The notes beneath the pieces are model-generated. The model saw only the letters and a list, made by a program, of their open reading frames with translations. It was not told the DNA's origin and did no database searches. DNA of 64,000 nt. Origin: Tistrella mobilis (GTDB taxonomy: Bacteria > Pseudomonadota > Alphaproteobacteria > Tistrellales > Tistrellaceae). Location of the stretch: the NCBI RefSeq assembly GCF_039634785.1, contig NZ_JBBIAB010000001.1:558001-622000 (forward strand), given 5' to 3'. A program made the position numbers and the translations under genes. This document shows, piece after piece, positions 1-64,000 of the stretch (position 1 is the first letter of the stretch; the number at the start of each line of letters is the position of its first letter).

Positions 1-639
1 TTCGAGACGATCGACCTGGTGATCGAGGCGGCCACCGAGAGCGAAGAACTGAAGCGGAAGATCTTCGCCGAGATCCGCGACATGCTGAAGGACGAGGTGA
101 TCGTCGCGACCAACACCTCGTCGCTGTCGATCACCCGCCTGGCTGCGACCATGCGTCACCCCGAGCGGTTCATGGGCATGCATTTCATGAACCCGGTGCC
201 GCGCATGCAGCTGGTGGAACTGATCCGCGGCATCGCGACCGACAACCCGACCTACGAGGTGGTGCGCGAGCTGGTGTTCAAGCTCGACAAGACCCCGGCG
301 GTGTCGGAAGACTTCCCGGCCTTCATCGTCAACCGCATCCTGCTGCCGATGATCAACGAGGCGATCTACACGCTCTACGAGGGCGTCGGCACGGTCGAGG
401 CGATCGACACCGCCATGAAGCTGGGCGCGAACCATCCGATGGGTCCGCTGGAGCTGGCCGACTTCATCGGCCTCGATACCTGCCTGTCGATCATGCAGGT
501 GCTCTATGATGGCCTGGCCGACAGCAAGTATCGCCCCTGCCCGCTGCTGGTGAAGTATGTCGAGGCCGGCTGGCTGGGTCGCAAGACCGATCGCGGCTTC
601 TACGACTATCGTGGCGACGTGCCCGTCCCGACCCGCTGA
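1..639 (+). CDS. 3-hydroxybutyryl-CoA dehydrogenase, 5'-truncated by window edge
   Basis: This is the last 212 residues of an NAD-dependent (S)-3-hydroxyacyl-CoA dehydrogenase. The enzyme oxidises 3-hydroxybutyryl-CoA to acetoacetyl-CoA in beta-oxidation or butyrate/PHB metabolism. The N-terminal Rossmann glycine motif, roughly 80 residues, lies outside the window, and the frame is open from base 1. Visible family marks are the catalytic-His motif GMHFMNPVP (His at fragment residue 61), VELIRG, FIVNRILLPMINEA, and NHPMGPLELADFIGLD in the C-terminal helical domain. It ends in TGA inside a small tandem repeat. The short-chain type (PaaH/Hbd-like) is likelier than a fused FadB because the protein stops after a single C-terminal domain. 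Confidence 0.93.
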   Translation, partial: FETIDLVIEAATESEELKRKIFAEIRDMLKDEVIVATNTSSLSITRLAATMRHPERFMGMHFMNPVPRMQLVELIRGIATDNPTYEVVRELVFKLDKTPAVSEDFPAFIVNRILLPMINEAIYTLYEGVGTVEAIDTAMKLGANHPMGPLELADFIGLDTCLSIMQVLYDGLADSKYRPCPLLVKYVEAGWLGRKTDRGFYDYRGDVPVPTR

Positions 640-683
640 CGCCGGCCGACCCGCTGACACCGGCCGACCCGCTGACGCGGCAC
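630..683 (+). repeat. 18-base tandem repeat carrying the hbd stop codon
   Basis: Two near-identical 18-base units (630-647 and 648-665, one mismatch) are followed by a diverged third copy (666-683). Each unit contains CCGCTGA. Because 18 is a multiple of three, the TGA stop is repeated in frame three times after the dehydrogenase gene. Confidence 0.8.
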
Positions 684-701
684 AGGATCACCGAACCTTT
701 C

Positions 702-724
702 GGGGCCGCCTTCCGGGCGGCCCC
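702..724. terminator. hairpin between convergent genes
   Basis: A perfect 9-bp GC stem (702-710 with 716-724) and a 5-base loop lie between the end of the dehydrogenase gene and the end of the tlpA-like gene, so it could serve both strands. It has no long T tract, only a short TTT further downstream on the plus strand. Confidence 0.55.
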
Positions 725-737
725 TGCCGTTTGAACC

Positions 738-1334
738 TCAGCCGCCCGCCGCCGCTTTGCCGATGGCGGCGTTGATCAGGGCCAGACCTTCGGGCGCGTC
801 CCAATGGGCGATGCCGACCAGCCGGGCGATCTCGCGGCCTTCGCGATCGATCAGCAGGGTGGTGGGCAGGCCGGCGACCCTGGTGGCGCCCAGGGTGCGC
901 ATGGGCTTGTCGATCGCAACCTCGATCCGGTCGAGATTCAGCTTTTCGAGGAAGGGGCCGACCACGGCCGCCCCACCCTGATCGGCCGCGACCGCAAGCA
1001 CGGTGAAGTCGGCGCCGCCGAGCGAGGCCTGGAGCCGGTTCAGGGCCGGCATTTCCTCGATACAGGGTGCGCACCACGTGGCCCAGAAGTTGAGCAGCAC
1101 GACCTTGCCCCGGTAGTCGGCAAGCGTCACCGGGCTGCCGTCGAGCCTGGTCATTTCAAGCGCCGGCAGTGGAGCGGGCTGGTCCTGGACCTGAAGCTTC
1201 GCCAGACTGTCCCGTGCGAAGGAGGCATCGATCCCGCCCGGCTTGTCGGCGGGGCCGAAGCCGCGGTAGATAAGGACACCCGCCACGATGACGACGACGG
1301 CGGCGGCGAGAGCGGCGATGACCGGTTTCTTCAT
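738..1334 (-). CDS. tlpA: TlpA-like thiol:disulfide interchange protein
   Basis: A 198-aa membrane-anchored periplasmic thioredoxin-like protein. An uncleaved-type hydrophobic segment (about residues 4-24) is followed by a TlpA/AhpC-TSA fold with the active site WCAPC at residues 87-91 in LLNFWATWCAPC, and a downstream cis-proline loop VAGLPTT. TlpA proteins reduce periplasmic disulfides during cytochrome c oxidase (CuA) maturation. The ATG at 1334 was chosen because it begins directly before the signal anchor; the reading frame stays open far upstream through argH only as antisense run-through. The gene is divergent from argH, an arrangement I recall from Bradyrhizobium tlpA. CcmG/ResA-like function is the alternative. 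Confidence 0.9.
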   Translation of the reverse strand: MKKPVIAALAAAVVVIVAGVLIYRGFGPADKPGGIDASFARDSLAKLQVQDQPAPLPALEMTRLDGSPVTLADYRGKVVLLNFWATWCAPCIEEMPALNRLQASLGGADFTVLAVAADQGGAAVVGPFLEKLNLDRIEVAIDKPMRTLGATRVAGLPTTLLIDREGREIARLVGIAHWDAPEGLALINAAIGKAAAGG

Positions 1335-1463
1335 GCGAGGAGGATCTCCGTGTGAGGAAGGGCTGTCGCGACTATCCGCCTGCCGCGCAATCGCCGTCCC
1401 CATCCGTCGAAACCCGGGGAGACCATCCAGGTCCCCCGACCTGCCAGGAAGCCGAGGAGCGAG

Positions 1464-2879
1464 ATGACCAGCGACAGCAAGGGCGGCGCCGGCCGCGCGA
1501 GCGGCGTGAACATGTGGGGCGGCCACTTCGACAGCGCGCCCTCGGATCTGATGCAGGAGATTAACGCCTCCATCGATTTCGACAAGCGCCTCTACGCCCA
1601 GGACATCGCCGGCTCGCGCGCCCATGCCCGGATGCTGGGCGCCAGGGGGATCCTCTCGGCCGAGGATGTGGCTGCGATCGAAAACGGGCTCGATCAGGTC
1701 CTGGCCGAGATCGAGGGCGGTGACTTCCCCTTCAGCCGCGAGCTTGAAGACATCCATATGAATGTCGAAGCCCGGCTGACCGAGATCATCGGCGATGCCG
1801 GCAAGCGGCTGCACACCGGCCGGTCGCGCAACGATCAGGTCGCGACCGATTTCCGGCTGTGGCTGCGCGACATGCTCGACCGTTTCGACGGCCAGCTCCG
1901 CGATCTGCAGGCGGCCCTGATCGAGCGTGCGGAACAGCATGCCGAGACGGTGATGCCCGGCTTCACCCATCTTCAGACCGCCCAGCCGGTGACCTTCGGT
2001 CATCATCTGCTGGCCTATGTCGAGATGTTCGGCCGCGATCGCGGCCGGCTTTCCGACGCCCGCCGCCGGCTGAACGAGAGCCCGCTGGGGTCGGCGGCGC
2101 TGGCCGGCACCTCCTTCCCGATCGACCGGCATATGACGGCCGCCGAACTCGGCTTCGACCGGCCGATGGCCAACTCGCTCGACGGCGTCTCGGCGCGCGA
2201 TTTCGCGCTGGAGTTCCTGGGGGCGGCGGCCATCTGCGGCACCCATCTTTCGCGCATTGCCGAAGAGCTGGTGATCTGGTCGTCGGCGCCCTTCCGCTTC
2301 GTGCGCATGTCCGACGCCTACACCACCGGCTCGTCGATCATGCCCCAGAAGCGCAACCCCGATGCGGCCGAACTGGTCCGCGCCAAGGTCGGCCGGATCA
2401 TGGGCGCCCAGGTGGCGCTGATGACGGTGATGAAGGGGTTGCCGCTCGCCTATTCGAAGGACATGCAGGAAGACAAGGAGCCGACCTTCGATGCGGTCGA
2501 CGCCCTGTCGCTGGCCATCCAGGCCATGACCGGCATGATCCGCGACCTGACCGTCAACCCCGATGCCATGCGTGCCCAGGCCTCGGGCGGCTATTCCACG
2601 GCGACCGATCTGGCCGACTGGCTGGTGCGGGTGGTGGGGCTGCCCTTCCGCGAGGCGCACCATCTGACCGGCCGCGTGGTCCGCGCCGCCGAGACCCGCG
2701 GGCTCCGGCTCGACGAACTTTCCGCCGAGGATCTGGCGGCGGTGGATGCCCGGATCACGGCCGGGGCGATGGCGGTGCTGACCGTCGATGCCTCGGTGCG
2801 CAGCCGCATGTCGTTCGGCGGTACCGCGCCCGACGGCGTGCGTGCCCGTGCGGCCGAAGCCAGGGAGCGCTTTCTGTGA
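1464..2879 (+). CDS. argH: argininosuccinate lyase
   Basis: A 471-aa cytoplasmic enzyme that splits argininosuccinate to arginine and fumarate, the last step of arginine synthesis. The fumarase/aspartase superfamily signature [11 protein letters not shown] is at residues 289-299 and contains the catalytic serine loop. [17 protein letters not shown] and the [14 protein letters not shown] region supply substrate-binding and catalytic residues. Length matches the family (about 460-470). The ATG at 1464 follows a GAGGAGCGAG ribosome site; the conserved core begins at NMWGGHF, so the first 15 or so residues are a variable leader. The stop overlaps the start of the next gene by four bases (GTGA), which implies translational coupling. 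Confidence 0.97.
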
Positions 2880-3103
2880 GCCACCTCTCCATCCGCCTCC
2901 GACACCTCGTCCTGGCCCTGATGATGGCGACGGCCCTTGCCGCCTGCGGCAAGAAGGGTGAGCTGGTGCCGCCGATGGCGGTGAAATCCGACGGCACCGT
3001 CGACAAGGAGAAGATCCCCAACTATCCGCTGGGGTCCGACCCGAAGAGCCTGGTGACCCCGGGCCGCACCAACGGCCCCGGCCTTGGTGTGCCGCCCTAC
3101 TGA
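2876..3103 (+). CDS. lptM: small LptM/YifL-like lipoprotein
   Basis: A 75-aa predicted lipoprotein. A positively charged start (SIRLRH), a hydrophobic stretch and a lipobox LAAC at residues 21-24 place the lipidated cysteine at residue 24, followed by GKKGEL, the conserved start of the mature LptM/YifL family. The rest is short and proline-rich with no fold I recognise. In E. coli, LptM helps the LptD-LptE outer-membrane LPS translocon mature. A position next to lysA or dapF is typical of the family. The GTG start overlaps the argH stop by four bases. The family call rests on the lipobox, size and neighbourhood. Confidence 0.82.
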
Positions 3104-3123
3104 CGCCCGATCCCGAGGACGAC

Positions 3124-4383
3124 ATGGATCATTTCGAATACCGCAACGGCATCCTCCATGCCGAGGACGTGCCGCTGACCCGGATCGCGGCCGAGGTGGG
3201 CACCCCGGTCTACGTTTATTCCCGCGCGACCCTGACCCGCCATGCCCGCGTCTTTCGCGACGCGCTGGCGGGGCTGGATCCGCTGATCTGCTATGCCGTG
3301 AAGGCCAATGGCAATCAGGCGGTCCTGAAGCTGCTGGCGGCGGAGGGCTATGGCGCCGATGTCGTCTCGGCAGGCGAGATGAAGCGCGCTCTGGCTGCCG
3401 GCATCCCGGCCGGGAAGATCGTGTTCTCCGGCGTTGCCAAGACCGATGCCGAGATCCGCGCGGCGCTGGAGGCGGGCATCCTGCAGTTCAACGTCGAAAG
3501 CGACGCCGAACTGGACGCGATCGAGCAGGTGGCGGCAGCCATGGGGGTGACGGCGCGGGTGTCGCTGCGCATCAACCCCGATGTCGATGCCGGCACCCAT
3601 GCCAAGATCACCACCGGCAAGGCCGACAACAAGTTCGGCATCGCCTGGGATCGTGCGATCGACGTATACGCCCATGCCCGACGGCTGCCGCATGTCGAGG
3701 CGACCGGCATCGACCTGCATATCGGCTCGCAGCTTTCGAAGCTCGAACCCTTCGAGGCGGCTTTCACCCGCACGGTGGAGCTGATCCGCAGGCTCAAGGC
3801 CGAAGGCCATCCGATCCGCCATCTCGATCTGGGTGGCGGCCTCGGCATCCCCTATAGCGACGAGACGCCGCCGGCGCCCCAGGCCTATGCGGAGATGGTG
3901 CACCGGGTGACGGGTGACCTGGATCTGAAGCTGATCTTCGAGCCGGGCCGGGTGATCGTCGGCAATGCCGGGCTGATGCTTTCCGAGGTGGTCTATGTCA
4001 AGGAGACGGCAAGCAAGCGCTTCCTGATCCTGGATGCGGGCATGAACGACCTGATGCGCCCGGCGCTCTATGATGCCTATCACGAGGTGGTGGCGGTCAC
4101 CGAGCCCGCAGCCGGGGCGGCGCGGGCGCCGGTGGAGATCGTGGGTCCCGTCTGCGAGAGCACCGATGTCTTCGCCCGCGAGCGGCCGATGCCGCCGGTG
4201 GCGCGGGGCGATCTGGTCGCCTTCCGTTCGGCCGGTGCCTATGGCGCCACCATGTCCAACACCTACAATGCCCGCGAGCTGGTGCCCGAGGTGCTGGTCG
4301 ATGGCGACCGCTATGCCGTCATCCGTCCGCGCCAGACGGTCGACGAGCTGATCGCGATGGACCGTGTCCCCGACTGGATCTGA
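3124..4383 (+). CDS. lysA: diaminopimelate decarboxylase
   Basis: A 419-aa PLP enzyme of the alanine-racemase/ornithine-decarboxylase fold that converts meso-diaminopimelate to L-lysine. The PLP lysine is K60 in CYAVKANGN. The glycine-rich phosphate loop LDLGGGLGIPY, the substrate motif FEPGRVIVGNAG, and GPVCESTDVFARER with the active-site cysteine are all present. Length is normal. It starts 20 bases after the lipoprotein gene and probably forms an operon with argH and lptM. dapF, the preceding pathway step, lies about 41 kb away in the same window. Confidence 0.97.
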   Translation: MDHFEYRNGILHAEDVPLTRIAAEVGTPVYVYSRATLTRHARVFRDALAGLDPLICYAVKANGNQAVLKLLAAEGYGADVVSAGEMKRALAAGIPAGKIVFSGVAKTDAEIRAALEAGILQFNVESDAELDAIEQVAAAMGVTARVSLRINPDVDAGTHAKITTGKADNKFGIAWDRAIDVYAHARRLPHVEATGIDLHIGSQLSKLEPFEAAFTRTVELIRRLKAEGHPIRHLDLGGGLGIPYSDETPPAPQAYAEMVHRVTGDLDLKLIFEPGRVIVGNAGLMLSEVVYVKETASKRFLILDAGMNDLMRPALYDAYHEVVAVTEPAAGAARAPVEIVGPVCESTDVFARERPMPPVARGDLVAFRSAGAYGATMSNTYNARELVPEVLVDGDRYAVIRPRQTVDELIAMDRVPDWI

Positions 4384-4410
4384 GATCCGGCGGGCCCGCG
4401 CATGAACGAA

Positions 4411-4443
4411 GAGGGCGGCAGCCGGTCACCGGCTGCCGCCCTC
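4411..4443. terminator. long near-perfect hairpin after lysA
   Basis: A 16-base arm on each side of one central base (effective loop GGTCACC) is followed by CTTG on the plus strand. It sits between convergent lysA and hpt and may terminate both, though neither side has a long T run. Confidence 0.65.
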
Positions 4444-4475
4444 TTGCCGTCCGACTGCCGGGCTGCCGAGCGGGG

Positions 4476-5018
4476 TCAGCCCTCCTTGGGGGCCAGCACG
4501 CCGATAAAGGGCAGCTCGCGGAAATAATGGGCGTAGTCGAGGCCGTAGCCGATCACGAACAGGTCATCGACGGTGAAGCCCACATGATCGGCCTGGAACT
4601 CCACCTTCGCCTTGCCGGGCTTGTGGAGCAGCACGCAGGATTTCACCTCGGCTGCGCCGCGCGACAGCAGATGGTCGCGGGCGAAGCGCAGGGTGCGGCC
4701 GCTTTCCAGGATGTCGTCGATCAGCAGGATCTGGCGGCCCTCGACCGAGTCGGTCACGTCCTTGCGGATCTCGACCACGCCCGAGCTGGTCGTGCTGCGG
4801 CCATAGCTGGACAGCATCATGAAATCGACCTGCGGCTGCATGCCGGCGCCGTGCAGGCTCCGGATCAGATCGGCGCAGAAGACGAAGCTGCCCTTCAGGA
4901 TGGCGACCAGCAACGGTTCCGGCCCCATGCTCGACGCGATCTCCGAGGAGAGCCCCTGGATCCTCTGGTCGATTTCGCCTCGGCTGATCAGGGTGCGGAT
5001 GTCGCCTTCCGGACGCAT
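4476..5018 (-). CDS. hpt: hypoxanthine phosphoribosyltransferase
   Basis: A 180-aa type I phosphoribosyltransferase for purine salvage (hypoxanthine or guanine plus PRPP to IMP or GMP). The PRPP-binding motif ILLIDDILESGRTL is at residues 97-110. The family flexible-loop region SSYGRSTTSSG and the LLVAILKGSFVFCADLIR strand are present. Length fits the bacterial family (about 175-185). It stands alone, between the lysA-side hairpin and the zinc-ribbon gene behind it. Specificity between hypoxanthine and guanine cannot be settled from motifs. Confidence 0.94.
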   Translation of the reverse strand: MRPEGDIRTLISRGEIDQRIQGLSSEIASSMGPEPLLVAILKGSFVFCADLIRSLHGAGMQPQVDFMMLSSYGRSTTSSGVVEIRKDVTDSVEGRQILLIDDILESGRTLRFARDHLLSRGAAEVKSCVLLHKPGKAKVEFQADHVGFTVDDLFVIGYGLDYAHYFRELPFIGVLAPKEG

Positions 5019-5087
5019 GCGGTCTGGTCTCCAGATGTCGGGGATGGATAAGGCGCCGCGCCTGGCGGCGGCGGCGCCCTTGGGAGT

Positions 5088-5747
5088 CTATTCTGCGGCC
5101 GAGAAGCGCACGTCGAAGCGGACTGCTTCCCGCGGCGGATTTTCGACCCGCTGGTTGAAGCGCAAAACCTCGCCGGGCAGCATGCGGTTCGACGAGACGC
5201 TGAAGCTCGACGTTCCGAGTTCCTGACCGTCCGCGCCGTAATACATGATCGTGAGCGGCGGTACGGCCCGGACACCGTCGGAGAGATTATAGATCTCGCC
5301 GTCGATTTCGAGGATCGGGCGCCCCTCGACCGTTTCGCCCCGGGCAACCAGGTTGCGGACCTCGAGCCCCAGCACCTCTCCCCCGACACCCAGGCCCAGC
5401 GTGCCATAGACGGCGGCGGTGAAGGGCAGGGCGCGCACCACCTGTTCCCGGCCCACGATCAGGCCGCCGATCATCGCGGCGATCACGATGCCGAGGGCGG
5501 TGAAGGCCGGCCAGCGCGGGCTGCGGGCGGGGGCCACATCCATGGCAACCGGGCGCCGCTCGTACAGGCTGGCGGGTTCGTCGGGGTTCTCGTCACGGGG
5601 CAGCGCCAGGGGGCGCGGCATGTCGGCCGGCGGGTCCTGGTGCCAGACATGGCCGCATTGGGTGCAACGCACCTTCCGGCCGTCAGGGCCCAGGGACTGC
5701 GGGTCGAGCGTATAGCGGGTCGAACAGGCCGGGCAGGTCAGGATCAT
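5088..5747 (-). CDS. MJ0042-type zinc-ribbon, DUF3426 membrane protein
   Basis: A 219-aa protein with an N-terminal zinc ribbon: C5-x2-C8 and C28-x2-C31, in CPACSTRYTL and RCTQCGHVW. A charged linker leads to one transmembrane segment at about residues 80-99 (ALGIVIAAMIGGLIVG). The C-terminal 120 residues form a DUF3426 domain, probably periplasmic and FxLYD-like. ATG at 5747 is chosen because the zinc ribbon starts at once; the upstream extension is arginine-rich run-through. Divergent from ftsE, a neighbourhood I know from other alphaproteobacteria. Function unknown; the domain order suggests a membrane-tethered zinc sensor or regulator. Confidence 0.88.
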   Translation of the reverse strand: MILTCPACSTRYTLDPQSLGPDGRKVRCTQCGHVWHQDPPADMPRPLALPRDENPDEPASLYERRPVAMDVAPARSPRWPAFTALGIVIAAMIGGLIVGREQVVRALPFTAAVYGTLGLGVGGEVLGLEVRNLVARGETVEGRPILEIDGEIYNLSDGVRAVPPLTIMYYGADGQELGTSSFSVSSNRMLPGEVLRFNQRVENPPREAVRFDVRFSAAE

Positions 5748-5976
5748 CGCTCGAAACCGAGGGTGTGCGGGGCGGCATGCGCCGTGCCGCCGGGCGGCCT
5801 GGCAGGGGAGGTCCTCGCGCCGGATGAACGGGTGCAGCCAAGGTTGCAGCCTCCGTCCGGGCGGGTTATAGGCTCCACCGGGTGCCGGTTGCAAGGCCAC
5901 CGGCCCCGTGCCATGCTTCCCGCGGCGCGTCATGAGGATACCCTCCTACGGAACCCCCTCGCAACAGGCAGGATCG

Positions 5977-6741
5977 ATGGCCGACGAGACGGCTCTAGTC
6001 CGGTTCGACGACGTCGGCATGCGGTATGACGGCGGCGCCGAGGTGCTGCACGGCGTCAGCTTCAGCCTCGCACCCGGCTCTTATCACTTTCTGACCGGCC
6101 CGAGCGGTGCCGGAAAGTCCACACTTCTGCGGCTGCTCTACCTGGCCCAGCGGCCGACGGCGGGGCAGATTTCGCTCTTCGGCCGGGATGTCCGCGAACT
6201 CGGCCGTGCCGATCGCGCACGCATGCGTCAGCGCATGGGCGTGGTTTTCCAGGATTTCCGCCTGCTGCCGCATCTGAGCGTGTTCGACAACGTCGCCCTG
6301 CCGTTGCGCATCCTGAAGGCGCCGGAGGCCGAGATCCGCCGCGATGTGGGGGAGCTGCTGGCCTGGGTGGGGCTGGGTGAGCATGAAGCGGCCTCGCCCG
6401 CCACGCTGTCGGGCGGCCAGCAGCAGCGCCTGGCGATCGCCCGGGCGGTTGTGGTCCGGCCGCGGCTTCTGCTTGCCGACGAGCCGACCGGCAATCTGGA
6501 TGCCGAGATGGGCCTGAAGCTGATGCACCTCTTCGAAGAGCTGAACAAGCTGGGCACGACCATCGTGATCGCCACCCATGACACGACCCTGCTTGCCCGC
6601 TTCCGTCATCCCCGCCTGGTGCTGACCGAGGGGCGGCTGAAGACCATGCCGCCCGCTCCGCCGCCGCGGGGACCCGTGGTTCAGCGCACGGCGCCAGTGG
6701 CGCCACGCGCCGAAGAAACGCGGGGGGAGGGGCGGTCATGA
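5977..6741 (+). CDS. ftsE: cell-division ABC transporter ATPase FtsE
   Basis: A 254-aa ABC ATPase that pairs with FtsX at the septum to control peptidoglycan hydrolases. Walker A GPSGAGKST is at residues 41-49, the signature is LSGGQQQR, Walker B is LLLADEPTGNLD, and the H-loop is ATHD. The core is typical FtsE, with a proline- and arginine-rich tail of about 30 residues beyond the usual 220. ATG at 5977 follows AGGATCG; in-frame ATGs further upstream lack the family N-terminus. It overlaps ftsX by four bases (ATGA). Confidence 0.95.
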   Translation: MADETALVRFDDVGMRYDGGAEVLHGVSFSLAPGSYHFLTGPSGAGKSTLLRLLYLAQRPTAGQISLFGRDVRELGRADRARMRQRMGVVFQDFRLLPHLSVFDNVALPLRILKAPEAEIRRDVGELLAWVGLGEHEAASPATLSGGQQQRLAIARAVVVRPRLLLADEPTGNLDAEMGLKLMHLFEELNKLGTTIVIATHDTTLLARFRHPRLVLTEGRLKTMPPAPPPRGPVVQRTAPVAPRAEETRGEGRS

Positions 6742-7625
6742 TCGGTCGTCGTGGCGCGGGCCTGCCGCTTGGCCGGGATCTGTCGGCGCGTTTTCTGCCC
6801 TGGCTGCTGGCGCCGATGGCGGCCCTTCTGGCGCTGGCTCTGATCGCGATCGGCACGGCCGACCGGGCGATCGATCGTTGGGCCGCGGCGCTCGGCGATC
6901 GGGCGACGGTCTGGCTGCCGGCATCGGAAGATCAGGATCACGGGCCCGATGCCCGGCTCGGGCCATTGATCGGGCTGCTGGAGGCCGAGCCGCTGGTGCG
7001 CGAGATCCGGCCGGTCCCGCGCGAGGATGCCGAAGCCCTGGTCTCCCCCTGGCTGGGGCCGGAACTGGCCGAGGTGGATCTGCCGCTGCCGACCCTGGTC
7101 GATCTGACGCTCGCACCGGCCCGGCCGGGGGAGATCGAGGCCTTGTCCGACCGCATCGCCGAGATGATCGAGGGCGCCCGACTGGAGCGGCCGGGCGACT
7201 GGGTGGCACGGCTGGCGGCGATCGGCCGCACGGTGCAGGCCGCTGCGGCGGGGTTGGGCGCGCTCTTCGGGCTTGCGGCGGCGCTGGCGGTGATTTTTGC
7301 GGTCAAGACTGCGCTGGCCATCCATCGCGAGACCATCGACATCCTCCATGTCATGGGCGCGCCCGACGACTATGTCGCCCGGCAGTTCGCCATGCAGGGG
7401 CTCCGGGTCGGCTTCTGGGGCGGTCTGGCCGGCAGCCTGGTGGCGGCGACGCTGGTCTTTGCCGCGGGTGCGGTTCTGCCCGAGACCTCGGCGCCACTGC
7501 TGCCGCGGCTCGACCCCGGGCCGGTCGGCTGGGGCGGCCTCATCCTGGTGACGCCGGCCCTGGCGGTGGTGGCGGCGCTGGTCGCCCGCATCACCGTCAT
7601 CCGGCGCCTGAGGGCGATGCCGTGA
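6738..7625 (+). CDS. ftsX: cell-division protein FtsX
   Basis: A 295-aa polytopic partner of FtsE. It has one N-terminal membrane helix (about residues 20-45), an extracytoplasmic domain containing EPLVREIRPVPREDAEALVSPW-type alpha/beta elements, and three C-terminal helices characteristic of the FtsX/MacB permease fold. Length is normal. The protein transmits ATP hydrolysis by FtsE across the membrane to cell-wall hydrolase activators. Both ends overlap neighbouring genes by four bases, so ftsE, ftsX and the DUF218 gene are translationally coupled. Confidence 0.93.
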   Translation: MIGRRGAGLPLGRDLSARFLPWLLAPMAALLALALIAIGTADRAIDRWAAALGDRATVWLPASEDQDHGPDARLGPLIGLLEAEPLVREIRPVPREDAEALVSPWLGPELAEVDLPLPTLVDLTLAPARPGEIEALSDRIAEMIEGARLERPGDWVARLAAIGRTVQAAAAGLGALFGLAAALAVIFAVKTALAIHRETIDILHVMGAPDDYVARQFAMQGLRVGFWGGLAGSLVAATLVFAAGAVLPETSAPLLPRLDPGPVGWGGLILVTPALAVVAALVARITVIRRLRAMP

Positions 7626-8314
7626 GCCGCCGTGGCCGTGGGCGGCGGCTGGGCGGCGCATCGGCAGGGGGACCGCGACGGCGTCCCTGGCGGTTGCGCC
7701 TGCTGGTCTGGCGCCTGCTGCTGGTGGCGGTGGGGGCCTGGGCAGCCGGTTTCGTGATCTATGCCGAAACCCTGCCGTCCGAAACCCCGCCCGACTGGCG
7801 GCGCACCGATGCGATCGTGGTGTTGACCGGCGGCGCCGACCGGCTGGGGGTGGGGCTGGATCTGCTGGATGCGGGGGCGGCGCCGCGGCTGTTCATTTCG
7901 GGCGTCGACCGCCGGGTCGACCTGCCCGGCCTGCTGAAGGCGTCGGGGCGTGAGGCCGCAGACTATGCGGGGCGTGTGGTGCTGGGCTTTTCCGCCGGCG
8001 ACACGGTGGGCAATGCCCGCGAGACCTATGGCTGGGCAGAGGCGCAGGGCGTGCGGTCGATCCGCCTGGTTACGGCGTCCTATCATCTGCCGCGGGCCCT
8101 GATCGAGTTCCGTCGCGCCTTGCCGGGGGTGGAGATCCTGCCTCATCCGGTCATCCCGGAACATGTCAAACAGGACGGCTGGTGGCGCTGGCCGGGCACG
8201 GCCGCGCTGTTCCTGGCCGAGTATCAGAAATTCCTGGTCGCCTGGGCGCGGGACTGGCTGCTCCGCAAGCTGCTGCCCTGGCCGGCCGGCACGGTCGACG
8301 AGGTCGGGGCATGA
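7622..8314 (+). CDS. YdcF/SanA-type DUF218 membrane protein
   Basis: A 230-aa protein with a basic N-terminus, one transmembrane helix (about residues 27-47) and a DUF218 domain beginning at TDAIVVLTGGADRLGVGLDLL. The conserved GNARET motif and the YHLPRALIEFRR segment are family hallmarks. Family members (SanA, ElyC, YdcF) are linked to envelope integrity and peptidoglycan or lipid-carrier metabolism, but their chemistry is not settled. The GTG start overlaps the ftsX stop by four bases and its stop overlaps plsC by four, placing it in one envelope-biogenesis unit. Confidence 0.9.
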   Translation: MSRRGRGRRLGGASAGGPRRRPWRLRLLVWRLLLVAVGAWAAGFVIYAETLPSETPPDWRRTDAIVVLTGGADRLGVGLDLLDAGAAPRLFISGVDRRVDLPGLLKASGREAADYAGRVVLGFSAGDTVGNARETYGWAEAQGVRSIRLVTASYHLPRALIEFRRALPGVEILPHPVIPEHVKQDGWWRWPGTAALFLAEYQKFLVAWARDWLLRKLLPWPAGTVDEVGA

Positions 8315-9033
8315 CTGCTGTGCGGGCGCTGGTCTTCAGCCTGTTCTTCTATCTCTGGGGCACGGTGATCATGCTGGCCGCCCTGCCCGTCGCCTGGAGC
8401 CGGGGGGCGCTCTGGTGGCTGCGCCGGGTGTGGATCCGGGGGTTCCTGGCGGTGCTGAGGCTGGTGGTCGGCCTCAGGGTCGAGATCCGCGGCCGCGCGC
8501 ATCTGCCGCCCGAACCCTTCATCGTCGCCGCCAAGCATCAGTCGATGCTGGAGACCTTCGTGCTGGGCGCGCTTTTCGACCGGCCGGCCTTCGTGCTCAA
8601 GCGGGAGCTGACCTCTATACCGGTCTTCGGCTGGTATCTGAAGCGGGTGGGCATGGTGCCGATCGACCGGGCGCGCGGGCCGTCTGCGCTCAGGCGGATG
8701 CACACCGCCGCACGGGCCTGCGCGGCCGAGCGCCGGCCCCTGATCATCTTTCCCGAAGGCACCCGCCGTGCGCCCGGTGCGCCGCCCGATTACAAGCGCG
8801 GGCTTGCCCTGGTGGCGCGGGCCACCCCCGATCTGCCGGTGGTGCCGGTGGCGCTCAACACCGGTCTGTTCTGGGGCAAGGGCCTGCTGGACAAGCGGCC
8901 GGGAGTGACGGTGATCGAGATCCTGCCGCCGCTGGCGCCCGGGCTTCAGGGGGATGCGCTGCTCGATGCCGTCGCGGCGGTCATCGAGCCGGCCTCGGCC
9001 CGGCTGGCGGACGGATCATCCAGGGGCCGCTGA
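8311..9033 (+). CDS. plsC: 1-acyl-sn-glycerol-3-phosphate acyltransferase
   Basis: A 240-aa membrane acyltransferase that makes phosphatidic acid from lysophosphatidic acid. An N-terminal hydrophobic segment (ALVFSLFFYLWGTVIML) is followed by acyltransferase motif I AAKHQSMLETF, motif II around VGMVPIDR, motif III FPEGTR and motif IV VPVALNTG. Motif I reads H-x4-E where H-x4-D is commonest. Length is typical. The ATG overlaps the DUF218 stop by four bases, making plsC the last gene of the ftsEX unit. A related lysolipid or ornithine-lipid acyltransferase cannot be excluded. Confidence 0.9.
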   Translation: MTAVRALVFSLFFYLWGTVIMLAALPVAWSRGALWWLRRVWIRGFLAVLRLVVGLRVEIRGRAHLPPEPFIVAAKHQSMLETFVLGALFDRPAFVLKRELTSIPVFGWYLKRVGMVPIDRARGPSALRRMHTAARACAAERRPLIIFPEGTRRAPGAPPDYKRGLALVARATPDLPVVPVALNTGLFWGKGLLDKRPGVTVIEILPPLAPGLQGDALLDAVAAVIEPASARLADGSSRGR

Positions 9034-9058
9034 GGTGATGCGACCATCCACCGCAGTC

Positions 9059-9067
9059 TGTGGATAA
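9059..9067 (-). promoter_or_regulatory. single consensus DnaA box
   Basis: TGTGGATAA, the complement of the consensus TTATCCACA, lies in the 175-base non-coding stretch between plsC and the thioesterase gene. One partly matching nonamer (TGTGGATGA at 9183-9191) lies in the same stretch. No cluster, AT-rich unwinding element or replication gene is near. Confidence 0.35.
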
Positions 9068-9208
9068 CTCTGTGTATGATCTGGGGATCCGTGCGGACAT
9101 CCGGGCTGAACAGAGTCTGGCGGTCTTTGTAACTCTTTGATCAGAAACGGAGTCGGCGCCAGCATCCACATGTCGTCCGAAATGTGGATGAAATCCCCGG
9201 AGCCGTGT

Positions 9209-9643
9209 TCAGTCGATCAGGAAATGTGCGATGGCCGAGGCGATCGGGCGCGCCCGGTCTTCCTGCCATGCCGTGGTGTGAACATTGACCACCCGACGGC
9301 CCATCTTGGTGATCCGGCTGGTGGCATAGGTATCCACCGCGCGGCCCGATCGCAGATAGTCGATGGTGATGGTGATCGTCTTGGGCACGCGGACCTGAGA
9401 CATCTCCCAGGTGACGTGGGAGAGGGCAGCGGTTTCCAGCAGCGAGCCGATGATCCCGCCATGCAGCGCCCGAAGCACCGGGTTGCCGATATGCTCCGGG
9501 CGATAGCCCATCCGGAAGACCAGTTCGTCCTCGACCAGATTGGCGGTGAGGTTCAGGAACCGGGCATAGGGCACCGCCTGGTTCAGGGGCGTGAAGTCGC
9601 CGGTGGCGCGCGACCGCTCGATGGCATCCTGAAGGCTGGTCAT
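9209..9643 (-). CDS. PaaI-family hotdog thioesterase (second copy)
   Basis: A 144-aa hotdog-fold thioesterase. It shows the helix motif ALHGGIIGSLLETAALSHV, where HGG and the following acidic residue mark PaaI-type acyl-CoA thioesterases, and the strand RSGRAVDTYATSRITKMGRRVVNVHTTAW read in short pieces as the family's last sheet strands. It probably hydrolyses an acyl- or aryl-CoA. Its ATG overlaps the stop of the other thioesterase gene by four bases, and the two proteins are paralogues, so they may form a mixed hotdog oligomer (inference). Confidence 0.87.
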   Translation of the reverse strand: MTSLQDAIERSRATGDFTPLNQAVPYARFLNLTANLVEDELVFRMGYRPEHIGNPVLRALHGGIIGSLLETAALSHVTWEMSQVRVPKTITITIDYLRSGRAVDTYATSRITKMGRRVVNVHTTAWQEDRARPIASAIAHFLID

Positions 9644-10128
9644 TCGGCGTCCTCGCGATGGGTCACCTTGGTGCCGATCATGAAGCTGCCGGCGGCGGTG
9701 GCGATGGGGCCGTCCTCGCCCTCGTGCCAGGCTTCGGCGGTGACGAAGGCAACATTGGGGGTGACGCGGGTTACCCGGGCGCGGGCGTGCAGCCATTTGT
9801 TCGGCGTGGACGGGCGCATATAGTCGATGCGCAGGTCGAGCGTCGCGATCGGCTGCAGCCGGGGCAGGGCGGTGAAAACCGCAATGCCGCAGGCGCTGTC
9901 GATCAGCGTGGTGACCACGCCGCCGTGCAGCACGCCGGTCTCGGGGTTGCCGATCATGAAGCTGCGATAGGGCAGGCGTACCACCGCCAGGCCCTTGTCG
10001 ATCTCCAGCACCTCGAGACCGAAATGGCTGATCAGCGGGTGGTCTTCGCCGAAGATCGCCCTGAGGGCGGGATTGTTGCCCGTATCGAGTGCCCCTTTTC
10101 CGGCGGGCGTTCCGTCCGTTTCGGTCAT
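9640..10128 (-). CDS. PaaI-family hotdog thioesterase (first copy)
   Basis: A 162-aa hotdog protein, first gene of a two-gene unit. The motif TGVLHGGVVTTLIDSACGIAV carries HGG and the conserved Asp, followed by TLDLRIDYMRPS, the classic 4-hydroxybenzoyl-CoA-thioesterase/PaaI strand. The N-terminal 30 residues are variable. Substrate is not predictable; phenylacetyl-CoA or general acyl-CoA housekeeping is possible. It is followed with a four-base overlap by its paralogue. Confidence 0.88.
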   Translation of the reverse strand: MTETDGTPAGKGALDTGNNPALRAIFGEDHPLISHFGLEVLEIDKGLAVVRLPYRSFMIGNPETGVLHGGVVTTLIDSACGIAVFTALPRLQPIATLDLRIDYMRPSTPNKWLHARARVTRVTPNVAFVTAEAWHEGEDGPIATAAGSFMIGTKVTHREDAE

Positions 10129-10176
10129 CGTCTGGCGGCCGTCCTGTGCGTTTCCATCGCCTTGGTTCTTCTGATC

Positions 10177-10803
10177 CTACACGTGCTTACCCGAGGTGGG
10201 CCCGGAAGGCAAATTTGTTGCGCGGGTGTACTCTGCCGTCGGGACCTCGACGCCGCGTGCCACCGCATCCAGAACGTCGCGGAGCGGGCCGCCATGCAGG
10301 CCCATCTCGGCCATGCGCTCCAGCGTCTGCGACAGATAGTCCCGGGCCGTCCCCATCATGCCGGTGCCGGCGCGGACCAGCTCCGCCATGTGTTCCAGCC
10401 CCAGCCGGCCGGTATAGCGGGCGCCGTTGCGATCGGCGACATAGGTGACGGCCGGTACCCGGCGGCCGTCGTCGAGCCGGACCGGCAGAATCCGGCGCAG
10501 ATAGACCCGATCATCCTGGCCCATCTCGCGGTCGTCCAGATAGGCGAGCACGGTTCGGGTTTCGTCGGCCCGGATACGGAAGGCGATGCCCCGGCAGGCG
10601 CCGCCGCGATCCAGCCCCATCACAAGGCCGGGCCGCTCGGGCGTGCCGCGATAGCGGGTGGAATAGATGCACAATGCGCGGTGATAGCCGTAGAGCAGCG
10701 CTGCCCGGGCCTCTGCCGGCTCGAAGCCCGGCCGCCACATCAGAGAGCCGTAGCCGAACACCCAGACGTCGCCACCGTCCATCGACATCATCCGCCTTCC
10801 CAT
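10177..10803 (-). CDS. ChaC-like gamma-glutamylcyclotransferase
   Basis: A 208-aa protein of the ChaC family, which cleaves glutathione to 5-oxoproline and Cys-Gly. The substrate-binding motif VFGYGSLMWRPGF lies near the N-terminus, followed by ALCIYSTRYRGTPERPGLV and YLDDREMGQDDRVYLRR, the region that holds the catalytic Glu. Length (208) is slightly below E. coli ChaC. Several Met codons precede the fold (MGRRMMSMDGG), so the true start may be up to 21 bases inside. Isolated gene; convergent with none. Confidence 0.88.
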   Translation of the reverse strand: MGRRMMSMDGGDVWVFGYGSLMWRPGFEPAEARAALLYGYHRALCIYSTRYRGTPERPGLVMGLDRGGACRGIAFRIRADETRTVLAYLDDREMGQDDRVYLRRILPVRLDDGRRVPAVTYVADRNGARYTGRLGLEHMAELVRAGTGMMGTARDYLSQTLERMAEMGLHGGPLRDVLDAVARGVEVPTAEYTRATNLPSGPTSGKHV

Positions 10804-11019
10804 GTCATGCCCGTCCGGCAGTCTCAGCCGTGCAGTCTACGCCGCGACCTGCGGGTGCGAAAAGCCTTGTGACCGTCTGGCTGCCCATGACCGGGCCGAA
10901 GCCCCGTGACCATTGAGGGGCGATCCTCCCATATCTCGACCCCTGTTCCTCGCCGCGTTATACAGGCCCCAGCCGTGCCGCTCGTGGTGCTGCCGTCCAA
11001 CGGAGAAAGCCCTGGCCTC

Positions 11020-12027
11020 ATGCGACTGAAGCGTGTGTTCGTTCTCCTCGCCATCCCGGTGGTCGCCCTTGGGGCCTGGACGGTGGTCTGGTTCCGCATC
11101 GCCGACGAGGTGAAGGCGTCCGTCGACGCCTTTGCGGCCGACCAGGCGAAATCCGGGCGCAGTTTTGCGCATGGAGACGTGGCCGTGAACGGCTGGCCGT
11201 TCCGGGTGGAGGCGACCGTGCCGCAGCCGGTGCTGACGGCGGAGAACGGCCGCAATACCGTCCGGGCCGACCGGGTGGTGGTCTATGTGCAGCCCTTGCA
11301 GATGCGCCATCTGGTGGCGGTGATCGAGGGCCCGATCGTCTTTGCCGATGCCACGGCGCGGATCGAGATTGAGCCCGAACACGCCGCGTCGAGCCTGGTC
11401 TTCGACGAGGCCGGCCGGCTGGAGCGCGGGGCGCTCGACATGACGAAGATCAAGGGGCGCATGATCGAAGGCGATGCCCCGCCTGCCGCCTTCACCACGG
11501 AGCGGCTTCAGGTCCATGAGCGCCGCGAGGCCGAGGGTGGCGCCCGGGCGGCACTGGAGATGGAAGGGCTCGACCCCGAGGCGGAAGACTATCCGACGCT
11601 GTCGCGGCTGTTCATCGACGTCACCCGGCCGCAGCCGATCGACGAGCCGGTCGATCGTGCGGCGCTGGAACGCTGGCGCGATGCCGGGGGCACGGTCGAC
11701 CTTACCCGCTTCGAGGCGATCGCCGGCGAGGTGACGGTGACCGGCGACGGCACGTTCGCGGTCGACAAACTGCTGCGGCCGGAAGGGGCCGCCTCCTTCC
11801 GTATCGCCGGTGCCGAGGAATTGCTGGCCCGGCTGGAACGGTCCGGCCGCATGACGCCGCAGGTCCGCACCATGCTGGAACAGATGCTGGGCCTGTTCGA
11901 ACAGGTCGAGGAGGGTGGCCGCAAGGCGGTGCGGGTGCCGGTGACGATCCAGGCCGGCGTGCTGACCGTGGCCGGCCTGCCGATCGTGCCCGTCGCACCG
12001 CTGCTGCCGCCCGAGCAGCCGTCCTGA
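11020..12027 (+). CDS. DUF2125 domain protein
   Basis: A 335-aa protein with an N-terminal signal anchor (RLKRVFVLLAIPVVALGAW) and a DUF2125 body (starting around FRIADEVKASVDAFAAD, with NGWPFRVEA and DRVVVYVQPL). The family is confined largely to alphaproteobacteria and has no assigned function; its repeated beta-strand pattern resembles AsmA/LPS-transport-type periplasmic domains (inference). ATG at 11020 follows GGAGAAAG; the longer reading frame upstream adds 38 residues without family character. Convergent with tyrC across 38 bases. Confidence 0.85.
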   Translation: MRLKRVFVLLAIPVVALGAWTVVWFRIADEVKASVDAFAADQAKSGRSFAHGDVAVNGWPFRVEATVPQPVLTAENGRNTVRADRVVVYVQPLQMRHLVAVIEGPIVFADATARIEIEPEHAASSLVFDEAGRLERGALDMTKIKGRMIEGDAPPAAFTTERLQVHERREAEGGARAALEMEGLDPEAEDYPTLSRLFIDVTRPQPIDEPVDRAALERWRDAGGTVDLTRFEAIAGEVTVTGDGTFAVDKLLRPEGAASFRIAGAEELLARLERSGRMTPQVRTMLEQMLGLFEQVEEGGRKAVRVPVTIQAGVLTVAGLPIVPVAPLLPPEQPS

Positions 12028-12065
12028 CAACGACCCGGAGGGTTGTTCTCAGGGCCGGGGGTGCG

Positions 12066-12962
12066 TCAGGCCTGGCGCGCCTCGATGATCGCCCGCCGGG
12101 CGTCGCGGGTGCGGGTGAACAGGGCTTCGAGCTTGTCCGCCTCGCCCCAGCGGATCGCCCGCTGCAGGGCCTGAAGATCCTCGGTGAAGCGGCCGAGCAT
12201 TTCCAGCACCGCATCGCGGTTGTTCAGGAAGACGTCACGCCACATCACCGGGTCGGACCCCGCCAGGCGCGAGAAATCGCGGAAGCCACCGGCGGCATAT
12301 TTGAACACCTCCCAGTGGTGGTGCTCTTCCAGGTCCATGACCGTGCCGACGATGGTGTACGAGATCAGATGCGGCAGATGCGAGGTGATCGCCAGAACCG
12401 TGTCGTGGTGCTCGGGCGTCATCACGTCGACATTGCTGCCCATCGCCCGCCAGAACCGGGTGCAGAGATCGACCGCACCGGCATCGGCCCCTTCGATCGA
12501 GGGCGGGGTCAGGATGCACCAGCGGCCGTCGAACAGCGTGGCGAAGCCGTGCTCCGGGCCTGACTTTTCGGTGCCGGCAACCGGATGGGCGGGGACGAAA
12601 TGGATGCCGGCCGGGACATGCGGGGCGACGTCGGCAACCACCGAGGTCTTGGTCGACCCCACATCCGAGAGGATGGCGCCGGGCCGCATGGCCGGGGCCG
12701 CGGCTGCCGCGATGCCGCCCATGGCACCCACCGGTGCGCAGATCAGCACCATGTCGGCATCGGCCACGGCATCCGCGATGCTGGTCGCGGCACGATCGAT
12801 GGCCGAAAGCTCCAATGCCGTCGCCAGCCGTCCGGCATCCGGATCATAGGCCACCACCTCGCCCGCGGCGCCATACTGGCGGGCCGCCCGGGAGACGGAG
12901 CTGCCGATGAGGCCGATGCCGAGAATGGCAAGGCGGCCGATGACCGGGGGGTTCTTGACCAT
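12066..12962 (-). CDS. tyrC: prephenate/arogenate dehydrogenase
   Basis: A 298-aa NAD(P)-dependent dehydrogenase of the TyrA family, converting prephenate or arogenate to the tyrosine precursor. The Rossmann loop LAILGIGLIGSS starts at about residue 10. The catalytic-His region HPVAGTEKSGPEHG and the C-terminal helical dimerisation segment TSHLPHLISYTIV are intact. No chorismate mutase is fused here; that activity is in the third gene of the block. It is the last gene of chorismate mutase-hisC-tyrC, 77 bases after hisC. Prephenate versus arogenate preference is not readable from the sequence. Confidence 0.93.
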   Translation of the reverse strand: MVKNPPVIGRLAILGIGLIGSSVSRAARQYGAAGEVVAYDPDAGRLATALELSAIDRAATSIADAVADADMVLICAPVGAMGGIAAAAAPAMRPGAILSDVGSTKTSVVADVAPHVPAGIHFVPAHPVAGTEKSGPEHGFATLFDGRWCILTPPSIEGADAGAVDLCTRFWRAMGSNVDVMTPEHHDTVLAITSHLPHLISYTIVGTVMDLEEHHHWEVFKYAAGGFRDFSRLAGSDPVMWRDVFLNNRDAVLEMLGRFTEDLQALQRAIRWGEADKLEALFTRTRDARRAIIEARQA

Positions 12963-13039
12963 GAGACGGGTTCCGGAAGGCGGAGGGCAGGTGTCGGCAA
13001 CGGACGAGGCGGCCGGCGCCCCGTCCGCTACGGCGATGA

Positions 13040-14140
13040 TCAGTCGGTGTTGCGGCCCAGGATGTTCTTCAGCGAGGCCAGCATGATGTCGAGGCTGTCG
13101 GCGGCACCGATGGTGATGCGCAGCGCATTGGGCAGGCCGTAGCTCGCCATGGCGCGCAGGATGATGCCGTCGGCCATCAGCGCTTCGTAGACGCGGGCGG
13201 CGGTGTTCGGCCCGTCGGCGGGGAAGTCGACCAGCAGGAAATTGCCGTGGCTGGGATGGACGGTCAGGCCAAGGGCCGTCAGCTCGCCCGCAAGCCAGGT
13301 CCGCTTGGCGACCGTGTAGTCGCGCACCCGGGCCACATGTTCCTGGTCACGCACGGCGGCGGCGGCGGCGATCTGCGCCGGCAGCGGCACGTTGAACGGG
13401 TTGCGGATCCGGTTCAGCACGTCGGCGACGACGGGCGAGCAATAGGCCCAGCCGACGCGCAGGGCGGCGAGGCCGTAGATCTTCGAGAAGGTCCGGGCCA
13501 TCACGACATTGTCGGCGGCGTCGACCAGTTCGGTACCGGGCGAGTAGTCGGGGTCGGTGACGTATTCGGCATAGGCCGCGTCCAGCACCAGCAGGGTCGA
13601 GGCCGGCAGGCCGGCATGCAGGCGGCGGACCTCCGGGAACGGCAGCAGGCTGCCGGTCGGGTTGTTCGGGTTGGCCAGGAACACGATCCGGGTGTTCGGC
13701 GTGACCTTGGCCAGAAGCTGGTCGACATCGGCGACCAGCGCCTGTTCGGGGGCCGCCACCGGCTGCGCGCCCACGCCCCTGGCGTTCAGCGGGTACATCA
13801 GGAAGCCGTACTGGCTGTAGAGGACGTGGTCCTCGGGCCCCGCATAGGCGCGGGTCAGCAGGGTCAGCACTTCATCCGAGCCGCAGCCGGTGACGATGCG
13901 GGCGGGATCGAGCCCGTGCACCTCGGCAATCGCCTCGCGCAGGTCGTCGGCACCGCCTTCGGGATAGCGGTGCAGCATCGATGCACAGGAGAGATAGGCC
14001 TCCACCGCCTTGGGGCTGGGGCCCAGATCGTTCTCGTTCGAGGCGAGCTTGATCGACCGGACGGCGCCGTCGGCCGAATTCTTGCCACCGACATAGGGCT
14101 TGATGTCCATGATGCCCGGACGGGGCGTAAGGGCGGTCAT
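13040..14140 (-). CDS. hisC: histidinol-phosphate/aromatic aminotransferase
   Basis: A 366-aa class I/II PLP aminotransferase of the HisC family. The PLP lysine is K220 in ARTFSKIYGLAALRVGW. SNENDLGPSP, the NPNNPTG loop and the C-terminal Arg in ALRITIG are conserved. ATG at 14140 follows GTGGAGA; the longer frame adds 37 unlike residues. It sits between chorismate mutase and prephenate dehydrogenase rather than with his genes. From the context it probably also, or mainly, transaminates prephenate, phenylpyruvate or hydroxyphenylpyruvate, a role known for several HisC proteins. Confidence 0.92.
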   Translation of the reverse strand: MTALTPRPGIMDIKPYVGGKNSADGAVRSIKLASNENDLGPSPKAVEAYLSCASMLHRYPEGGADDLREAIAEVHGLDPARIVTGCGSDEVLTLLTRAYAGPEDHVLYSQYGFLMYPLNARGVGAQPVAAPEQALVADVDQLLAKVTPNTRIVFLANPNNPTGSLLPFPEVRRLHAGLPASTLLVLDAAYAEYVTDPDYSPGTELVDAADNVVMARTFSKIYGLAALRVGWAYCSPVVADVLNRIRNPFNVPLPAQIAAAAAVRDQEHVARVRDYTVAKRTWLAGELTALGLTVHPSHGNFLLVDFPADGPNTAARVYEALMADGIILRAMASYGLPNALRITIGAADSLDIMLASLKNILGRNTD

Positions 14141-14278
14141 GCGGGGTCTCCACTCATCGTCAACCGCGGCCCGTGCAAGGCCGTGCGCAGGAATGTCGCG
14201 GCTGCCGGGCGGATCACTGTCTCTGGTCTTCTGGCCCGGGGGCGCGGGCATTCTGCCGATGCGGGGGCGGCCGCCGGC

Positions 14279-15199
14279 TTATTCGGCCGGCGGCGCGGGG
14301 TATCGCAGTTCCTCGGCCGAAAGCGGCGTGGCATATCCGCCGATCGGGATCACCCGCACGGCCACGTCGTTGAAGCAGCCGGCCAGGCGGCCCAGCCGCT
14401 CGTCGCCGGCCCCGACGAATTCGGCCACTTCCAGAAGATGGGTGCGCAGATTGGCCGGGCCACCGGTCACGTGGCTGTCCACCCAGCGGGCCTTGAGCCC
14501 CGCGCGGTCGAAGCCTTCGAACAGCCGGTCGCGGCTGATTTCGGAGCCTTCGAGTTCGACGGCGATCAGGGTGCGGTCGTCGCCGGTTGCCTCGGGCTCG
14601 AGGGTGGCGATCACCAGGCCGTCCAGATCCTGAGCCCGGCTGTTGGGCATGCGGACGAAGGGCAGGCGGGCGATGACCTTCGGTGTGCCCGGCCGTTCGC
14701 TGAACAGACCGCGCCACCAATGGGCATCGCCATCGGCACCGCCGGTCCCCGGAATGGGAAGGACGCCCACCGTGGCATTGCCCGAGCTGACCTCTGCCAG
14801 GACGTCGGAAGCGCTGCGCCAGGCATGCATCGGGGCGAAGGAGCCGAAATGGTCGCGGGAAAGATCCCAGTACTCGCCGTCGCCGCGCGTATCCAGCACC
14901 GCGACCGAGAACGGACCTTCCAGACACAGCGACCCGATGATCATCTCGCGCCACAGCCGGAGCAGGACCGGTCGCGGGAAACGTCCGCGATGCTGGGCGT
15001 TCAGACGGCGCAGCATGCGCGCCTCGCGGCCGGGGCGGATGAAGCTGACCTGCCCCCAGGCCTCGCGCTTGATCTCACCCACACGCTCCACCAGCTCCGT
15101 CCGGCGAACGATCAGGTCATGGAGATCGTCGTCGATGGTGTCGATCTGCCGGCGCAGCGCATCAAGGCGTTCTTCGGGCGTCGGTTCCGTGCTGGACAT
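14279..15199 (-). CDS. chorismate mutase with prephenate-dehydratase/ACT-like tail
   Basis: A 306-aa protein. Residues about 10-95 are an AroQ chorismate mutase: EERLDALRRQIDTIDDDL, RRTELVERVGEIKR and the FIRPGREARMLRRL helix. The remainder does not look like a plain mutase. It contains a segment resembling the periplasmic-binding-like prephenate dehydratase fold, then DDRTLIAVELEG and a closing RVIPIGGYATPL, reminiscent of the ACT domain of PheA. I do not see the dehydratase Thr-Arg-Phe motif. ATG at 15199 with upstream GGAGAT is preferred to a GTG 24 bases earlier. First gene of the tyrosine/phenylalanine block. Confidence 0.85.
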   Translation of the reverse strand: MSSTEPTPEERLDALRRQIDTIDDDLHDLIVRRTELVERVGEIKREAWGQVSFIRPGREARMLRRLNAQHRGRFPRPVLLRLWREMIIGSLCLEGPFSVAVLDTRGDGEYWDLSRDHFGSFAPMHAWRSASDVLAEVSSGNATVGVLPIPGTGGADGDAHWWRGLFSERPGTPKVIARLPFVRMPNSRAQDLDGLVIATLEPEATGDDRTLIAVELEGSEISRDRLFEGFDRAGLKARWVDSHVTGGPANLRTHLLEVAEFVGAGDERLGRLAGCFNDVAVRVIPIGGYATPLSAEELRYPAPPAE

Positions 15200-15501
15200 G
15201 GGCGGCGCGATCTCCGGGAACACGCGAGGCGCGTGGGTGCGGCCGGCGCGGTCGATCGTGGACGAGGGGGGACGGGCGGACGGGCATCGGACGGGAACGG
15301 TCGGCGCGGCAGGTGCGGCTGCGTGCAGACGCCGCGCGCCACCGATCGTCGGGCGTCCGCTGCCCGGCGTCCATTGATAGTCGCGGGCACGGTCAAAATC
15401 AAAGAAAACGTTGACACTGGCCGGGGGGCGGCCGCTAGCTGTCTTCCCAACTGGTCGTCATAATGCGATCGGGATGCAACCTGAGATGAGGGGAGGCGTC
15501 C
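15200..15501. other. 302-base divergent promoter region
   Basis: No gene found. The stretch separates the aromatic block (-) from metX (+). A TTGACA hexamer lies at 15411-15416, with GCTAGC 17 bases downstream as a poor -10 candidate; a GAGGGGAGG ribosome site precedes metX. The pseudoknot core and GCTAAA element expected for a SAM-II riboswitch were not found. Confidence 0.5.
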
Positions 15502-16716
15502 ATGGCCCCCGATGCCGGGCGGGCCCCAGACGGGCCGGAGGATCCGACGCCGGAGGGTCCCGGACAGAATGACCGGTGGGCGCCCGACGGCGTCACCCGC
15601 ATCGCATGTCTGGCCGTGGACAAGCCGATGCCGCTCGATTGCGGCCGCAGCCTCGGGCCGATCGAGATCGCCTACACCACCTTCGGCCGTCTGAACGCGG
15701 CGCGGTCGAACGCCATTCTGATCTGTCATGCCCTGACCGGCGATCAGCATGTGCTCGGCACCCATCCGGTGACCGGCAAGCCCGGCTGGTGGGAAAACCT
15801 GGTCGGCCCCGGCCGGGCGATCGATACCGACCGCTACTTCCTGATCTGCTCCAACATCCTGGGCGGCTGCATGGGGTCCACCGGCCCTGCGGGCATCGAT
15901 CCCGCGACCGGCCGGATCTGGGGGACCGATTTCCCGGTCGTGACCATTGCCGACATGGTGCGTGCCCAGGCCCTGTTGATCGACCATCTGGGCATCGAGC
16001 GGCTGTTCGCGGTGGTCGGTGGTTCCATGGGCGGCATGCAGGTGCTGCAATGGGCGGCATCCCTGCCCGACCGGCTGTTCGCGGCGGTGCCGATCGCCAC
16101 GGCGGCCCGTCATTCTGCGCAGAACATCGCCTTCCACGAAGTGGGGCGCCAGGCGATCATGGCCGATCCCGACTGGCATCACGGGCGCTATGCCGAGCAT
16201 GGCAGCCGGCCGGTCAAGGGGCTGGCGGTGGCACGGATGACCGCGCACATCACCTATCTGTCCGAAATGGCGCTGCACAACAAATTCGGCCGGCGGCTGC
16301 AGGACCGGGGCGCGCGTTCCTATGGTTTCGATGCGGATTTTCAGGTCGAAAGCTATCTGCGCCATCAGGGCAGCACCTTCGTCGACCGGTTCGACGCGAA
16401 CAGCTATCTCTACATCACCCGCGCGATGGACTATTTCGATCTGGCGGCCGATCACGGCGGTGTGCTGGCCCATGCCTTTCGCGGCAGCCGGGTCCGGTTC
16501 TGCGTGATCTCGTTCTCGTCGGACTGGCTGTTTCCGACGGCGGAGAGCCGTGCCGTGGCGCGCGCCATCGCGGCGGTTGCCGGCAATGTCAGCTTCACCG
16601 AGATCGAGACCGATCGCGGCCATGACGCCTTCCTGCTCGACGAGCCGGTCTTCGCCCGCATCGTCGAAGGCTTCCTGGACGGCGTGGCGGGGCATGCGGG
16701 GATCGACCGGACATGA
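15502..16716 (+). CDS. metX: homoserine O-acyltransferase
   Basis: A 404-aa alpha/beta-hydrolase that acylates homoserine for methionine synthesis. The nucleophile is Ser175 in [13 protein letters not shown]; the catalytic Asp is in SSDWLFP and the His in [11 protein letters not shown] near the C-terminus. [12 protein letters not shown] and [13 protein letters not shown] are family-specific. The first 30 residues are a polar leader, consistent with the ATG at 15502 after a strong ribosome site. Acetyl versus succinyl donor is not decided by annotation alone, since both occur in this family. Coupled to metW by a four-base overlap. Confidence 0.95.
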
Positions 16717-17405
16717 CCAGATCCTTCTCTCCGCCGGCCGACGACCGGATCCGGCCGATGGGCCCGGGGGTCATCCGCGACGCGCATGGCTATCCGGCGC
16801 TGCGGCCCGATCTGGACCTGATCGCCGGCATGGTGGAGCCTCAGGCCCGGGTTCTCGACATCGGCTGCGGTGACGGGGTGTTGCTGCACTATCTGGACCG
16901 GGTGAAGGGCTGCGACGGCCGCGGCATCGAGATCAGCCAGCAGGGCGTGCAGGAATCGGTCGCTCGTGGCCTGTCGGTGATCCAGGGCGATGCGGACCAC
17001 GATCTCGACTTCTTCCCCGATGATGCCTTCGACGTGGTCGTGCTGAGCCAGACCCTGCAGGCGACCCGGCGGCCGGACATGGTGATCCGAAATCTGGTGC
17101 GCATCGGCCGACGGGCGATCGTGTCCTTCCCCAATTTCGGTCACTGGCGCTGCCGGATGCATCTTCTGGTCCGCGGACGGATGCCGCGGACGCGCGGACT
17201 GCCCTATGCCTGGTACGACACGCCCAACATCCACCTCTGCACGATCACCGATTTCGTCCGGTCCTGTGCACATGCCGGCGTGCGGATCGAAATCTCGCTC
17301 GCGCTCGACAGTCGCGGCCGGGTGGTGCGCCGCAATGCGCCGGACGGCTATGCCAATCTGATCGGCGAGATCGGGATGTTCGTGCTGAGCCGCGACCGGG
17401 GGTGA
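16713..17405 (+). CDS. metW: MetW methyltransferase-fold protein
   Basis: A 230-aa class I methyltransferase-fold protein. The SAM-binding motif I is [15 protein letters not shown], with an acidic motif after strand 2 (GIEISQQG) and the family C-terminal signature [18 protein letters not shown]. MetW is invariably found beside metX in many proteobacteria and is reported to be needed for full MetX activity; a true methyl acceptor is not known. The ATG overlaps the metX stop by four bases, so the two proteins are made together. The gene ends 9 bases from a convergent kinase gene. Confidence 0.95.
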
Positions 17406-17414
17406 TGCCGGCGG

Positions 17415-18677
17415 TCAGGCGGCGGGCAGGGTGACGCGAACCGTGGTTCCGATGCCTTCGGTGCTGTCGATATCGAGCCGGCCACCCTGCAATTCCATCA
17501 GGCTGCGCGAGATGTAGAGGCCAAGCCCCGTGCCCTGATGCTTGTGATCGCTTTCCACCCGCACGAAAGGCTGGCCGAGACCGGCCAGCCGGCTGGCCGG
17601 GATGCCGATGCCCTCGTCACTGACCTCCAGCCCGGCATGATCCTGATCCGGCCGGAAGATCCGCAGGGTGACCCGGCCGTCGGGCCGGTTGAACTTGAGG
17701 GCATTGCTGACGAGGTTGAGCGCGACCTGGGTCAGCGCCCGCCGGTCGCCGCGGGCGGTGACCGGCGTATCCGGCGCCCGGATCTCCACCGCTTTCGCAT
17801 CCGCCCCGGCCATCGCAAGGGCGTCGGCGGCAACCCCGGCCAGGTCCACCGGTTCCGCAGCCAGCGTCATGCGCCCGGCCTCGATCTTGGACAGATCGAG
17901 CAGATCGTCGATCAGGGTCAGCAGGTGCCGGCCGCTGGTGGCGATGATCCGGGTATAATCCTGATAGCGCGGAGAGCCGAGGGGGCCGTACATCTCGGCC
18001 GACATGATCTCGGCGAAACCGATGATCGCGTTCAACGGCGTGCGCAGCTCGTGGCTCATGCCGGCAAGGAAGGTGGTTTTGGTCGCGCTGGCGGCCTCGG
18101 CGCGGGCCTTGGCTTCGAAGACCGCATCGTCTGCCCGTCGCCGCCCGATCGCCACGGCGGCGAGTGCAGCCATATGTGCGGCCGTCCGCAGATGCTGGCG
18201 GGTAGGGCCGCGGCGATCGGAGAAGTAGATCGCGAATGTGCCGATCGTCCGTCTTTCCGGATCACGGATCGGCGTGGACCAGCAGGCTCTGAGCCCGGCG
18301 GTCTCTGCCAGATCACGATAGTCGGCCCAAAGCGGACTCTCGCGGATATCCTCGACCACGACCTGGCGGCCGGTATAGGCGGCTGTGCCGCATGAGCCGG
18401 CCGAAGGTCCGATCTCCAGGCCGTCGATGGCGGCATTGTAGGCCTGCGGGAGGTGCGGAGCCGCGCCATGACGCAGCTTCCGGTCGTCGTCGATGAGCAG
18501 GACTGAACAGGCCGATCCGTCGATCAGGCGTTCCATCGCCGTGCAGATGATGGTCAGCACCCGTTCAAGCGGCCATCCCCGGGCGAGTGCGCGCAAGGCT
18601 GCCCGATCGGCCGCGGCGAGCGTGCGCCGCCAGGCGGTATCGGGTTTGACCGGAAAATCTGGAGAGTTGCGGCTCAT
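17415..18677 (-). CDS. soluble GAF-domain sensor histidine kinase
   Basis: A 420-aa histidine kinase with no membrane helix. A GAF domain spans about residues 35-180 (MERLIDGSACSVLLID, GSCGTAAYTGRQVVVEDI, and the ACWSTPI strand). The HisKA dimerisation helix has the phospho-acceptor His209 in GMSHELRTPLNAIIGF. The ATPase domain has NLVSNALKF, DEGIGIP and GTGLGLYI. Start at 18677 is preferred because 40 upstream residues are cysteine/tryptophan-rich run-through. There is no response regulator beside it. It is divergent from the TRAP transporter, which could be its target only by inference. Confidence 0.92.
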   Translation of the reverse strand: MSRNSPDFPVKPDTAWRRTLAAADRAALRALARGWPLERVLTIICTAMERLIDGSACSVLLIDDDRKLRHGAAPHLPQAYNAAIDGLEIGPSAGSCGTAAYTGRQVVVEDIRESPLWADYRDLAETAGLRACWSTPIRDPERRTIGTFAIYFSDRRGPTRQHLRTAAHMAALAAVAIGRRRADDAVFEAKARAEAASATKTTFLAGMSHELRTPLNAIIGFAEIMSAEMYGPLGSPRYQDYTRIIATSGRHLLTLIDDLLDLSKIEAGRMTLAAEPVDLAGVAADALAMAGADAKAVEIRAPDTPVTARGDRRALTQVALNLVSNALKFNRPDGRVTLRIFRPDQDHAGLEVSDEGIGIPASRLAGLGQPFVRVESDHKHQGTGLGLYISRSLMELQGGRLDIDSTEGIGTTVRVTLPAA

Positions 18678-19032
18678 GGGGGCGGCCGATCTGTGGTCGG
18701 ACGCTTGCAGGATCACCCAGCCTGCCCGTTGTGCGCAACAGCAAAGGCCCGGCTTCCACGCATGCGCTCGTCCAACATGTGGATCCAGGGGAGACATGGC
18801 CCCGCCCGCAGGATAAAACAGAAGAGCGCGACGATATGCCCCTTGGGAAAATATGCCTCTCGGGGGTGTGCTCCTTGGGGAAGGGGCCCTGGCAGACCGG
18901 GAAGTGTCGTCGCCGCACCGGAACGAGCCGCGGCCAACGGCGGCCGGGGGACGGAGCTCCGGCGCCCCGCGCCTGAACCGGCCCCGCCGGACGATGAGAA
19001 GAACGAGGGACCTTAGAGGGAGGAACGTCCTG
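18678..19032. other. 355-base divergent intergenic region
   Basis: No gene supported. It separates the GAF kinase (-) from dctP (+) and must hold both promoters. It contains short G/C runs with related CCTTGGGG/CCCCTTGGG blocks (about 18839-18892) and an AGAGGGAGGAACG ribosome site ahead of dctP. No convincing operator or terminator seen. Confidence 0.5.
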
Positions 19033-20022
19033 ATGAAACCGACGATGCTCGGAACGGCTGCGGCCGCCCTGCTCGGAATGGTGATGTTCGGCGGTGCTGC
19101 GGTCGCCGCCGACCCTGTGACGCTGAAACTGGGCTACAGCCTGCCGGCCACGTCGCATTACGGCGTCGGCGCCCAGGCTTTCGCGGATGCGCTGGCGGAA
19201 AAGACCGATGGCCGGTTCAAGGTGGAGATGTTCCCCTCGAACGCGCTGGGCGGTGAGCGCGAGATGATCGAGGGCGCCCAGTTCGGCACCATCGACCTGG
19301 TGGTGACCTCGACCGGCCCTGTGGGCAATTTCGTGCCCGAGACCCTGGTCTTCGACATCCCCTTCCTGTTCCGTGACTACGCCCATGCCCGCGGTGTGCT
19401 CGACGGCGAGATCGGTCAGGAAGTGCTCGACAAGTTCCCCGAGCGGGGCCTGATCGCGCTGGCCTGGGCGGAGAACGGCTTCCGCCATCTGACCAACAGC
19501 AAGCAGGCGGTGACCGAGCCCGAGGACGTCAAGGGCCTGAAGATCCGCACCATGCAGAACGACGTGCATATGCGGGCCTTCACCACGCTCGGCGCCCTGC
19601 CGACGCCGATGGCCTTCCCGGAGGTGTTCACCGCCCTGCAGCAGCACACCATCGACGGCCAGGAAAACCCGATCCCGGTGATCGTGTCGGGCAATTTCGC
19701 CCAGGTGCAGAAGTATCTGTCGCTCACCGGCCATGTCTATTCGCCGGCGCTGTTCATCATGGCGCCGTCGCGCTGGGAGGAACTGTCGGACGAGGACAAG
19801 GCGGCCTTCAAGGCGGCGGCCAAGATCGGCGCCAACGCCATGCGCAAGCAGGTGGAGACCTTCGAGGCCGACGGCATCGCCAAGCTCGAGGCCGCCGGCA
19901 TGACGGTGGTCGAGCATCCCGACAAGGCGCGCTTCCTGGAAGAGCTGAAGCCGGCCTATGCCGAATACGAGAAGCGGTTCGATCCGGAGCTGATCAAGCG
20001 CATCCGCGACTGGAAGCAGTGA
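19033..20022 (+). CDS. dctP: TRAP transporter solute-binding protein (DctP family)
   Basis: A 329-aa periplasmic binding protein with a signal peptide ending at about residue 24 (GAAVA|ADPVTLK). The mature part begins LKLGYSLPATSHYGVGAQAF, and GLKIRTMQN carries the arginine that usually salt-bridges the ligand carboxylate in DctP proteins. The family motif PTPMAFPEVFTALQQHTIDG is intact. Ligand unknown: probably an organic acid anion, going by the conserved arginine. First gene of a dctP-dctQ-dctM operon with strong upstream AGGGAGGAACG. Confidence 0.95.
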   Translation: MKPTMLGTAAAALLGMVMFGGAAVAADPVTLKLGYSLPATSHYGVGAQAFADALAEKTDGRFKVEMFPSNALGGEREMIEGAQFGTIDLVVTSTGPVGNFVPETLVFDIPFLFRDYAHARGVLDGEIGQEVLDKFPERGLIALAWAENGFRHLTNSKQAVTEPEDVKGLKIRTMQNDVHMRAFTTLGALPTPMAFPEVFTALQQHTIDGQENPIPVIVSGNFAQVQKYLSLTGHVYSPALFIMAPSRWEELSDEDKAAFKAAAKIGANAMRKQVETFEADGIAKLEAAGMTVVEHPDKARFLEELKPAYAEYEKRFDPELIKRIRDWKQ

Positions 20023-20121
20023 TCCCTTCCCGCCGGACCTGACCCGTGACGGCCCGGTTTGCCTCCCTTCGTATCCCGGGGCGGCTGCCGGGTCGTTCAC
20101 GCCTCCGATCGGTGGGGCCAC

Positions 20122-20634
20122 ATGATCATTCGTCTGATTCTCGCCGTGGACCGGGTGCTGACCGGTCTTGCGGTTCTCACCGCCATGATTGCACTCGCCC
20201 TGGCGGTTCTCCTGGGGTTCTGGCAGGTGGTGGCGCGGTTCGTGCTGGCCCAGCCCAGCCCGTGGACCGAGGTTGCCATCCAGCTGCTGATCGCCTGGAT
20301 GGTGTTTCTGGGCGCCGCCGGTGCCTTCCGGACCGGTGCCGCGGTTTCGGTGGATCTGGCGCGCCGTGCCCTCAAGGGGCGTGCCCGGCTCGTGCTGGAT
20401 GTGGTCATCGCGGCGGCATCGGCCGGCTTCCTGATACTCGTCGTCTGGCAGGGCTGGATCGTGGTCCGCCGGGTGCGGTTCCAGAATCTGGCGGGTCTCG
20501 ACATTCCGGTCAGCTATGCCTATGCGGCCCTGCCGGTCGGGGCGGCCTTCTGCATGATTGCGGTGCTGGCGCGGCTGCTCGATCCCGAAAGCCGGCGCGA
20601 GGAAACCGATCCCTCGCTCGAAACGCAGGTCTGA
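20122..20634 (+). CDS. dctQ: TRAP transporter small membrane subunit DctQ
   Basis: A 170-aa protein with four hydrophobic helices (about residues 15-37, 48-66, 86-107 and 130-150). The family motif WTEVAIQLLIAWMVFLGAAG lies at helix 2. It scaffolds the large permease subunit in the membrane. ATG at 20122 is preferred over an upstream in-frame start because the first helix follows directly and the extra 21 residues are polar. Lies 99 bases after dctP and four bases before dctM. Confidence 0.92.
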   Translation: MIIRLILAVDRVLTGLAVLTAMIALALAVLLGFWQVVARFVLAQPSPWTEVAIQLLIAWMVFLGAAGAFRTGAAVSVDLARRALKGRARLVLDVVIAAASAGFLILVVWQGWIVVRRVRFQNLAGLDIPVSYAYAALPVGAAFCMIAVLARLLDPESRREETDPSLETQV

Positions 20635-20638
20635 CGCC

Positions 20639-21916
20639 ATGACCGCGGGTATGCTCATCGCCATGCTGGTGCTGCTCGGGCTCTCCGTCCCGGTCGGCAT
20701 CTCCGTCGGTCTGGCCGCCGCCGTCGGCGTCTATGCCTTCACCAAACTGCCGCTGCTGATCGTGGTGCAGCAGCTGTTCATCGCCGTCGACAAGTTCCCG
20801 CTGGTCGCGGTGCCCTTCTTCATCCTGGCCGGCAACGTCATGGAGCGGGCCGGGATTTCCCAGCGTCTGGTGGACTTCGCCAAGGCGCTGGTCGGCGGTC
20901 TGCGCGGCGGCCTCGCCGTCACCTGCGTCCTGACCTGCATGATCTTTGCCGCGATCTCGGGCTCGTCGGTCGCCACCACCTTCGCCATCGGCGCGATCCT
21001 GATCCCGGCGCTTGCCCGTCATGGCTATCCCAGGCCGCACGCCGCCTCGCTGCAGGCGGTTTCGGCCGAGCTGGGGGTGATCGTGCCGCCCTCGATTCCG
21101 CTGATCCTCTATGGCGTGTCGGCGGAGGTGTCGATCGGCGAGCTGTTCATCGCCGGGTTCGGCCCCGGGCTTCTGATTGCCTCGGCGCTTGCGGCGACCG
21201 TGCTGATCTGGTGCCGGATCAAGGGCTGGGGCGCGCGCGACGGCGAAGACCGGCTGCCGCTCTTCACCGCCGGCCGGCGGGCCTTTGCCTCGCTGATGTT
21301 GCCGGTGGTGGTTTTGGGCGGCATCTATGGCGGTGTCTTCACGCCGACGGAAGCCTCGGTCATCGCCGTGGTGGCGGCGCTGGTGATCGGTTTCGTCTTT
21401 CACCGCGAACTGAAGCTTCGTGACCTGCCGGTGATTTTCCGCAAGTCGGTGATCTCGTCATCGGTGATCATGTTCATCATCGCGGCGGCGGGGCTGTTCT
21501 CGTATCTGATCACCCAGGCAGGCGTGCCGGCGGCTCTGGGTCGGTATCTGGCCGACACCTTCTCGGGCCCCTGGGCCTTCCTGATCGCGGTCAATGTGGT
21601 GCTGTTCGTGGTCGGTATGTTCATCGAGACCTCGGCCTCGATCATCGTGCTCGCACCGATCCTGGCGCCGGTCGCGATCGCCTTCGGCATCGATCCGGTG
21701 CATTTCGGCATCATCATGGTGGTCAATCTGGCGATGGGCATGTTCACCCCGCCCTTTGGCGTGAACCTGTTCGCAGCCAGCGCCGTGGCCCGGGTGCCGT
21801 TGAACCGGATGGTGCCCTATCTGCTGCCCTTCATCGGGGTGGTGATGCTGTGTCAGGCGGTCATCACCTACTGGTCGCCGCTGGCGCTCACCCTTCGCGA
21901 TCTCGTCTATCGCTGA
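20639..21916 (+). CDS. dctM: TRAP transporter large permease DctM
   Basis: A 425-aa polytopic permease, about 12 hydrophobic segments, of the ion-transporter superfamily. Recognised blocks are FPLVAVPFFILAGNVMERAG near the N-terminus, SGSSVATTFAIGAILIP, and in the C-terminal half GMFIETSASIIVLAPILAPVA and MGMFTPPFGVNLFA. It carries the sodium-driven import of the ligand captured by DctP. ATG at 20639 gives the family N-terminus; the longer frame overlaps dctQ. Its 3' end overlaps the convergent methyltransferase gene by 29 bases. Confidence 0.94.
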   Translation: MTAGMLIAMLVLLGLSVPVGISVGLAAAVGVYAFTKLPLLIVVQQLFIAVDKFPLVAVPFFILAGNVMERAGISQRLVDFAKALVGGLRGGLAVTCVLTCMIFAAISGSSVATTFAIGAILIPALARHGYPRPHAASLQAVSAELGVIVPPSIPLILYGVSAEVSIGELFIAGFGPGLLIASALAATVLIWCRIKGWGARDGEDRLPLFTAGRRAFASLMLPVVVLGGIYGGVFTPTEASVIAVVAALVIGFVFHRELKLRDLPVIFRKSVISSSVIMFIIAAAGLFSYLITQAGVPAALGRYLADTFSGPWAFLIAVNVVLFVVGMFIETSASIIVLAPILAPVAIAFGIDPVHFGIIMVVNLAMGMFTPPFGVNLFAASAVARVPLNRMVPYLLPFIGVVMLCQAVITYWSPLALTLRDLVYR

Positions 21917-22664
21917 GCGTGGCCGTGCGCGCCGGGGCCCAGGCCCCGCGCGCACGGCTGCGGACCGCCAGCCGGGCCGGCGCCCGACGTCCCCCGGGCG
22001 GGGTGGCGGCATAGACCTGTTTCTGTGCCTCGATAACCACCACACCGCCCACCGCCGGCAGCCAGCGCCGGCCGAAATGCTCGATCGGTCCCGCCAGCCG
22101 CAGGAACAATCCGCGCTCGGCAGGCGGGGCGAACAGGGCGGTCTCGGGGGCGCCGGTCACGAACATGGCATTGCGCAGCAGCCGGGTCAGCTGTCCGGTG
22201 CTGAAGGGGTGGCCGTGGCCGAAGGGGGTGCGGTCGACCCGTGCCCAGATACCGCGCCGGTTCGGCACCACCACCACCAGCCGGCCCGAGGGGCGCAGCA
22301 CCCGCCAGCATTCCCGCAGCAGGGTCTGGGCGGCGGGCGCGAATTCCAGCGCATGGACCATCAGCAGCCGGTCGATGCTCTGATCGGGATAGGGCAGCTC
22401 TGCCTCTTCGACCAGGGTCACCAGATTGGGCCCCTCATGGGGCCAGACATGGCCGCCCTGAGGGGCGGGCATGGCGGCGATCACCCGGCCGGCCTCGCCC
22501 AGAAAGGGGCGCAGGAAGGGCGTGGCGTAGCCGAGGCCCAGCAGGGTTTCGGCCGGTCCGATTCGTGGCCAGATCCTGCGGACCTCGCGACGGAGCAGGC
22601 GCTGGGCGATCCGGCCGCCACGCGACTGGTAGAAGTTCCTGAGGTCGATGATGTCGTGCCACAT
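21888..22664 (-). CDS. class I SAM-dependent methyltransferase
   Basis: A 258-aa methyltransferase-like protein starting MWHDIIDLRNFYQSRGG. It has LLGLGYATPFLRPFL in the place of motif I, LPYPDQSIDRLLMVHALEF as the motif IV helix, and LRECWRVLRPSGRLVVVVPNRRG as motif V. The glycine-rich loop is weak (GLGYATP rather than GxGxG). Members of this family sit divergent from gloB in many alphaproteobacteria, as here, but I know no confirmed substrate. ATG at 22664 chosen; 38 upstream residues are unlike the family. The C-terminal arginine/proline-rich tail runs 29 bases into dctM. Confidence 0.87.
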   Translation of the reverse strand: MWHDIIDLRNFYQSRGGRIAQRLLRREVRRIWPRIGPAETLLGLGYATPFLRPFLGEAGRVIAAMPAPQGGHVWPHEGPNLVTLVEEAELPYPDQSIDRLLMVHALEFAPAAQTLLRECWRVLRPSGRLVVVVPNRRGIWARVDRTPFGHGHPFSTGQLTRLLRNAMFVTGAPETALFAPPAERGLFLRLAGPIEHFGRRWLPAVGGVVVIEAQKQVYAATPPGGRRAPARLAVRSRARGAWAPARTATLSDRRDREG

Positions 22665-22863
22665 GGTGGCGCGATCCTCCGGCGGCGGGTTCGGACGGCG
22701 TGCCCTGGCGACATGTCCGGCAGCAGCCCCCAAGATGGGGGCGCGAAGAGCCCCCGGCAAGGCGCCGCACCGTCGCACGGCGGCTGGCCGGACGTGTTAT
22801 GATGATGGAAAATGGCCGGCATAAGGCCGGGCAGCCCCTTCCGGAGCCTCGAGGACGAGCCAG

Positions 22864-23643
22864 ATGATCCGCATCGATGTCGAACGCATTCCCTGCCTCT
22901 CGGACAATTATGTCTGGATGATCAAGGTCGACGACGACGACCAGCCCACCGCGACCGCGATCGTCGATCCGGCCGAGGTCGGGCCGGTGGTGGCGGCGCT
23001 GGAGCGTGCCGGGCGGCAGCCGACCCATATCCTGAACACCCATCATCATGGCGATCATGTCGGTGGCAATCTGGAGCTGAAGGCGCGCTATGGGCTGACC
23101 ATCGTCGGACCTGCGGCAGATCGGGCACGCATCCCCGGCATCGATATCGCGCTGGCCCAGGACGAGGCCTATGATCTGGGGGGGGCGGTGGCACGGGTTC
23201 TGGACGTGCCGGGCCATACATCGGGCCATATCGCCTGGTATTTCGAACGGCACGGCGCGCTGTTCTGTGGCGACACCCTGTTTGCGCTGGGCTGCGGGCG
23301 GGTGTTCGAGGGCACGATGCCCCAGATGTGGCAGTCGCTGCTGAAGCTGCGCGATCTGCCCGACGACACCACCGTCTATTGCGCCCATGAATACACGCTG
23401 TCCAATGCCCGGTTCGCGCGCGGCATCGACCCGTCCAATCCCGCTCTGGCGGTTCGGGCGGAGGCGGTGGCACGGGCGCGGGAAGAGGGGCGGGCCACCG
23501 TGCCGTCGCGTCTTGGCGACGAAAAGGAGACCAACCCTTTCCTGCGGGCCGACGATCCGGTTCTTGCGGCGGCGATGGGGCTTGCCGGCCGACCGGCCGA
23601 GGATGTCTTCGCGGCGATCCGCAGTGCCAAGGACCGGGCCTGA
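22864..23643 (+). CDS. gloB: hydroxyacylglutathione hydrolase (glyoxalase II)
   Basis: A 259-aa metallo-beta-lactamase-fold hydrolase that converts S-lactoylglutathione to lactate and glutathione in methylglyoxal detoxification. The metal site is T-H60-x-H62-x-D64-H65 in NTHHHGDHVGG, with further ligands in DVPGHTSGHIAW, CGDTLFALGCGRVFEG and CAHEYTLSN. The C-terminal HAGH domain (EKETNPFLRAD) completes the family architecture. Length is standard. Divergent from the methyltransferase across about 200 bases. Confidence 0.96.
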   Translation: MIRIDVERIPCLSDNYVWMIKVDDDDQPTATAIVDPAEVGPVVAALERAGRQPTHILNTHHHGDHVGGNLELKARYGLTIVGPAADRARIPGIDIALAQDEAYDLGGAVARVLDVPGHTSGHIAWYFERHGALFCGDTLFALGCGRVFEGTMPQMWQSLLKLRDLPDDTTVYCAHEYTLSNARFARGIDPSNPALAVRAEAVARAREEGRATVPSRLGDEKETNPFLRADDPVLAAAMGLAGRPAEDVFAAIRSAKDRA

Positions 23644-23796
23644 GCGGCGCCTGCGCCCGGGGGCTGCGGCCGATCGGTGGTTCCACCTGATCGGGATCTG
23701 CTCTACCGTTCTCGACCGGGAGAAACGCCAGGATTTCCTGCCCGACATTCCGCGTCGGGCCGGGAAGATGTGGCCGATCAGAGAGACCTGCGGTCC

Positions 23797-24402
23797 ATGA
23801 AGCTGTACTACACGAACACCTCGCCCTTTGCGCGTATCGTGCGCCTCGCAATCCTGGAACTCGGCATCGCAGACCGGCTGGAGATGGCCATCGCAGACCC
23901 ATGGACCGAAGAGTCCGGGCTCTACCGGGTGAACCCTCTCGAGAAGGTGCCTGCGCTTGAACTGGATGACGGTCGGATCCTGGTCGACAGTCTGACCATC
24001 GCCGAATATCTGGATCGCACCCTCGGCGGCAACCGTCTGCTGCCGGTCGATCCGGAGGGCTGGGTGGCGGAGCGTCGCCTGGCTGCCCTCGGTCATGGCA
24101 TTACCGAGGCAGGTGTCGCCCGGCTGATCGAGCGGCTGCGCCGGCCGGAGCCCTATCGCTGGGCGGGCTGGGACGCGCGGCAGAAGGCAAAGATGGTTCG
24201 CACACTCGATCTGCTTGAGGGTGAGGCCGCCGGTTTCGCCGGCACCGATCCCAGCCTTGGACGAATCGCACTGGCCGCGGCGCTGGGCTATATGGATTTC
24301 CGTTTCGCCGACGATGCATGGCGCGACGGGCGGCCTCGCCTGGCAGAATGGTATGAAGCGATGTCGGCGCGCCCGGCCATGCAACAGACCATGCCGGGCT
24401 GA
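23797..24402 (+). CDS. glutathione S-transferase-like protein
   Basis: A 201-aa GST. The thioredoxin-like N-terminal half has TNTSPFARIVRLAILELG with a serine in the catalytic spot, then VNPLEKVPALELDDG (cis-Pro) and VDSLTIAEYLDRTLGG (gamma-glutamyl contact). The helical C-terminal domain follows from about residue 85. The start at 23797 is preferred over a longer frame because the thioredoxin strand begins at residue 2. Position behind gloB fits a glutathione-linked detoxification role. Substrate unknown. Confidence 0.92.
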   Translation: MKLYYTNTSPFARIVRLAILELGIADRLEMAIADPWTEESGLYRVNPLEKVPALELDDGRILVDSLTIAEYLDRTLGGNRLLPVDPEGWVAERRLAALGHGITEAGVARLIERLRRPEPYRWAGWDARQKAKMVRTLDLLEGEAAGFAGTDPSLGRIALAAALGYMDFRFADDAWRDGRPRLAEWYEAMSARPAMQQTMPG

Positions 24403-24435
24403 ACTCCTGGCGATCTCATGCCGGAGACCGGTGCC

Positions 24436-24849
24436 TCACTCGGGCATGGCGGCAAGCCATGCATCGAGGGCATCACGGTCTCCGGCCGGCACCAGCAGAC
24501 AACCCGCCTGCAGGTCGACCTTGAACACGGTCGGCGCAACGGGCCGGATCATACCGGTGGTACGGCAAGCCGCCCCGGGCACAACCAGATGCTCCATCGG
24601 CGACATCTCCTCCGTCTCCCTTCCCGCTGCAGCCCTCGCGTGGTGAGACCGCATCAGTAGGCGTTCGTACAGCAGCAGCAGGTCGTCGATGAGCGCTTCC
24701 AGCGCAGCATCGTCATCCTCCTCGGGATCTGCCTCGTCGAACCATGCGAGCCGACACGTCAACGCCGCGCTGGCGTCGTTCAGCTCCGCCTCGAATGAAG
24801 GCGACTGATCGTGCAGCCGTTGAAGGGGGAGAAGAGTGCTCTTGAGCAT
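24436..24849 (-). CDS. hypothetical acidic protein
   Basis: A 137-aa protein I do not recognise. The middle carries an acidic run (DEADPEEDDDAALEALIDD) within a likely helix, and the C-terminal half has two short hydrophobic strands (MEHLVVPGAAC, VFKVDLQAGCLLVP) and two Cys. No signal peptide or membrane helix. It may be cytoplasmic. It ends 33 bases from the GST gene (convergent) and starts 105 bases downstream of the SIMPL gene, separated by a 40-base palindrome. A real gene is likely because no better frame occupies this stretch, but that is the main support. Confidence 0.55.
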   Translation of the reverse strand: MLKSTLLPLQRLHDQSPSFEAELNDASAALTCRLAWFDEADPEEDDDAALEALIDDLLLLYERLLMRSHHARAAAGRETEEMSPMEHLVVPGAACRTTGMIRPVAPTVFKVDLQAGCLLVPAGDRDALDAWLAAMPE

Positions 24850-24909
24850 CCGGGGGCTCTGGGGTGATTGCCGACCCCGTCACTCTGCCCCTTCCGGCCG
24901 GTTCACGCA

Positions 24910-24949
24910 GCCCCGACGCTGCGGCCGCATGCGGCCGCAGCGTCGGGGC
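24910..24949 (-). repeat. perfect 40-base palindrome
   Basis: Two 20-base arms meet with no spacer; centre is CA|TG at 24929/24930. It lies just 3' of the SIMPL gene (stop at 24955) on the minus strand, so it may act as its terminator or as an extruded cruciform. There is no T tract on either side. Confidence 0.85.
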
Positions 24950-24954
24950 AGGTC

Positions 24955-25707
24955 TCACGGCTCCAGAAGCAGCTCTGCCTGGACGGTCAGGCGCAATGTC
25001 CGTTCGCCCGGTTCGATCGACGGGGCCGCCATGTCGGACGCCGCCATCGCTTCCATGCGCATCGCCTTGAACGGGATCGGCTGGGGCGTTCCAGGGCCGC
25101 TTCCCGGACTCAGCGCCCGGATCTTCACGGTGCGGGTCCCGATTTCCTTGCCGATCAGATCGGCACGCGCCCGGATCTGACGAATGGCTTCGAGTGTCAG
25201 CTTGTCGCTTTCCGCCCGGGCGCGTTCTTCCGACACATAGGTCGACAGATCCTGCAGCACCAGACCCTGAGCCTGGAGCTTGCCGGCAAGCTCGGCGAGC
25301 GCGGTCATGTCGGCGCTGTCGAGTTCGATCGTCTGCCGGCCGTTCCAGACGCGGGCCTGGTCTTCCTGGTCGATCGGATAGACACCATAGCCGCCGGTTT
25401 CGACCTTCACGGGCGCTGCTTCACGCGCCAGTTTGAGGGCGGCTTCGATCTTGCGGTTGATATCGGCCTGAACCTTCGCCGCATCGGCGCCGCGTTCCTC
25501 GGCCGCCAGCGTCGCCCGTGCACGATCGGCGGCGACGGTGGTGGTGGCGGTCTCGGACAGGGTCAGCACGGTGGCTGCGTCGGGCACATCGCGTTCGGCG
25601 CGTGCCGGCGATGGCGAGGCGGCGGCCAGGGCCGCCAGCAGGGCACCAAGGGCGACCGCAGCGCGCAGGCGGCGGGTCGGCGACAGGGTGGCGAGGGGGC
25701 TGGTCAT
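24955..25707 (-). CDS. periplasmic SIMPL-domain (DUF541) protein
   Basis: A 250-aa exported protein. The signal peptide (VALGALLAALAAASPSPARA) ends at about residue 37. The SIMPL/DUF541 domain starts ATVLTLSETATTTVAADRA and includes YGVYPIDQEDQARVWNGRQ and VQDLSTYVSEE-type helices. Characterised relatives (E. coli YggE, BP26 of Brucella) form periplasmic ring oligomers; YggE is linked to oxidative-stress tolerance. No catalytic residues are known. Single gene, followed by a strong palindrome. I am confident of the family, not the function. Confidence 0.9.
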   Translation of the reverse strand: MTSPLATLSPTRRLRAAVALGALLAALAAASPSPARAERDVPDAATVLTLSETATTTVAADRARATLAAEERGADAAKVQADINRKIEAALKLAREAAPVKVETGGYGVYPIDQEDQARVWNGRQTIELDSADMTALAELAGKLQAQGLVLQDLSTYVSEERARAESDKLTLEAIRQIRARADLIGKEIGTRTVKIRALSPGSGPGTPQPIPFKAMRMEAMAASDMAAPSIEPGERTLRLTVQAELLLEP

Positions 25708-25767
25708 GGGTCGGTGTCACCTTCCGATGATGGATCGGCAGTGCGGCGACCGGCCCCGAAGCGGGGG

Positions 25768-25795
25768 CCCGCCGGCCATGGTCGTGGCCGGCGGG
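25768..25795 (-). terminator. hairpin after phaB
   Basis: A perfect 11-bp GC stem (25768-25778 with 25785-25795) and a 6-base loop sit 10 bases beyond the phaB stop codon. It lacks a U tract, so termination may need Rho. Confidence 0.5.
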
Positions 25796-25804
25796 CGGAA
25801 CCGG

Positions 25805-26530
25805 TCAGCCGGCGATGTACTGGGCGCCGTTGACGGTGAGGGTGGCGCCGGTGATGAAGCCGGCATCCTCGGCAGTGAGGAAGCTCACCGCGCGGGCGAT
25901 CTCTTCGGCCTTGCCCAGGCGGCCGACGGGAATGGTCCCGATAATCTTCTGCAGCACCGCCTCGGGAACCGCCGCAACCATTTCTGTGTCAACATAACCG
26001 GGGGCGATCACGTTCACGGTGATGCCCTTGGACGCGGCTTCCTGTGCCAGCGCCTTGGTGAAGCCGATCATGCCGGCCTTGGCGGCCGAATAATTGGCCT
26101 GGCCGATCTGGCCCTTCTGGCCGTTGATCGAGCTGATGTTGACGATGCGGCCATAGCTGCGGGCGCGCATGCCTTCGATCACCAGGCGGCACATGTTGAA
26201 GATCGAGGTCAGGTCGGTGCGGATGACGTCGTCCCACTGGGCCTGGGTCATCTTGTGCAGGGTGGCGTCGCGGGTGATGCCGGCGTTGTTGACCACCACG
26301 TCCACCGGCCCGAGATCCGCCTCGACCTTGGCGATGCCCTCGGCGCAGGCCTCGTAGCTGCCCACGTCCCACTTGTAGACGGCGATGCCGGTCTCCGACG
26401 AGAACGCCTGTGCCGCGGCGTCGTTGCCGGCATAATTGGCGGCGACGGTGAACCCGTCCGCCTTCAGACGCTCCGAAATCGCACGGCCGATACCACGCGT
26501 ACCGCCGGTGACGATTGCCACTCGTGCCAT
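25805..26530 (-). CDS. phaB: acetoacetyl-CoA reductase
   Basis: A 241-aa short-chain dehydrogenase reducing acetoacetyl-CoA to (R)-3-hydroxybutyryl-CoA with NADPH, the second step of polyhydroxybutyrate (PHB) synthesis. The cofactor loop is TGGTRGIGRAI, the catalytic set is S in NISSINGQKGQ and YSAAK, and the PhaB-specific FNMCR and GYVDTEMVAAVP segments are present. Length is typical (about 241-246). It follows phaA with a 186-base gap that contains an AT-rich stretch, so a separate promoter is possible. FabG is the alternative; context favours PhaB. Confidence 0.94.
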   Translation of the reverse strand: MARVAIVTGGTRGIGRAISERLKADGFTVAANYAGNDAAAQAFSSETGIAVYKWDVGSYEACAEGIAKVEADLGPVDVVVNNAGITRDATLHKMTQAQWDDVIRTDLTSIFNMCRLVIEGMRARSYGRIVNISSINGQKGQIGQANYSAAKAGMIGFTKALAQEAASKGITVNVIAPGYVDTEMVAAVPEAVLQKIIGTIPVGRLGKAEEIARAVSFLTAEDAGFITGATLTVNGAQYIAG

Positions 26531-26716
26531 CTTCCCTGGCCTCCTGGATCTAGGCTTATTGGACTGCTCTGGGTCTCGCTCCCCGCCGGACCCGCCGCCT
26601 GAGCATGACGACGGGACCGGCGCCCCCGGGAAACGATGCTACGTTACGAAGGTTGGTTTCGAAATAAAATGACTTTTTCGTGAACCAGACACTTCAAAAC
26701 GTAACCGGCTGATCTG

Positions 26717-27889
26717 TCAGCGCTCCACCAGCATGGCGATGCCCTGGCCGCCGCCGATGCACAGCGTGGCGAGACCGCGGCGGGCGTCGCGCTTCTTCAT
26801 CTCGAAGAGCAGGGTGGTGAGGATGCGGGTGCCGCTGGCGCCGATGGGGTGGCCGATGGCGATGGCGCCGCCATTGACGTTGAGCTTCGCGGGATCGAAG
26901 CCCAGATCCTTGCCGACCGCCAGCGCCTGCGCGGCGAAGGCCTCGTTGGCCTCGATCAGATCCAGATCGTCGATGGTCCAGCCGGCCTTGGCCAGGGCCG
27001 CGCGCGTCGCCGGGATCGGGCCCGAGCCCATGATCGCCGGGTCGACGCCCGCCTGCGCCCAGGCGACGATGCGGCCCAGCGGCTCGAGCCCGCGACGCTC
27101 CGCTTCCTCGGCCGACATCACGATGGTCGCCGCGGCGCCGTCATTGATGCCCGAGGCAGAGCCGGCGGTGACGCTGCCGGCCTTGTCGAAGGCGGGCTTC
27201 AGCTTGGTCAGCATGTCGAGCGTGGTGCCGTGGCGCGGATATTCGTCGGTATCGATGACGACATCGCCCTTCCGGCCGGCGATCGTGACGGGCACGATTT
27301 CATCGGCGAAGCGCCCGGCCTTCTGGGCCGCCTCGGCCTTGGTCTGCGAGGCCAGGGCGAACTCGTCCTGCTCCTCACGCGTGATCTGCCACTGGCGCGC
27401 CACGTTCTCGGCGGTGTTGCCCATGTGATAGCCGTTGAAGGCGCACCACAGGCCGTCCTTGATCATGGTGTCGACCAGCGACAGGTCGCCCATCTTCTTG
27501 CCCTGGCGCAGCGGGGCCGCATGCGGGGCGTTCGACATGCTTTCCTGGCCGCCGGCGACGACGATCTTCGCCTCGCCCGACTTGATGGCCTGAGCGGCCA
27601 GCGCCACGGTCTTCAGGCCCGAACCGCAGACATGGTTCACGACCCAGGCCGGCACTTCCTGCGGGACGCCCGCATGCAGCGAGGCCTGGCGGGCGGGGTT
27701 CTGGCCGGCAGCGGCGGTCAGAACCTGGCCCATGATCACTTCGGACACGTCGGCGGCATCGACGCCGGCGCGGGCAATGGCCTCGCGGATGGCGATGGTG
27801 CCCAGCTCGGCGGCGGAAAGCGGCGCGAGCGCGCCGTTGAAGGCACCGACCGGGGTGCGGGCGGCGGCAACGATGACGGCGTCGGTCAT
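26717..27889 (-). CDS. phaA: acetyl-CoA acetyltransferase
   Basis: A 390-aa thiolase joining two acetyl-CoA to acetoacetyl-CoA, the first step of PHB synthesis. The nucleophilic Cys88 lies in [14 protein letters not shown], the conserved His in GHPIGASG, and the second catalytic Cys in [19 protein letters not shown] and NEAFAAQAL are classic biosynthetic thiolase blocks. Length is normal. On the minus strand it reads toward phaB; the phaC-like gene lies upstream on the same strand. The enzyme can also work in the degradative direction with the dehydrogenase at the left edge. Confidence 0.96.
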
Positions 27890-28032
27890 GGGAGACTGTC
27901 TCCTGTTCTGTCGCGCGGGGCGCGCAGGCTGCGGGCACGGTGCTGATCTTCACCGGGCCGCAGATCGTTATCTCGGTTCCTACTATAGCGGCGTTTTCTC
28001 GCCGGAAAAGCGTGGCGGGTGGTCGCGGTACC

Positions 28033-29490
28033 CTACTTTCGAGGGGGGCTGCGCCGTCGCCGCCGCGCTGCCGGGGCCGGCTCTTCGCACAGCCAGTGCG
28101 CGAGCGGTTCCCAGAGTTCTTTCGCTGAACGACTGCCCACCATCATGCCGATATGCCCGGCTGCCGGCCGGATCAGCCGGGCATCGGGCAGAATGTCGGC
28201 CAGGGCGGCCGCGGTGGGGGGCGGCACGATCCGGTCGCGTTCCGGCACGGCCACAAGCACCGGCATCGGGGCCAGCACCCCGGGATCGATGGTCTCTCCC
28301 GCCACCTCCCAGCAGCCTTCCGCCGGTTTGTTGGTGCCGTACCAGTCGTGAACCACCGTGCGGGCGACCGGCCCGGCCAGCGGCACGCCGTCGTTCAGCC
28401 AGTCTTCCAGCGCCACGAAATCCCGGGCGGCATCGCTTTCGGGGTCGAGGGCTGCGAAATCGCGAAATTTGCGGGGCACCATGGCCGGGTCGGTGGCCAC
28501 GAACAGGATCTGGAGCATGTCGACCGGCATGCTGCCGGTCTGCTCCACCGTCTTCAGGATGGACCGACCCAGCACCCGGATCAGGCGCCGTTCCGCCGTG
28601 TCGCCGGCGGCGAAATCCCAGGGCGTCGCCATCAGCGCCATGCGGGCGACGCGGTCGCGGGCCAGCTGGACGCCTGCAATGGTCAACAGCCCGCCCATGC
28701 AATAACCGACGACCGGGACGGGTCCGCCCGCAAGATCCGAGGCATGGGCGATCATCGCACCCAGCCGGCGGGCGACGTAGTCTTCGATGGACAGGTTGAG
28801 TTCGGTGCCGGTCGGGACGCCCCAATCCACCAGCAGGGGGCGGAAGCCGCGGACCATCAGCCAGCGCATCAGGCTGCGCCGGCGGGACAGGTCCATCACA
28901 TAGTGGCGGTTGACCAGCGACGGCACGAAGAGGGCGATGCGACCCTCGCCCCTGAGGCCGTCATCGCCCGGGGTGAAACCCAGCGGATCGGCGGCGCCAT
29001 AGTCCAGCAGACGGGTCGCACCCTCCTGCCAGATGACCGGCGGGTCGGGGAGATCGCGAACATAGGGGTGATCGCGATAGCGGTTGACGCCTGCCAGCAG
29101 AGCTTCCAGCCGGCGTTTCGCTTCGGCCGCGACCTCGGCACCGATGACGGCGGGATCAAGCCCCTGCAGCACCTGGGTCAGATGCGCCCCCCGTGCCGCC
29201 AGATGCGGGGCCCAGGGCAGAGAGCCGTCGCGCAGCATCGGCAAGGCCGCGACGGAGCTGGTCAGCAAGGCGCTGGTCATCCCCAGATGATAGGGCATCG
29301 GCCGTGGCCCCTTGCGGGGGAACAGCGTCTCCGCCGGTGGGGGCAGAGACGGCGGCGGCAGAGGCTGGGGCTCCGGCGTCGGCCGGGTCTCGGGCTGCCG
29401 TTTCCGTACCCGGCTTCCCGGCCGGCGCGGCGCCTTTGCCGTGGTCTGCGGCGTCTCTTCCGGCTCGTGGCGGATTGCGGCTCGGCTCAT
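28033..29490 (-). CDS. phaC: polyhydroxyalkanoate synthase-like alpha/beta hydrolase
   Basis: A 485-aa protein (from ATG 29490) with a PHA-synthase core. The lipase-like box is GYCMGG with the active cysteine at C264, the Asp in VPERDRIVPP, and the His in AAGHIGMMVGS. RDHPYVRDLPDPPVIW precedes the core. Residues 1-64 are proline/arginine-rich and may not be translated: an internal ATG at 29298 (MPYHLGMTSALL) starts where conservation begins and would give 421 aa. It polymerises (R)-3-hydroxyacyl-CoA at the granule surface. The N-terminal region is shorter than in class I PhaC, so the class is unclear. Confidence 0.82.
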   Translation of the reverse strand: MSRAAIRHEPEETPQTTAKAPRRPGSRVRKRQPETRPTPEPQPLPPPSLPPPAETLFPRKGPRPMPYHLGMTSALLTSSVAALPMLRDGSLPWAPHLAARGAHLTQVLQGLDPAVIGAEVAAEAKRRLEALLAGVNRYRDHPYVRDLPDPPVIWQEGATRLLDYGAADPLGFTPGDDGLRGEGRIALFVPSLVNRHYVMDLSRRRSLMRWLMVRGFRPLLVDWGVPTGTELNLSIEDYVARRLGAMIAHASDLAGGPVPVVGYCMGGLLTIAGVQLARDRVARMALMATPWDFAAGDTAERRLIRVLGRSILKTVEQTGSMPVDMLQILFVATDPAMVPRKFRDFAALDPESDAARDFVALEDWLNDGVPLAGPVARTVVHDWYGTNKPAEGCWEVAGETIDPGVLAPMPVLVAVPERDRIVPPPTAAALADILPDARLIRPAAGHIGMMVGSRSAKELWEPLAHWLCEEPAPAARRRRRSPPRK

Positions 29491-29668
29491 CGGGAGAGGG
29501 GGTCCTCGACGGATCAGGCGCGCTGTTGCCGCCCGAACGGGCGGCGGCGACCGCTGCGGCATCGATCGCCTTGGCGAGATTGATGTCGGTCACCATCGCC
29601 GACGCCTGGCGCTCCCAGAGGTCGAGAAAAGCAGCGGCGGTTGCCGGTATGCCAGATGGGGTCGACAT
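29156..29668 (-). CDS. small gene overlapping phaC (possible PhaE/phasin-like partner)
   Basis: A 170-aa reading frame whose first 60 residues use non-overlapping DNA. It starts MSTPSGIPATAAAFLDLWE and continues with a helix (AMVTDINLAKAIDAAAVAAA), then an Ala/Pro/Gly-rich tail that overlaps phaC out of frame. Over 29298-29490, GC at third positions is clearly lower in this frame than in the phaC frame (hand count), so either the tail is coding by chance overlap or the gene ends earlier through a different arrangement. The Trp-containing helix and position just before phaC recall PhaE-type subunits; that is inference. Confidence 0.5.
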   Translation of the reverse strand: MSTPSGIPATAAAFLDLWERQASAMVTDINLAKAIDAAAVAAARSGGNSAPDPSRTPSPDEPSRNPPRAGRDAADHGKGAAPAGKPGTETAARDPADAGAPASAAAVSAPTGGDAVPPQGATADALSSGDDQRLADQLRRGLADAARRLSALGPASGGTGGASDPGAAGA

Positions 29669-29788
29669 GGGGCAGAGTATACCGATCCGGGCGCCCGCGT
29701 GAAAGCGCCAGAGGCATGCCGTTGCGCGATCGCGTCGCCCTGCGGGCCCGCACTGCGGGCCCCTCTTGTTGCGGTGCGGATCAACCCT

Positions 29789-29801
29789 GTGATTTAATCA
29801 C
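29789..29801. promoter_or_regulatory. operator-like palindrome upstream of phaR
   Basis: GTGATT-T-AATCAC, a perfect palindrome with one central base, lies about 200 bases before phaR and 120 bases before the overlapping small gene. A PhaR-type TTGC-N6-GCAA element follows at 29825-29838. Binding protein unknown. Confidence 0.3.
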
Positions 29802-29903
29802 CCATGCTGCGTCTCTTGTCGGTTTTGCCGTGCAGCAAGGCTCCGGTCGCCGATGCGCAGGGGGCGCCCATGGCGGATGCGGCGACATTGCCCGATACCC
29901 ATA

Positions 29904-29935
29904 CGGGCCGATAACGATGCGGGCCGATAACGATA
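29904..29935 (+). repeat. 16-base tandem duplication
   Basis: Two copies of GGGCCGATAACGAT followed by GC (29904-29919) or AC (29920-29935), 65 bases before phaR. Confidence 0.75.
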
Positions 29936-29999
29936 CGGGATGCATGAGGCGTGGGATCCGTGTCCCGCCGACATGGCCCGATGAATGCGCGGGGAGAGA

Positions 30000-30620
30000 A
30001 TGACCGAGAAGTCTGAAGCGACCGCCGGGCGGACCGAAAAGGTAAAGGTCAAGATCAAAAAGTACGCCAATCGGCGGCTTTACAATACCGCGACCAGCAG
30101 CTACGTCACGCTCGATCATCTGTCGCAGATGGTGAAGGACGATATCGACTTCATCGTCAATGATGCGAAGACGGGTGAGGACATCACCCATCAGGTTCTG
30201 ACCCAGATTATCGTCGAGGAAGAAGGCAAGGGGCGCAATCTGCTGCCGACCAGCTTCCTGCGTCAACTGATCTCCTTTTACGGCGACAGTCTGCAGGCCT
30301 TCGTGCCGCGCTATCTGGAAATGTCGATGGAGTCGCTTGCCCGGAATCAGGAGCAGGTGCGACGGACCTTCGGCAATCTGTTTCCCTTCCCCTCGATCGA
30401 GGAGATGAGCAAGCAGAATATGCAGATGATGGAGCAGGCCATGCGCATGTTCGCAGGTGGCCTGCGTATGCCCGAGGCGCCTCGCACCGAGGAGGCCGAG
30501 GAGCGGCCGGCGGCCCAGCCTGCCGCGCCGGCGGCCGGCGAGGACATCCGGCAGCTGGCCGACAGGCTGAACGATCTGCAGAAGCAGATCGAAGCCCTGA
30601 CCCGTGATCGCGACAAATAG
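30000..30620 (+). CDS. phaR: polyhydroxyalkanoate synthesis repressor
   Basis: A 206-aa DNA- and PHB-binding repressor that senses granule formation and controls phasin and its own genes. The DNA-binding domain (residues about 18-78) starts VKIKKYANRRLYNTATSSYV and contains LDHLSQMVKDDIDFIV. Two PHB_acc segments follow (LLPTSFLRQLISFYGDSLQ, VPRYLEMSMESL). The tail has an Ala/Pro linker and a short coiled coil (DIRQLADRLNDLQKQIEAL). ATG at 30000 follows GGGGAGAG; an in-frame ATG 15 bases upstream is less likely. Divergent from the phaC side, and probably autoregulated. Confidence 0.95.
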   Translation: MTEKSEATAGRTEKVKVKIKKYANRRLYNTATSSYVTLDHLSQMVKDDIDFIVNDAKTGEDITHQVLTQIIVEEEGKGRNLLPTSFLRQLISFYGDSLQAFVPRYLEMSMESLARNQEQVRRTFGNLFPFPSIEEMSKQNMQMMEQAMRMFAGGLRMPEAPRTEEAEERPAAQPAAPAAGEDIRQLADRLNDLQKQIEALTRDRDK

Positions 30621-30662
30621 GCCGCCGGTCTTTTTCCGAAATCGGGCCACTGCAATGACTGC

Positions 30663-30700
30663 AACGCCGCCTCTCGGGTCAGCTCCGGGAGGCGGCGTTT
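30663..30700 (+). terminator. terminator of phaR
   Basis: An 11-bp stem (30663-30673 with 30689-30699) and a 15-base loop are followed by a short T run (GTTTAT). It lies 42 bases after the phaR stop and before the convergent PEBP-like gene. Confidence 0.7.
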
Positions 30701-30738
30701 ATCGTGTCGGGGGGCGATGCCGGTGCGGCACCGGCGCC

Positions 30739-31470
30739 TCAATATCGGCCGAGACTGATCGTGGAGCGGGCAAGTACGTCGTCGCCGGCCATGGCGAGAC
30801 GCACCCCCTGGGGCGGCAGGGGCGTACGCAGGGCGACGATCTCGGCGGAATAATGATTGCCGGTCCCGCCGGAACAGGGGCCGAGATAGGCGGTGCCGGG
30901 GGACAGCCGGCCGCGATGGGGCGCAAGCATCATGACGCCCTCGGGCAGAGCGGCCGTTTCCCCGGGGACGGAGGGGACCAGAACCCACCCCACGCCACCG
31001 TCTGCGGCAACTGCGATCGTGCCGTGGCCGCCATCCGTCGAGAGTGGACGGTAACTGTCGTCATTAAAGGCGACGGCGACCATGCGGGTGCCTTCGGGCA
31101 GGCCCGCGACGATCAGTTCCGGCGATGCGCCGGCCGGACCATAGCGGCTGCAGCGGGCATGGACCGGAATGGAGACGCCGTCCCAGGACGGATCGGCAAA
31201 GCGAACGTTGAGCTTTGCCGGCGTGTCGGCCGACGGACCGTGGCCGACACCCGCCAGCAGACTGCCGGCGACCAGCAGACCGGCGGCGAAGGCACCGAAG
31301 GCGATCGCCAGAATGGTGAACGCCCATTTGTTGCCGCCATCGGGCAGATCGGCTTCTGCGGCCGTCCGCAGCGTGCCGCCGGACACGTCCCCGGCGACCG
31401 GGCCGGCGCCAGTGCCGGCCACGGCTCCGCTGGACGTGGCATCTGTGATACCATCGTCGATCTGGGCCAT
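30739..31470 (-). CDS. membrane-anchored PEBP/YbhB-like protein
   Basis: A 243-aa protein. The first 45 residues are low-complexity Gly/Ala/Thr; one transmembrane helix (AFTILAIAFGAFAAGLLVAG) covers about residues 50-72. The rest shows PEBP (phosphatidylethanolamine-binding) traits: VHARCSRYGPAGASPELIVA, a GGHG motif, and YLGPCSGGTGNHYSAEIVAL matching the family's GPC-x-HxY ligand-site region. Family function in bacteria is poorly known. The call rests on those spaced motifs, and loss of the usual DPDAP element is a caution. Preceded by an AT-rich stretch with likely promoters; convergent with phaR. Confidence 0.62.
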   Translation of the reverse strand: MAQIDDGITDATSSGAVAGTGAGPVAGDVSGGTLRTAAEADLPDGGNKWAFTILAIAFGAFAAGLLVAGSLLAGVGHGPSADTPAKLNVRFADPSWDGVSIPVHARCSRYGPAGASPELIVAGLPEGTRMVAVAFNDDSYRPLSTDGGHGTIAVAADGGVGWVLVPSVPGETAALPEGVMMLAPHRGRLSPGTAYLGPCSGGTGNHYSAEIVALRTPLPPQGVRLAMAGDDVLARSTISLGRY

Positions 31471-31615
31471 GGTTTGCCCCGTTCCCGTATGTGCCTGGTG
31501 GCGAGGGTCTTGAAGAGCGCCCCCGCTTCTGAATCATCCTACCAATACGCGCTATTGTTTCAAACAAATATTGCCTTATGCGTGCAATTGGAACAACCGT
31601 CAGGGTGATTTCCGA

Positions 31616-34600
31616 TCAGGCGCCTTCTCCCCGTGCCTGATCGGGGGGCGTTGCGCCCTCGTCCTGTCCGTCGGGCCGTTCGGCACCTCCCGGCAGCCAG
31701 CGGCGCACGGCCGCAACCAGATCGTCGCGCCTGAAGGGTTTCGAGAGATGATCGTCCATGCCCGCGGCACGGCAGATCTCTGCTGCCTCTCGTCCGGCAT
31801 TGGCGGTCAGGGCCAGGATCGGGGTGCGGCCTCGCGGGCCCTCGATGGACCGGATGCGGCGGGTTGCCTCCAGCCCGCTCAGGCCCGGCATCTGGACGTC
31901 CATCAGGATCAGGTCGTAGTCGTGGGCCGTTGCGGCCTCGACCGCGGCATTGCCTTCACTCACGCTGTCGACCGTATAGCCGGCCCGCTGCAGGGCGCGG
32001 GCGGTCAGCATCTGGTTCATGGCGTTGTCCTCGGCAAGCAGGATGCGGATGGGTGTGCGGGGTGGTACCTCATCCGTGTCGGCGTGTCGGGGCATGGTCT
32101 CCGGTCCTGGATGTCGTCGGGTCGGGATCCTTGAAGGCTCGGGAGCCAGCAGGGAGTGGGCATTGGCCAGGCTTCGCGGGGAGGGCAGAACGGCCGGTAG
32201 CTCGAACCAGAAGCGGCTGCCCTCTCCGGCGACACTGTCGCAACCGATGCGCCCGCCTAGAAGATCGGTCAGGCGTCTGACGATCGCCAGACCAAGGCCG
32301 GTGCCGCGTGCCATGGCGGCGGCCTGATCGGCGCCGGCCTGGTAGTATTCTTCGAACAGCTGCCGGGTCTGCTCGGGCGGGATGCCGACACCGGTGTCGA
32401 TCACCTCCATCCGCAGAACAGGCGGGCCGCCCGTCGTGGCCGGCACCAGATCGAGGCAGAGTGTGACCCGCCCGGCCTCGGTGAACTTCACGGCATTGCC
32501 GGTCAGGTTCACCAGAATCTGGCGCAGCCGCCTCTGGTCTCCCATCAGCCGAGGTGGCACCGAAGGCGCGGCCTCGACGACGATTTCCAGCCCCTTGCGG
32601 CGTGCCTGCGGGTCGTACATCGCCTTGACGTCGCGGGCGAGGGCGACGGGGTCGAACGGCTTGGGATCGATGGCGAGCTTGCCTGCCTCGATCCGGGACA
32701 GATCCAGCACGTCGTCGAGCAGGTCGAGCAGCAGTTCCGAGGCGCGGCGCATGATCTGGGCCAGGCCGGCCTGCTCCGGGTCGAGGTCGGTTTCGTCCAG
32801 AAAATGCAGGGCGTTCAGGATCGCGTTCAGCGGGTTACGGATCTCGTGGGACACCGTGGCCAGAAAGCGCGACCGCGCCTCTGCGGCGCCGAGTGCGCGT
32901 TCACGGGCGTCTTCCAGCGCATCCTGCATGCGACGCCGATCGGTGACATCGGTGTAGATGGTCAGGGTGCCGCCATCGTCAACCGGCAGGCGAATCAGTT
33001 CCAGCCGGCGGCCATCGGGGCGGACATGTTCTACCGGTTGCCCAAGCAAGGCGGGGTCGCGCATCCGGGTGAGCCAGGCTTCCGCCAGTCGTTCCGGATC
33101 ACCGGGGCCGAATTCGCCGCGACGGGCGACGAAGCGGACCAGTTCGGTCATCGGATTGCCGGGTCGGGCGATGCCGCTCGGGATCTCCAGCAGTTCCTGG
33201 AAGCGCCGGTTGACCACCACGATGTCGAGCGTGCGGTCCACCAGCATCAGGCCCTGTTCCATCGCATCGATGGTCAGGCGCAGCACTTCGGTCTGGCGGG
33301 CCAGTTCGCGCTCGGCGGCGCGTCTGGTCGTGACGTCGGTGAAGGTCATCACCAGCCCGCCGCCGGGAAAGGGCGCGCTGGCCATTTCGAGCACCGTCCC
33401 GTCGGGCCGGCGGCGTTCCCAGCTTTGCGGCCAGGGCCTGCGCAATGCCGACAACCGGCGGGTGACTTCGGCGAAGGCCGGCCCGGTGCCGAATTCTCCG
33501 CGCCGGGCCATCAGGTGCATCAGCTGTTCGAAATCGGCCAGGGGTGGGCAGTCCTCGGCCATCAGGCCGTTCATCTCCAGGAAGCGCCGGTTGTGGAGCA
33601 CCACACGGAACCCGGCATCAAGCAGGCACAGCCCCTGGCGCATGCTGTCCAGCGTGGTGGAGAGCAGGCGGGAATTCTCGGTGGCGGCCCGGTCGGCAGC
33701 CACCCGTTCGCCGACATCGCGCAGGCTGGCGTGGAATTCGGCGGGCGTGCCGGTGCGCGGGTCGCGGATCATTCGGGCCCCGGCCTCGACCCAGACGGGG
33801 CGCCCGGTGGCGTGACGCATGCGCAGGGTCGCCCGATCGCGACCGTGCTCGACAAGCGCGGTCATGTGGGCGGCAAGCACGTCGGCATCCTCGGTCACGA
33901 CGAGGTCGGCCAGACGCCGGCCGATCAGCCGGTCGGGCTCCAGCCCCAGAAGGGCCTGCGATGCCGGAGAGGCGTAGAGGATGGTACCTTCCGGATCCTG
34001 ACGCAGGATCAGGTCGCCGGCGTTTTCGGCCAGCAGCCGATAGCGCCATTCGCTGTCGCGCAGCGCCGCGTCGATCTGGCGCGCCTCGGTGACGTCTTCA
34101 TAGATCGCGACCGAGCCGCCGTCGGCCATGGGGTTGTGGGTGATGCGGATCACCCGCCCCTGGGCGGAGGTTTCGGTCAGCGTGGCGGTTTCGCGCATCC
34201 GGGCAAGGGCCAGCCGCTTCTCGATCCGCTCAGGGCGTGTCGTCTCCGCCACCTCGTAAAGCGCCTGCTCCGCAATTCTGGCAAGCGGTGTGCCCGGCTG
34301 TGTCAGGTCCTCGGGCACCCCCATCAACCCGGCATAGCGCTGATTGCAGGCCACCAGCACCATATCCTGGTCGAAGATCGCAATCCCATGGCCAAGGGCC
34401 GCGAAGGCCCCGTCCAGCAGCCTGCCGCGATCTGCGGCTTCGGCGGTACGGGCGGCGACCTCCCCCTCAAGGTCGCGGGTATGGCGATCGAGAGCCGCGC
34501 GCATGCGCTCGATGCCGTCTGCCAGCTCCACGATCTCGCGCGCGCCGCCGACGGCGGGCACCGGCCGGATCGTGTCGCCTCCGCCCAGCTCCGCCACCGC

Positions 34601-35665
34601 GGCGTGCAGCCGGGCGATCGGAACCACGATGCGCCTGCGGATCAGAAGCAGCATGACGGAGAGCACGGCCGCCACCACCACGATCAGGACCAGATCGGCC
34701 ACACGGGCTTCGGCCCAGGCCGCCCGGATGTCGACGAGCGACAGGCCGGCCGCCACGGCCAGCGGACGCCCGGGGACATCGGCAAGACCGTAGAGACGTG
34801 CCACACCGTCGTCGGGATCGACCATGGCGCGATCCGCGGAGATGCGGGTCGGATCGCTCCAGGCACGGCCAAGACCCGCAGGATTGCGGGGGCTTGCAAC
34901 GATACTCGCGGCGTTTCCGGCACCGTCGCCGCCGTCGGGGACGCTGCCGAGCTTGCGACCGTCGGTGTCCAGGAGCAGCAGGCGGCCACCCGGACCCACA
35001 TCCACCGAACGGTAGACCTGAATGAAATAGGCCGGGTCGACCGCCGCGGCCACCACGCCGAGAAACCTGTTGTCGATGGTCCGGATCGCCCGGGCGGCCG
35101 GAACATACCATTTGCCGGTCAGCACCCCTTCGACCGGCGGATCGATGATCAGCCCGTCGACACCGGCTGCGGCGCGGGCGAAATAGGTGTGATCGGTGGC
35201 CGTCAGCTGGGGGGCCGGCCAGTCATGGGTCACCTGCACGATCCGGCCGGCCGGATCGATCAGCCACAGCGCCCGGATCTGTGGCGTCTCGTCGGCGATG
35301 TGGCGCAGCCGGTCGAACCAGTGTTTGTCCTGACGATCAGGCAGCCGGTTCTCGTTGCGGATCTGGTCGGCGATGCGTGCGACTTCGATGTCGACCGCAT
35401 CCATGGCCCGGGCGGCATGCTCGGCCAGAAGCAGGGCCAGCCCGGTTGCACGGCGGCCGGCCTCGGTCTTCGCCGCCTCGTAGGATCGCCAGGCCAGACC
35501 TGCCGCAACCACGGTCAGCAGCGCACCCAGGGCCAGGGCGGCGATGGTGAGCGATCGGGCAAGGGCGGCGGGTCGGTCCTGGCGCATGAACCCCTGGAAA
35601 GGTTGGGCTTGCAGGTGGGGACGTGGTCGGGCTGCGCGCAGAGGGCGCGCTGTCTTCAGGATCAT
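31616..35665 (-). CDS. multi-PAS hybrid sensor histidine kinase/response regulator
   Basis: A 1349-aa (from ATG 35665) inner-membrane hybrid kinase. In order: a membrane helix (about residues 38-58); a dCache-like extracytoplasmic sensor with [16 protein letters not shown]; a second helix ([21 protein letters not shown]); HAMP; four PAS modules ([71 protein letters not shown]); HisKA with His940 in [13 protein letters not shown]; HATPase with GTGLGLAIV; and a receiver domain with Asp1256 in [10 protein letters not shown]. An ATG at 35587 may be the real start. Targets unknown. Confidence 0.92.
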
Positions 35666-35841
35666 CGCGCGCGGGGACGGCTTCCGTCAAACCGCATCCG
35701 ATGAGCCATCGGACACCGGAGGCATCAGGGGTGCCGGAAGGCCTGTGCAAACAGGGGCTTGACCCGTGCGCGCTTCATCACGATATCTGTGTCGAGCACG
35801 GGTGATCGATGTCGCCCGTCCCGAGGTTACGGAGCACGGCC

Positions 35842-36039
35842 ATGCAGATCCCACCCACCGCCGCTTTCCTGAACGCGCAGACCGTGGCGCCGACCCAGGT
35901 CGCAGGCTATGCCGACCCGCGCGGCACGCAGACCGTCGAGGCGGTGCCTGCCGCCGGCAAGGTGGAAAACCCGGCCGACCGTCAGCCCCCGCCGCCCCAG
36001 GCCAGCGGTCGCGGCAGCGTGCTCGACATCACCGTTTGA
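35842..36039 (+). CDS. small hypothetical protein
   Basis: A 65-aa protein, MQIPPTAAFLNAQTVAPTQV at the start, then a proline-rich C-terminal third (ADRQPPPPQASGRGS). GGAG lies 8 bases before the ATG at 35842, and a good terminator follows 26 bases after the stop; those two marks make me list it. No signal peptide, membrane helix or recognisable fold. It resembles short disordered proteins seen in other alphaproteobacteria but I cannot name a family. Confidence 0.55.
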   Translation: MQIPPTAAFLNAQTVAPTQVAGYADPRGTQTVEAVPAAGKVENPADRQPPPPQASGRGSVLDITV

Positions 36040-36353
36040 ACGTCGTCCCGTCAAGATGTCCTTCTCACCGCCGGTTCCGCAGGGGCCGGCGGTGTTTTCG
36101 TGGCATGCATCCCTGTTTTCGTGTGGGTGACCATGCCGATGCCCGGTCTGCGTGCATCGGGCGCCGATGGATCGCCGGGTGCGCTTGACCCGCCGCGCAG
36201 GCCATGGGCATCCTTGTGCCAGCGCGCATACGGCCGGTCAGCCGCCGTGGGAGACGGCGGTTGTCCCCGTGTCGGCCGCACGCGAAAAAGACGAGGGACC
36301 GCGGCGCGGGGACGCTGCCGCGCCACAACGACACCAGGGAAGGGCGTCTTTCC
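36040..36353. other. 314-base region ahead of the ABC importer
   Basis: Non-coding. Its left end holds the terminator at 36066-36098; the rest is the leader and promoter of the binding-protein gene. Short GC hairpins occur (for example GCCGCCGT...ACGGCGG at about 36241-36261). I found no riboswitch consensus. Confidence 0.5.
36066..36098 (+). terminator. rho-independent terminator after the small gene
   Basis: A 9-bp stem (CACCGCCGG with CCGGCGGTG) and an 11-base loop are followed by TTTTC. It lies 27 bases beyond the 65-aa gene. Confidence 0.85.
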
Positions 36354-37343
36354 ATGACCATGATCACCCGCCGCCGGACCACGCGGATCGCGGCATCGCT
36401 TGCCGGGCTCGCCATTGCGGGCCTCGCCGCCGGCACCAGCCTTGCGGCCGAGGAGAAGTCCGTGGCGATCACCCAGATCGTCGAGCATCCGGCGCTGGAT
36501 GCCACCCGCCAGGGCGTGCAGGATGCGCTGAAGGCGGCCGGCTGGGAGGTCGGCAAGAACCTGACGTGGGACTATCAGAACGCGCAGGGCAATGTCGCCA
36601 CCGCGGCCCAGATCGCCCGCAAGTTCGTAGGTGAGCAGCCGGATGCGATCGTCGCCATCGCGACGCCGTCGGCCCAGGCCGTTGCCGCGGCCACCCGCGA
36701 CATTCCGGTCGTGTTCTCGGCCGTGACCGATCCGGTCGGTGCCAAGCTGGTGAGCAGCATGGAGAAGCCGGGCGGCAACGTCACCGGCGTCTCGGACCTG
36801 TCGCCGATGGACGAGCATCTGAAGCTGATCACCCGGATCACCCCCAACGTGAAGCGTCTGGGCGTGATCTACAATCCGGGTGAGGCGAATGCGGTGGCCC
36901 TGGTCGACCTGGTGGAGAAGACCGCCGGCCAGTTCGGCATGACGGTCGAGAAGGCCGCCTCGCCCAAGTCGAGCGACGTGCTCACCGCCGCCCGGTCGCT
37001 GGTCGGCAAGGTCGACGCGATCTATGTGCCGACCGACAACACCGTGGTCTCGGCGATCGAGAGCGTGGTGAAGGTCGGCCAGGATGCCGACATTCCGGTC
37101 TATGCCGGTGACACCAACTCGGTCGGCCGTGGCGCGATCGCGGCGGTCGGCTTCAACTACTACGACGTCGGCGTCCAGACCGGCGAGATGGTCGCCAAGA
37201 TCCTGGCGGGCGCCAAGCCCGGCGACATTCCGGCCTCGACCGTCTCCAAGCTCGAGCTTTATCTGAATCCCGGCTCGGCCAAGGAGATGGGCGTCACCAT
37301 CCCCGAGGCGGTGATCGCCGACGCCAAGGAAGTGGTGAAGTGA
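36354..37343 (+). CDS. ABC transporter substrate-binding protein (TrpX-like, DUF534)
   Basis: A 329-aa periplasmic binding protein. A twin-arginine-like basic start (TRRRTTR) and a hydrophobic stretch lead to a cleavage site near residue 31 (TSLAAEEKS). The mature domain begins VAITQIVEHPALDATRQGVQ, the hallmark of the DUF534/TrpX family, with IVAIATPSAQAVAAAT, PVVFSAVTDPVGAKLV and LGVIYNPGEANA. Family ligands include aromatic amino acids in some Gram-positive bacteria, but here the ligand is unknown. First gene of a three-gene importer; a strong terminator follows it, favouring excess binding protein over permease. Confidence 0.93.
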   Translation: MTMITRRRTTRIAASLAGLAIAGLAAGTSLAAEEKSVAITQIVEHPALDATRQGVQDALKAAGWEVGKNLTWDYQNAQGNVATAAQIARKFVGEQPDAIVAIATPSAQAVAAATRDIPVVFSAVTDPVGAKLVSSMEKPGGNVTGVSDLSPMDEHLKLITRITPNVKRLGVIYNPGEANAVALVDLVEKTAGQFGMTVEKAASPKSSDVLTAARSLVGKVDAIYVPTDNTVVSAIESVVKVGQDADIPVYAGDTNSVGRGAIAAVGFNYYDVGVQTGEMVAKILAGAKPGDIPASTVSKLELYLNPGSAKEMGVTIPEAVIADAKEVVK

Positions 37344-37752
37344 TCTGACGGCCGGTTCGGGTCGCAGGCTGCAGGATGCCGCCCGGTCCGCCGGGCGGCA
37401 TTTTTGCTGGGGCATCCGCATTGTCCCTGCCGGATCGGTCTTCGCGAAATAGTTTCATTCGTTCTACACTTCTGATATGGACTTGCGATCCGCTTGCGGC
37501 ACGGGGGGTGATCCGCTACCACTGCCCCGTCACCCTGGCGGCACGACTGCCGAGCCGCCGGGGGAGACGGCGGCCGGCGGCATCAGAGGCCCGCGGCACG
37601 GCCGCAACGGGCCCTTCGGACCTGTGGGGATCACACGCGGCCCGGGCTTCGGAGACAGGCCCGGCGGACGCGGCAGACGGGAACGCAACCGACATGCTGC
37701 ACGCATGCCTTCCGGCGCAGGGCTGCGCCGGGCGCCTCGGGGGAGGGGCGCG
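37344..37752. other. 409-base gap inside the ABC operon
   Basis: The first part holds the terminator at 37376-37405. The remaining 347 bases hold an AT-rich patch (about 37444-37482), where a promoter for the permease could sit, then GC-rich sequence with several possible hairpins, one pairing ACGGGG with CCCCGT near 37500-37530. An in-frame extension of the permease crosses it but lacks protein-like character. No known riboswitch matched. Confidence 0.5.
37376..37405 (+). terminator. strong intrinsic terminator after the binding-protein gene
   Basis: A perfect 11-bp stem (37376-37386 with 37391-37401), 4-base loop TCCG, and then a T tract (TTTTTG). It lies between the binding-protein gene and its permease. 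Confidence 0.92.
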
Positions 37753-38640
37753 ATGAGCCTGATCGCCTGGATGGGTGCGATCGAGACCGGCTTCGTCTAC
37801 GCCCTGGTGGCGCTCGGGGTCTTTCTCTCTTTCCGCATCCTGGATTTTCCGGATCTGACCGTCGACGGCAGCTTCCCGCTGGGGGCTGCGGTCGCCGCCA
37901 CTGCGATCGTCGGCGGCTGGGATCCCTTCCTGTCGACGGGCCTTGCCTTCGTCGCGGGCTGCGTCGCGGGCAGCATCACGGCCTGGCTGAACGTCCGGCT
38001 CAAGATCCTGAACCTGCTCGCCTCGATCCTGATGATGATCGCGCTCTATTCGATCAATCTCCGGATCATGGGCCGGCCCAATGTGGCGCTGCTGGGCGAG
38101 CGGACCGTGCTGACCCCGTTCGAGGGGCTGGGTCTGCCGTTCTATCTGCTCACCCCCCTGGTTTTCGCCGTGGTGGTGATCGCGGCGATGATCCTGCTGA
38201 TCCGTTTCCTGAACAGCGAGATGGGGCTCGCCATGCGGGCGACCGGCGCCAATGCGCGCATGGCCCGTGCTCAGGGCATCAACACCGCCGCGATGACGTT
38301 GCTCGGCATGGCCCTGTCCAACGGCCTGGTCGCCATCGGCGGCGCGCTCTTCGCCCAGTCCCAGGGCAGTGCCGATGTCACCATGGGTGTCGGCACCATC
38401 GTGGTGGGCCTGGCCTCGGTGATCGGCGGCGAGGCGGTGATGTCGACCCGCACCATCGCCCGGGCGATCATCGCCTGCCTGGTCGGCGCCATTCTCTATC
38501 GCGTTGCGGTGGCGCTGGCGTTGAATGCCGGCTTCCTGGGCCTTACCGCCTCGGACCTCAACCTGGTGACCGCCGTGCTGGTCGCCGCCGCCATGGTGCT
38601 GCCGCGGGTGCTGGCCCAGCGGCGGCGCAAGGCCGTCTGA
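37753..38640 (+). CDS. ABC transporter permease (TrpY-like, LivH superfamily)
   Basis: A 295-aa permease with about eight hydrophobic segments. It belongs to the branched-chain amino-acid-type permease superfamily: it starts MSLIAWMGAIETGFVYALVA, then LDFPDLTVDGSFPLGAAVAA. MGLAMRATGANARMARAQGI is the cytoplasmic ATPase-contact loop, and IVVGLASVIGGEAVMSTRTI a late helix. ATG at 37753 follows GGGAGGGG and gives the family N-terminus; 92 extra in-frame residues upstream are rejected. Partner of the binding protein and the ATPase 18 bases downstream. Ligand unknown. Confidence 0.93.
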   Translation: MSLIAWMGAIETGFVYALVALGVFLSFRILDFPDLTVDGSFPLGAAVAATAIVGGWDPFLSTGLAFVAGCVAGSITAWLNVRLKILNLLASILMMIALYSINLRIMGRPNVALLGERTVLTPFEGLGLPFYLLTPLVFAVVVIAAMILLIRFLNSEMGLAMRATGANARMARAQGINTAAMTLLGMALSNGLVAIGGALFAQSQGSADVTMGVGTIVVGLASVIGGEAVMSTRTIARAIIACLVGAILYRVAVALALNAGFLGLTASDLNLVTAVLVAAAMVLPRVLAQRRRKAV

Positions 38641-38658
38641 GCCGGGAGGGATGATCCG

Positions 38659-39453
38659 ATGATCGAAGCCAAGGGCCTTCAGGTCACCTTCAATCCGGGC
38701 ACGCCGCTTGAGACGCGGGCGCTGCGCGGGCTCGACCTCACCATCGGCGAGGGCGAATTCGTCTGTGTGATCGGCTCCAACGGTGCCGGCAAGTCGACCT
38801 TCCTGAACGCGCTGTCGGGCGAAATCGGGGTGGATGAGGGCCGGATCGTGATCGACGGCACCGACGTCACCCGCTGGCCGGCACGGCGTCGCGCCGGGCT
38901 GATGGCGCGGGTGTTCCAGGATCCGATGGCCGGTACCTGCGAAAAGCTGTCGATCGAAGAGAACATGGCGCTCGCCTTCTCCCGCGGGGCCAATCGCGGG
39001 CTGGGGGCCGCCGTGCGCGCCGATCGCCGCGATCGCTTTCGCGCCGCGTTGAAGCGGCTCGACCTCGGCCTCGACAAGCGGCTGGGGGATCGCATGGGGC
39101 TGCTCTCGGGCGGTCAGCGTCAGGCCGTCAGCCTGCTGATGGCCACGCTTCAACCGATGAAGATCCTGCTGCTGGACGAACATACCGCGGCGCTGGATCC
39201 GCGCACGGCGGATTTCGTGCTGCAGCTGACCCGCGATATCGTCGACGAGGGCCGGCTGACCACGCTGATGGTTACCCACAGCATGAAGCAGGCGCTGGAT
39301 TTCGGCACCCGCACGGTGATGCTGCATGAGGGCCGGGTGGTGTTCGACGTCTCGGGGGAGCAGCGCAAGGGCCTTCAGGTCGAAGATCTGCTGGCCATGT
39401 TCAAGCGCGTGCGCGGCGAGGAACTGTCCGACGACGCACTGCTGCTCGGCTGA
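38659..39453 (+). CDS. ABC transporter ATPase (TrpZ-like)
   Basis: A 264-aa ABC ATPase. It has Walker A GSNGAGKSTF (about residues 40-49), a Q-loop in FQDPMAGTCEKLSIEENMA, signature LSGGQRQAVSLLMA, and Walker B ILLLDEHTAALDP, in which His replaces the more usual Pro of DEP, a variation typical of this importer subfamily. The H-loop is VTHSMKQAL. It powers import by the permease upstream; the 18-base spacing shows one transcript. Confidence 0.94.
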   Translation: MIEAKGLQVTFNPGTPLETRALRGLDLTIGEGEFVCVIGSNGAGKSTFLNALSGEIGVDEGRIVIDGTDVTRWPARRRAGLMARVFQDPMAGTCEKLSIEENMALAFSRGANRGLGAAVRADRRDRFRAALKRLDLGLDKRLGDRMGLLSGGQRQAVSLLMATLQPMKILLLDEHTAALDPRTADFVLQLTRDIVDEGRLTTLMVTHSMKQALDFGTRTVMLHEGRVVFDVSGEQRKGLQVEDLLAMFKRVRGEELSDDALLLG

Positions 39454-39555
39454 CCGGCGGTGCGATGACCGGTGGCGGGGCTTGCCCGGCCCCGCCCGGG
39501 CTGTCACTCTGATCGGACCCGATCGCACCCGCCATCCGCCCGGAGGTTCCCGGCC

Positions 39556-40149
39556 TTGGACTATTGCTCGTCCTGCGGCGGCCGCGTCACCCTGCGCATC
39601 CCCCAGGGCGACAGCCGGCCGCGCCACGTCTGCACCCAATGCGGCATGATCCACTACCAGAACCCCAATATGGTAGTGGGGGCGGTCTGTGTGTGGGAAG
39701 ACCGCATCCTGCTCGCCCGGCGGGCGATCGCCCCCCGCGAAGGCTTCTGGACGATCCCGGCCGGGTTCCTCGAGAACGGCGAAAGCACGGCCGACGGCGC
39801 ACTGCGCGAGGTGTTCGAGGAAGCCGGCGCCCGCGCCGAGATCGAGCGTCTGCTTGCGGTCTACGACATCCCCGAAATCCATCAGGTCCAGATCTTCTAC
39901 CTGGCCCGGATGACGCGGGCCGAAATTTCGGCCGGCATCGAAAGCCTTGAGGTCGGCCTGTTCACCTGGGACGAGATCCCCTGGGGCGAGCTCGCCTTCC
40001 CCACGGTCAAGGCGATCCTGAAGGACTGGCAACGCCTGCATCAGGGCGATGCCGTTTCCCGCCGGGATTTCTGGCGTCCCAGACCGCCGGAACCCGAGCG
40101 GAAACCCGAGCTTGTGCCCGAGACGGAGTCGCCACCGGCGCAGGCTTGA
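39556..40149 (+). CDS. Nudix hydrolase with zinc ribbon (NudC-like)
   Basis: A 197-aa hydrolase. An N-terminal zinc ribbon has C4-x2-C7 and C26-x2-C29 (YCSSCGGRV, HVCTQCGMI). The Nudix domain follows, with the box GFLENGESTADGALREV-FEEAGA read as G-x5-E-x7-REVFEEAGA. The combination resembles NADH pyrophosphatase, but without NudC's N-terminal domain. The start is TTG at 39556, 9 bases after GGAGG, because no ATG precedes the zinc ribbon closely. A proline/glutamate-rich tail ends the protein. Follows the ABC genes but probably is functionally separate. Substrate could be NAD(H), ADP-ribose or another nucleotide. Confidence 0.88.
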   Translation: MDYCSSCGGRVTLRIPQGDSRPRHVCTQCGMIHYQNPNMVVGAVCVWEDRILLARRAIAPREGFWTIPAGFLENGESTADGALREVFEEAGARAEIERLLAVYDIPEIHQVQIFYLARMTRAEISAGIESLEVGLFTWDEIPWGELAFPTVKAILKDWQRLHQGDAVSRRDFWRPRPPEPERKPELVPETESPPAQA

Positions 40150-40150
40150 A

Positions 40151-40777
40151 CTATTTGGTCTCGAGCTTCCAGTTGCAGGTCTCCGCAACACCTTTTACAG
40201 CGTCTGCGGCACCCGTTAGATCGAACTCCAGCGTTCGAGGGCTTTCTCCGAAGGGGATAGTCTGAGCGACCATTCGGGACGCAGTAGCGATCTCCCGTGC
40301 GAGGGGGATCGCTTTTGGTGCAAAGGTTGCTTCATTGTCAGTAGACACGTCCCATGACGTCGTCGTGGCTTTTTGATTGTCGAGGCGTAGTGTAATATTC
40401 TTAGTTTCTTCATATATGCTGCCGGAGTCGTTTCCAAGATACTTGCCCCACGAAATATAAACATCAGTTTCATTCGATCGGCAGCGGATGATCAGGCTAC
40501 CGCGTTTTTCACCAAAGCCTTTTCGCTCAGCATTTTCAAATAGAAGCGCTATTGTGGTTGTAGAGTCGTCGAGAGGATTAATTGAAGAACGGAGATCCCA
40601 GTTTCCAGGGCCATGCGTTGCAGACGTCGCAGTTCGACCGGATGCAAGGTCGTAACAGGCAAGGCGTTCAGAATTACTGGAAATATTAGTACAGTCAGAG
40701 ATATTAGCTGCTTGAGTGACCGAAATCACGGCAAGGGTAGCACCGAGAAGCGTGGAAGCGGCGGTCATTAACCTCAT
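40151..40777 (-). CDS. TagO/VasI-like secreted protein, low GC
   Basis: A 208-aa exported protein with a signal peptide of about 23 residues (MRLMTAASTLLGATLAVISV start). The mature part begins ISDCTNISSNSERLACYD, and GNWDLRSSINPLDDSTT, SLIIRCRSNETDVYISWG, SWDVSTDNEATF and PFGESPRTLEFDLTGA follow. This spacing is that of VasI/TagO proteins, accessory factors of type VI secretion that also occur alone. The DNA is AT-rich: 40381-40440 is 25/60 GC (hand count) in a window of about 70%. No other type VI gene is in the window. It ends one base from the Nudix gene; acquired DNA is likely. Confidence 0.8.
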   Translation of the reverse strand: MRLMTAASTLLGATLAVISVTQAANISDCTNISSNSERLACYDLASGRTATSATHGPGNWDLRSSINPLDDSTTTIALLFENAERKGFGEKRGSLIIRCRSNETDVYISWGKYLGNDSGSIYEETKNITLRLDNQKATTTSWDVSTDNEATFAPKAIPLAREIATASRMVAQTIPFGESPRTLEFDLTGAADAVKGVAETCNWKLETK

Positions 40778-41006
40778 CGTCCCTCACCACATATAGATAC
40801 ATATTCACGGCATTATCATGCGGGCTCGCGTTCAGCGTCAATTCTTCAGAGAGATTCAAACGTCTTCTGAAGCGAACGTCATATCAAATCGGGGGGCGAT
40901 ACGCCCTCGGCTCTGGCAGGTGAGACAAATCCCGCGCATGATCCATATCGGAGAAGCATCCGGCCAAGACCGGATGCCCCGGATCATCCGCAGAGGAAAC
41001 GTCCCA

Positions 41007-42683
41007 ATGTCTCTCAGCTTCAAGCGGTGGCTCGCCGCCGGGGTGGCCGCGGCCGCGCTGGTGCCGGGCCTGGCGGCAGCGCAGAGCGCGCCGGTCGCCG
41101 AATGGCAGCTCGACACCATCATTCAGCCCTCGCCGTTCCGCGGCGTCCACGGTCTGGCGGTCGCCCCCGACGGCGAAGTGCTTGGCGGCAGCGTGGTCGG
41201 CCAGCAGATCATCGGCGTCGACCCGGTCAGCGGCAAGGCCCGGGTGATCGTCGACCGGCCTGCCGGCCAGGCCGACGATCTGGTGATCGCGCCCGATGGC
41301 CGCATCGTCTGGACGGCTTTCCTGTCCGGCGAGGTCCGGGCCATCTCGGGCGATGCGCTTCAGGGCAAGGCGGCACCGGTGCAGGTGCTGGCGACGGGCC
41401 TTCCCGGCATCAACTCACTCGATTTCGATGACGGCGGCCGGCTCTATGCGACCCGGGTTTTCCTGGGCGATGCGCTTTACGAGATCGACCCGACCGGGGC
41501 GACGCCGGCGAAGCAGCTTCTGGAAGGCATGGGCGGGCTCAACGGCTTCGAGATCCGCGGTCGCACCCTCACCGGCCCGCTCTGGTTCAAGGGCAAGCTT
41601 GCCCGGGTGAACCTGGACGATCCGAAGGTCGAGGCCTTTGCCGAAGGCTTCAAGGTACCGGCTGCGGCCAATCTGGAAGCCGACGGCAAGGTGGTGGCAC
41701 TCGATACCGTCACGGGCGAGGTGAAGCGCGTCGACCCGGCGACCGGCGCAGCCACCGTGATCACGAAGCTCAATCCGGCGCTCGACAACCTCGCCATCGG
41801 CGAGGACGGCACGATCTATGTCTCGAACATGGCGGAGGGGGCGATTTTCCAGGTCGACCCCAAGACCGGCGGGACGCATACCATCATCAAGGGCGATCTG
41901 GCGGTGCCGGGCGGCCTGGTGGCCGTTCCCAAGGCCGGCGGCGGCTCGACACTGCACCTGGCCGATCTCTTCGCCTATCGCACCATCGACGGGGCGACGG
42001 GCAAGGTGACCGACGTCGCGCGGGCCTATGCGAGCAATCTCGAAAATCCGATGAACGCCAATTACGACGGCGGCCGGATCCTGCTGACCAGCTGGTTCGC
42101 GGGCGGGGTGCAGATGTTCGATCCCGCGACCGGTACCGAGCTTGGCCATGTCAACAAGCTGGCCGCGCCCATGGATGCGCTGATGGCGGATGACGGCCAT
42201 CTGCTGGTCCTGACCGCCGGCGGCACCATCCACAAGGCAGCCCTGGACGGCAGTGCGGCGCCGGCCGATCAGAAGCCGGTGGTGGAGCATCTGGTCATGC
42301 CGACCCGGATGATCTGGTCGGGCCCCGATCACAGATCGGTCTATGTGACGGAAACCGGCGCCGGCCGGATCGTCGAAGTCCCGGTCGACGGTCAGGCGCT
42401 TCGGGTCGTCGTGGGCGATCTGAAGGCCCCCGAGGGCCTTGCCCGCCTGCCCGATGGCCGGCTGGTGACGGTGGAAACCGGCACGGGGCAGGTGCTGGCC
42501 TTCGATCCCGAAACGGCGAAGGGCGAACTGATCTCGACCGGCCTCAAGGGCCGGGTCGGGCTGGAAGGGACCGCCGGCATGCCGCCGGCCTATATCCCGA
42601 CCGGGATCGCGGTGGATGATGCCGGCCGCATCTGGGTGGCGGGCGACCGCGACGGCAGCCTGGTGCGCCTCAGCCCGCGTTGA
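41007..42683 (+). CDS. periplasmic SMP-30/NHL-type beta-propeller protein
   Basis: A 558-aa exported protein with a signal peptide ending near residue 24 (ALVPGLAAAQSAP). The rest is made of repeating propeller blades with motifs such as GLAVAPDGEVLGG, LVIAPDGRIVWTA, LAIGEDGTIYVSN, LARLPDGRLVTVETG and IAVDDAGRIWVAG, enough blades for more than one propeller (inference). Relatives include gluconolactonase/strictosidine-synthase-like and NHL proteins; no metal or active-site residues could be assigned. AGAGGAAA precedes the ATG at 41007; upstream in-frame Met codons belong to AT-rich non-coding DNA. Function unknown. Confidence 0.85.
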   Translation: MSLSFKRWLAAGVAAAALVPGLAAAQSAPVAEWQLDTIIQPSPFRGVHGLAVAPDGEVLGGSVVGQQIIGVDPVSGKARVIVDRPAGQADDLVIAPDGRIVWTAFLSGEVRAISGDALQGKAAPVQVLATGLPGINSLDFDDGGRLYATRVFLGDALYEIDPTGATPAKQLLEGMGGLNGFEIRGRTLTGPLWFKGKLARVNLDDPKVEAFAEGFKVPAAANLEADGKVVALDTVTGEVKRVDPATGAATVITKLNPALDNLAIGEDGTIYVSNMAEGAIFQVDPKTGGTHTIIKGDLAVPGGLVAVPKAGGGSTLHLADLFAYRTIDGATGKVTDVARAYASNLENPMNANYDGGRILLTSWFAGGVQMFDPATGTELGHVNKLAAPMDALMADDGHLLVLTAGGTIHKAALDGSAAPADQKPVVEHLVMPTRMIWSGPDHRSVYVTETGAGRIVEVPVDGQALRVVVGDLKAPEGLARLPDGRLVTVETGTGQVLAFDPETAKGELISTGLKGRVGLEGTAGMPPAYIPTGIAVDDAGRIWVAGDRDGSLVRLSPR

Positions 42684-42695
42684 ACGGCATGAAAC

Positions 42696-43322
42696 TCACC
42701 CCTGGTCGCCGGTGTCGCCACCGGTGGCCAGGGTGTGACGCTGGATCAGCGGCACCTGCGAGATGCTGAACAGCAGCGTCAGGGGCATGATGCCGAACAG
42801 CTTGAAGCCGACCCAGAAATCGGTGGAGAAATTCCGCCAGACCACCTCGTTGATCACCGCCAGCAGCAGGAAGAACAGGCCCCAGTTGCGGGTGATCTTC
42901 AGCCAGCCCTGATGGTCCAGAAGGAAGGCCCAGCCGACCAGCGGCTTGAGCAGCGGCCGCCCCAGGGCCAGCCCGCCCAGCAGGATGACGCCGAACAGCG
43001 TGTTGACCACGGTCGGCTTGATCTTGATGAACAGCTCGTCGTCGAAGATCAGCGCCAGCCCGCCGAAGCCCAGCACGAACACGCCCGAGACCAGCGGCAG
43101 GATCGGCACCCGGCGCTCGCGCACCCACGATATGGTGAGCGCGATGGCGGTGGCGGCCATCCAGCCGGCGGTGCCGGTCATCAGGCCGAATTTCGCGTTC
43201 AGCACGAAGAACACCACCAGCGGCCCGGCCTCAAGCGCCAGACGCATCAAGCCGGTGCCGGCATCGGCCGGGCGTTGCTCGGTGGGGCGGGCTTCGACAC
43301 CGTCGTTCGGCTTGTCGGTCAT
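42696..43322 (-). CDS. ispZ: inner-membrane septation protein YciB/IspZ
   Basis: A 208-aa protein with five to six hydrophobic helices after a polar start. It shows the family blocks LALEAGPLVVFFVLNAKFG, TAIALTISWVRERRVPILPLVSG and the conserved NEVVWRNFSTDFWVGFK. YciB/IspZ influences cell-envelope synthesis and septation in enterics and Shigella; its mechanism is open. It is the last gene after dapF-mtaB-ftsY, separated from ftsY by four bases. Confidence 0.93.
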   Translation of the reverse strand: MTDKPNDGVEARPTEQRPADAGTGLMRLALEAGPLVVFFVLNAKFGLMTGTAGWMAATAIALTISWVRERRVPILPLVSGVFVLGFGGLALIFDDELFIKIKPTVVNTLFGVILLGGLALGRPLLKPLVGWAFLLDHQGWLKITRNWGLFFLLLAVINEVVWRNFSTDFWVGFKLFGIMPLTLLFSISQVPLIQRHTLATGGDTGDQG

Positions 43323-43326
43323 CGGA

Positions 43327-44271
43327 TCAGCTCTCCAGCCCGACCAGGGCGCGGGCGAAGGCCCGGGCCTCGAAGGGCTTCAGGTCGTCGATGCCTTCGC
43401 CGACGCCCACCGCATGGACCGGCAGGCCGAAGCGGTCGGCCAGCGCCACCAGCACGCCACCCTTGGCGGTTCCGTCCAGCTTGGTCAGCACCAGGCCGGT
43501 CAGGGGCACCATCGACTTGAAGGTTTCCACCTGATTGATCGCGTTCTGGCCGGTGGTCGCATCCAGCGCCAGCACGATCTCGTGCGGTGCCTCGGGGTCG
43601 ACCTTGCCGATCACGCGGACGATCTTCTGCAGCTCGGCCATCAGCCCGGCCTTGTTGTGCAGCCGGCCGGCGGTGTCGATGAATACCAGATCCATGCCGT
43701 CGCGGCGGCCGCGCTCCACCGCGTCGAAGGCGAGGCCCGCCGCATCTGCACCGGTTTCGCGCTTCAGCACCGGCACACCGGCGCGCTGACCCCAGACTTC
43801 CAGCTGTTCCACGGCAGCCGCACGGAAGGTGTCGCCGGCGGCAAGCAGCACCCTGCGGCGCTGGGCGACGGCGGCGGACGAGAGCTTGCCGAGCGTGGTG
43901 GTCTTGCCCGTGCCGTTGACACCCACCATGACCACGACCCGCGGGCCGGAGCCGGCCGGGGCGAAGTTCAGCGGCTGCGCCACCGGCTCCAGGATCTTGG
44001 CGATCTCATCCGCCAGCAGAGCCTTGATCTCGTCCAGCCCCAGATCCTGGCCATAGCGGCCCTTGGCGAGGCCGGCGGTGACCTTCGCCGCCGTCGCCGG
44101 GCCCAGATCGGCCTGGATCAGCAGTTCTTCCAGCTCTTCCAGCGTCTCGGCGTCGAGCTTGCGCTTGGTGAAGATGCCGACCAGACCGTCGCCGATGCGG
44201 CTGCTGGTCTTCTTCAGCCCGGCCCGAAGACGGGACAGCCAGCCGCCTTTGCTCGTCTGCTCCTCGCTCAA
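43327..44271 (-). CDS. ftsY: signal-recognition-particle receptor FtsY
   Basis: A 314-aa GTPase that docks SRP-ribosome complexes at the membrane. An N domain helical bundle (LEELEELLIQADLGPATA) precedes the G domain, with G1 GVNGTGKTTTLGKLS, DTAGRLHNKAGLM and TKLDGTAKGG. The acidic A domain of enteric FtsY is absent, as usual in alphaproteobacteria. The start is a TTG at 44271, overlapping the mtaB stop by four bases, with GGGAGGG 8 bases upstream. Confidence 0.95.
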   Translation of the reverse strand: MSEEQTSKGGWLSRLRAGLKKTSSRIGDGLVGIFTKRKLDAETLEELEELLIQADLGPATAAKVTAGLAKGRYGQDLGLDEIKALLADEIAKILEPVAQPLNFAPAGSGPRVVVMVGVNGTGKTTTLGKLSSAAVAQRRRVLLAAGDTFRAAAVEQLEVWGQRAGVPVLKRETGADAAGLAFDAVERGRRDGMDLVFIDTAGRLHNKAGLMAELQKIVRVIGKVDPEAPHEIVLALDATTGQNAINQVETFKSMVPLTGLVLTKLDGTAKGGVLVALADRFGLPVHAVGVGEGIDDLKPFEARAFARALVGLES

Positions 44272-45686
44272 GCGGTCGCCCTCCCTGCGGCGTCGAAATG
44301 GGTGTGGTCATGGGGGCGGGTGTGGTCGGCCGCATGATGCGGCAGGATCACGCCCGCCAGGGTTTCGTCGTCGGCTCCGGTGATCCGGGCGGTCACGATC
44401 CCGCCGACCAGCGCCGGATCGACCGGTGTCGCCAGACGCACGAGGGCGAAACCTTCGCTGCGGCCGGTATCCGCGGTCTCGAGCAGGACCGGCAGCTCGG
44501 TACCGATCTGGGTCTTGAGCCAGCCGCGAAGCCCGGCCGCGCCGGCCTCACGCAGGGCGCGCGCCCGTTCGCGCCGCACGGCCACCGGCACCTGGGGCAT
44601 GCGCGCGGCCGGGGTGCCGGTGCGGGCGGAATAGGGGAAGACGTGCAGATGCACCAGCCCCATCTCCTCCACCAGCTTCAGGCTGTTGGCGAACATCTCG
44701 TCGGTTTCGGTCGGGAAGCCGGCGATCAGGTCGGCGCCGAAGACGACATCGGGACGGATGCGACGCACGGCCTCGGCGAAGGCGACCGCCTGGGCCCGAT
44801 TGTGCCGGCGCTTCATCCGCTTCAGCACCATGTCGTCGCCGGCCTGGAGCGAGAGATGCAGATGCGGCATCAGCCGTGGCTCTTCCGCCAGCGCCTGCAT
44901 CAGATCGGGGTCGATCTCGGCCGAATCGATCGAGGACAGGCGGAGCCGGGGCAGATCGGGCACCAGCCTCAGTACCCGGCGCACCAGATTGCCCAGGCTT
45001 GGGCGGCCGGGCAGATCGGCGCCGTAAGAGGTGATGTCCACCCCGGTCAGGACGACCTCGGCATAGCCGCGGGCCGCCAGTTCGCGCACCTGGGCCACCA
45101 CCTCGCCCAGGGGCACCGAGCGGCTGTTGCCGCGGCCATAGGGGATGATGCAGAAGGTGCAGCGGTGGTCGCAGCCGTTCTGGACCTGCACGAAGGCCCG
45201 CGCACGGCCGTCCAGCCCCTCGACCAGATGGCCGGCGGTTTCACGCACCGCCATGATGTCGTCGACGAAGATCCGGGCGGGTTCGGTCGCGCCCACGAAA
45301 TCCGGACCCGCCGCCGCGGCCGGAGCCGACGGGGCGAGGCGATTGGGCGTCGTGGCGAGGGCGGCGGCGAAGCGGTCGGCCTTCAGCTTGTCCTCGTTGC
45401 CGAGGACGGCGTCGACTTCCGGCATATCCGCCCAGGCTTCGGGCCGGATCTGGGCCGCGCAGCCGGTGACGACGATGCGGGCCTCGGGATCCTCGCGCCG
45501 GGCCCGGCGGATCGCCTGGCGGGCCTGACGCTCCGCCTCTGCCGTGACCGCGCAGGTGTTGAACACGATCGTCCGCCCGTCCGACGCCCCGTCACGGGCA
45601 TGGCCGCGCATCACCTCGCTCTCATAGGCATTGAGGCGACAGCCGAAGGTGATGATCCGCAGGGGATCGTCAGTCTGGTCGGACAT
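44268..45686 (-). CDS. mtaB: tRNA t6A37 methylthiotransferase MtaB
   Basis: A 472-aa radical-SAM enzyme that adds a methylthio group to N6-threonylcarbamoyladenosine at tRNA position 37. The N-terminal UPF0004 domain starts TFGCRLNAYESEV. The radical-SAM cluster is CDHRCTFCIIPYGRGNSRS, and HLHLSLQAGDDMVLKRMKRR is the substrate-half motif of the family. A C-terminal TRAM-like region and a His-rich tail (HHAADHTRPHDHTHFDAAG) follow. It lies between dapF and ftsY; the dapF stop is 31 bases ahead. Confidence 0.94.
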   Translation of the reverse strand: MSDQTDDPLRIITFGCRLNAYESEVMRGHARDGASDGRTIVFNTCAVTAEAERQARQAIRRARREDPEARIVVTGCAAQIRPEAWADMPEVDAVLGNEDKLKADRFAAALATTPNRLAPSAPAAAAGPDFVGATEPARIFVDDIMAVRETAGHLVEGLDGRARAFVQVQNGCDHRCTFCIIPYGRGNSRSVPLGEVVAQVRELAARGYAEVVLTGVDITSYGADLPGRPSLGNLVRRVLRLVPDLPRLRLSSIDSAEIDPDLMQALAEEPRLMPHLHLSLQAGDDMVLKRMKRRHNRAQAVAFAEAVRRIRPDVVFGADLIAGFPTETDEMFANSLKLVEEMGLVHLHVFPYSARTGTPAARMPQVPVAVRRERARALREAGAAGLRGWLKTQIGTELPVLLETADTGRSEGFALVRLATPVDPALVGGIVTARITGADDETLAGVILPHHAADHTRPHDHTHFDAAGRATA

Positions 45687-45717
45687 GAGGGCGGAAAACC
45701 GGATGAGGAAGCGAAGG

Positions 45718-46590
45718 TCAGGCGAGCAGGGACGGGTGGAGCGTCCCCTCGAAACTGGTCGCGACCGGGCCCGACATCAAGACGCGATCGTCTTCGGTCC
45801 AGGTGATGACCAGCGGGCCGCCGTCGAGCACGATCTCGACCGTACGGCCCGTGAGGCCGCGGCGGATGGCCGCAACGGCCGTGGCGCAGGCGCCGGTGCC
45901 GCAGGCGGCGGTGATGCCCGCACCGCGTTCCCAGACCCGCATGCGCAGCCTGTCGGGGCCCAGAAGATGGGCGACTTCGACATTGGTGCGCTCAGGGAAG
46001 GCGGGGTGACGCTCGATCATCGGGCCCCAGCGGGTGAGATCGATCGCCTCGGCATTGTCGACGAAGAAGACCGCATGCGGGTTGCCGACATTGACCGCCA
46101 CCGGCAGCTTCAGCGGCCCGACTTCCACAGCCTCCACAGCCAGCGTGTCGGCGGGGGCGGCCAGCGGAATCTGCCGCCAGTCGAGCCGGGCGGGGCCCAT
46201 GTCGACGGTGACCGTGCCGGCTTCGTGCTGCTCTGCATCGCGGCTTGCCCGGAGCAGGCCCGAGATCGTGGCGATGGTCGCGCGGCCGAGCCCGCTTTCG
46301 TCCATCAGCAGGGCGCCGACACAGCGGGTGGCGTTGCCGCAGGCGCCGACCTCGCCACCATCGGCATTGTGGATGCGCATCACCGCATCGGCACCGCCGG
46401 CGGCGATCGGGTCGTCATCGGTCGGATCGATCAGAATGAACTGGTCACAGCCGACGCCGTGCCGCCGGTCCGAGATCCGGCGGATGGTTGCGTCGTCGAG
46501 GACGAGGCCCCGGGCCGGGCCGCTCCGTCGGTCGATGACGACGAAGTCGTTGCCGAGCCCGTGCATCTTGAGGAACGGGATTCTGATCAT
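45718..46590 (-). CDS. dapF: diaminopimelate epimerase
   Basis: A 290-aa cofactor-free epimerase that makes meso-diaminopimelate for lysine and peptidoglycan. The two catalytic cysteines are C84 (GEVGACGNATRC) and C230 (AACGTGACATA). FLKMHGLGNDFVVID at the N-terminus is the family start. ATG at 46590 is chosen on that basis; a longer frame adds 13 residues. It heads the dapF-mtaB-ftsY-yciB series. Confidence 0.96.
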   Translation of the reverse strand: MIRIPFLKMHGLGNDFVVIDRRSGPARGLVLDDATIRRISDRRHGVGCDQFILIDPTDDDPIAAGGADAVMRIHNADGGEVGACGNATRCVGALLMDESGLGRATIATISGLLRASRDAEQHEAGTVTVDMGPARLDWRQIPLAAPADTLAVEAVEVGPLKLPVAVNVGNPHAVFFVDNAEAIDLTRWGPMIERHPAFPERTNVEVAHLLGPDRLRMRVWERGAGITAACGTGACATAVAAIRRGLTGRTVEIVLDGGPLVITWTEDDRVLMSGPVATSFEGTLHPSLLA

Positions 46591-46667
46591 AGCTCCGATC
46601 TTATAGGCTTCGGCCCGGCCGCCGTCCAATCAATTCGCGGCCGTCAGGGCAGGGTTGCAGACGGCGA

Positions 46668-48746
46668 TCATGCCGGAATTTCAGTCTGTTGACCGGTCGA
46701 AGGCAGGGCCGCCGGCGGTGCCTGCACCGGCAGAAAGCAGGTGATCCGCGCGCCGCCGCCCGGGGCATCGTCGATCCGGATCCGGCCGCCATGCAGTTCG
46801 ATCAGGCTGCGGGCAAGCGGCAGGCCGAGGCCCACCCCGGCCTTGCGTTCGCCGCGGCGCCGGCGCCAGAAGCGCTCGAAGACCTGTTCGCGCTCGTCCT
46901 CGGGGATGCCGGGGCCCTGGTCCGAGATGGTGATCGCCACCACAGACGGAAGACCTGCTGCCGGATCTGCGGGCCGCGCCTCGGCTGCCATGAGGACGCG
47001 GGTGTCGACAGGGGTGAAGCGCAGCGCATTGCCGAGCAGGTTGTAGAGGGCCTGACGCAGGCGCAGGCCGTCGGCATCGATCGTGCCGCATTCTGGCGGA
47101 CAGTCCAGATCGATCGACACCGAGGCGGCCTTGGCGCGCTGGCGGGCGAGATCCGCCACCGACCGCAAAAGCTGGCAGACATCCACCGGGCGACGGTTGA
47201 GGGTGACGTCACCCGCATCGATGGAGGCAAGGTCGATCATGTCGTTGATCAGCACCAGCAGATGTTCCGAGGCATGCACGATATCTTCGGCATAGCCGCG
47301 CTGGCGCAGGTTCAGCGGCCCGGCCATTTCGCTGGCCAGAAGCTGGGCGAAGCCGATCACCGAATTCAGCGGGGTGCGCAACTCGTAGGAGACATGGGCC
47401 ACAAATTCGGATTTGAGGCGATCGGCTTCGGCAAGGGCCGCGGCCTTGTCGCGCAGGGCACGTTCCACCCGGATGGTATCGGTGACATCGGCGAGCGACA
47501 CCAGGGCGGCGCCGTCCGGAAGCGGGGTGGCGGCGATGGAGAAGAAGCGGTCGCCGGCGAGTTCAAGCGTCATCTCGCCCCGGCGGCGTTCGACCAGGGC
47601 CTCGTCCACCACCTGCCGGACCAGCTCCAGATCGTCGGCGCGGGTGGCGAGCGGTCGGGCGGCATCCAGCAGCTGGCCGAGCGGTGTTTCGATCGAGACC
47701 TGATCGGGCCGGGCCTCCAGCAATCGGGCGAAGGTCTGATTGGCGAGGCCGAGCCGACCATCGGAGCGGAACACCGCCAGTCCCTCTGCCAGGGCATCGA
47801 TGGTCGCGCGCTGCACGGCGATCAGGGTGTTGTAGGACCGCTCCAGCGCCAGCCGGTCGCTGACATCCTCGTAGATGTGGACCAGCCCGCCCTGGCGGTG
47901 GGGAGCGATGATGACGTGGAGCGTGCGGCCGTCGGGCAGATGGACCAGTTCCTCCATCGGCGCGAACAGGCTGGTATAGAGCGCCAGCCGGTCGCGCTTC
48001 CAGGCCGGGAAGTTCACCACCTCGGGCAGGCGCCGGCTTTCGCGCAGGCGTTCAAGCAGCTCGCCTTCCCGCGGGCGCTGGTCCAGAAAGGCGGCATCCA
48101 GATGCCACAGCCGGGCGAAGGCCCCGTTCCAGAAGGTCAGGCGCATATCGGCGCCGAAGACCGCAATGCCGCTGGTGACGCTTTCGAAGGCTTCGATATA
48201 GCCGGCTTCCACCCGCTCCATCGCCGCTTCCGCTTCGGCGAGCGCCGTGGCGTCGAGAGCGAGGCCCACGGCAGGTCGGTCGGTTCCGGGCGGAATCTCC
48301 AGGATCTCGTATACCCGGCGCACGCCGTCGGTCACCACGGCGCGGCGTTCGCGCATCGGCAGGCCGCGATCGCGGGCGGTGCGGGCAAGAGCCCGGGCCT
48401 GGGCGATCAGGGCGCGGTTGGCGAATTCCGGCCGTTCATGCCCGTCATCGCCCAGCTGAAAAGCATCGAAGGCGGCGTTGTGGCCATCGATCGCGCCGCT
48501 GATGTCGCGCCACCAGACCGGCAAAGGCAGGGCATCGAGCAGGGCCGTGGCGGCATCTGCCCGCGCCGAGGCGGTCTCGGCGGCGACGGCAGCCGCTTCA
48601 TGGGCGCGGCGTTCGGCGGCGAGCTCACGCTCGATCGATTGCAGGCGTTCGGCAATGGCTCGCCCACGCGCACGCAGCCTGATTGCGTACACGGCAAGGC
48701 CGGCCGAAAGGGCCGTCATGACTGCGGCGACGACGATCGGATCCAT
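46668..48746 (-). CDS. DivL-like PAS sensor kinase with Tyr in place of phospho-His
   Basis: A 692-aa protein with one N-terminal membrane helix (VAAVMTALSAGLAVYAI), a coiled coil, several PAS-type modules (ALPLPVWWRDISGAIDGHNA, GIAVFGADMRLTFWNGAF, GLAVFRSDGRLGLANQTF), a DHp helix and an ATPase domain. The H-box reads HVSYELRTPLNSVIGF: Tyr454 stands where kinases have the phosphorylated His. The ATP-binding boxes are intact (NLLGNALRF, DQGPGIP, GVGLGLPL). A tyrosine at this position is the known mark of Caulobacter DivL, which steers CckA and cell-cycle control. DivL identity is inferred from H-box and layout. Confidence 0.85.
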   Translation of the reverse strand: MDPIVVAAVMTALSAGLAVYAIRLRARGRAIAERLQSIERELAAERRAHEAAAVAAETASARADAATALLDALPLPVWWRDISGAIDGHNAAFDAFQLGDDGHERPEFANRALIAQARALARTARDRGLPMRERRAVVTDGVRRVYEILEIPPGTDRPAVGLALDATALAEAEAAMERVEAGYIEAFESVTSGIAVFGADMRLTFWNGAFARLWHLDAAFLDQRPREGELLERLRESRRLPEVVNFPAWKRDRLALYTSLFAPMEELVHLPDGRTLHVIIAPHRQGGLVHIYEDVSDRLALERSYNTLIAVQRATIDALAEGLAVFRSDGRLGLANQTFARLLEARPDQVSIETPLGQLLDAARPLATRADDLELVRQVVDEALVERRRGEMTLELAGDRFFSIAATPLPDGAALVSLADVTDTIRVERALRDKAAALAEADRLKSEFVAHVSYELRTPLNSVIGFAQLLASEMAGPLNLRQRGYAEDIVHASEHLLVLINDMIDLASIDAGDVTLNRRPVDVCQLLRSVADLARQRAKAASVSIDLDCPPECGTIDADGLRLRQALYNLLGNALRFTPVDTRVLMAAEARPADPAAGLPSVVAITISDQGPGIPEDEREQVFERFWRRRRGERKAGVGLGLPLARSLIELHGGRIRIDDAPGGGARITCFLPVQAPPAALPSTGQQTEIPA

Positions 48747-48821
48747 GGCCCGAGTTTAGCAGTCATGGCCGGGGCCGCAATCACGACACCGCACGGATCG
48801 TGCCATTGGCCCTGAACGCGA

Positions 48822-48851
48822 CGCCGCCGCCGGGCGGACCCGGCGGCGGCG
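48822..48851 (-). terminator. hairpin after ahcY
   Basis: A 13-bp GC stem (48822-48834 with 48839-48851) and loop CGGA, 34 bases beyond the ahcY stop. No U tract follows on the minus strand. Confidence 0.5.
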
Positions 48852-48885
48852 CAAGGGTGATGCGATCCCGCGAGGCGGGCGTCGC

Positions 48886-50181
48886 TCAGTAGCGGTAGTA
48901 TTCCGGCTTGAACGGGCCTTCCGCCGGCACGCCGATATACTGCGCCTGCTTGTCGCTGAGCCTGGTCAGCTTCACGCCCAGCTTGTCGAGATGCAGCGCC
49001 GCCACCTTCTCGTCCAGATGCTTGGGCAGGGTGTAGACCTTGCGCTCATAGGCCTGGGCGTTGTTCCAGAGCTCGATCTGCGCCAGGACCTGATTGGTGA
49101 ACGACGCGCTCATCACGAAGCTCGGATGGCCCGTGGCGCAGCCCAGGTTCACCAGACGACCCTTGGCGAGCAGGATCAGGCGCTTGCCACCGGGCAGCGT
49201 GATCTCATCGACCTGCGGCTTGATCTCGTTCCACTCGTAATTGTGCAGGGCCGAGACCTGAATCTCGCTGTCGAAGTGGCCGATATTGCAGACGATCGCC
49301 CGGTCCTTCATCTCACGCATATGGTCGAGCGTGATGATGTCGACATTGCCGGTGGCGGTGACGAAGATGTCGCCCTGCGGCGCCGCCTCGTCCATGGTCG
49401 TGACCTGATAGCCGTCCATGGCGGCCTGCAGGGCGCAGATCGGGTCGATCTCGGTGACCAGCACCCGGGCGCCCTGGCCGCGCAGCGCCTCGGCCGAGCC
49501 CTTGCCGACATCGCCATAGCCCGCAACCACGGCCACCTTGCCGGCCAGCATCACGTCGGTCGCGCGCTTGATGCCGTCGATCAGGCTTTCGCGGCAGCCA
49601 TAGAGGTTGTCGAACTTCGACTTGGTGACGCTGTCGTTCACATTGATCGCCGGGCAGGCCAGCTTGCCGGTCTTGGCCATCTCGTAGAGGCGCAGCACGC
49701 CGGTCGTGGTCTCTTCCGAGATGCCGCGGACCTCGTTCATCAGCTCCGGATACTTCTGGTGCATGATGAGGGTCAGGTCGCCGCCGTCGTCCAGGATCAT
49801 GTTCGGGGTCCAGCCATCGGGCCCCTTGATGGTCTGCTCGACGCACCACTCGTATTCCTCTTCGGTCTCACCCTTCCAGGCGAAGACCGGGATGCCGGCG
49901 GCGGCGATGCCGGCCGCTGCCTGATCCTGGGTCGAGAAGATGTTGCACGACGACCAGCGGACCTCGGCGCCCAGCGCGATCAGGGTCTCGATCAGCACGG
50001 CGGTCTGAATGGTCATGTGCAGGCAGCCGGCGATCCGCGCACCCGCCAGCGGCTTCGACGCGCCATATTCATCGCGCAGCGCCATCAGCCCCGGCATTTC
50101 GGTCTCGGCCAGCGAGATCTCCTTGCGGCCCCACTCGGCGAGGGCGATGTCCTTGACCTTGTAGTCCGTGAACGTGGTCAT
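48886..50181 (-). CDS. ahcY: S-adenosylhomocysteine hydrolase
   Basis: A 431-aa NAD-dependent enzyme that splits S-adenosylhomocysteine to adenosine and homocysteine, relieving product inhibition of methyltransferases. The NAD-binding loop is [18 protein letters not shown], and the substrate segments [35 protein letters not shown] and [11 protein letters not shown] are intact. The C-terminal KPEYYRY supplies the Lys/Tyr that contact NAD. ATG at 50181 follows AGGAG and matches the usual start; a 20-residue upstream extension is rejected. The operator-like palindrome at 50278-50297 lies just before it. Confidence 0.97.
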
Positions 50182-50277
50182 CGAGGGCGCTCCTGATGGG
50201 CATAGCGGCTTTGCCGGGAAACCGGCAGACGTCTCTCCCACTGGTTATAGCCCTGGCCGGCCTGATCGGGCAAGGGA

Positions 50278-50297
50278 ATATAAAGCTATCTTTATAT
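50278..50297. promoter_or_regulatory. SahR-like operator upstream of ahcY
   Basis: A perfect inverted repeat, ATATAAAG-CTAT-CTTTATAT, lies 96 bases before the ahcY ATG in an AT-rich patch of otherwise GC-rich DNA. Its 20-base form with AAAG/CTTT arms resembles the site I recall for SahR, the ArsR-family SAH-responsive repressor of ahcY and methionine genes in proteobacteria. The regulator itself is not in the window. Confidence 0.6.
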
Positions 50298-50330
50298 GGT
50301 AATATGCCGCCGCATGCGGGCCGGGCCATG

Positions 50331-50354
50331 AAAAAACCCGCCGGAACGGCGGGT
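50331..50354 (-). terminator. intrinsic terminator of the PTS/rpoN operon
   Basis: On the minus strand an 8-bp stem (50336-50343 with 50347-50354) and a 3-base loop are followed directly by six T. It lies 28 bases after the HPr gene. Confidence 0.92.
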
Positions 50355-50382
50355 CGGCAGGGCCGGATGCGCGGAAGACCGC

Positions 50383-50682
50383 CTATTCATCCTCGTCGAA
50401 GCGGTTGCCGATCAGCATGACCAGGGCATCCATGGCCTGGGGGGCGTCCGCACCGGCGGCTTCGATATCGATGGTGCAGCCCGGGCTTGCGGCCAGCATC
50501 ATCAGCCCCATGATCGACCGGCCCGACACGGTCTGGCCGCAGCGGGTGACCTCGATTTCGGCCGAGAAACTGTCGGCCGTCTTGACGAATTTCGCAGCCG
50601 CGCGTGCATGCAGGCCGCGGCGGTTGATGATCTCGACGGTGCGCTTCAGGCGATCGCCCGAGGGGGCGGCGGACTGGCTCAT
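50383..50682 (-). CDS. ptsH: phosphocarrier protein HPr (NPr-type)
   Basis: A 99-aa HPr. The phospho-acceptor is His25 in NRRGLHARAAAKFV and the regulatory serine is S56 in GRSIMGLMML, the site used by HprK. It passes phosphate from EI(Ntr), not seen in the window, to the EIIA proteins encoded upstream. It is the last gene of the rnd-to-ptsH run and has no sugar permease partner nearby, which supports a regulatory rather than transport role. Confidence 0.95.
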   Translation of the reverse strand: MSQSAAPSGDRLKRTVEIINRRGLHARAAAKFVKTADSFSAEIEVTRCGQTVSGRSIMGLMMLAASPGCTIDIEAAGADAPQAMDALVMLIGNRFDEDE

Positions 50683-50702
50683 CGGGCGGGGGCTCCCTCG
50701 GG

Positions 50703-51110
50703 TCAGCGGCCGTCGCCGGCGAGCAGGGTGCTCGCGACGTTGATGTATTTGCGCCCGGCGTCCTGGGCGCTGGCCACGGCCTTGGCGAGCGGCTCGGTCT
50801 CGCGCACGCTGGCGAGCTTGATCAGCATCGGCAGGTTCACGCCGGCGATCACCTCGACATGGGCCCGATCCAGGATCGAGATCGCGAGGTTGGAGGGGGT
50901 GCCACCGAACATGTCGGTCAGGACGATCACGCCATCGCCGCCGTCGACGGCGGCCACCGCGTCGATGATGTCCTGGCGGCGCTTTTCCATGTCGTCGTCG
51001 GGGCCGATGCAGATCGCCTTCATGGCCTTCTGAGGGCCGACGACATGTTCGGTTGCTGCCACGAATTCGTCGGCGAGCCGGCCGTGCGTCACCAGTACCA
51101 GACCGATCAT
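50703..51110 (-). CDS. PTS mannose-type EIIA regulatory protein
   Basis: A 135-aa EIIA of the mannose family without EIIB or permease domains. The phosphorylation site is His9 in IGLVLVTHGRLADEF. VLTDMFGGTPSNLA and GVNLPMLIKLAS are family blocks. ATG at 51110 is the usual family start; an in-frame GTG at 51125 would add MTTEP. In alphaproteobacteria such free EIIA-Man proteins pair with HPr and HprK in metabolic signalling. The HPr gene follows after 20 bases. Confidence 0.93.
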   Translation of the reverse strand: MIGLVLVTHGRLADEFVAATEHVVGPQKAMKAICIGPDDDMEKRRQDIIDAVAAVDGGDGVIVLTDMFGGTPSNLAISILDRAHVEVIAGVNLPMLIKLASVRETEPLAKAVASAQDAGRKYINVASTLLAGDGR

Positions 51111-51225
51111 CGGTTCCGTCGTCACCTTGTTGTGGAGGCTCCGGCACCGCCCGCCATCGTGGCCGCGCGCCGGGGCCCCTCAGTTCAGGGGCAGCCACCT
51201 GCCGGCGAAGGCGCGCAATGCCGCC

Positions 51226-52170
51226 TCAGACCGGTTTCGCAGCCGGGGATCCCGTTCGCGCCAGATCCGCGTCGGGCATGTCGCGATGGCGTACTGTAAC
51301 CCGCCACCCGTCCTGCCTCAATTCCTCTGCGAGACGTTCGGTGACGAAGACCGAGCGGTGTTTGCCGCCGGTGCAGCCCACCGCCACCGTCAGATAGGAT
51401 TTGCCCTCGCGGGCATAGGCCGGCAGCAGCAGGCGGATGAGGTCCAGCATCCGGTCGAAGAAGGGGGCGAACAGCGGATCGGCCGCGACATGGGCGCCCA
51501 CCGACGGATCCAGACCGGTAAGCGGCCGCAGCAGCGGATCGTAATGCGGATTGGCCAGAAACCGCACGTCGAAGACCAGATCGGCATCGCGCGGCAGGCC
51601 ATTGCGGAAACCGAAGGAGGTGACCGAGAGCTGCAGCCCCGGAGAGCCGCCGAAGGCGAACAGCTCCGACGCCTTGCGCCTGAGGTCGGTCAGGCTGAAC
51701 TCGCTGGTGTCGAGCACCACATCGGCGCGGTCGCGCAAGGGGGCGATCAGCGCCCGCTCGTCGCGGATGCCGTCTTCGACCGGGCGATCGGTTGCACTGG
51801 CAAGCGGATGCCGGCGCCTGGTCTCGGTGTAACGGCGGTAGAGCACCTCGTCGTCGCAGTCCAGAAAGACGACCGTGGCGGCAAGCCCGGGCAGGGCGGC
51901 GACCTGGCTCAGCGCCTGATCGACCGCGGCGGCATCGAAGCCGCGGGTGCGCACGTCCACGCCCACCGCCAGCGCCTCGCCCGGCGCCATGGCTTCGACC
52001 GCGGGCGCCATCAGCCGGACGGGCATGTTGTCGATCGTCTCGTAGCCCAGATCCTCCAGCGCCTTCAGCAGCGAGGTCCGGCCGGCGCCGGACAGGCCGG
52101 TGATCACCAGCAGGCGGGCGGGGCCATTCGCATCGGGTCGGGCTGCAGCGGGCCGGGCGATCGGGGTCAT
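51226..52170 (-). CDS. rapZ: RNase adapter/ATPase RapZ
   Basis: A 314-aa P-loop protein. Walker A is GLSGAGRTS at residues 25-33. The C-terminal half holds SFGFRNGLPRDADLVFDVRF, LANPHYDPLLRPLTG and VAVGCTGGKHRSVFV, all diagnostic. In E. coli RapZ guides RNase E to GlmZ RNA to set glucosamine-6-phosphate synthase levels; in alphaproteobacteria its partner RNA is not established. A short 10-residue leader precedes the usual start. Overlaps the hprK stop by four bases. Confidence 0.95.
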   Translation of the reverse strand: MTPIARPAAARPDANGPARLLVITGLSGAGRTSLLKALEDLGYETIDNMPVRLMAPAVEAMAPGEALAVGVDVRTRGFDAAAVDQALSQVAALPGLAATVVFLDCDDEVLYRRYTETRRRHPLASATDRPVEDGIRDERALIAPLRDRADVVLDTSEFSLTDLRRKASELFAFGGSPGLQLSVTSFGFRNGLPRDADLVFDVRFLANPHYDPLLRPLTGLDPSVGAHVAADPLFAPFFDRMLDLIRLLLPAYAREGKSYLTVAVGCTGGKHRSVFVTERLAEELRQDGWRVTVRHRDMPDADLARTGSPAAKPV

Positions 52171-52628
52171 GTATGCCTCTGAAGCGGATCGAGCACGGCA
52201 GCCAGGGCTGCGCGCAACTTGGCCGGCGCCGAGGCCTCCACCGCCACCAGGTCGATCACCGGAACGGCGGCGCCGGCAAGCATGACGGCATCGGGCATGG
52301 GCAGGCGCTCAATCCTGTGCCCCGGCGGATGGAGGCGGACCGCCAGACGCACCGGGACGGGCGCCGACATCTCGGTGCGCAGGATGCCGACCCCGCGTAC
52401 CTCGATCAAGCCGCAAAGCGCCGCAGGGGCAGAGGCGACAGGCCATGGTGCATCCGGCGTTTCTGCCGCCTGCAGCACCACGCGGTCGTCGGCGACCAGC
52501 CGCGCGCCGGCATCGATCAGCCGCAGGGCCAGATCGGATTTGCCCACGCCGCTCGGCCCGGTCAGCAGAACGCCGGCCGGGCCGATGCAGATGCAGGTGG
52601 CGTGAATGGTCTGCGGGTCCGTCGCCAT
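52167..52628 (-). CDS. hprK: short HPr kinase/phosphorylase HprK
   Basis: A 153-aa version of HprK with only the catalytic domain. Walker A GPSGVGKSD begins at residue 24, and an acidic segment DDRVVLQAAE and RGVGILRTE, corresponding to the HprK signature region, follow. The N-terminal domain of Gram-positive HprK (total about 310 aa) is missing, as is typical in alphaproteobacteria. It phosphorylates HPr on the serine seen in the downstream gene. 48 bases after ptsN; overlaps rapZ by four bases. Confidence 0.93.
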   Translation of the reverse strand: MATDPQTIHATCICIGPAGVLLTGPSGVGKSDLALRLIDAGARLVADDRVVLQAAETPDAPWPVASAPAALCGLIEVRGVGILRTEMSAPVPVRLAVRLHPPGHRIERLPMPDAVMLAGAAVPVIDLVAVEASAPAKLRAALAAVLDPLQRHT

Positions 52629-52676
52629 GGCAAGGCTGCGCCCCTCGGTCCGGTCGCGCGCGCGCGCGCCCCGTGT

Positions 52677-53141
52677 TCAGGCGGCCTTGCTCGATGCGTC
52701 GTCGGTGAGCAGTGCGTAGAGCGCTTCGGCCGTGTCGGAGCCGCGAAGCTTGTCGCAGACCCGTTCATCCCGCAGCAGCCGCGACACCCGCGCCAGCGCC
52801 TTCAGATGGTCCGCCCCGGCCGATTCCGGGGCCAGCAGCAGGAAGATCAGATCGACCGGCTGGTCGTCCACGGCGTCGAAATCGATCGGGCGCTCCAGCC
52901 GGGCGAACAGGCCCTGGACCCGGTCCAACCCGCCCAGCCGGCCATGGGGAATGGCGACGCCGTTGCCGACGCCGGTCGTCCCCAGGCGCTCGCGCTCGAG
53001 CAGCGTCTCGAAGATGGTGCGTTCGTCGATGCCTGTCAGATCGGCCGCCCGTTGCGACAGATCCTGAAGAACCTGCTTCTTGCTGCTGGACTTCAGGGAT
53101 GCAAAGACCCCCTCCGGACGCAGCAGATCCGCGATCTCCAT
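52677..53141 (-). CDS. ptsN: nitrogen-PTS EIIA(Ntr)
   Basis: A 154-aa EIIA of the fructose/Ntr type. The phosphorylation site is His66 in GNGVAIPHGRLGGL; SLKSSSKKQVLQDLSQRAA and the C-terminal LRDERVCDKLRGS are family blocks. It has no membrane EIIC partner, and in related bacteria it regulates potassium transport and carbon-nitrogen signalling. It is downstream of hpf in the rpoN region, as in most proteobacteria. Confidence 0.95.
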   Translation of the reverse strand: MEIADLLRPEGVFASLKSSSKKQVLQDLSQRAADLTGIDERTIFETLLERERLGTTGVGNGVAIPHGRLGGLDRVQGLFARLERPIDFDAVDDQPVDLIFLLLAPESAGADHLKALARVSRLLRDERVCDKLRGSDTAEALYALLTDDASSKAA

Positions 53142-53309
53142 GACGATCGAAACCTCTTGTGGGAAAGCCGGGGCGCCCGTGCGGCCCCGGCTTACACGTC
53201 GGATGGCCCCCTCCGGGACCGGGAGCGGCGATCCGGTGGCCGTCGGGGCCGGATGCCGCGACCGGCCCGGTACCGACGTTCCGGCGTCTCCGCCGTTCGA
53301 CGTCGACCC

Positions 53310-53909
53310 TCAGGCCGGCTGGCGCGGATCGACCCAGCCGATATTCCCGTCCTCGCGACGGTAGACCAGATTGAGCCCGCCATGTGCCTTGTTGCGGAAC
53401 AGCAGCGCGGCCTGATCCGCCAGGTCCATGCGCATCACCGCCTCTCCCACGGTCAGGGACAGGATGGCGGTGTCGGTTTCCGCAATCACCACCGGGTGGC
53501 CGTCGGCCACGTCCTCACGCTCGACCGTCTCGTCCTCCTCGGCGGCGAGAACGTAGGCGCGGGCCGGGATGGATGCAAATGAATTCTGTGCAGCATCGGC
53601 CCGCGCGTCAGTGCGGTGATGATCCCGCAGGCGCCGCTTGTAGCGCCGAAGCTGCTTTTCTGCACGGGAGAGTGCCTGATCGAAGGCGACGTAGATCTCG
53701 TCGGAGGCGCCGCTGGCCTTCATCATGACGCCGCGGCGGGCATGAACCGAAATATCGCAGCGGAACAGATGAGCATCCCGGCCGAAGGCGACATGGGCGT
53801 CGATGGCATCGTCGAAATACTTGCTGACGCCGCGGTCCAGTTCCTCGGAGACGTGGTCGCGCAGGGCGTCGCCGACGTCGATCTGCTTGCCCGTAACGGT
53901 AAGCTGCAT
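53310..53909 (-). CDS. hpf: long ribosome hibernation-promoting factor
   Basis: A 199-aa long-type HPF. The N-terminal S30AE domain begins MQLTVTGKQIDVGDALRDHV and contains the basic KQLRRYKRRLRDHH helix. A linker leads to a C-terminal dimerisation domain, DLADQAALLFRNKAHGGLN to GNIGWVDPR. Long HPF makes 100S ribosome dimers in stationary phase. ATG at 53909 begins exactly at the fold; an upstream frame adds nine residues. It lies between rpoN and ptsN. Confidence 0.95.
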   Translation of the reverse strand: MQLTVTGKQIDVGDALRDHVSEELDRGVSKYFDDAIDAHVAFGRDAHLFRCDISVHARRGVMMKASGASDEIYVAFDQALSRAEKQLRRYKRRLRDHHRTDARADAAQNSFASIPARAYVLAAEEDETVEREDVADGHPVVIAETDTAILSLTVGEAVMRMDLADQAALLFRNKAHGGLNLVYRREDGNIGWVDPRQPA

Positions 53910-54077
53910 GTTCCCTCGCCTGTCGCTTGTCCGCATCCGGCATCTGCGATGGGGCAGGGCGCGACAGAGTGCCGCGCGCCCCGCACCGGCGCATTGCCGG
54001 GGGCGGATCGTTGACGGGGCCGTCGGGCCGGCCGGCCTCCCTTCCGGCAGGTCCGCAGTGGGGGCCGATCCCTGGTG

Positions 54078-55652
54078 TCAGCGCCTGGCCATCTTGGCCC
54101 GGCGGCGCTGGACCGAGGATCCGATCCCCATCCCCTCCCGATACTTTGCGACAGTTCGGCGCGCGATGTCGATGCCATCCGCAGCCAGCAGCTCGACCAG
54201 CTTGTCGTCGGACAGAATCGCATCGGCGCTCTCGCCGTCGATCAGTTCCTTGATCCGGTGCCTCACCGCCTCGGCCGAGACCGATCCGGAGCCGTCGGCG
54301 GTGGCGATCGCGGCGGTGAAGAAGAACTTGAGTTCGAACAGGCCGCGGGGCGTGGCCATGTACTTGTTGGCGGTGACCCGGCTGACGGTGCTTTCATGCA
54401 TGCCGATCGCATCGGCGATGTCGCGCAGGGTCAGCGGCCGCAGATGGCGGATGCCATGGGCGAAGAAGCCGTCCTGCTGACGGACCAGCTCGCTGCCCAC
54501 CTTCAGGATCGTGCGGGCGCGCTGGTCCAGCGCTTTCACCAGCCAGCTTGCGGTCTGCATCCGCTCGGAAATGTATTCGCGCTCGGCCTTGGACTTCGCC
54601 TGGGCCGTGATGGTGGTCGCATAGGCGTGATCCACCAGAACCCGGGGCAGGGTCTCGGGGTTGAGCTCGATCTGCCAGCCGCCGTCGGGGCGGGGGCGGA
54701 GCAGGATGTCGGGCACTACGGTCTGCAGCGGATCCGCGCTGAAGCGCAGGCCGGGGCGCGGATCCAGGGCGCGCAGCTCGCGGATCATGTCGTCGAGGTC
54801 TTCATCGTCGACCCCGGTCACCCGCTTCAGCCGGGTCCGGTCGCCCTGGGCCAGCAGGTCGAGATTGGCGAGCAATGCCTGCATGGCCGGATCCAGGCGA
54901 TCACGCTCGGCCAGCTGCAGGCCAAGACATTCGGCCAGATCCCGGGCGAAGACGCCGGTCGGGTCCAGCCCCTTCAGCCTGGTGAGCACCGTCTCGACGC
55001 GCGTGGTGTCGATCCCGATCAGCTGGGCCGCCTCGGCCGTGGTCATGGTCAAATAGCCATTTTCGTCCAGCAGGCCGGCGAGCACTATTGCGATCGCCCG
55101 TTCGATCCCTTCCGGGATCTCGACCGCGATCTGTTCCTCAAGATGGCGGGCAAGGGTGGTGGCCTCGCTGGTGCGGGCTTCAAAGCCCTCGTCGTCGCCA
55201 TCGAAATTCATGTCGCCGCCGCGGCCGACCGGCCCGCCGGCATCGAAGCCGAGGCCCGGATCCAGGTCCATCTCGCGCTGGGCCGGGGTTTCCTGGGACG
55301 GTGCCGGGCCGTCGCTCTCGAACATGCCGGCGATATCGGCGTCGAGAGGGGCGTGTTCGGAATCCGGCATGACGTCGCTGCCGACCAGTTCGGTCAGCTC
55401 GGTGCGGGCTCCCGGCTCGAAAGCGGGGTCCTGGCCCCGCGGATCGTCGCCGGCATCGCCGGTCGCAAGCGCCGTCAACGGTTCGTCACGTTCTTCGGCG
55501 CGGACCAGCAGCGGGTTCTGCAGCAGCTCTTCGTCCACGAAGGCGCCGAGTTCGATATTGTTCAGCTGCAGCAGCTTGATGGCCTGCTGCAGCTGGGGCG
55601 TCATGACCAGCGCCTGGGAAAGCTTGATGTCCAGTCTCTGGCTGAGCGCCAT
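54078..55652 (-). CDS. rpoN: RNA polymerase sigma-54 factor
   Basis: A 524-aa sigma factor. Region I has SQALVMTPQLQQAIKLLQL, the activator-interaction element. An acidic region II covers about residues 60-130. The core-binding domain follows, and the DNA-binding half holds the helix-turn-helix LRDIADAIGMHESTVSRVTA and the RpoN box ARRTVAKYREGMGI. It needs AAA+ activators such as NtrC, not in the window. It follows lptB by 10 bases in the conserved lptAB-rpoN-hpf-ptsN order. Confidence 0.97.
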   Translation of the reverse strand: MALSQRLDIKLSQALVMTPQLQQAIKLLQLNNIELGAFVDEELLQNPLLVRAEERDEPLTALATGDAGDDPRGQDPAFEPGARTELTELVGSDVMPDSEHAPLDADIAGMFESDGPAPSQETPAQREMDLDPGLGFDAGGPVGRGGDMNFDGDDEGFEARTSEATTLARHLEEQIAVEIPEGIERAIAIVLAGLLDENGYLTMTTAEAAQLIGIDTTRVETVLTRLKGLDPTGVFARDLAECLGLQLAERDRLDPAMQALLANLDLLAQGDRTRLKRVTGVDDEDLDDMIRELRALDPRPGLRFSADPLQTVVPDILLRPRPDGGWQIELNPETLPRVLVDHAYATTITAQAKSKAEREYISERMQTASWLVKALDQRARTILKVGSELVRQQDGFFAHGIRHLRPLTLRDIADAIGMHESTVSRVTANKYMATPRGLFELKFFFTAAIATADGSGSVSAEAVRHRIKELIDGESADAILSDDKLVELLAADGIDIARRTVAKYREGMGIGSSVQRRRAKMARR

Positions 55653-55662
55653 CCGCGGGCTC

Positions 55663-56517
55663 CTAGAGGCTGAACCGGTCGCCGAGATAGACGCGGCGCA
55701 CGTCGTCGTTGGCGACGATGTCTTCGGGGGCGCCCTCCATCAGCACGGTGCCGTCGTGCAGGATGTAGGCGCGATCGATGATGTCGAGCGTTTCGCGGAC
55801 ATTGTGATCGGTGATCAGCACGCCGATGCCGCGATGCTTCAGATGCGAGACCAGATCGCGGATATCGGCCACCGCGATCGGATCGATGCCGGCCAGCGGC
55901 TCGTCGAGCAGCACGAAAGCCGGGCTGGTCGCCAGCGCACGCGCAATCTCCACCCGCCGCCGCTCACCGCCCGAGAGTGCAATGGCGGGCGTCCGGCGCA
56001 GATGGCTGATCGAGAATTCGGCCAGCAGTTCGTCCAGCATGGTTTCGCGCTTGTCGCGTACCGGCTCGGCCACTTCCAGGGTCGCGCGGATGTTGTCTTC
56101 CACCGTCAGTCCCCGGAAAATCGAGGCTTCCTGCGGCAGATAGCCGATGCCCAGGCGCGCACGCCGGTACATCGGCAGGGTGGTCACGTCGTCGCCGTCG
56201 AGCAGGATCCGGCCGTAATCGGCCGAGATCAGCCCGGTGATGATGTAGAAGCAGGTGGTCTTGCCGGCACCGTTGGGGCCAAGCAGCCCCACCGCTTCCC
56301 CGCGGGCGACGTTGAGCGACACGTCGCGCAGCACGGGGCGCTTGCGGTAGTGCTTGCCCAGCGACTGGGCGACCAGCCCCGCCGGCACATCGCCGCCCGC
56401 ATCCGCGCGCTCGGGCGCGTCGGCGGCAAGCCTGCCGGGTATGTCCTGATGGCCAGAGGTCAAGGGCTCGGTGTTCCTCGTCGATGATGCGGCCCTGTCG
56501 GCGGGCCGCCGCGTCAC
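55663..56517 (-). CDS. lptB: LPS-export ABC ATPase LptB
   Basis: A 284-aa ABC ATPase driving LPS extraction with LptF and LptG. Walker A is [15 protein letters not shown], signature [16 protein letters not shown], Walker [14 protein letters not shown]-loop [10 protein letters not shown]. The ATPase core starts near residue 47; the first 45 residues are extra and polar, so a start further in is possible although the listed GTG at 56517 sits close behind lptA. Between lptA and rpoN. Confidence 0.94.
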
Positions 56518-56530
56518 GTCTTGTCGGTCA

Positions 56531-57157
56531 TCACTTCTTTTCAGGCACGAACAGGCCGCGCACCGGGCCCTTGCGGCCGCTTTCCAGCGTGCTGCGGCCC
56601 TTGTTCAGGTCGAGCACCAGCCGCTCGCCTTCAAGCTGGCTGCGGCCCTGGGTGAGCTTTACCGCGCCGGTCAGCGTGATCATGCCCTTGTTGACATCAT
56701 AGACGCCGACATCGCCGCGGGCGCTCTCATTCGGGGTGATGATCTGCACATGACCGTCGGCCTCGATCTTCGAGATCTCGCCGGCGGCATCGGCAAGACC
56801 GCCGCCCTGCTGCCCCTCACTCTGGCCCGCCTGCGGCGGGGCCTGCTTCGCCCCCTTCGCGCCGGGCTGGGCGACATGGACCTTCAGCGTATCCGCATAA
56901 AGGGTCATGGTGCCCTGAACCGCCTTCACCTCGCCGCGAAACGTCGCCACCCGCTCGACATCCGCCCATTCAAGCGAGTCCTGGGCGGTGATTTCGATCG
57001 GCTGCGAGGTGTCGATGCTGGAGGTGCGGATGGCGCTCTGCGCCGCAGCCGGCACGGGGGCGAGCACCGGGATCACGGCGGCCGCCGATCCAAGGGCCGT
57101 CACCAGCAGGGCGAGGGCCGCACCGTGACGGCGGCCCGTGGAAAGGCTGAAGGGCAT
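56531..57157 (-). CDS. lptA: LPS-export periplasmic bridge protein LptA
   Basis: A 208-aa OstA-fold periplasmic protein. The signal peptide ([22 protein letters not shown]) ends at about residue 39, then [20 protein letters not shown] starts the jellyroll, with [11 protein letters not shown] and [11 protein letters not shown] as repeat strands. A Gln/Gly-rich insertion ([10 protein letters not shown]) lies mid-domain. ATG at 57157 is preferred: AGGAG stands 7 bases upstream. An ATG at 57175 that overlaps the lptC stop (ATGA) is the alternative. It forms the bridge between LptC and LptD. Confidence 0.92.
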
Positions 57158-57171
57158 GCGCGCTCCTGACG

Positions 57172-57888
57172 TCATCTCTCAACACCCGGATAGCCCGTCA
57201 CGCGGACAGGGCCATCGAAGGTGATGGTGTCATTTTCCCGCCGGGCGGTGAAGCCGGCGGCGTCGATGCTTCCCACCGGGCCATGCGCCACCACCGGGCT
57301 GTCGCTCCGGATGGTTCCGCTGCCCAGTTCGGCGTCCACCCGTTCGGTCGACATGGCGTAGCCTGTCTCGGCGATCACCTCGACATCGCCCTCGAGCTTC
57401 AGCCGTTCGGCGTCACGATCGAAGGCGCCCGTCTTGGCCCGGATGGCGAGCCAGGTTCCGTCCGAGGCGGTCATGTCGGCGCGGATGGTCTTGAGCGTGA
57501 TCTGCGAACTGTCGACCGAGGGCTGGGTCGCCTCGTCGGCTTCCACCCGGAATGGCCGGCCGTCCGCATCCACACCCGTAAATCTGGGTTCCAGCATCCG
57601 GAGCGCATCCACATCGTCCCGGACGATCTCGGAATATCCTATACGGGCATCGCCGCCGATGCCCGACAATTGCGACCACACGAGCACCAGCACGATCAGC
57701 CCGGCGCCGACCGCGGGCAGCAGGATCCGCGCCAGCCGCACGAACCGGCTGTAGCGGCTGCGCCGGCGCGGGGCCCGGGGGCCCGTCGGCAAGGGGGGCA
57801 TTCTGGGCGTCTCGGCCATGGTCGGCTCGTCTAACTCCGGGCGGGACAGGATGGGGAGAGATAAGGGCTGGGGCGCCGTTCGGTCCAT
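57172..57888 (-). CDS. lptC: LPS-export membrane protein LptC
   Basis: A 238-aa inner-membrane anchor of the Lpt bridge. A basic N-terminal region ends in one membrane helix (LLPAVGAGLIVLVLVWSQL); the periplasmic LptC fold follows (RFTGVDADGRPFRVEADEA, KLEGDVEVIAETGYAMST). ATG at 57888 follows AAGGTC; MAETP at 57819 is the alternative and loses only polar residues. It is followed by lptA with a possible four-base overlap. Confidence 0.92.
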   Translation of the reverse strand: MDRTAPQPLSLPILSRPELDEPTMAETPRMPPLPTGPRAPRRRSRYSRFVRLARILLPAVGAGLIVLVLVWSQLSGIGGDARIGYSEIVRDDVDALRMLEPRFTGVDADGRPFRVEADEATQPSVDSSQITLKTIRADMTASDGTWLAIRAKTGAFDRDAERLKLEGDVEVIAETGYAMSTERVDAELGSGTIRSDSPVVAHGPVGSIDAAGFTARRENDTITFDGPVRVTGYPGVER

Positions 57889-57896
57889 ACCGACCT

Positions 57897-58889
57897 TCAG
57901 GCCACACCGGCCCTCAGGCAGTCGTGGACGTGGAGGATACCCACGGGCCGGCCGTCGTCATCCACCGCAAACAGGGCGGTGATCTTGTAGGCATTCATTA
58001 TCGCCAGCGCCTCGGCGGCCAGGGCGCGGGCGCGGATGGTCTTGGGCGCGGCCGTCATCACCTCCGACACCTTGCGGGCGGCGAGATCGGGGCCCATGTG
58101 CCGGCGCAGGTCGCCATCGGTCACGATGCCGGCAAGCCGGCCGGCATCGTCCGTCACGCCGACGCAGCCGAAGCTTCTGGCGCTGATTTCGATCAGCGCC
58201 TCGGCCATCGGGCGGTCCGGGGTGATCAGCGGCAGGTCCTGGGGGCCGTGCATGATGTCGGCCACCTTCACCAGTCGCGCACCCAGCTTGCCGCCCGGGT
58301 GAAAGACGCGGAAATCCTCGGCGGTGAAGCCGCGCCGGTCGAGCAGTGCCATCGCGATCGCATCCCCCAGCGCCAGCGTCATGGTGGTTGACGTGGTGGG
58401 GGCAAGCTGCAGCGGGCAGGCCTCCGGTGCCGGCGGCAGGATCAGCGCCACATCGGCGGCCTCGGCCAGCGGGCTGGCGCTGCGGGCGGTGATGCCCACC
58501 AGCGGGATGCCGAAGCGCCGGCTGTGGGCCAGAATATCCGACAGCTCCGGCGTCGCCCCGGAATTGGACAGGGCCAGAATGGCATCCTGGCGGGTGATCA
58601 TGCCGAGGTCGCCATGGCTCGCCTCGGCCGGGTGCACGAACTGGGCGGGTGTGCCGGTGGAGGCGAGCGTGGCGGCGATTTTGGCGCCGACATGGCCGCT
58701 CTTGCCCATGCCGGTGACGATCACCCGGCCCTTCGTGGCGTAGAGCAGGTTCACCGCGCGCGCGAAATCGGGCCCCAGCCCGGCGCGCAGGGCTTCGAGC
58801 CCGGCGATCTCGAGCGCGAGCGCCTGTTCGGCCGCGGCAAGGGCGCGGCCGTCATCGGCGGCGGTGCGGGGGGCGGTCTCGGCGGTCAT
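57897..58889 (-). CDS. kdsD: arabinose-5-phosphate isomerase
   Basis: A 330-aa KpsF/KdsD enzyme making arabinose 5-phosphate for KDO, a core LPS sugar. The SIS domain contains GRVIVTGMGKSGHVGAKIA, PAEASHGDLGMI, LSNSGATPEL and PTTSTTMTLALGDAIA. Two CBS domains follow (VADIMHGPQDLPLI and VSEVMTAAPKTIRA). ATG at 58889 is chosen; the 50-residue longer frame is not family-like. It lies 8 bases before lptC, joining LPS sugar supply to LPS export. Confidence 0.96.
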   Translation of the reverse strand: MTAETAPRTAADDGRALAAAEQALALEIAGLEALRAGLGPDFARAVNLLYATKGRVIVTGMGKSGHVGAKIAATLASTGTPAQFVHPAEASHGDLGMITRQDAILALSNSGATPELSDILAHSRRFGIPLVGITARSASPLAEAADVALILPPAPEACPLQLAPTTSTTMTLALGDAIAMALLDRRGFTAEDFRVFHPGGKLGARLVKVADIMHGPQDLPLITPDRPMAEALIEISARSFGCVGVTDDAGRLAGIVTDGDLRRHMGPDLAARKVSEVMTAAPKTIRARALAAEALAIMNAYKITALFAVDDDGRPVGILHVHDCLRAGVA

Positions 58890-59035
58890 CGGCACGGTGT
58901 CCCGTGGTCGTGTGCGGGGGGCATGTGCGGCAGAGGGCGGCACATGCGGATCAATATGGTTGGCCCGCCTGCCGCGTGAAAGGGCAGTTGCGGCCGCATG
59001 TTCCGCCGGGCGGAATGGGCGGCGGGCCTGGCCGG

Positions 59036-59647
59036 TCAATGGGCGAAGATGTCGGGTTCTTCCCAGCCCAGCAGATCCAGCCTCGCGCGGGCCGGCAGGA
59101 AATCGAAGCAGGCGCGGGCCAGATCGGTGCGGCCCTCGCGCGCGAGCATTTCATCGAGCACGCGCTTCACCGCATGCAGATGCAGCACATCGCCGGCGGC
59201 ATAGCTCTGCTGTTCGGGGGTCAGCTGATCCGCACCCCAGTCGGAAGACTGCTGCTGCTTGGAGATCTCGACGCCGATCGTCTCGCGCAGCAGGTCGCGC
59301 AGGCCGTGCCGGTCGGTATAGGTCCGGATCAGCTTGGATGCGATCTTGGTGCAGTAGACCGGCCGGCAGTCGATGCCGAGCCGTTCATGCAGCACCGCCA
59401 GATCGAACCGGGCGAAGTGAAAGATCTTAAGGACGTCCGGATCTTCCAGCAGGGCGGCCAGCCGCGGCGCCGTGGTCTGGCCGCGGGCGATGCGCACCAG
59501 ATGAGCGTCGCCGTCGCCGGCTGAAATCTGCACCAGGCACAGCCGGTCCCGATGCGGCTTCAACCCCATGGTTTCGGTGTCGATGGCGATCGATGCCGGC
59601 CGGCCGAAATCCTCGGGCAGGTCGCCTTCGTACAGGTGAATGGTCAT
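59036..59647 (-). CDS. rnd: ribonuclease D-like 3'-5' exonuclease
   Basis: A 203-aa DEDD exonuclease. Motifs are Exo I IAIDTETMGL, Exo II HFARFDLAVL and Exo III SYAAGDVLHLHAVKRVL, carrying the metal-binding Asp/Glu set. It lacks the HRDC domains of E. coli RNase D (about 375 aa), as is common for the short alphaproteobacterial form. It probably trims tRNA or other small RNA 3' ends. It is the first gene of the run toward kdsD; 146 bases separate them. Confidence 0.93.
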   Translation of the reverse strand: MTIHLYEGDLPEDFGRPASIAIDTETMGLKPHRDRLCLVQISAGDGDAHLVRIARGQTTAPRLAALLEDPDVLKIFHFARFDLAVLHERLGIDCRPVYCTKIASKLIRTYTDRHGLRDLLRETIGVEISKQQQSSDWGADQLTPEQQSYAAGDVLHLHAVKRVLDEMLAREGRTDLARACFDFLPARARLDLLGWEEPDIFAH

Positions 59648-59903
59648 CCGGCCGCGCCTCCGCTGTCGTCACGGCAGACCCACTGCCTGCCGAGGCAAGG
59701 TTTTAGCGCAAGCCGATCCCCCCCGCCAAGTGGGGATGGCCGCTGCCGGACGTCATCCGATCGTCATCAAGCCGCGGCCGGATCATGACTTTCCGTCGCA
59801 TCGGGCGGCTCCGGCGTTGCGTCGCGGCACCCGCCGGATTATGTGTAGCCCCAGGTTTGCGCGACCGGCGGTGCCGGACCAGGAGAGGGAGACTTTGATC
59901 GCC

Positions 59904-60866
59904 ATGAAGGATCGGCTCGTCACGGTATTCGGCGGCTCGGGCTTCCTCGGCCGCTATGTCGTCGCGCGGCTTGCCCGCACCGGCGTGCGGATCAGGGTGG
60001 CGGTGCGTGATGCGGACCGGGCCCTGTTCCTGAAGCCTGCGGGTGATGTCGGCCAGATCGCGATCATGTCGTGCGACGTGACCGACGCAGCCCAGGTGCG
60101 GGCGGCGCTCACCGACGCTTCGGCGGCGATCAATCTGACCGGGATCCTGGCCGAAGGCTGGGGCGCCACCTTCGACGGCGTCCATGTCCAGGGCGCCGGC
60201 AACATCGCGAAGGCTGCGGCTGACGCCGGACTTAGGGCCCTGGTCCATGTCTCGGCGATCGGCGCCGATCCGGAAAGCAGCTCGGCCTATGGGCGGACCA
60301 AGGCCGCCGGCGAGGCGGCGGTGCGCGAGGCCTTCCCGACGGCGGTGATCCTGCGTCCCAGTATCCTGTTCGGCCCCGAGGACGACTTCTTCAACCGTTT
60401 CGCTGGGATGACCCGCATCTCCCCGGCCCTGCCGCTGATCGGTGGCGGCCAGACCCGCTTCCAGCCCGTCTGGGTGGTGGATGTCGCCGAGGCCGTGGTG
60501 CGCTCGCTTGAAGAGCCGGAATTTGCCGGTCGGACCTTCGAACTGGGCGGCCCCAGGGTCTACAGCTTCGCCCAGATCCTGGAATACATCCTGACCACCG
60601 TGCGCAAGCATCGCGGTCTGGTGCCGATGCCCTGGGCGCTTGCCGGGGTGGTGGCCCGTTTCGGCGATCTGCTGCCCGGCGGCATGGCGCCGCTGACCAC
60701 GGACCAGCTGCGGATGCTGAAGCGCGACAATGTCGTGGCCGAGGGCGCCGAAGGGTTTGCCGCCTTCGGCATCCGCCCGACCCCGGTCGAGGCGGTGGTG
60801 CCGGATTATCTGGCCCGCTATCGCGCCTGGATCCATCGGCCGCGCGACGGCCGCGCCGGGAACTGA
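59904..60866 (+). CDS. NDUFA9-like NAD(P)-binding complex-I subunit
   Basis: A 320-aa atypical short-chain dehydrogenase. The Rossmann loop VTVFGGSGFLGRYVVARL is at residues 6-23, and LVHVSAIGAD, SSAYGRTKAAGEAAVRE and LRPSILFGPEDDFFNR follow. These match mitochondrial NDUFA9 and its alphaproteobacterial homologues, which attach to NADH dehydrogenase or act on quinone-related substrates. ATG at 59904 is used; a TTG nine bases earlier with a better-spaced GGAGAG could be the real start. Followed by a strong terminator. Confidence 0.9.
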   Translation: MKDRLVTVFGGSGFLGRYVVARLARTGVRIRVAVRDADRALFLKPAGDVGQIAIMSCDVTDAAQVRAALTDASAAINLTGILAEGWGATFDGVHVQGAGNIAKAAADAGLRALVHVSAIGADPESSSAYGRTKAAGEAAVREAFPTAVILRPSILFGPEDDFFNRFAGMTRISPALPLIGGGQTRFQPVWVVDVAEAVVRSLEEPEFAGRTFELGGPRVYSFAQILEYILTTVRKHRGLVPMPWALAGVVARFGDLLPGGMAPLTTDQLRMLKRDNVVAEGAEGFAAFGIRPTPVEAVVPDYLARYRAWIHRPRDGRAGN

Positions 60867-61551
60867 GCTGCTTTTCAGCGCCGAGGCCTGATATGCGGCC
60901 GGCCCCGACGGGGCCGGCCGCATGCTTTTCCGGGGGATGGCATGGCCGCGCGGCGCCGGGCGGTCGATCTGCGCTTGGCTTACCATCAATTCTTCTGAAA
61001 CAAAAGCTTGTGGTGATATAGGTCAGGAAATGCGACCATTATCCCGACAAGCATTGCGGATCTACCTGCGAATCGCTCGCAACCCGGGGGCACCGGAAGA
61101 AAAGTAGTCCAGTTTCGGACCTTTCATCACGTTTTTACTCGCCAGGCGGTCTGGAAAGGCGTATATGACCTTCGAAGGCCTCCGTGCGCGCAAGGGGCGG
61201 GGTCCGGCTGTGTCGATCTGTCGGTGGAATGACCGGGATCGGGCGGGACGGATCCCTGATCAGCCTCCCCGGCGTTCGCGTCGTCTTCCGCCCGCCCGAG
61301 GCGGACCCTGACGCGACCGCAGACGACATGCCCGCAGCCAGGAACAGCCCCGGACCCGCCCGACCTGGCGGGTTGCCGATGCAGAACCCTGCCGGCACGG
61401 ACGCCACCCTGACAAAGACGTCGCCCGCGACCCTTCTGTGGGTCCCGGACGGCACCGAACCGATCCGCGGCGCGGCCCCGGCCGAAGCGCGCGGACACCC
61501 AACCCCCTGCCGGGCAGGACATGCCCGGCCCACGGTCGAAGGACGAGGACC
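60867..61551. other. 685-base gap before gltD
   Basis: The first part holds the terminator at 60893-60929. An AT-rich stretch follows (about 60975-61060 and 61108-61165), then GC-rich sequence up to the gltD ribosome site (GAAGGACGAGGAC). Reading frames here lack start signals and protein-like composition. I found no consensus sigma-54 GG-N10-GC promoter. This is the longest empty stretch in the window and probably holds the glt promoter and leader, perhaps an RNA. Confidence 0.5.
60893..60929 (+). terminator. intrinsic terminator after the NDUFA9-like gene
   Basis: A perfect 14-bp stem (60893-60906 with 60910-60923) and a 3-base loop are followed by GCTTTT. It lies 26 bases after the stop codon. 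Confidence 0.88.
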
Positions 61552-62997
61552 ATGGCGCGCAAGCTGATGCAGTTCACCCGTATCGAGCAGAAGATGCCCG
61601 AGAAGCGAACCGCTCAAACCCGCGCCAAAGATTTCGGCGAGATCTATGCGGGGTTTGCGCCGGAACAGGCGGCCACCCAGGCCTCGCGCTGCTCCCAGTG
61701 CGGCATTCCGTTCTGCCAGGTGCATTGCCCGCTGCAGAACAACATCCCCGACTGGCTGAAGCTGACCGCCGAAGGCCGGCTGGAAGAGGCCTATACCATC
61801 TCGTCGGCGACCAACACCTTCCCCGAGATCTGCGGCCGCATCTGCCCGCAGGATCGTCTGTGCGAGGGCAACTGCGTCATCGAGAAGGGCTTCAACTCGG
61901 TGACCATCGGGTCGGTGGAGAAGTACATCACCGAGACCGCCTTCGAGAACGGCTGGGTCAAGGCGCCGAAGCCGGAGCGCGAACTGGGCCTGTCGATCGG
62001 CATCGTGGGCGCCGGGCCGGCCGGCCTTGCGGCGGCCGAAATGCTGCGCCGCCGGGGCTATGAAATTCATGTCTATGATCGCTACGACCGCGTCGGCGGG
62101 CTGCTGATCTATGGCATCCCCAATTTCAAGCTCGACAAGCAGGTCGTGCTGCGCCGCTGGAAGCTGCTTGAAGAGGGTGGGATCAAGTTCCACCTTGGCG
62201 TCGATATCGGTCGCGACGTGACGATCGAGGAGCTGCGCCAGCGTCACGAGGCGGTGCTGATCGCGACCGGCGTTTATCAGTCGCGTGAGATCAAGGTGCC
62301 GGGCGTGGGGCTTCAGGGTGTCGAGAAGGCGCTCGACTTCCTGACGGCGTCGGACCGGCTCAATCTGGGCGATGCGCTGTCCGACGAGATGCAGGCGCGG
62401 TTCTCGGCCAAGGGCAAGAACGTGGTCGTGGTCGGCGGCGGCGACACCGCCATGGACTGCGTGCGCACCTCGATCCGTCAGGGCGCCCAGTCGGTGACCT
62501 GCCTCTATCGCCGCAACCGGCAGAACATGCCCGGCTCGCAGCGCGAGGTGGCGAATGCGACGGAAGAAGGCGTCACCTTCGAGTGGCTGTCCAACCCCGA
62601 AGCCTTCCTCGGTAACGAGAAGGTCGAGGCGGTGCGGGCCGTGCGCATGCGCCTGGGCGCACCCGATCCGTCGGGGCGTCAGTCGCCGGTGGTGGTCGAG
62701 GGCAGCCAGTTCACCCTGAAGGCCGACCTGGTGATCAAGGCGCTGGGCTTCGACCCTGAAGATCTGCCGGTGCTGTTCCACTGCCCCGATCTGGTGACCA
62801 CCCGCTGGGGCACGCTCAAGACCGATATCCGCACCTTCATGACCAGCGTCGACGGCGTTTTCGCCGCCGGTGACATCGTTCGCGGTGCCTCGCTGGTCGT
62901 CTGGGCGATCCGCGACGGCCGCGACGCCGCCGAGCAGATCGACCGCTATGTCCGCAATCGCATCACCGCTGCCGAGCAGTCGGCGGCTGCCAGCTGA
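61552..62997 (+). CDS. gltD: glutamate synthase small subunit
   Basis: A 481-aa FAD/NADPH subunit that feeds electrons to GltB for ammonia assimilation. Two ferredoxin-like cysteine sets bind Fe-S clusters: C47, C50, C55, C59 and C94, C98, C104, C108. The FAD loop is IGIVGAGPAGLAAAEML, the NADPH loop VVVGGGDTAMDCV, and the closing FAD motif FAAGDIVRGASLVVWAI. ATG at 61552 follows GGACGAGGAC. gltB lies 23 bases downstream, so the order is gltD-gltB, the reverse of E. coli. Confidence 0.97.
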   Translation: MARKLMQFTRIEQKMPEKRTAQTRAKDFGEIYAGFAPEQAATQASRCSQCGIPFCQVHCPLQNNIPDWLKLTAEGRLEEAYTISSATNTFPEICGRICPQDRLCEGNCVIEKGFNSVTIGSVEKYITETAFENGWVKAPKPERELGLSIGIVGAGPAGLAAAEMLRRRGYEIHVYDRYDRVGGLLIYGIPNFKLDKQVVLRRWKLLEEGGIKFHLGVDIGRDVTIEELRQRHEAVLIATGVYQSREIKVPGVGLQGVEKALDFLTASDRLNLGDALSDEMQARFSAKGKNVVVVGGGDTAMDCVRTSIRQGAQSVTCLYRRNRQNMPGSQREVANATEEGVTFEWLSNPEAFLGNEKVEAVRAVRMRLGAPDPSGRQSPVVVEGSQFTLKADLVIKALGFDPEDLPVLFHCPDLVTTRWGTLKTDIRTFMTSVDGVFAAGDIVRGASLVVWAIRDGRDAAEQIDRYVRNRITAAEQSAAAS

Positions 62998-63020
62998 ACG
63001 CCTGGACGGGAGACAGAGCC

Positions 63021-64000
63021 ATGTCCGAGATCATCCGCGAGACGGCCGAGACCTTCGTTGCCGCCTGGGCTGCCAACAAGGCCAAGCTGGAAGCCGCCCA
63101 TGCCTATAACCCGGCCGACGAGCACGACGCCTGCGGCGTCGGCCTCGTCGCCTCGATCGACGGCACGCCCCAGCGGCGGGTCGTCGAGGCCGGCATCACC
63201 GCGCTTTCCAACCTGATGCACCGCGGTGCGGTCGACGCCGACGGCAAGACCGGCGACGGCGCCGGCATCCATCTGCAGATCCCCAAGGACTTCTTCCGCG
63301 AGCATATCGAGCGCACCGGCCACCGCATGGCCGAGGGCAGCGAGCTGGCCGTGGGGCAGGTCTTCCTGCCGCGCAACGATTTCGGCGCCCAGGAGCTGTG
63401 CCGCACGATCGTCGAGAGCGAGATCCTTGAACTCGGCTACACGATCTATGGCTGGCGCCAGGTGCCGGTGAACACCCGGGCGATCGGCGAGAAGGCCGCG
63501 GCGACGCGGCCCGAGATCGAGCAGATCATGATCGCCAACGACAAGGGCAACGGCACCGTCGCCTTCGAGCGCGATCTCTATCTCATCCGTCGCCGGATCG
63601 AGAAGAAGGTCCGCGAGGCGAGCGTCGCCGACTTCTACATGTGCTCGCTGTCCAGCCGCTCGATCATCTACAAGGGCATGTTCCTGGGCGAGCAGCTGAC
63701 GGTGTTCTATCCCGACCTGCTCGACGAGCGGTTCGTGTCGAACTTCGTCGTCTACCATCAGCGCTATTCGACCAACACCTTCCCGACCTGGTCGCTGGCC
63801 CAGCCCTTCCGGATGCTCGCCCATAACGGTGAGATCAACACCGTGCGCGGCAACAGCAACTGGATGAAGAGCCACGAGACCCTGATGGTCTCGGAGGTCT
63901 TCGGGCCGGCGGGCGAGGACATCAAGCCGCTGATCCCGCAGGGCAGCTCCGACTCGGGCGCACTCGATGCGGTGTTTGAGGCGCTGTGCCATGCCGGCCG
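63021..64000 (+). CDS. gltB: glutamate synthase large subunit, 3'-truncated by window edge
   Basis: The frame is open from ATG 63021 to the window end, the first 326 residues of a protein normally about 1500 aa. A propeptide of about 37 residues precedes Cys38 in DEHDACGVGLVASIDG, the N-terminal nucleophile of the glutaminase domain that is freed by processing. MHRGAVDADGKTGDGAGIH, YHQRYSTNTFPTWSLAQPF, AHNGEINTVRGN and QGSSDSGALDAVFEAL are GltB amidotransferase motifs. It releases ammonia from glutamine and passes it to 2-oxoglutarate. AGACAGAG lies before the ATG. Confidence 0.97.
   Translation, partial: MSEIIRETAETFVAAWAANKAKLEAAHAYNPADEHDACGVGLVASIDGTPQRRVVEAGITALSNLMHRGAVDADGKTGDGAGIHLQIPKDFFREHIERTGHRMAEGSELAVGQVFLPRNDFGAQELCRTIVESEILELGYTIYGWRQVPVNTRAIGEKAAATRPEIEQIMIANDKGNGTVAFERDLYLIRRRIEKKVREASVADFYMCSLSSRSIIYKGMFLGEQLTVFYPDLLDERFVSNFVVYHQRYSTNTFPTWSLAQPFRMLAHNGEINTVRGNSNWMKSHETLMVSEVFGPAGEDIKPLIPQGSSDSGALDAVFEALCHAG

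Follow-up and report, generated by a model that had tools for sequence, protein, structure and literature searches.

Does a protein with the fold of a histidine kinase and a tyrosine in place of the phospho-acceptor histidine represent DivL, the regulator of CckA in Caulobacter, or is it an ordinary kinase that has changed at a single position? The question is raised by the minus-strand ORF 46668-48746 of a 64,000-nt stretch of the Tistrella mobilis genome (hereafter, the window), which a preliminary description, made from the sequence alone, had read as a DivL-like kinase. When all the lines of analysis are considered jointly, the ORF is very probably the Tistrella orthologue of DivL, that is, a PAS-containing and probably membrane-anchored protein with a histidine-kinase fold and a Tyr phospho-acceptor, whose role would resemble that of its Caulobacter counterpart.

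Architecture of the tyrosine-bearing ORF

The ORF opens with an ATG and encodes 692 aa. Its H-box reads HVSYELRTPLNS, in which residue 454, at the phospho-acceptor position, is a Tyr, and the acidic Glu455 next to it is retained. The N, G1, F and G2 ATP-binding boxes are intact (NLLGNALRF, DQGPGIP, FERFW and GVGLGLPLA, respectively). The preliminary description had reported both the Tyr in place of His and the intact boxes, and the reading of the ORF, the Pfam searches and the inspection of the boxes showed that it was exact on the two points. Pfam recognised HisKA (63 bits), HATPase_c (91 bits), PAS_7 and further PAS matches in the 692-aa protein, with the PAS domains preceding HisKA and HATPase_c, as in DivL (Table 1).

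Table 1. Features of the divL locus, in positions of the window
Feature	Position	Strand	Remark
dapF (diaminopimelate epimerase), downstream neighbour	45718..46629	-	Tistrella only in survey
divL orthologue, 692 aa	46668..48746	-	
HATPase_c (CA), residues 559-675, N/G1/F/G2 intact	46722..47072	-	Pfam
HisKA (DHp), residues 445-512	47211..47414	-	Pfam
Tyr454 codon, phospho-acceptor position in H-box HVSYELRTPLNS	47385..47387 (complement)	-	
Second PAS region (PAS_4), residues 317-424	47475..47798	-	Pfam
PAS_7, residues 188-301	47844..48185	-	Pfam
Hydrophobic segment near the N-terminus (residues 3-24), probable membrane anchor	48675..48740	-	Read by eye from sequence
ahcY (S-adenosylhomocysteine hydrolase), conserved upstream neighbour	48886..50241	-	

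A sequencing error or a chance event as the origin of Tyr454 was ruled out, because the same Tyr is found in two other Tistrella assemblies (L031/L108, from T. mobilis KA081020-065, and G001/L068), at 97% protein identity. Scanning of the 6.16-Mb genome with a Tyr-H-box pattern returned a single site, located at this ORF, and none in the reversed control. This is the sole Tyr among the kinase loci of the genome whose H-box is recognised by the regular expression, all the others carrying His. The same window also contains two more histidine kinases with ordinary His H-boxes (32180-33700 and 17382-18143, both on the minus strand), one of them in a 1356-aa open frame.

Identity, neighbourhood and partners

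Among solved structures, the best match of the Tistrella protein was Caulobacter DivL (4q20, a chain that comprises the kinase region only), with 163.7 bits and an E-value of 5.2e-47, followed by a chain with 126 bits and 9.5e-36. In the reverse search, 4q20 scored 159 bits on the Tistrella protein and 125 on the next kinase of the same genome. We also searched a Caulobacteraceae-like genome (G308), a relative of C. crescentus and not C. crescentus itself, in which the only match at E<=1e-50 was a protein (L207) 68.5% identical to 4q20. Thus, the reciprocal best-match check proposed together with the DivL identity gave DivL both ways. No equivalog model of DivL emerged from the libraries searched; the best 25 NCBIfam matches included no DivL model and were all far under their cut-offs. 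A contig scan with the single protein detected orthologues only in T. mobilis and in one Robiginitomaculum MAG, the remaining matches being generic kinases.

As histidine-kinase-like proteins are numerous in the genome (55 matches), it is conceivable that one of them decayed by chance, and the preliminary description had itself named an ordinary kinase with a sporadic His-to-Tyr change as the reading that would oppose DivL. To separate both readings we rely on an IQ-TREE phylogeny of 51 rows, in which the phosphosite was masked with X, three own-genome rows excepted. In this tree the Tistrella protein, Caulobacter DivL and 26 orthologues from across the class were separated from 23 own-genome kinases with a support of 100/100. 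Since the protein groups with DivL and apart from the kinases of its own genome even when the site is masked, and since the Tyr is class-wide, ahcY synteny is shared and the best matches with Caulobacter-type DivL hold in both directions, a sporadic change is extremely unlikely. A second tree, built from the PAS and kinase regions, produced the same split between DivL and other kinases, with Tistrella DivL on a long branch. The DivL identity is therefore supported by the phylogeny as well as by the best matches.

The preliminary description had placed the gene between dapF and ahcY. Both neighbours are present as described, but they differ in their conservation: ahcY is the immediate upstream neighbour, in the same orientation, at 71 of the 119 loci whose upstream flank reaches 700 bp or more, whereas dapF was found downstream only in the three Tistrella loci of the survey. 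The ahcY-divL pairing is therefore old, and the association with dapF is local. A simple motif scan of the 48600-49100 region revealed neither a CtrA nor a GANTC site.

The genome of T. mobilis encodes CckA and CtrA, whose absence would have spoken against DivL, and ChpT and DivK too. The matches of the CtrA and DivK queries were confirmed independently: CtrA is 66% identical to the Caulobacter query and reaches 412.8 with its NCBIfam model (cut-off 350), and DivK matched the Caulobacter DivK structures at 8e-53. ChpT scored 65.8 with Pfam (cut-off 22.9) and matched solved ChpT structures. CckA was inseparable in the list of DivL-similar kinases, and we used instead the HDFNNLLT pattern, which gave one site. 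It corresponds to a 657-aa frame carrying PAS, HisKA, HATPase and receiver domains, which scored highest with the two CckA models of NCBIfam (620 and 497 bits) and matched the CckA crystal structures 5idj and 5idm. Both ChpT and CckA scored under their lineage-specific NCBIfam cut-offs. As regards GcrA, no PF07750 match was present in the whole genome, while Caulobacter was matched in the control. The best PleC/DivJ candidate by NCBIfam ranking is L002 (PdhS and DivJ models), far under cut-off. Around these genes, ctrA and chpT are ∼6 kb apart on one contig (G000:C4:276380-283595), the ORF upstream of cckA resembles, as read from the sequence, the end of flhB, and a 460-aa frame after divK starts with a receiver and resembles PleD.

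Proposed role of Tistrella DivL

Caulobacter DivL binds DivK~P through a kinase-like docking surface and controls CckA, and it can fulfil its essential functions without the CA domain and without phosphorylation of the DHp. Binding of DivK~P was not reduced by the Y550H substitution and was lost when R553, T557, Y562 or H579 were mutated (PMC4211667). Because of the orthology with Caulobacter DivL, we infer the same role in Tistrella, where DivL most likely lacks catalytic activity, senses DivK~P and controls CckA. By analogy with Caulobacter, its kinase-like part would pass no phosphate onward; it would instead serve as a docking module for the detection of phosphorylated DivK, and this detection would decide between the kinase and the phosphatase activity of CckA towards the ChpT-CtrA branch. 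The four docking positions speak against a straightforward transfer of DivK~P binding, as Tistrella keeps the Arg only, T557, Y562 and H579 being replaced by N461, F466 and Tyr485. Since N and F at those positions are the class-wide majority and the T557 and Y562 of Caulobacter are minority states, it is the residues of Caulobacter that are the unusual ones.

Alternatively, the protein could be catalytically active and autophosphorylate on Tyr454, the kind of activity that was originally proposed for Caulobacter DivL. Every ATP-binding box is intact, Glu455 is kept and the four ATP-binding signature residues checked are preserved in 103 of 126 Tyr-bearing relatives, all of which would suit such an activity. 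However, the dispensability of DHp phosphorylation and of the CA domain for the essential functions of Caulobacter DivL (PMC4211667), together with the Gln that 25 of 128 relatives carry in place of the acidic residue following the site, makes an active tyrosine kinase improbable.

The output of the pathway in Tistrella may be motility, division or both. Motility may well take the place of the cell cycle, because Rhodospirillum and Magnetospirillum can do without ctrA, whose most ancient function is considered to be flagellar control (PMC8116508). The earlier suggestion that the gene marks cell-cycle wiring has to be taken as tentative, considering that GcrA was not found and that CtrA is dispensable and governs motility in other early-branching alphaproteobacteria (PMC8116508).

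Histidine-bearing relatives and comparison with known systems

Alignment of 167 DivL-type rows, from a sample that is uneven across families so that the counts are not frequencies, yielded 126 rows with Tyr, 14 with His, 5 without the region and 22 with other residues. At least 2 of the 14 His rows (L089 and L263) resemble ordinary kinases or were weak matches, and are not DivL. In one genus (g41; L141 and L224-L227), the five genomes carry a His in the H-box (VASVSHELRTPLNTIIGFAE), a complete ATP-binding signature and ahcY directly upstream, which sets this DivL apart from the Tyr that has been reported for the whole class. A second kinase with a Tyr-H-box is absent in four of these five genomes, and the lone match in the other (VWYEFRSP, in G360) looks like chance. 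Another genus (g160; L179, L197, L198 and L199) presents, in four genomes, an ahcY-adjacent DivL that has His but whose N, G1 and G2 boxes are degenerate, which inverts the combination found in the Tyr forms. The placement of the His family differs between two trees, being the first branch inside the DivL clade in one (93/50) and joining one Tyr form in the other (91/68). We tentatively propose, as a possibility that we hold to be short of probable, that the DivL phosphosite is evolutionarily labile and that the g41 protein might be a genuine kinase, capable of being phosphorylated and of feeding the CckA branch, as either an ancestral or a regained form. Because one orthologue occurs in nature both with Tyr and with His, the long-standing question of the purpose of the Tyr could be tested directly. 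Separately, four ahcY-adjacent DivL-like frames (L255, L256, L258 and L259) align in the PAS part and have no kinase region, comparable to the short DivL reported in Rhodobacterales.

Our literature search found no paper naming Tistrella and CtrA together and no experiment on Tistrella DivL. The family has been surveyed class-wide (PMC2877005, PMC8116508), with the Tyr conserved throughout alphaproteobacterial DivL homologues except for an Ala in Magnetospirillum magneticum (PMC4211667). As this class-wide Tyr is already published, the Tistrella protein is an ordinary DivL, of a family and with a Tyr already known. Its interest lies in being a firmly placed DivL, accompanied by its full set of partners, from an early-branching alphaproteobacterium whose CtrA circuit is unstudied in the papers found. 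Moreover, chpT, cckA and divL have been reported in only 27-36% of Rhodospirillales, for which missed detection is suspected (PMC8116508), while the combination of ahcY synteny and a tree detects divL readily here.

Compared with the DivJ, PleC and PdhS kinases, which share the HisKA-HATPase_c module, Tistrella DivL differs in that they carry a His at the phosphosite, and the nearest own-genome kinases, such as L002, fall in the non-DivL clade. With DivL of other alphaproteobacteria, which acts upstream of CckA where tested, it shares PAS, HisKA and HATPase_c and probably a membrane region (S. meliloti, PMC11500502; class survey, PMC2877005). Unlike Caulobacter crescentus DivL (4q20), it differs at three of the four DivK~P contact positions and belongs to a genome in which GcrA was not found; like it, it has the H-box Tyr, the PAS region before the DHp-CA fold, the best match both ways, and DivK, CckA, ChpT and CtrA encoded in its genome.
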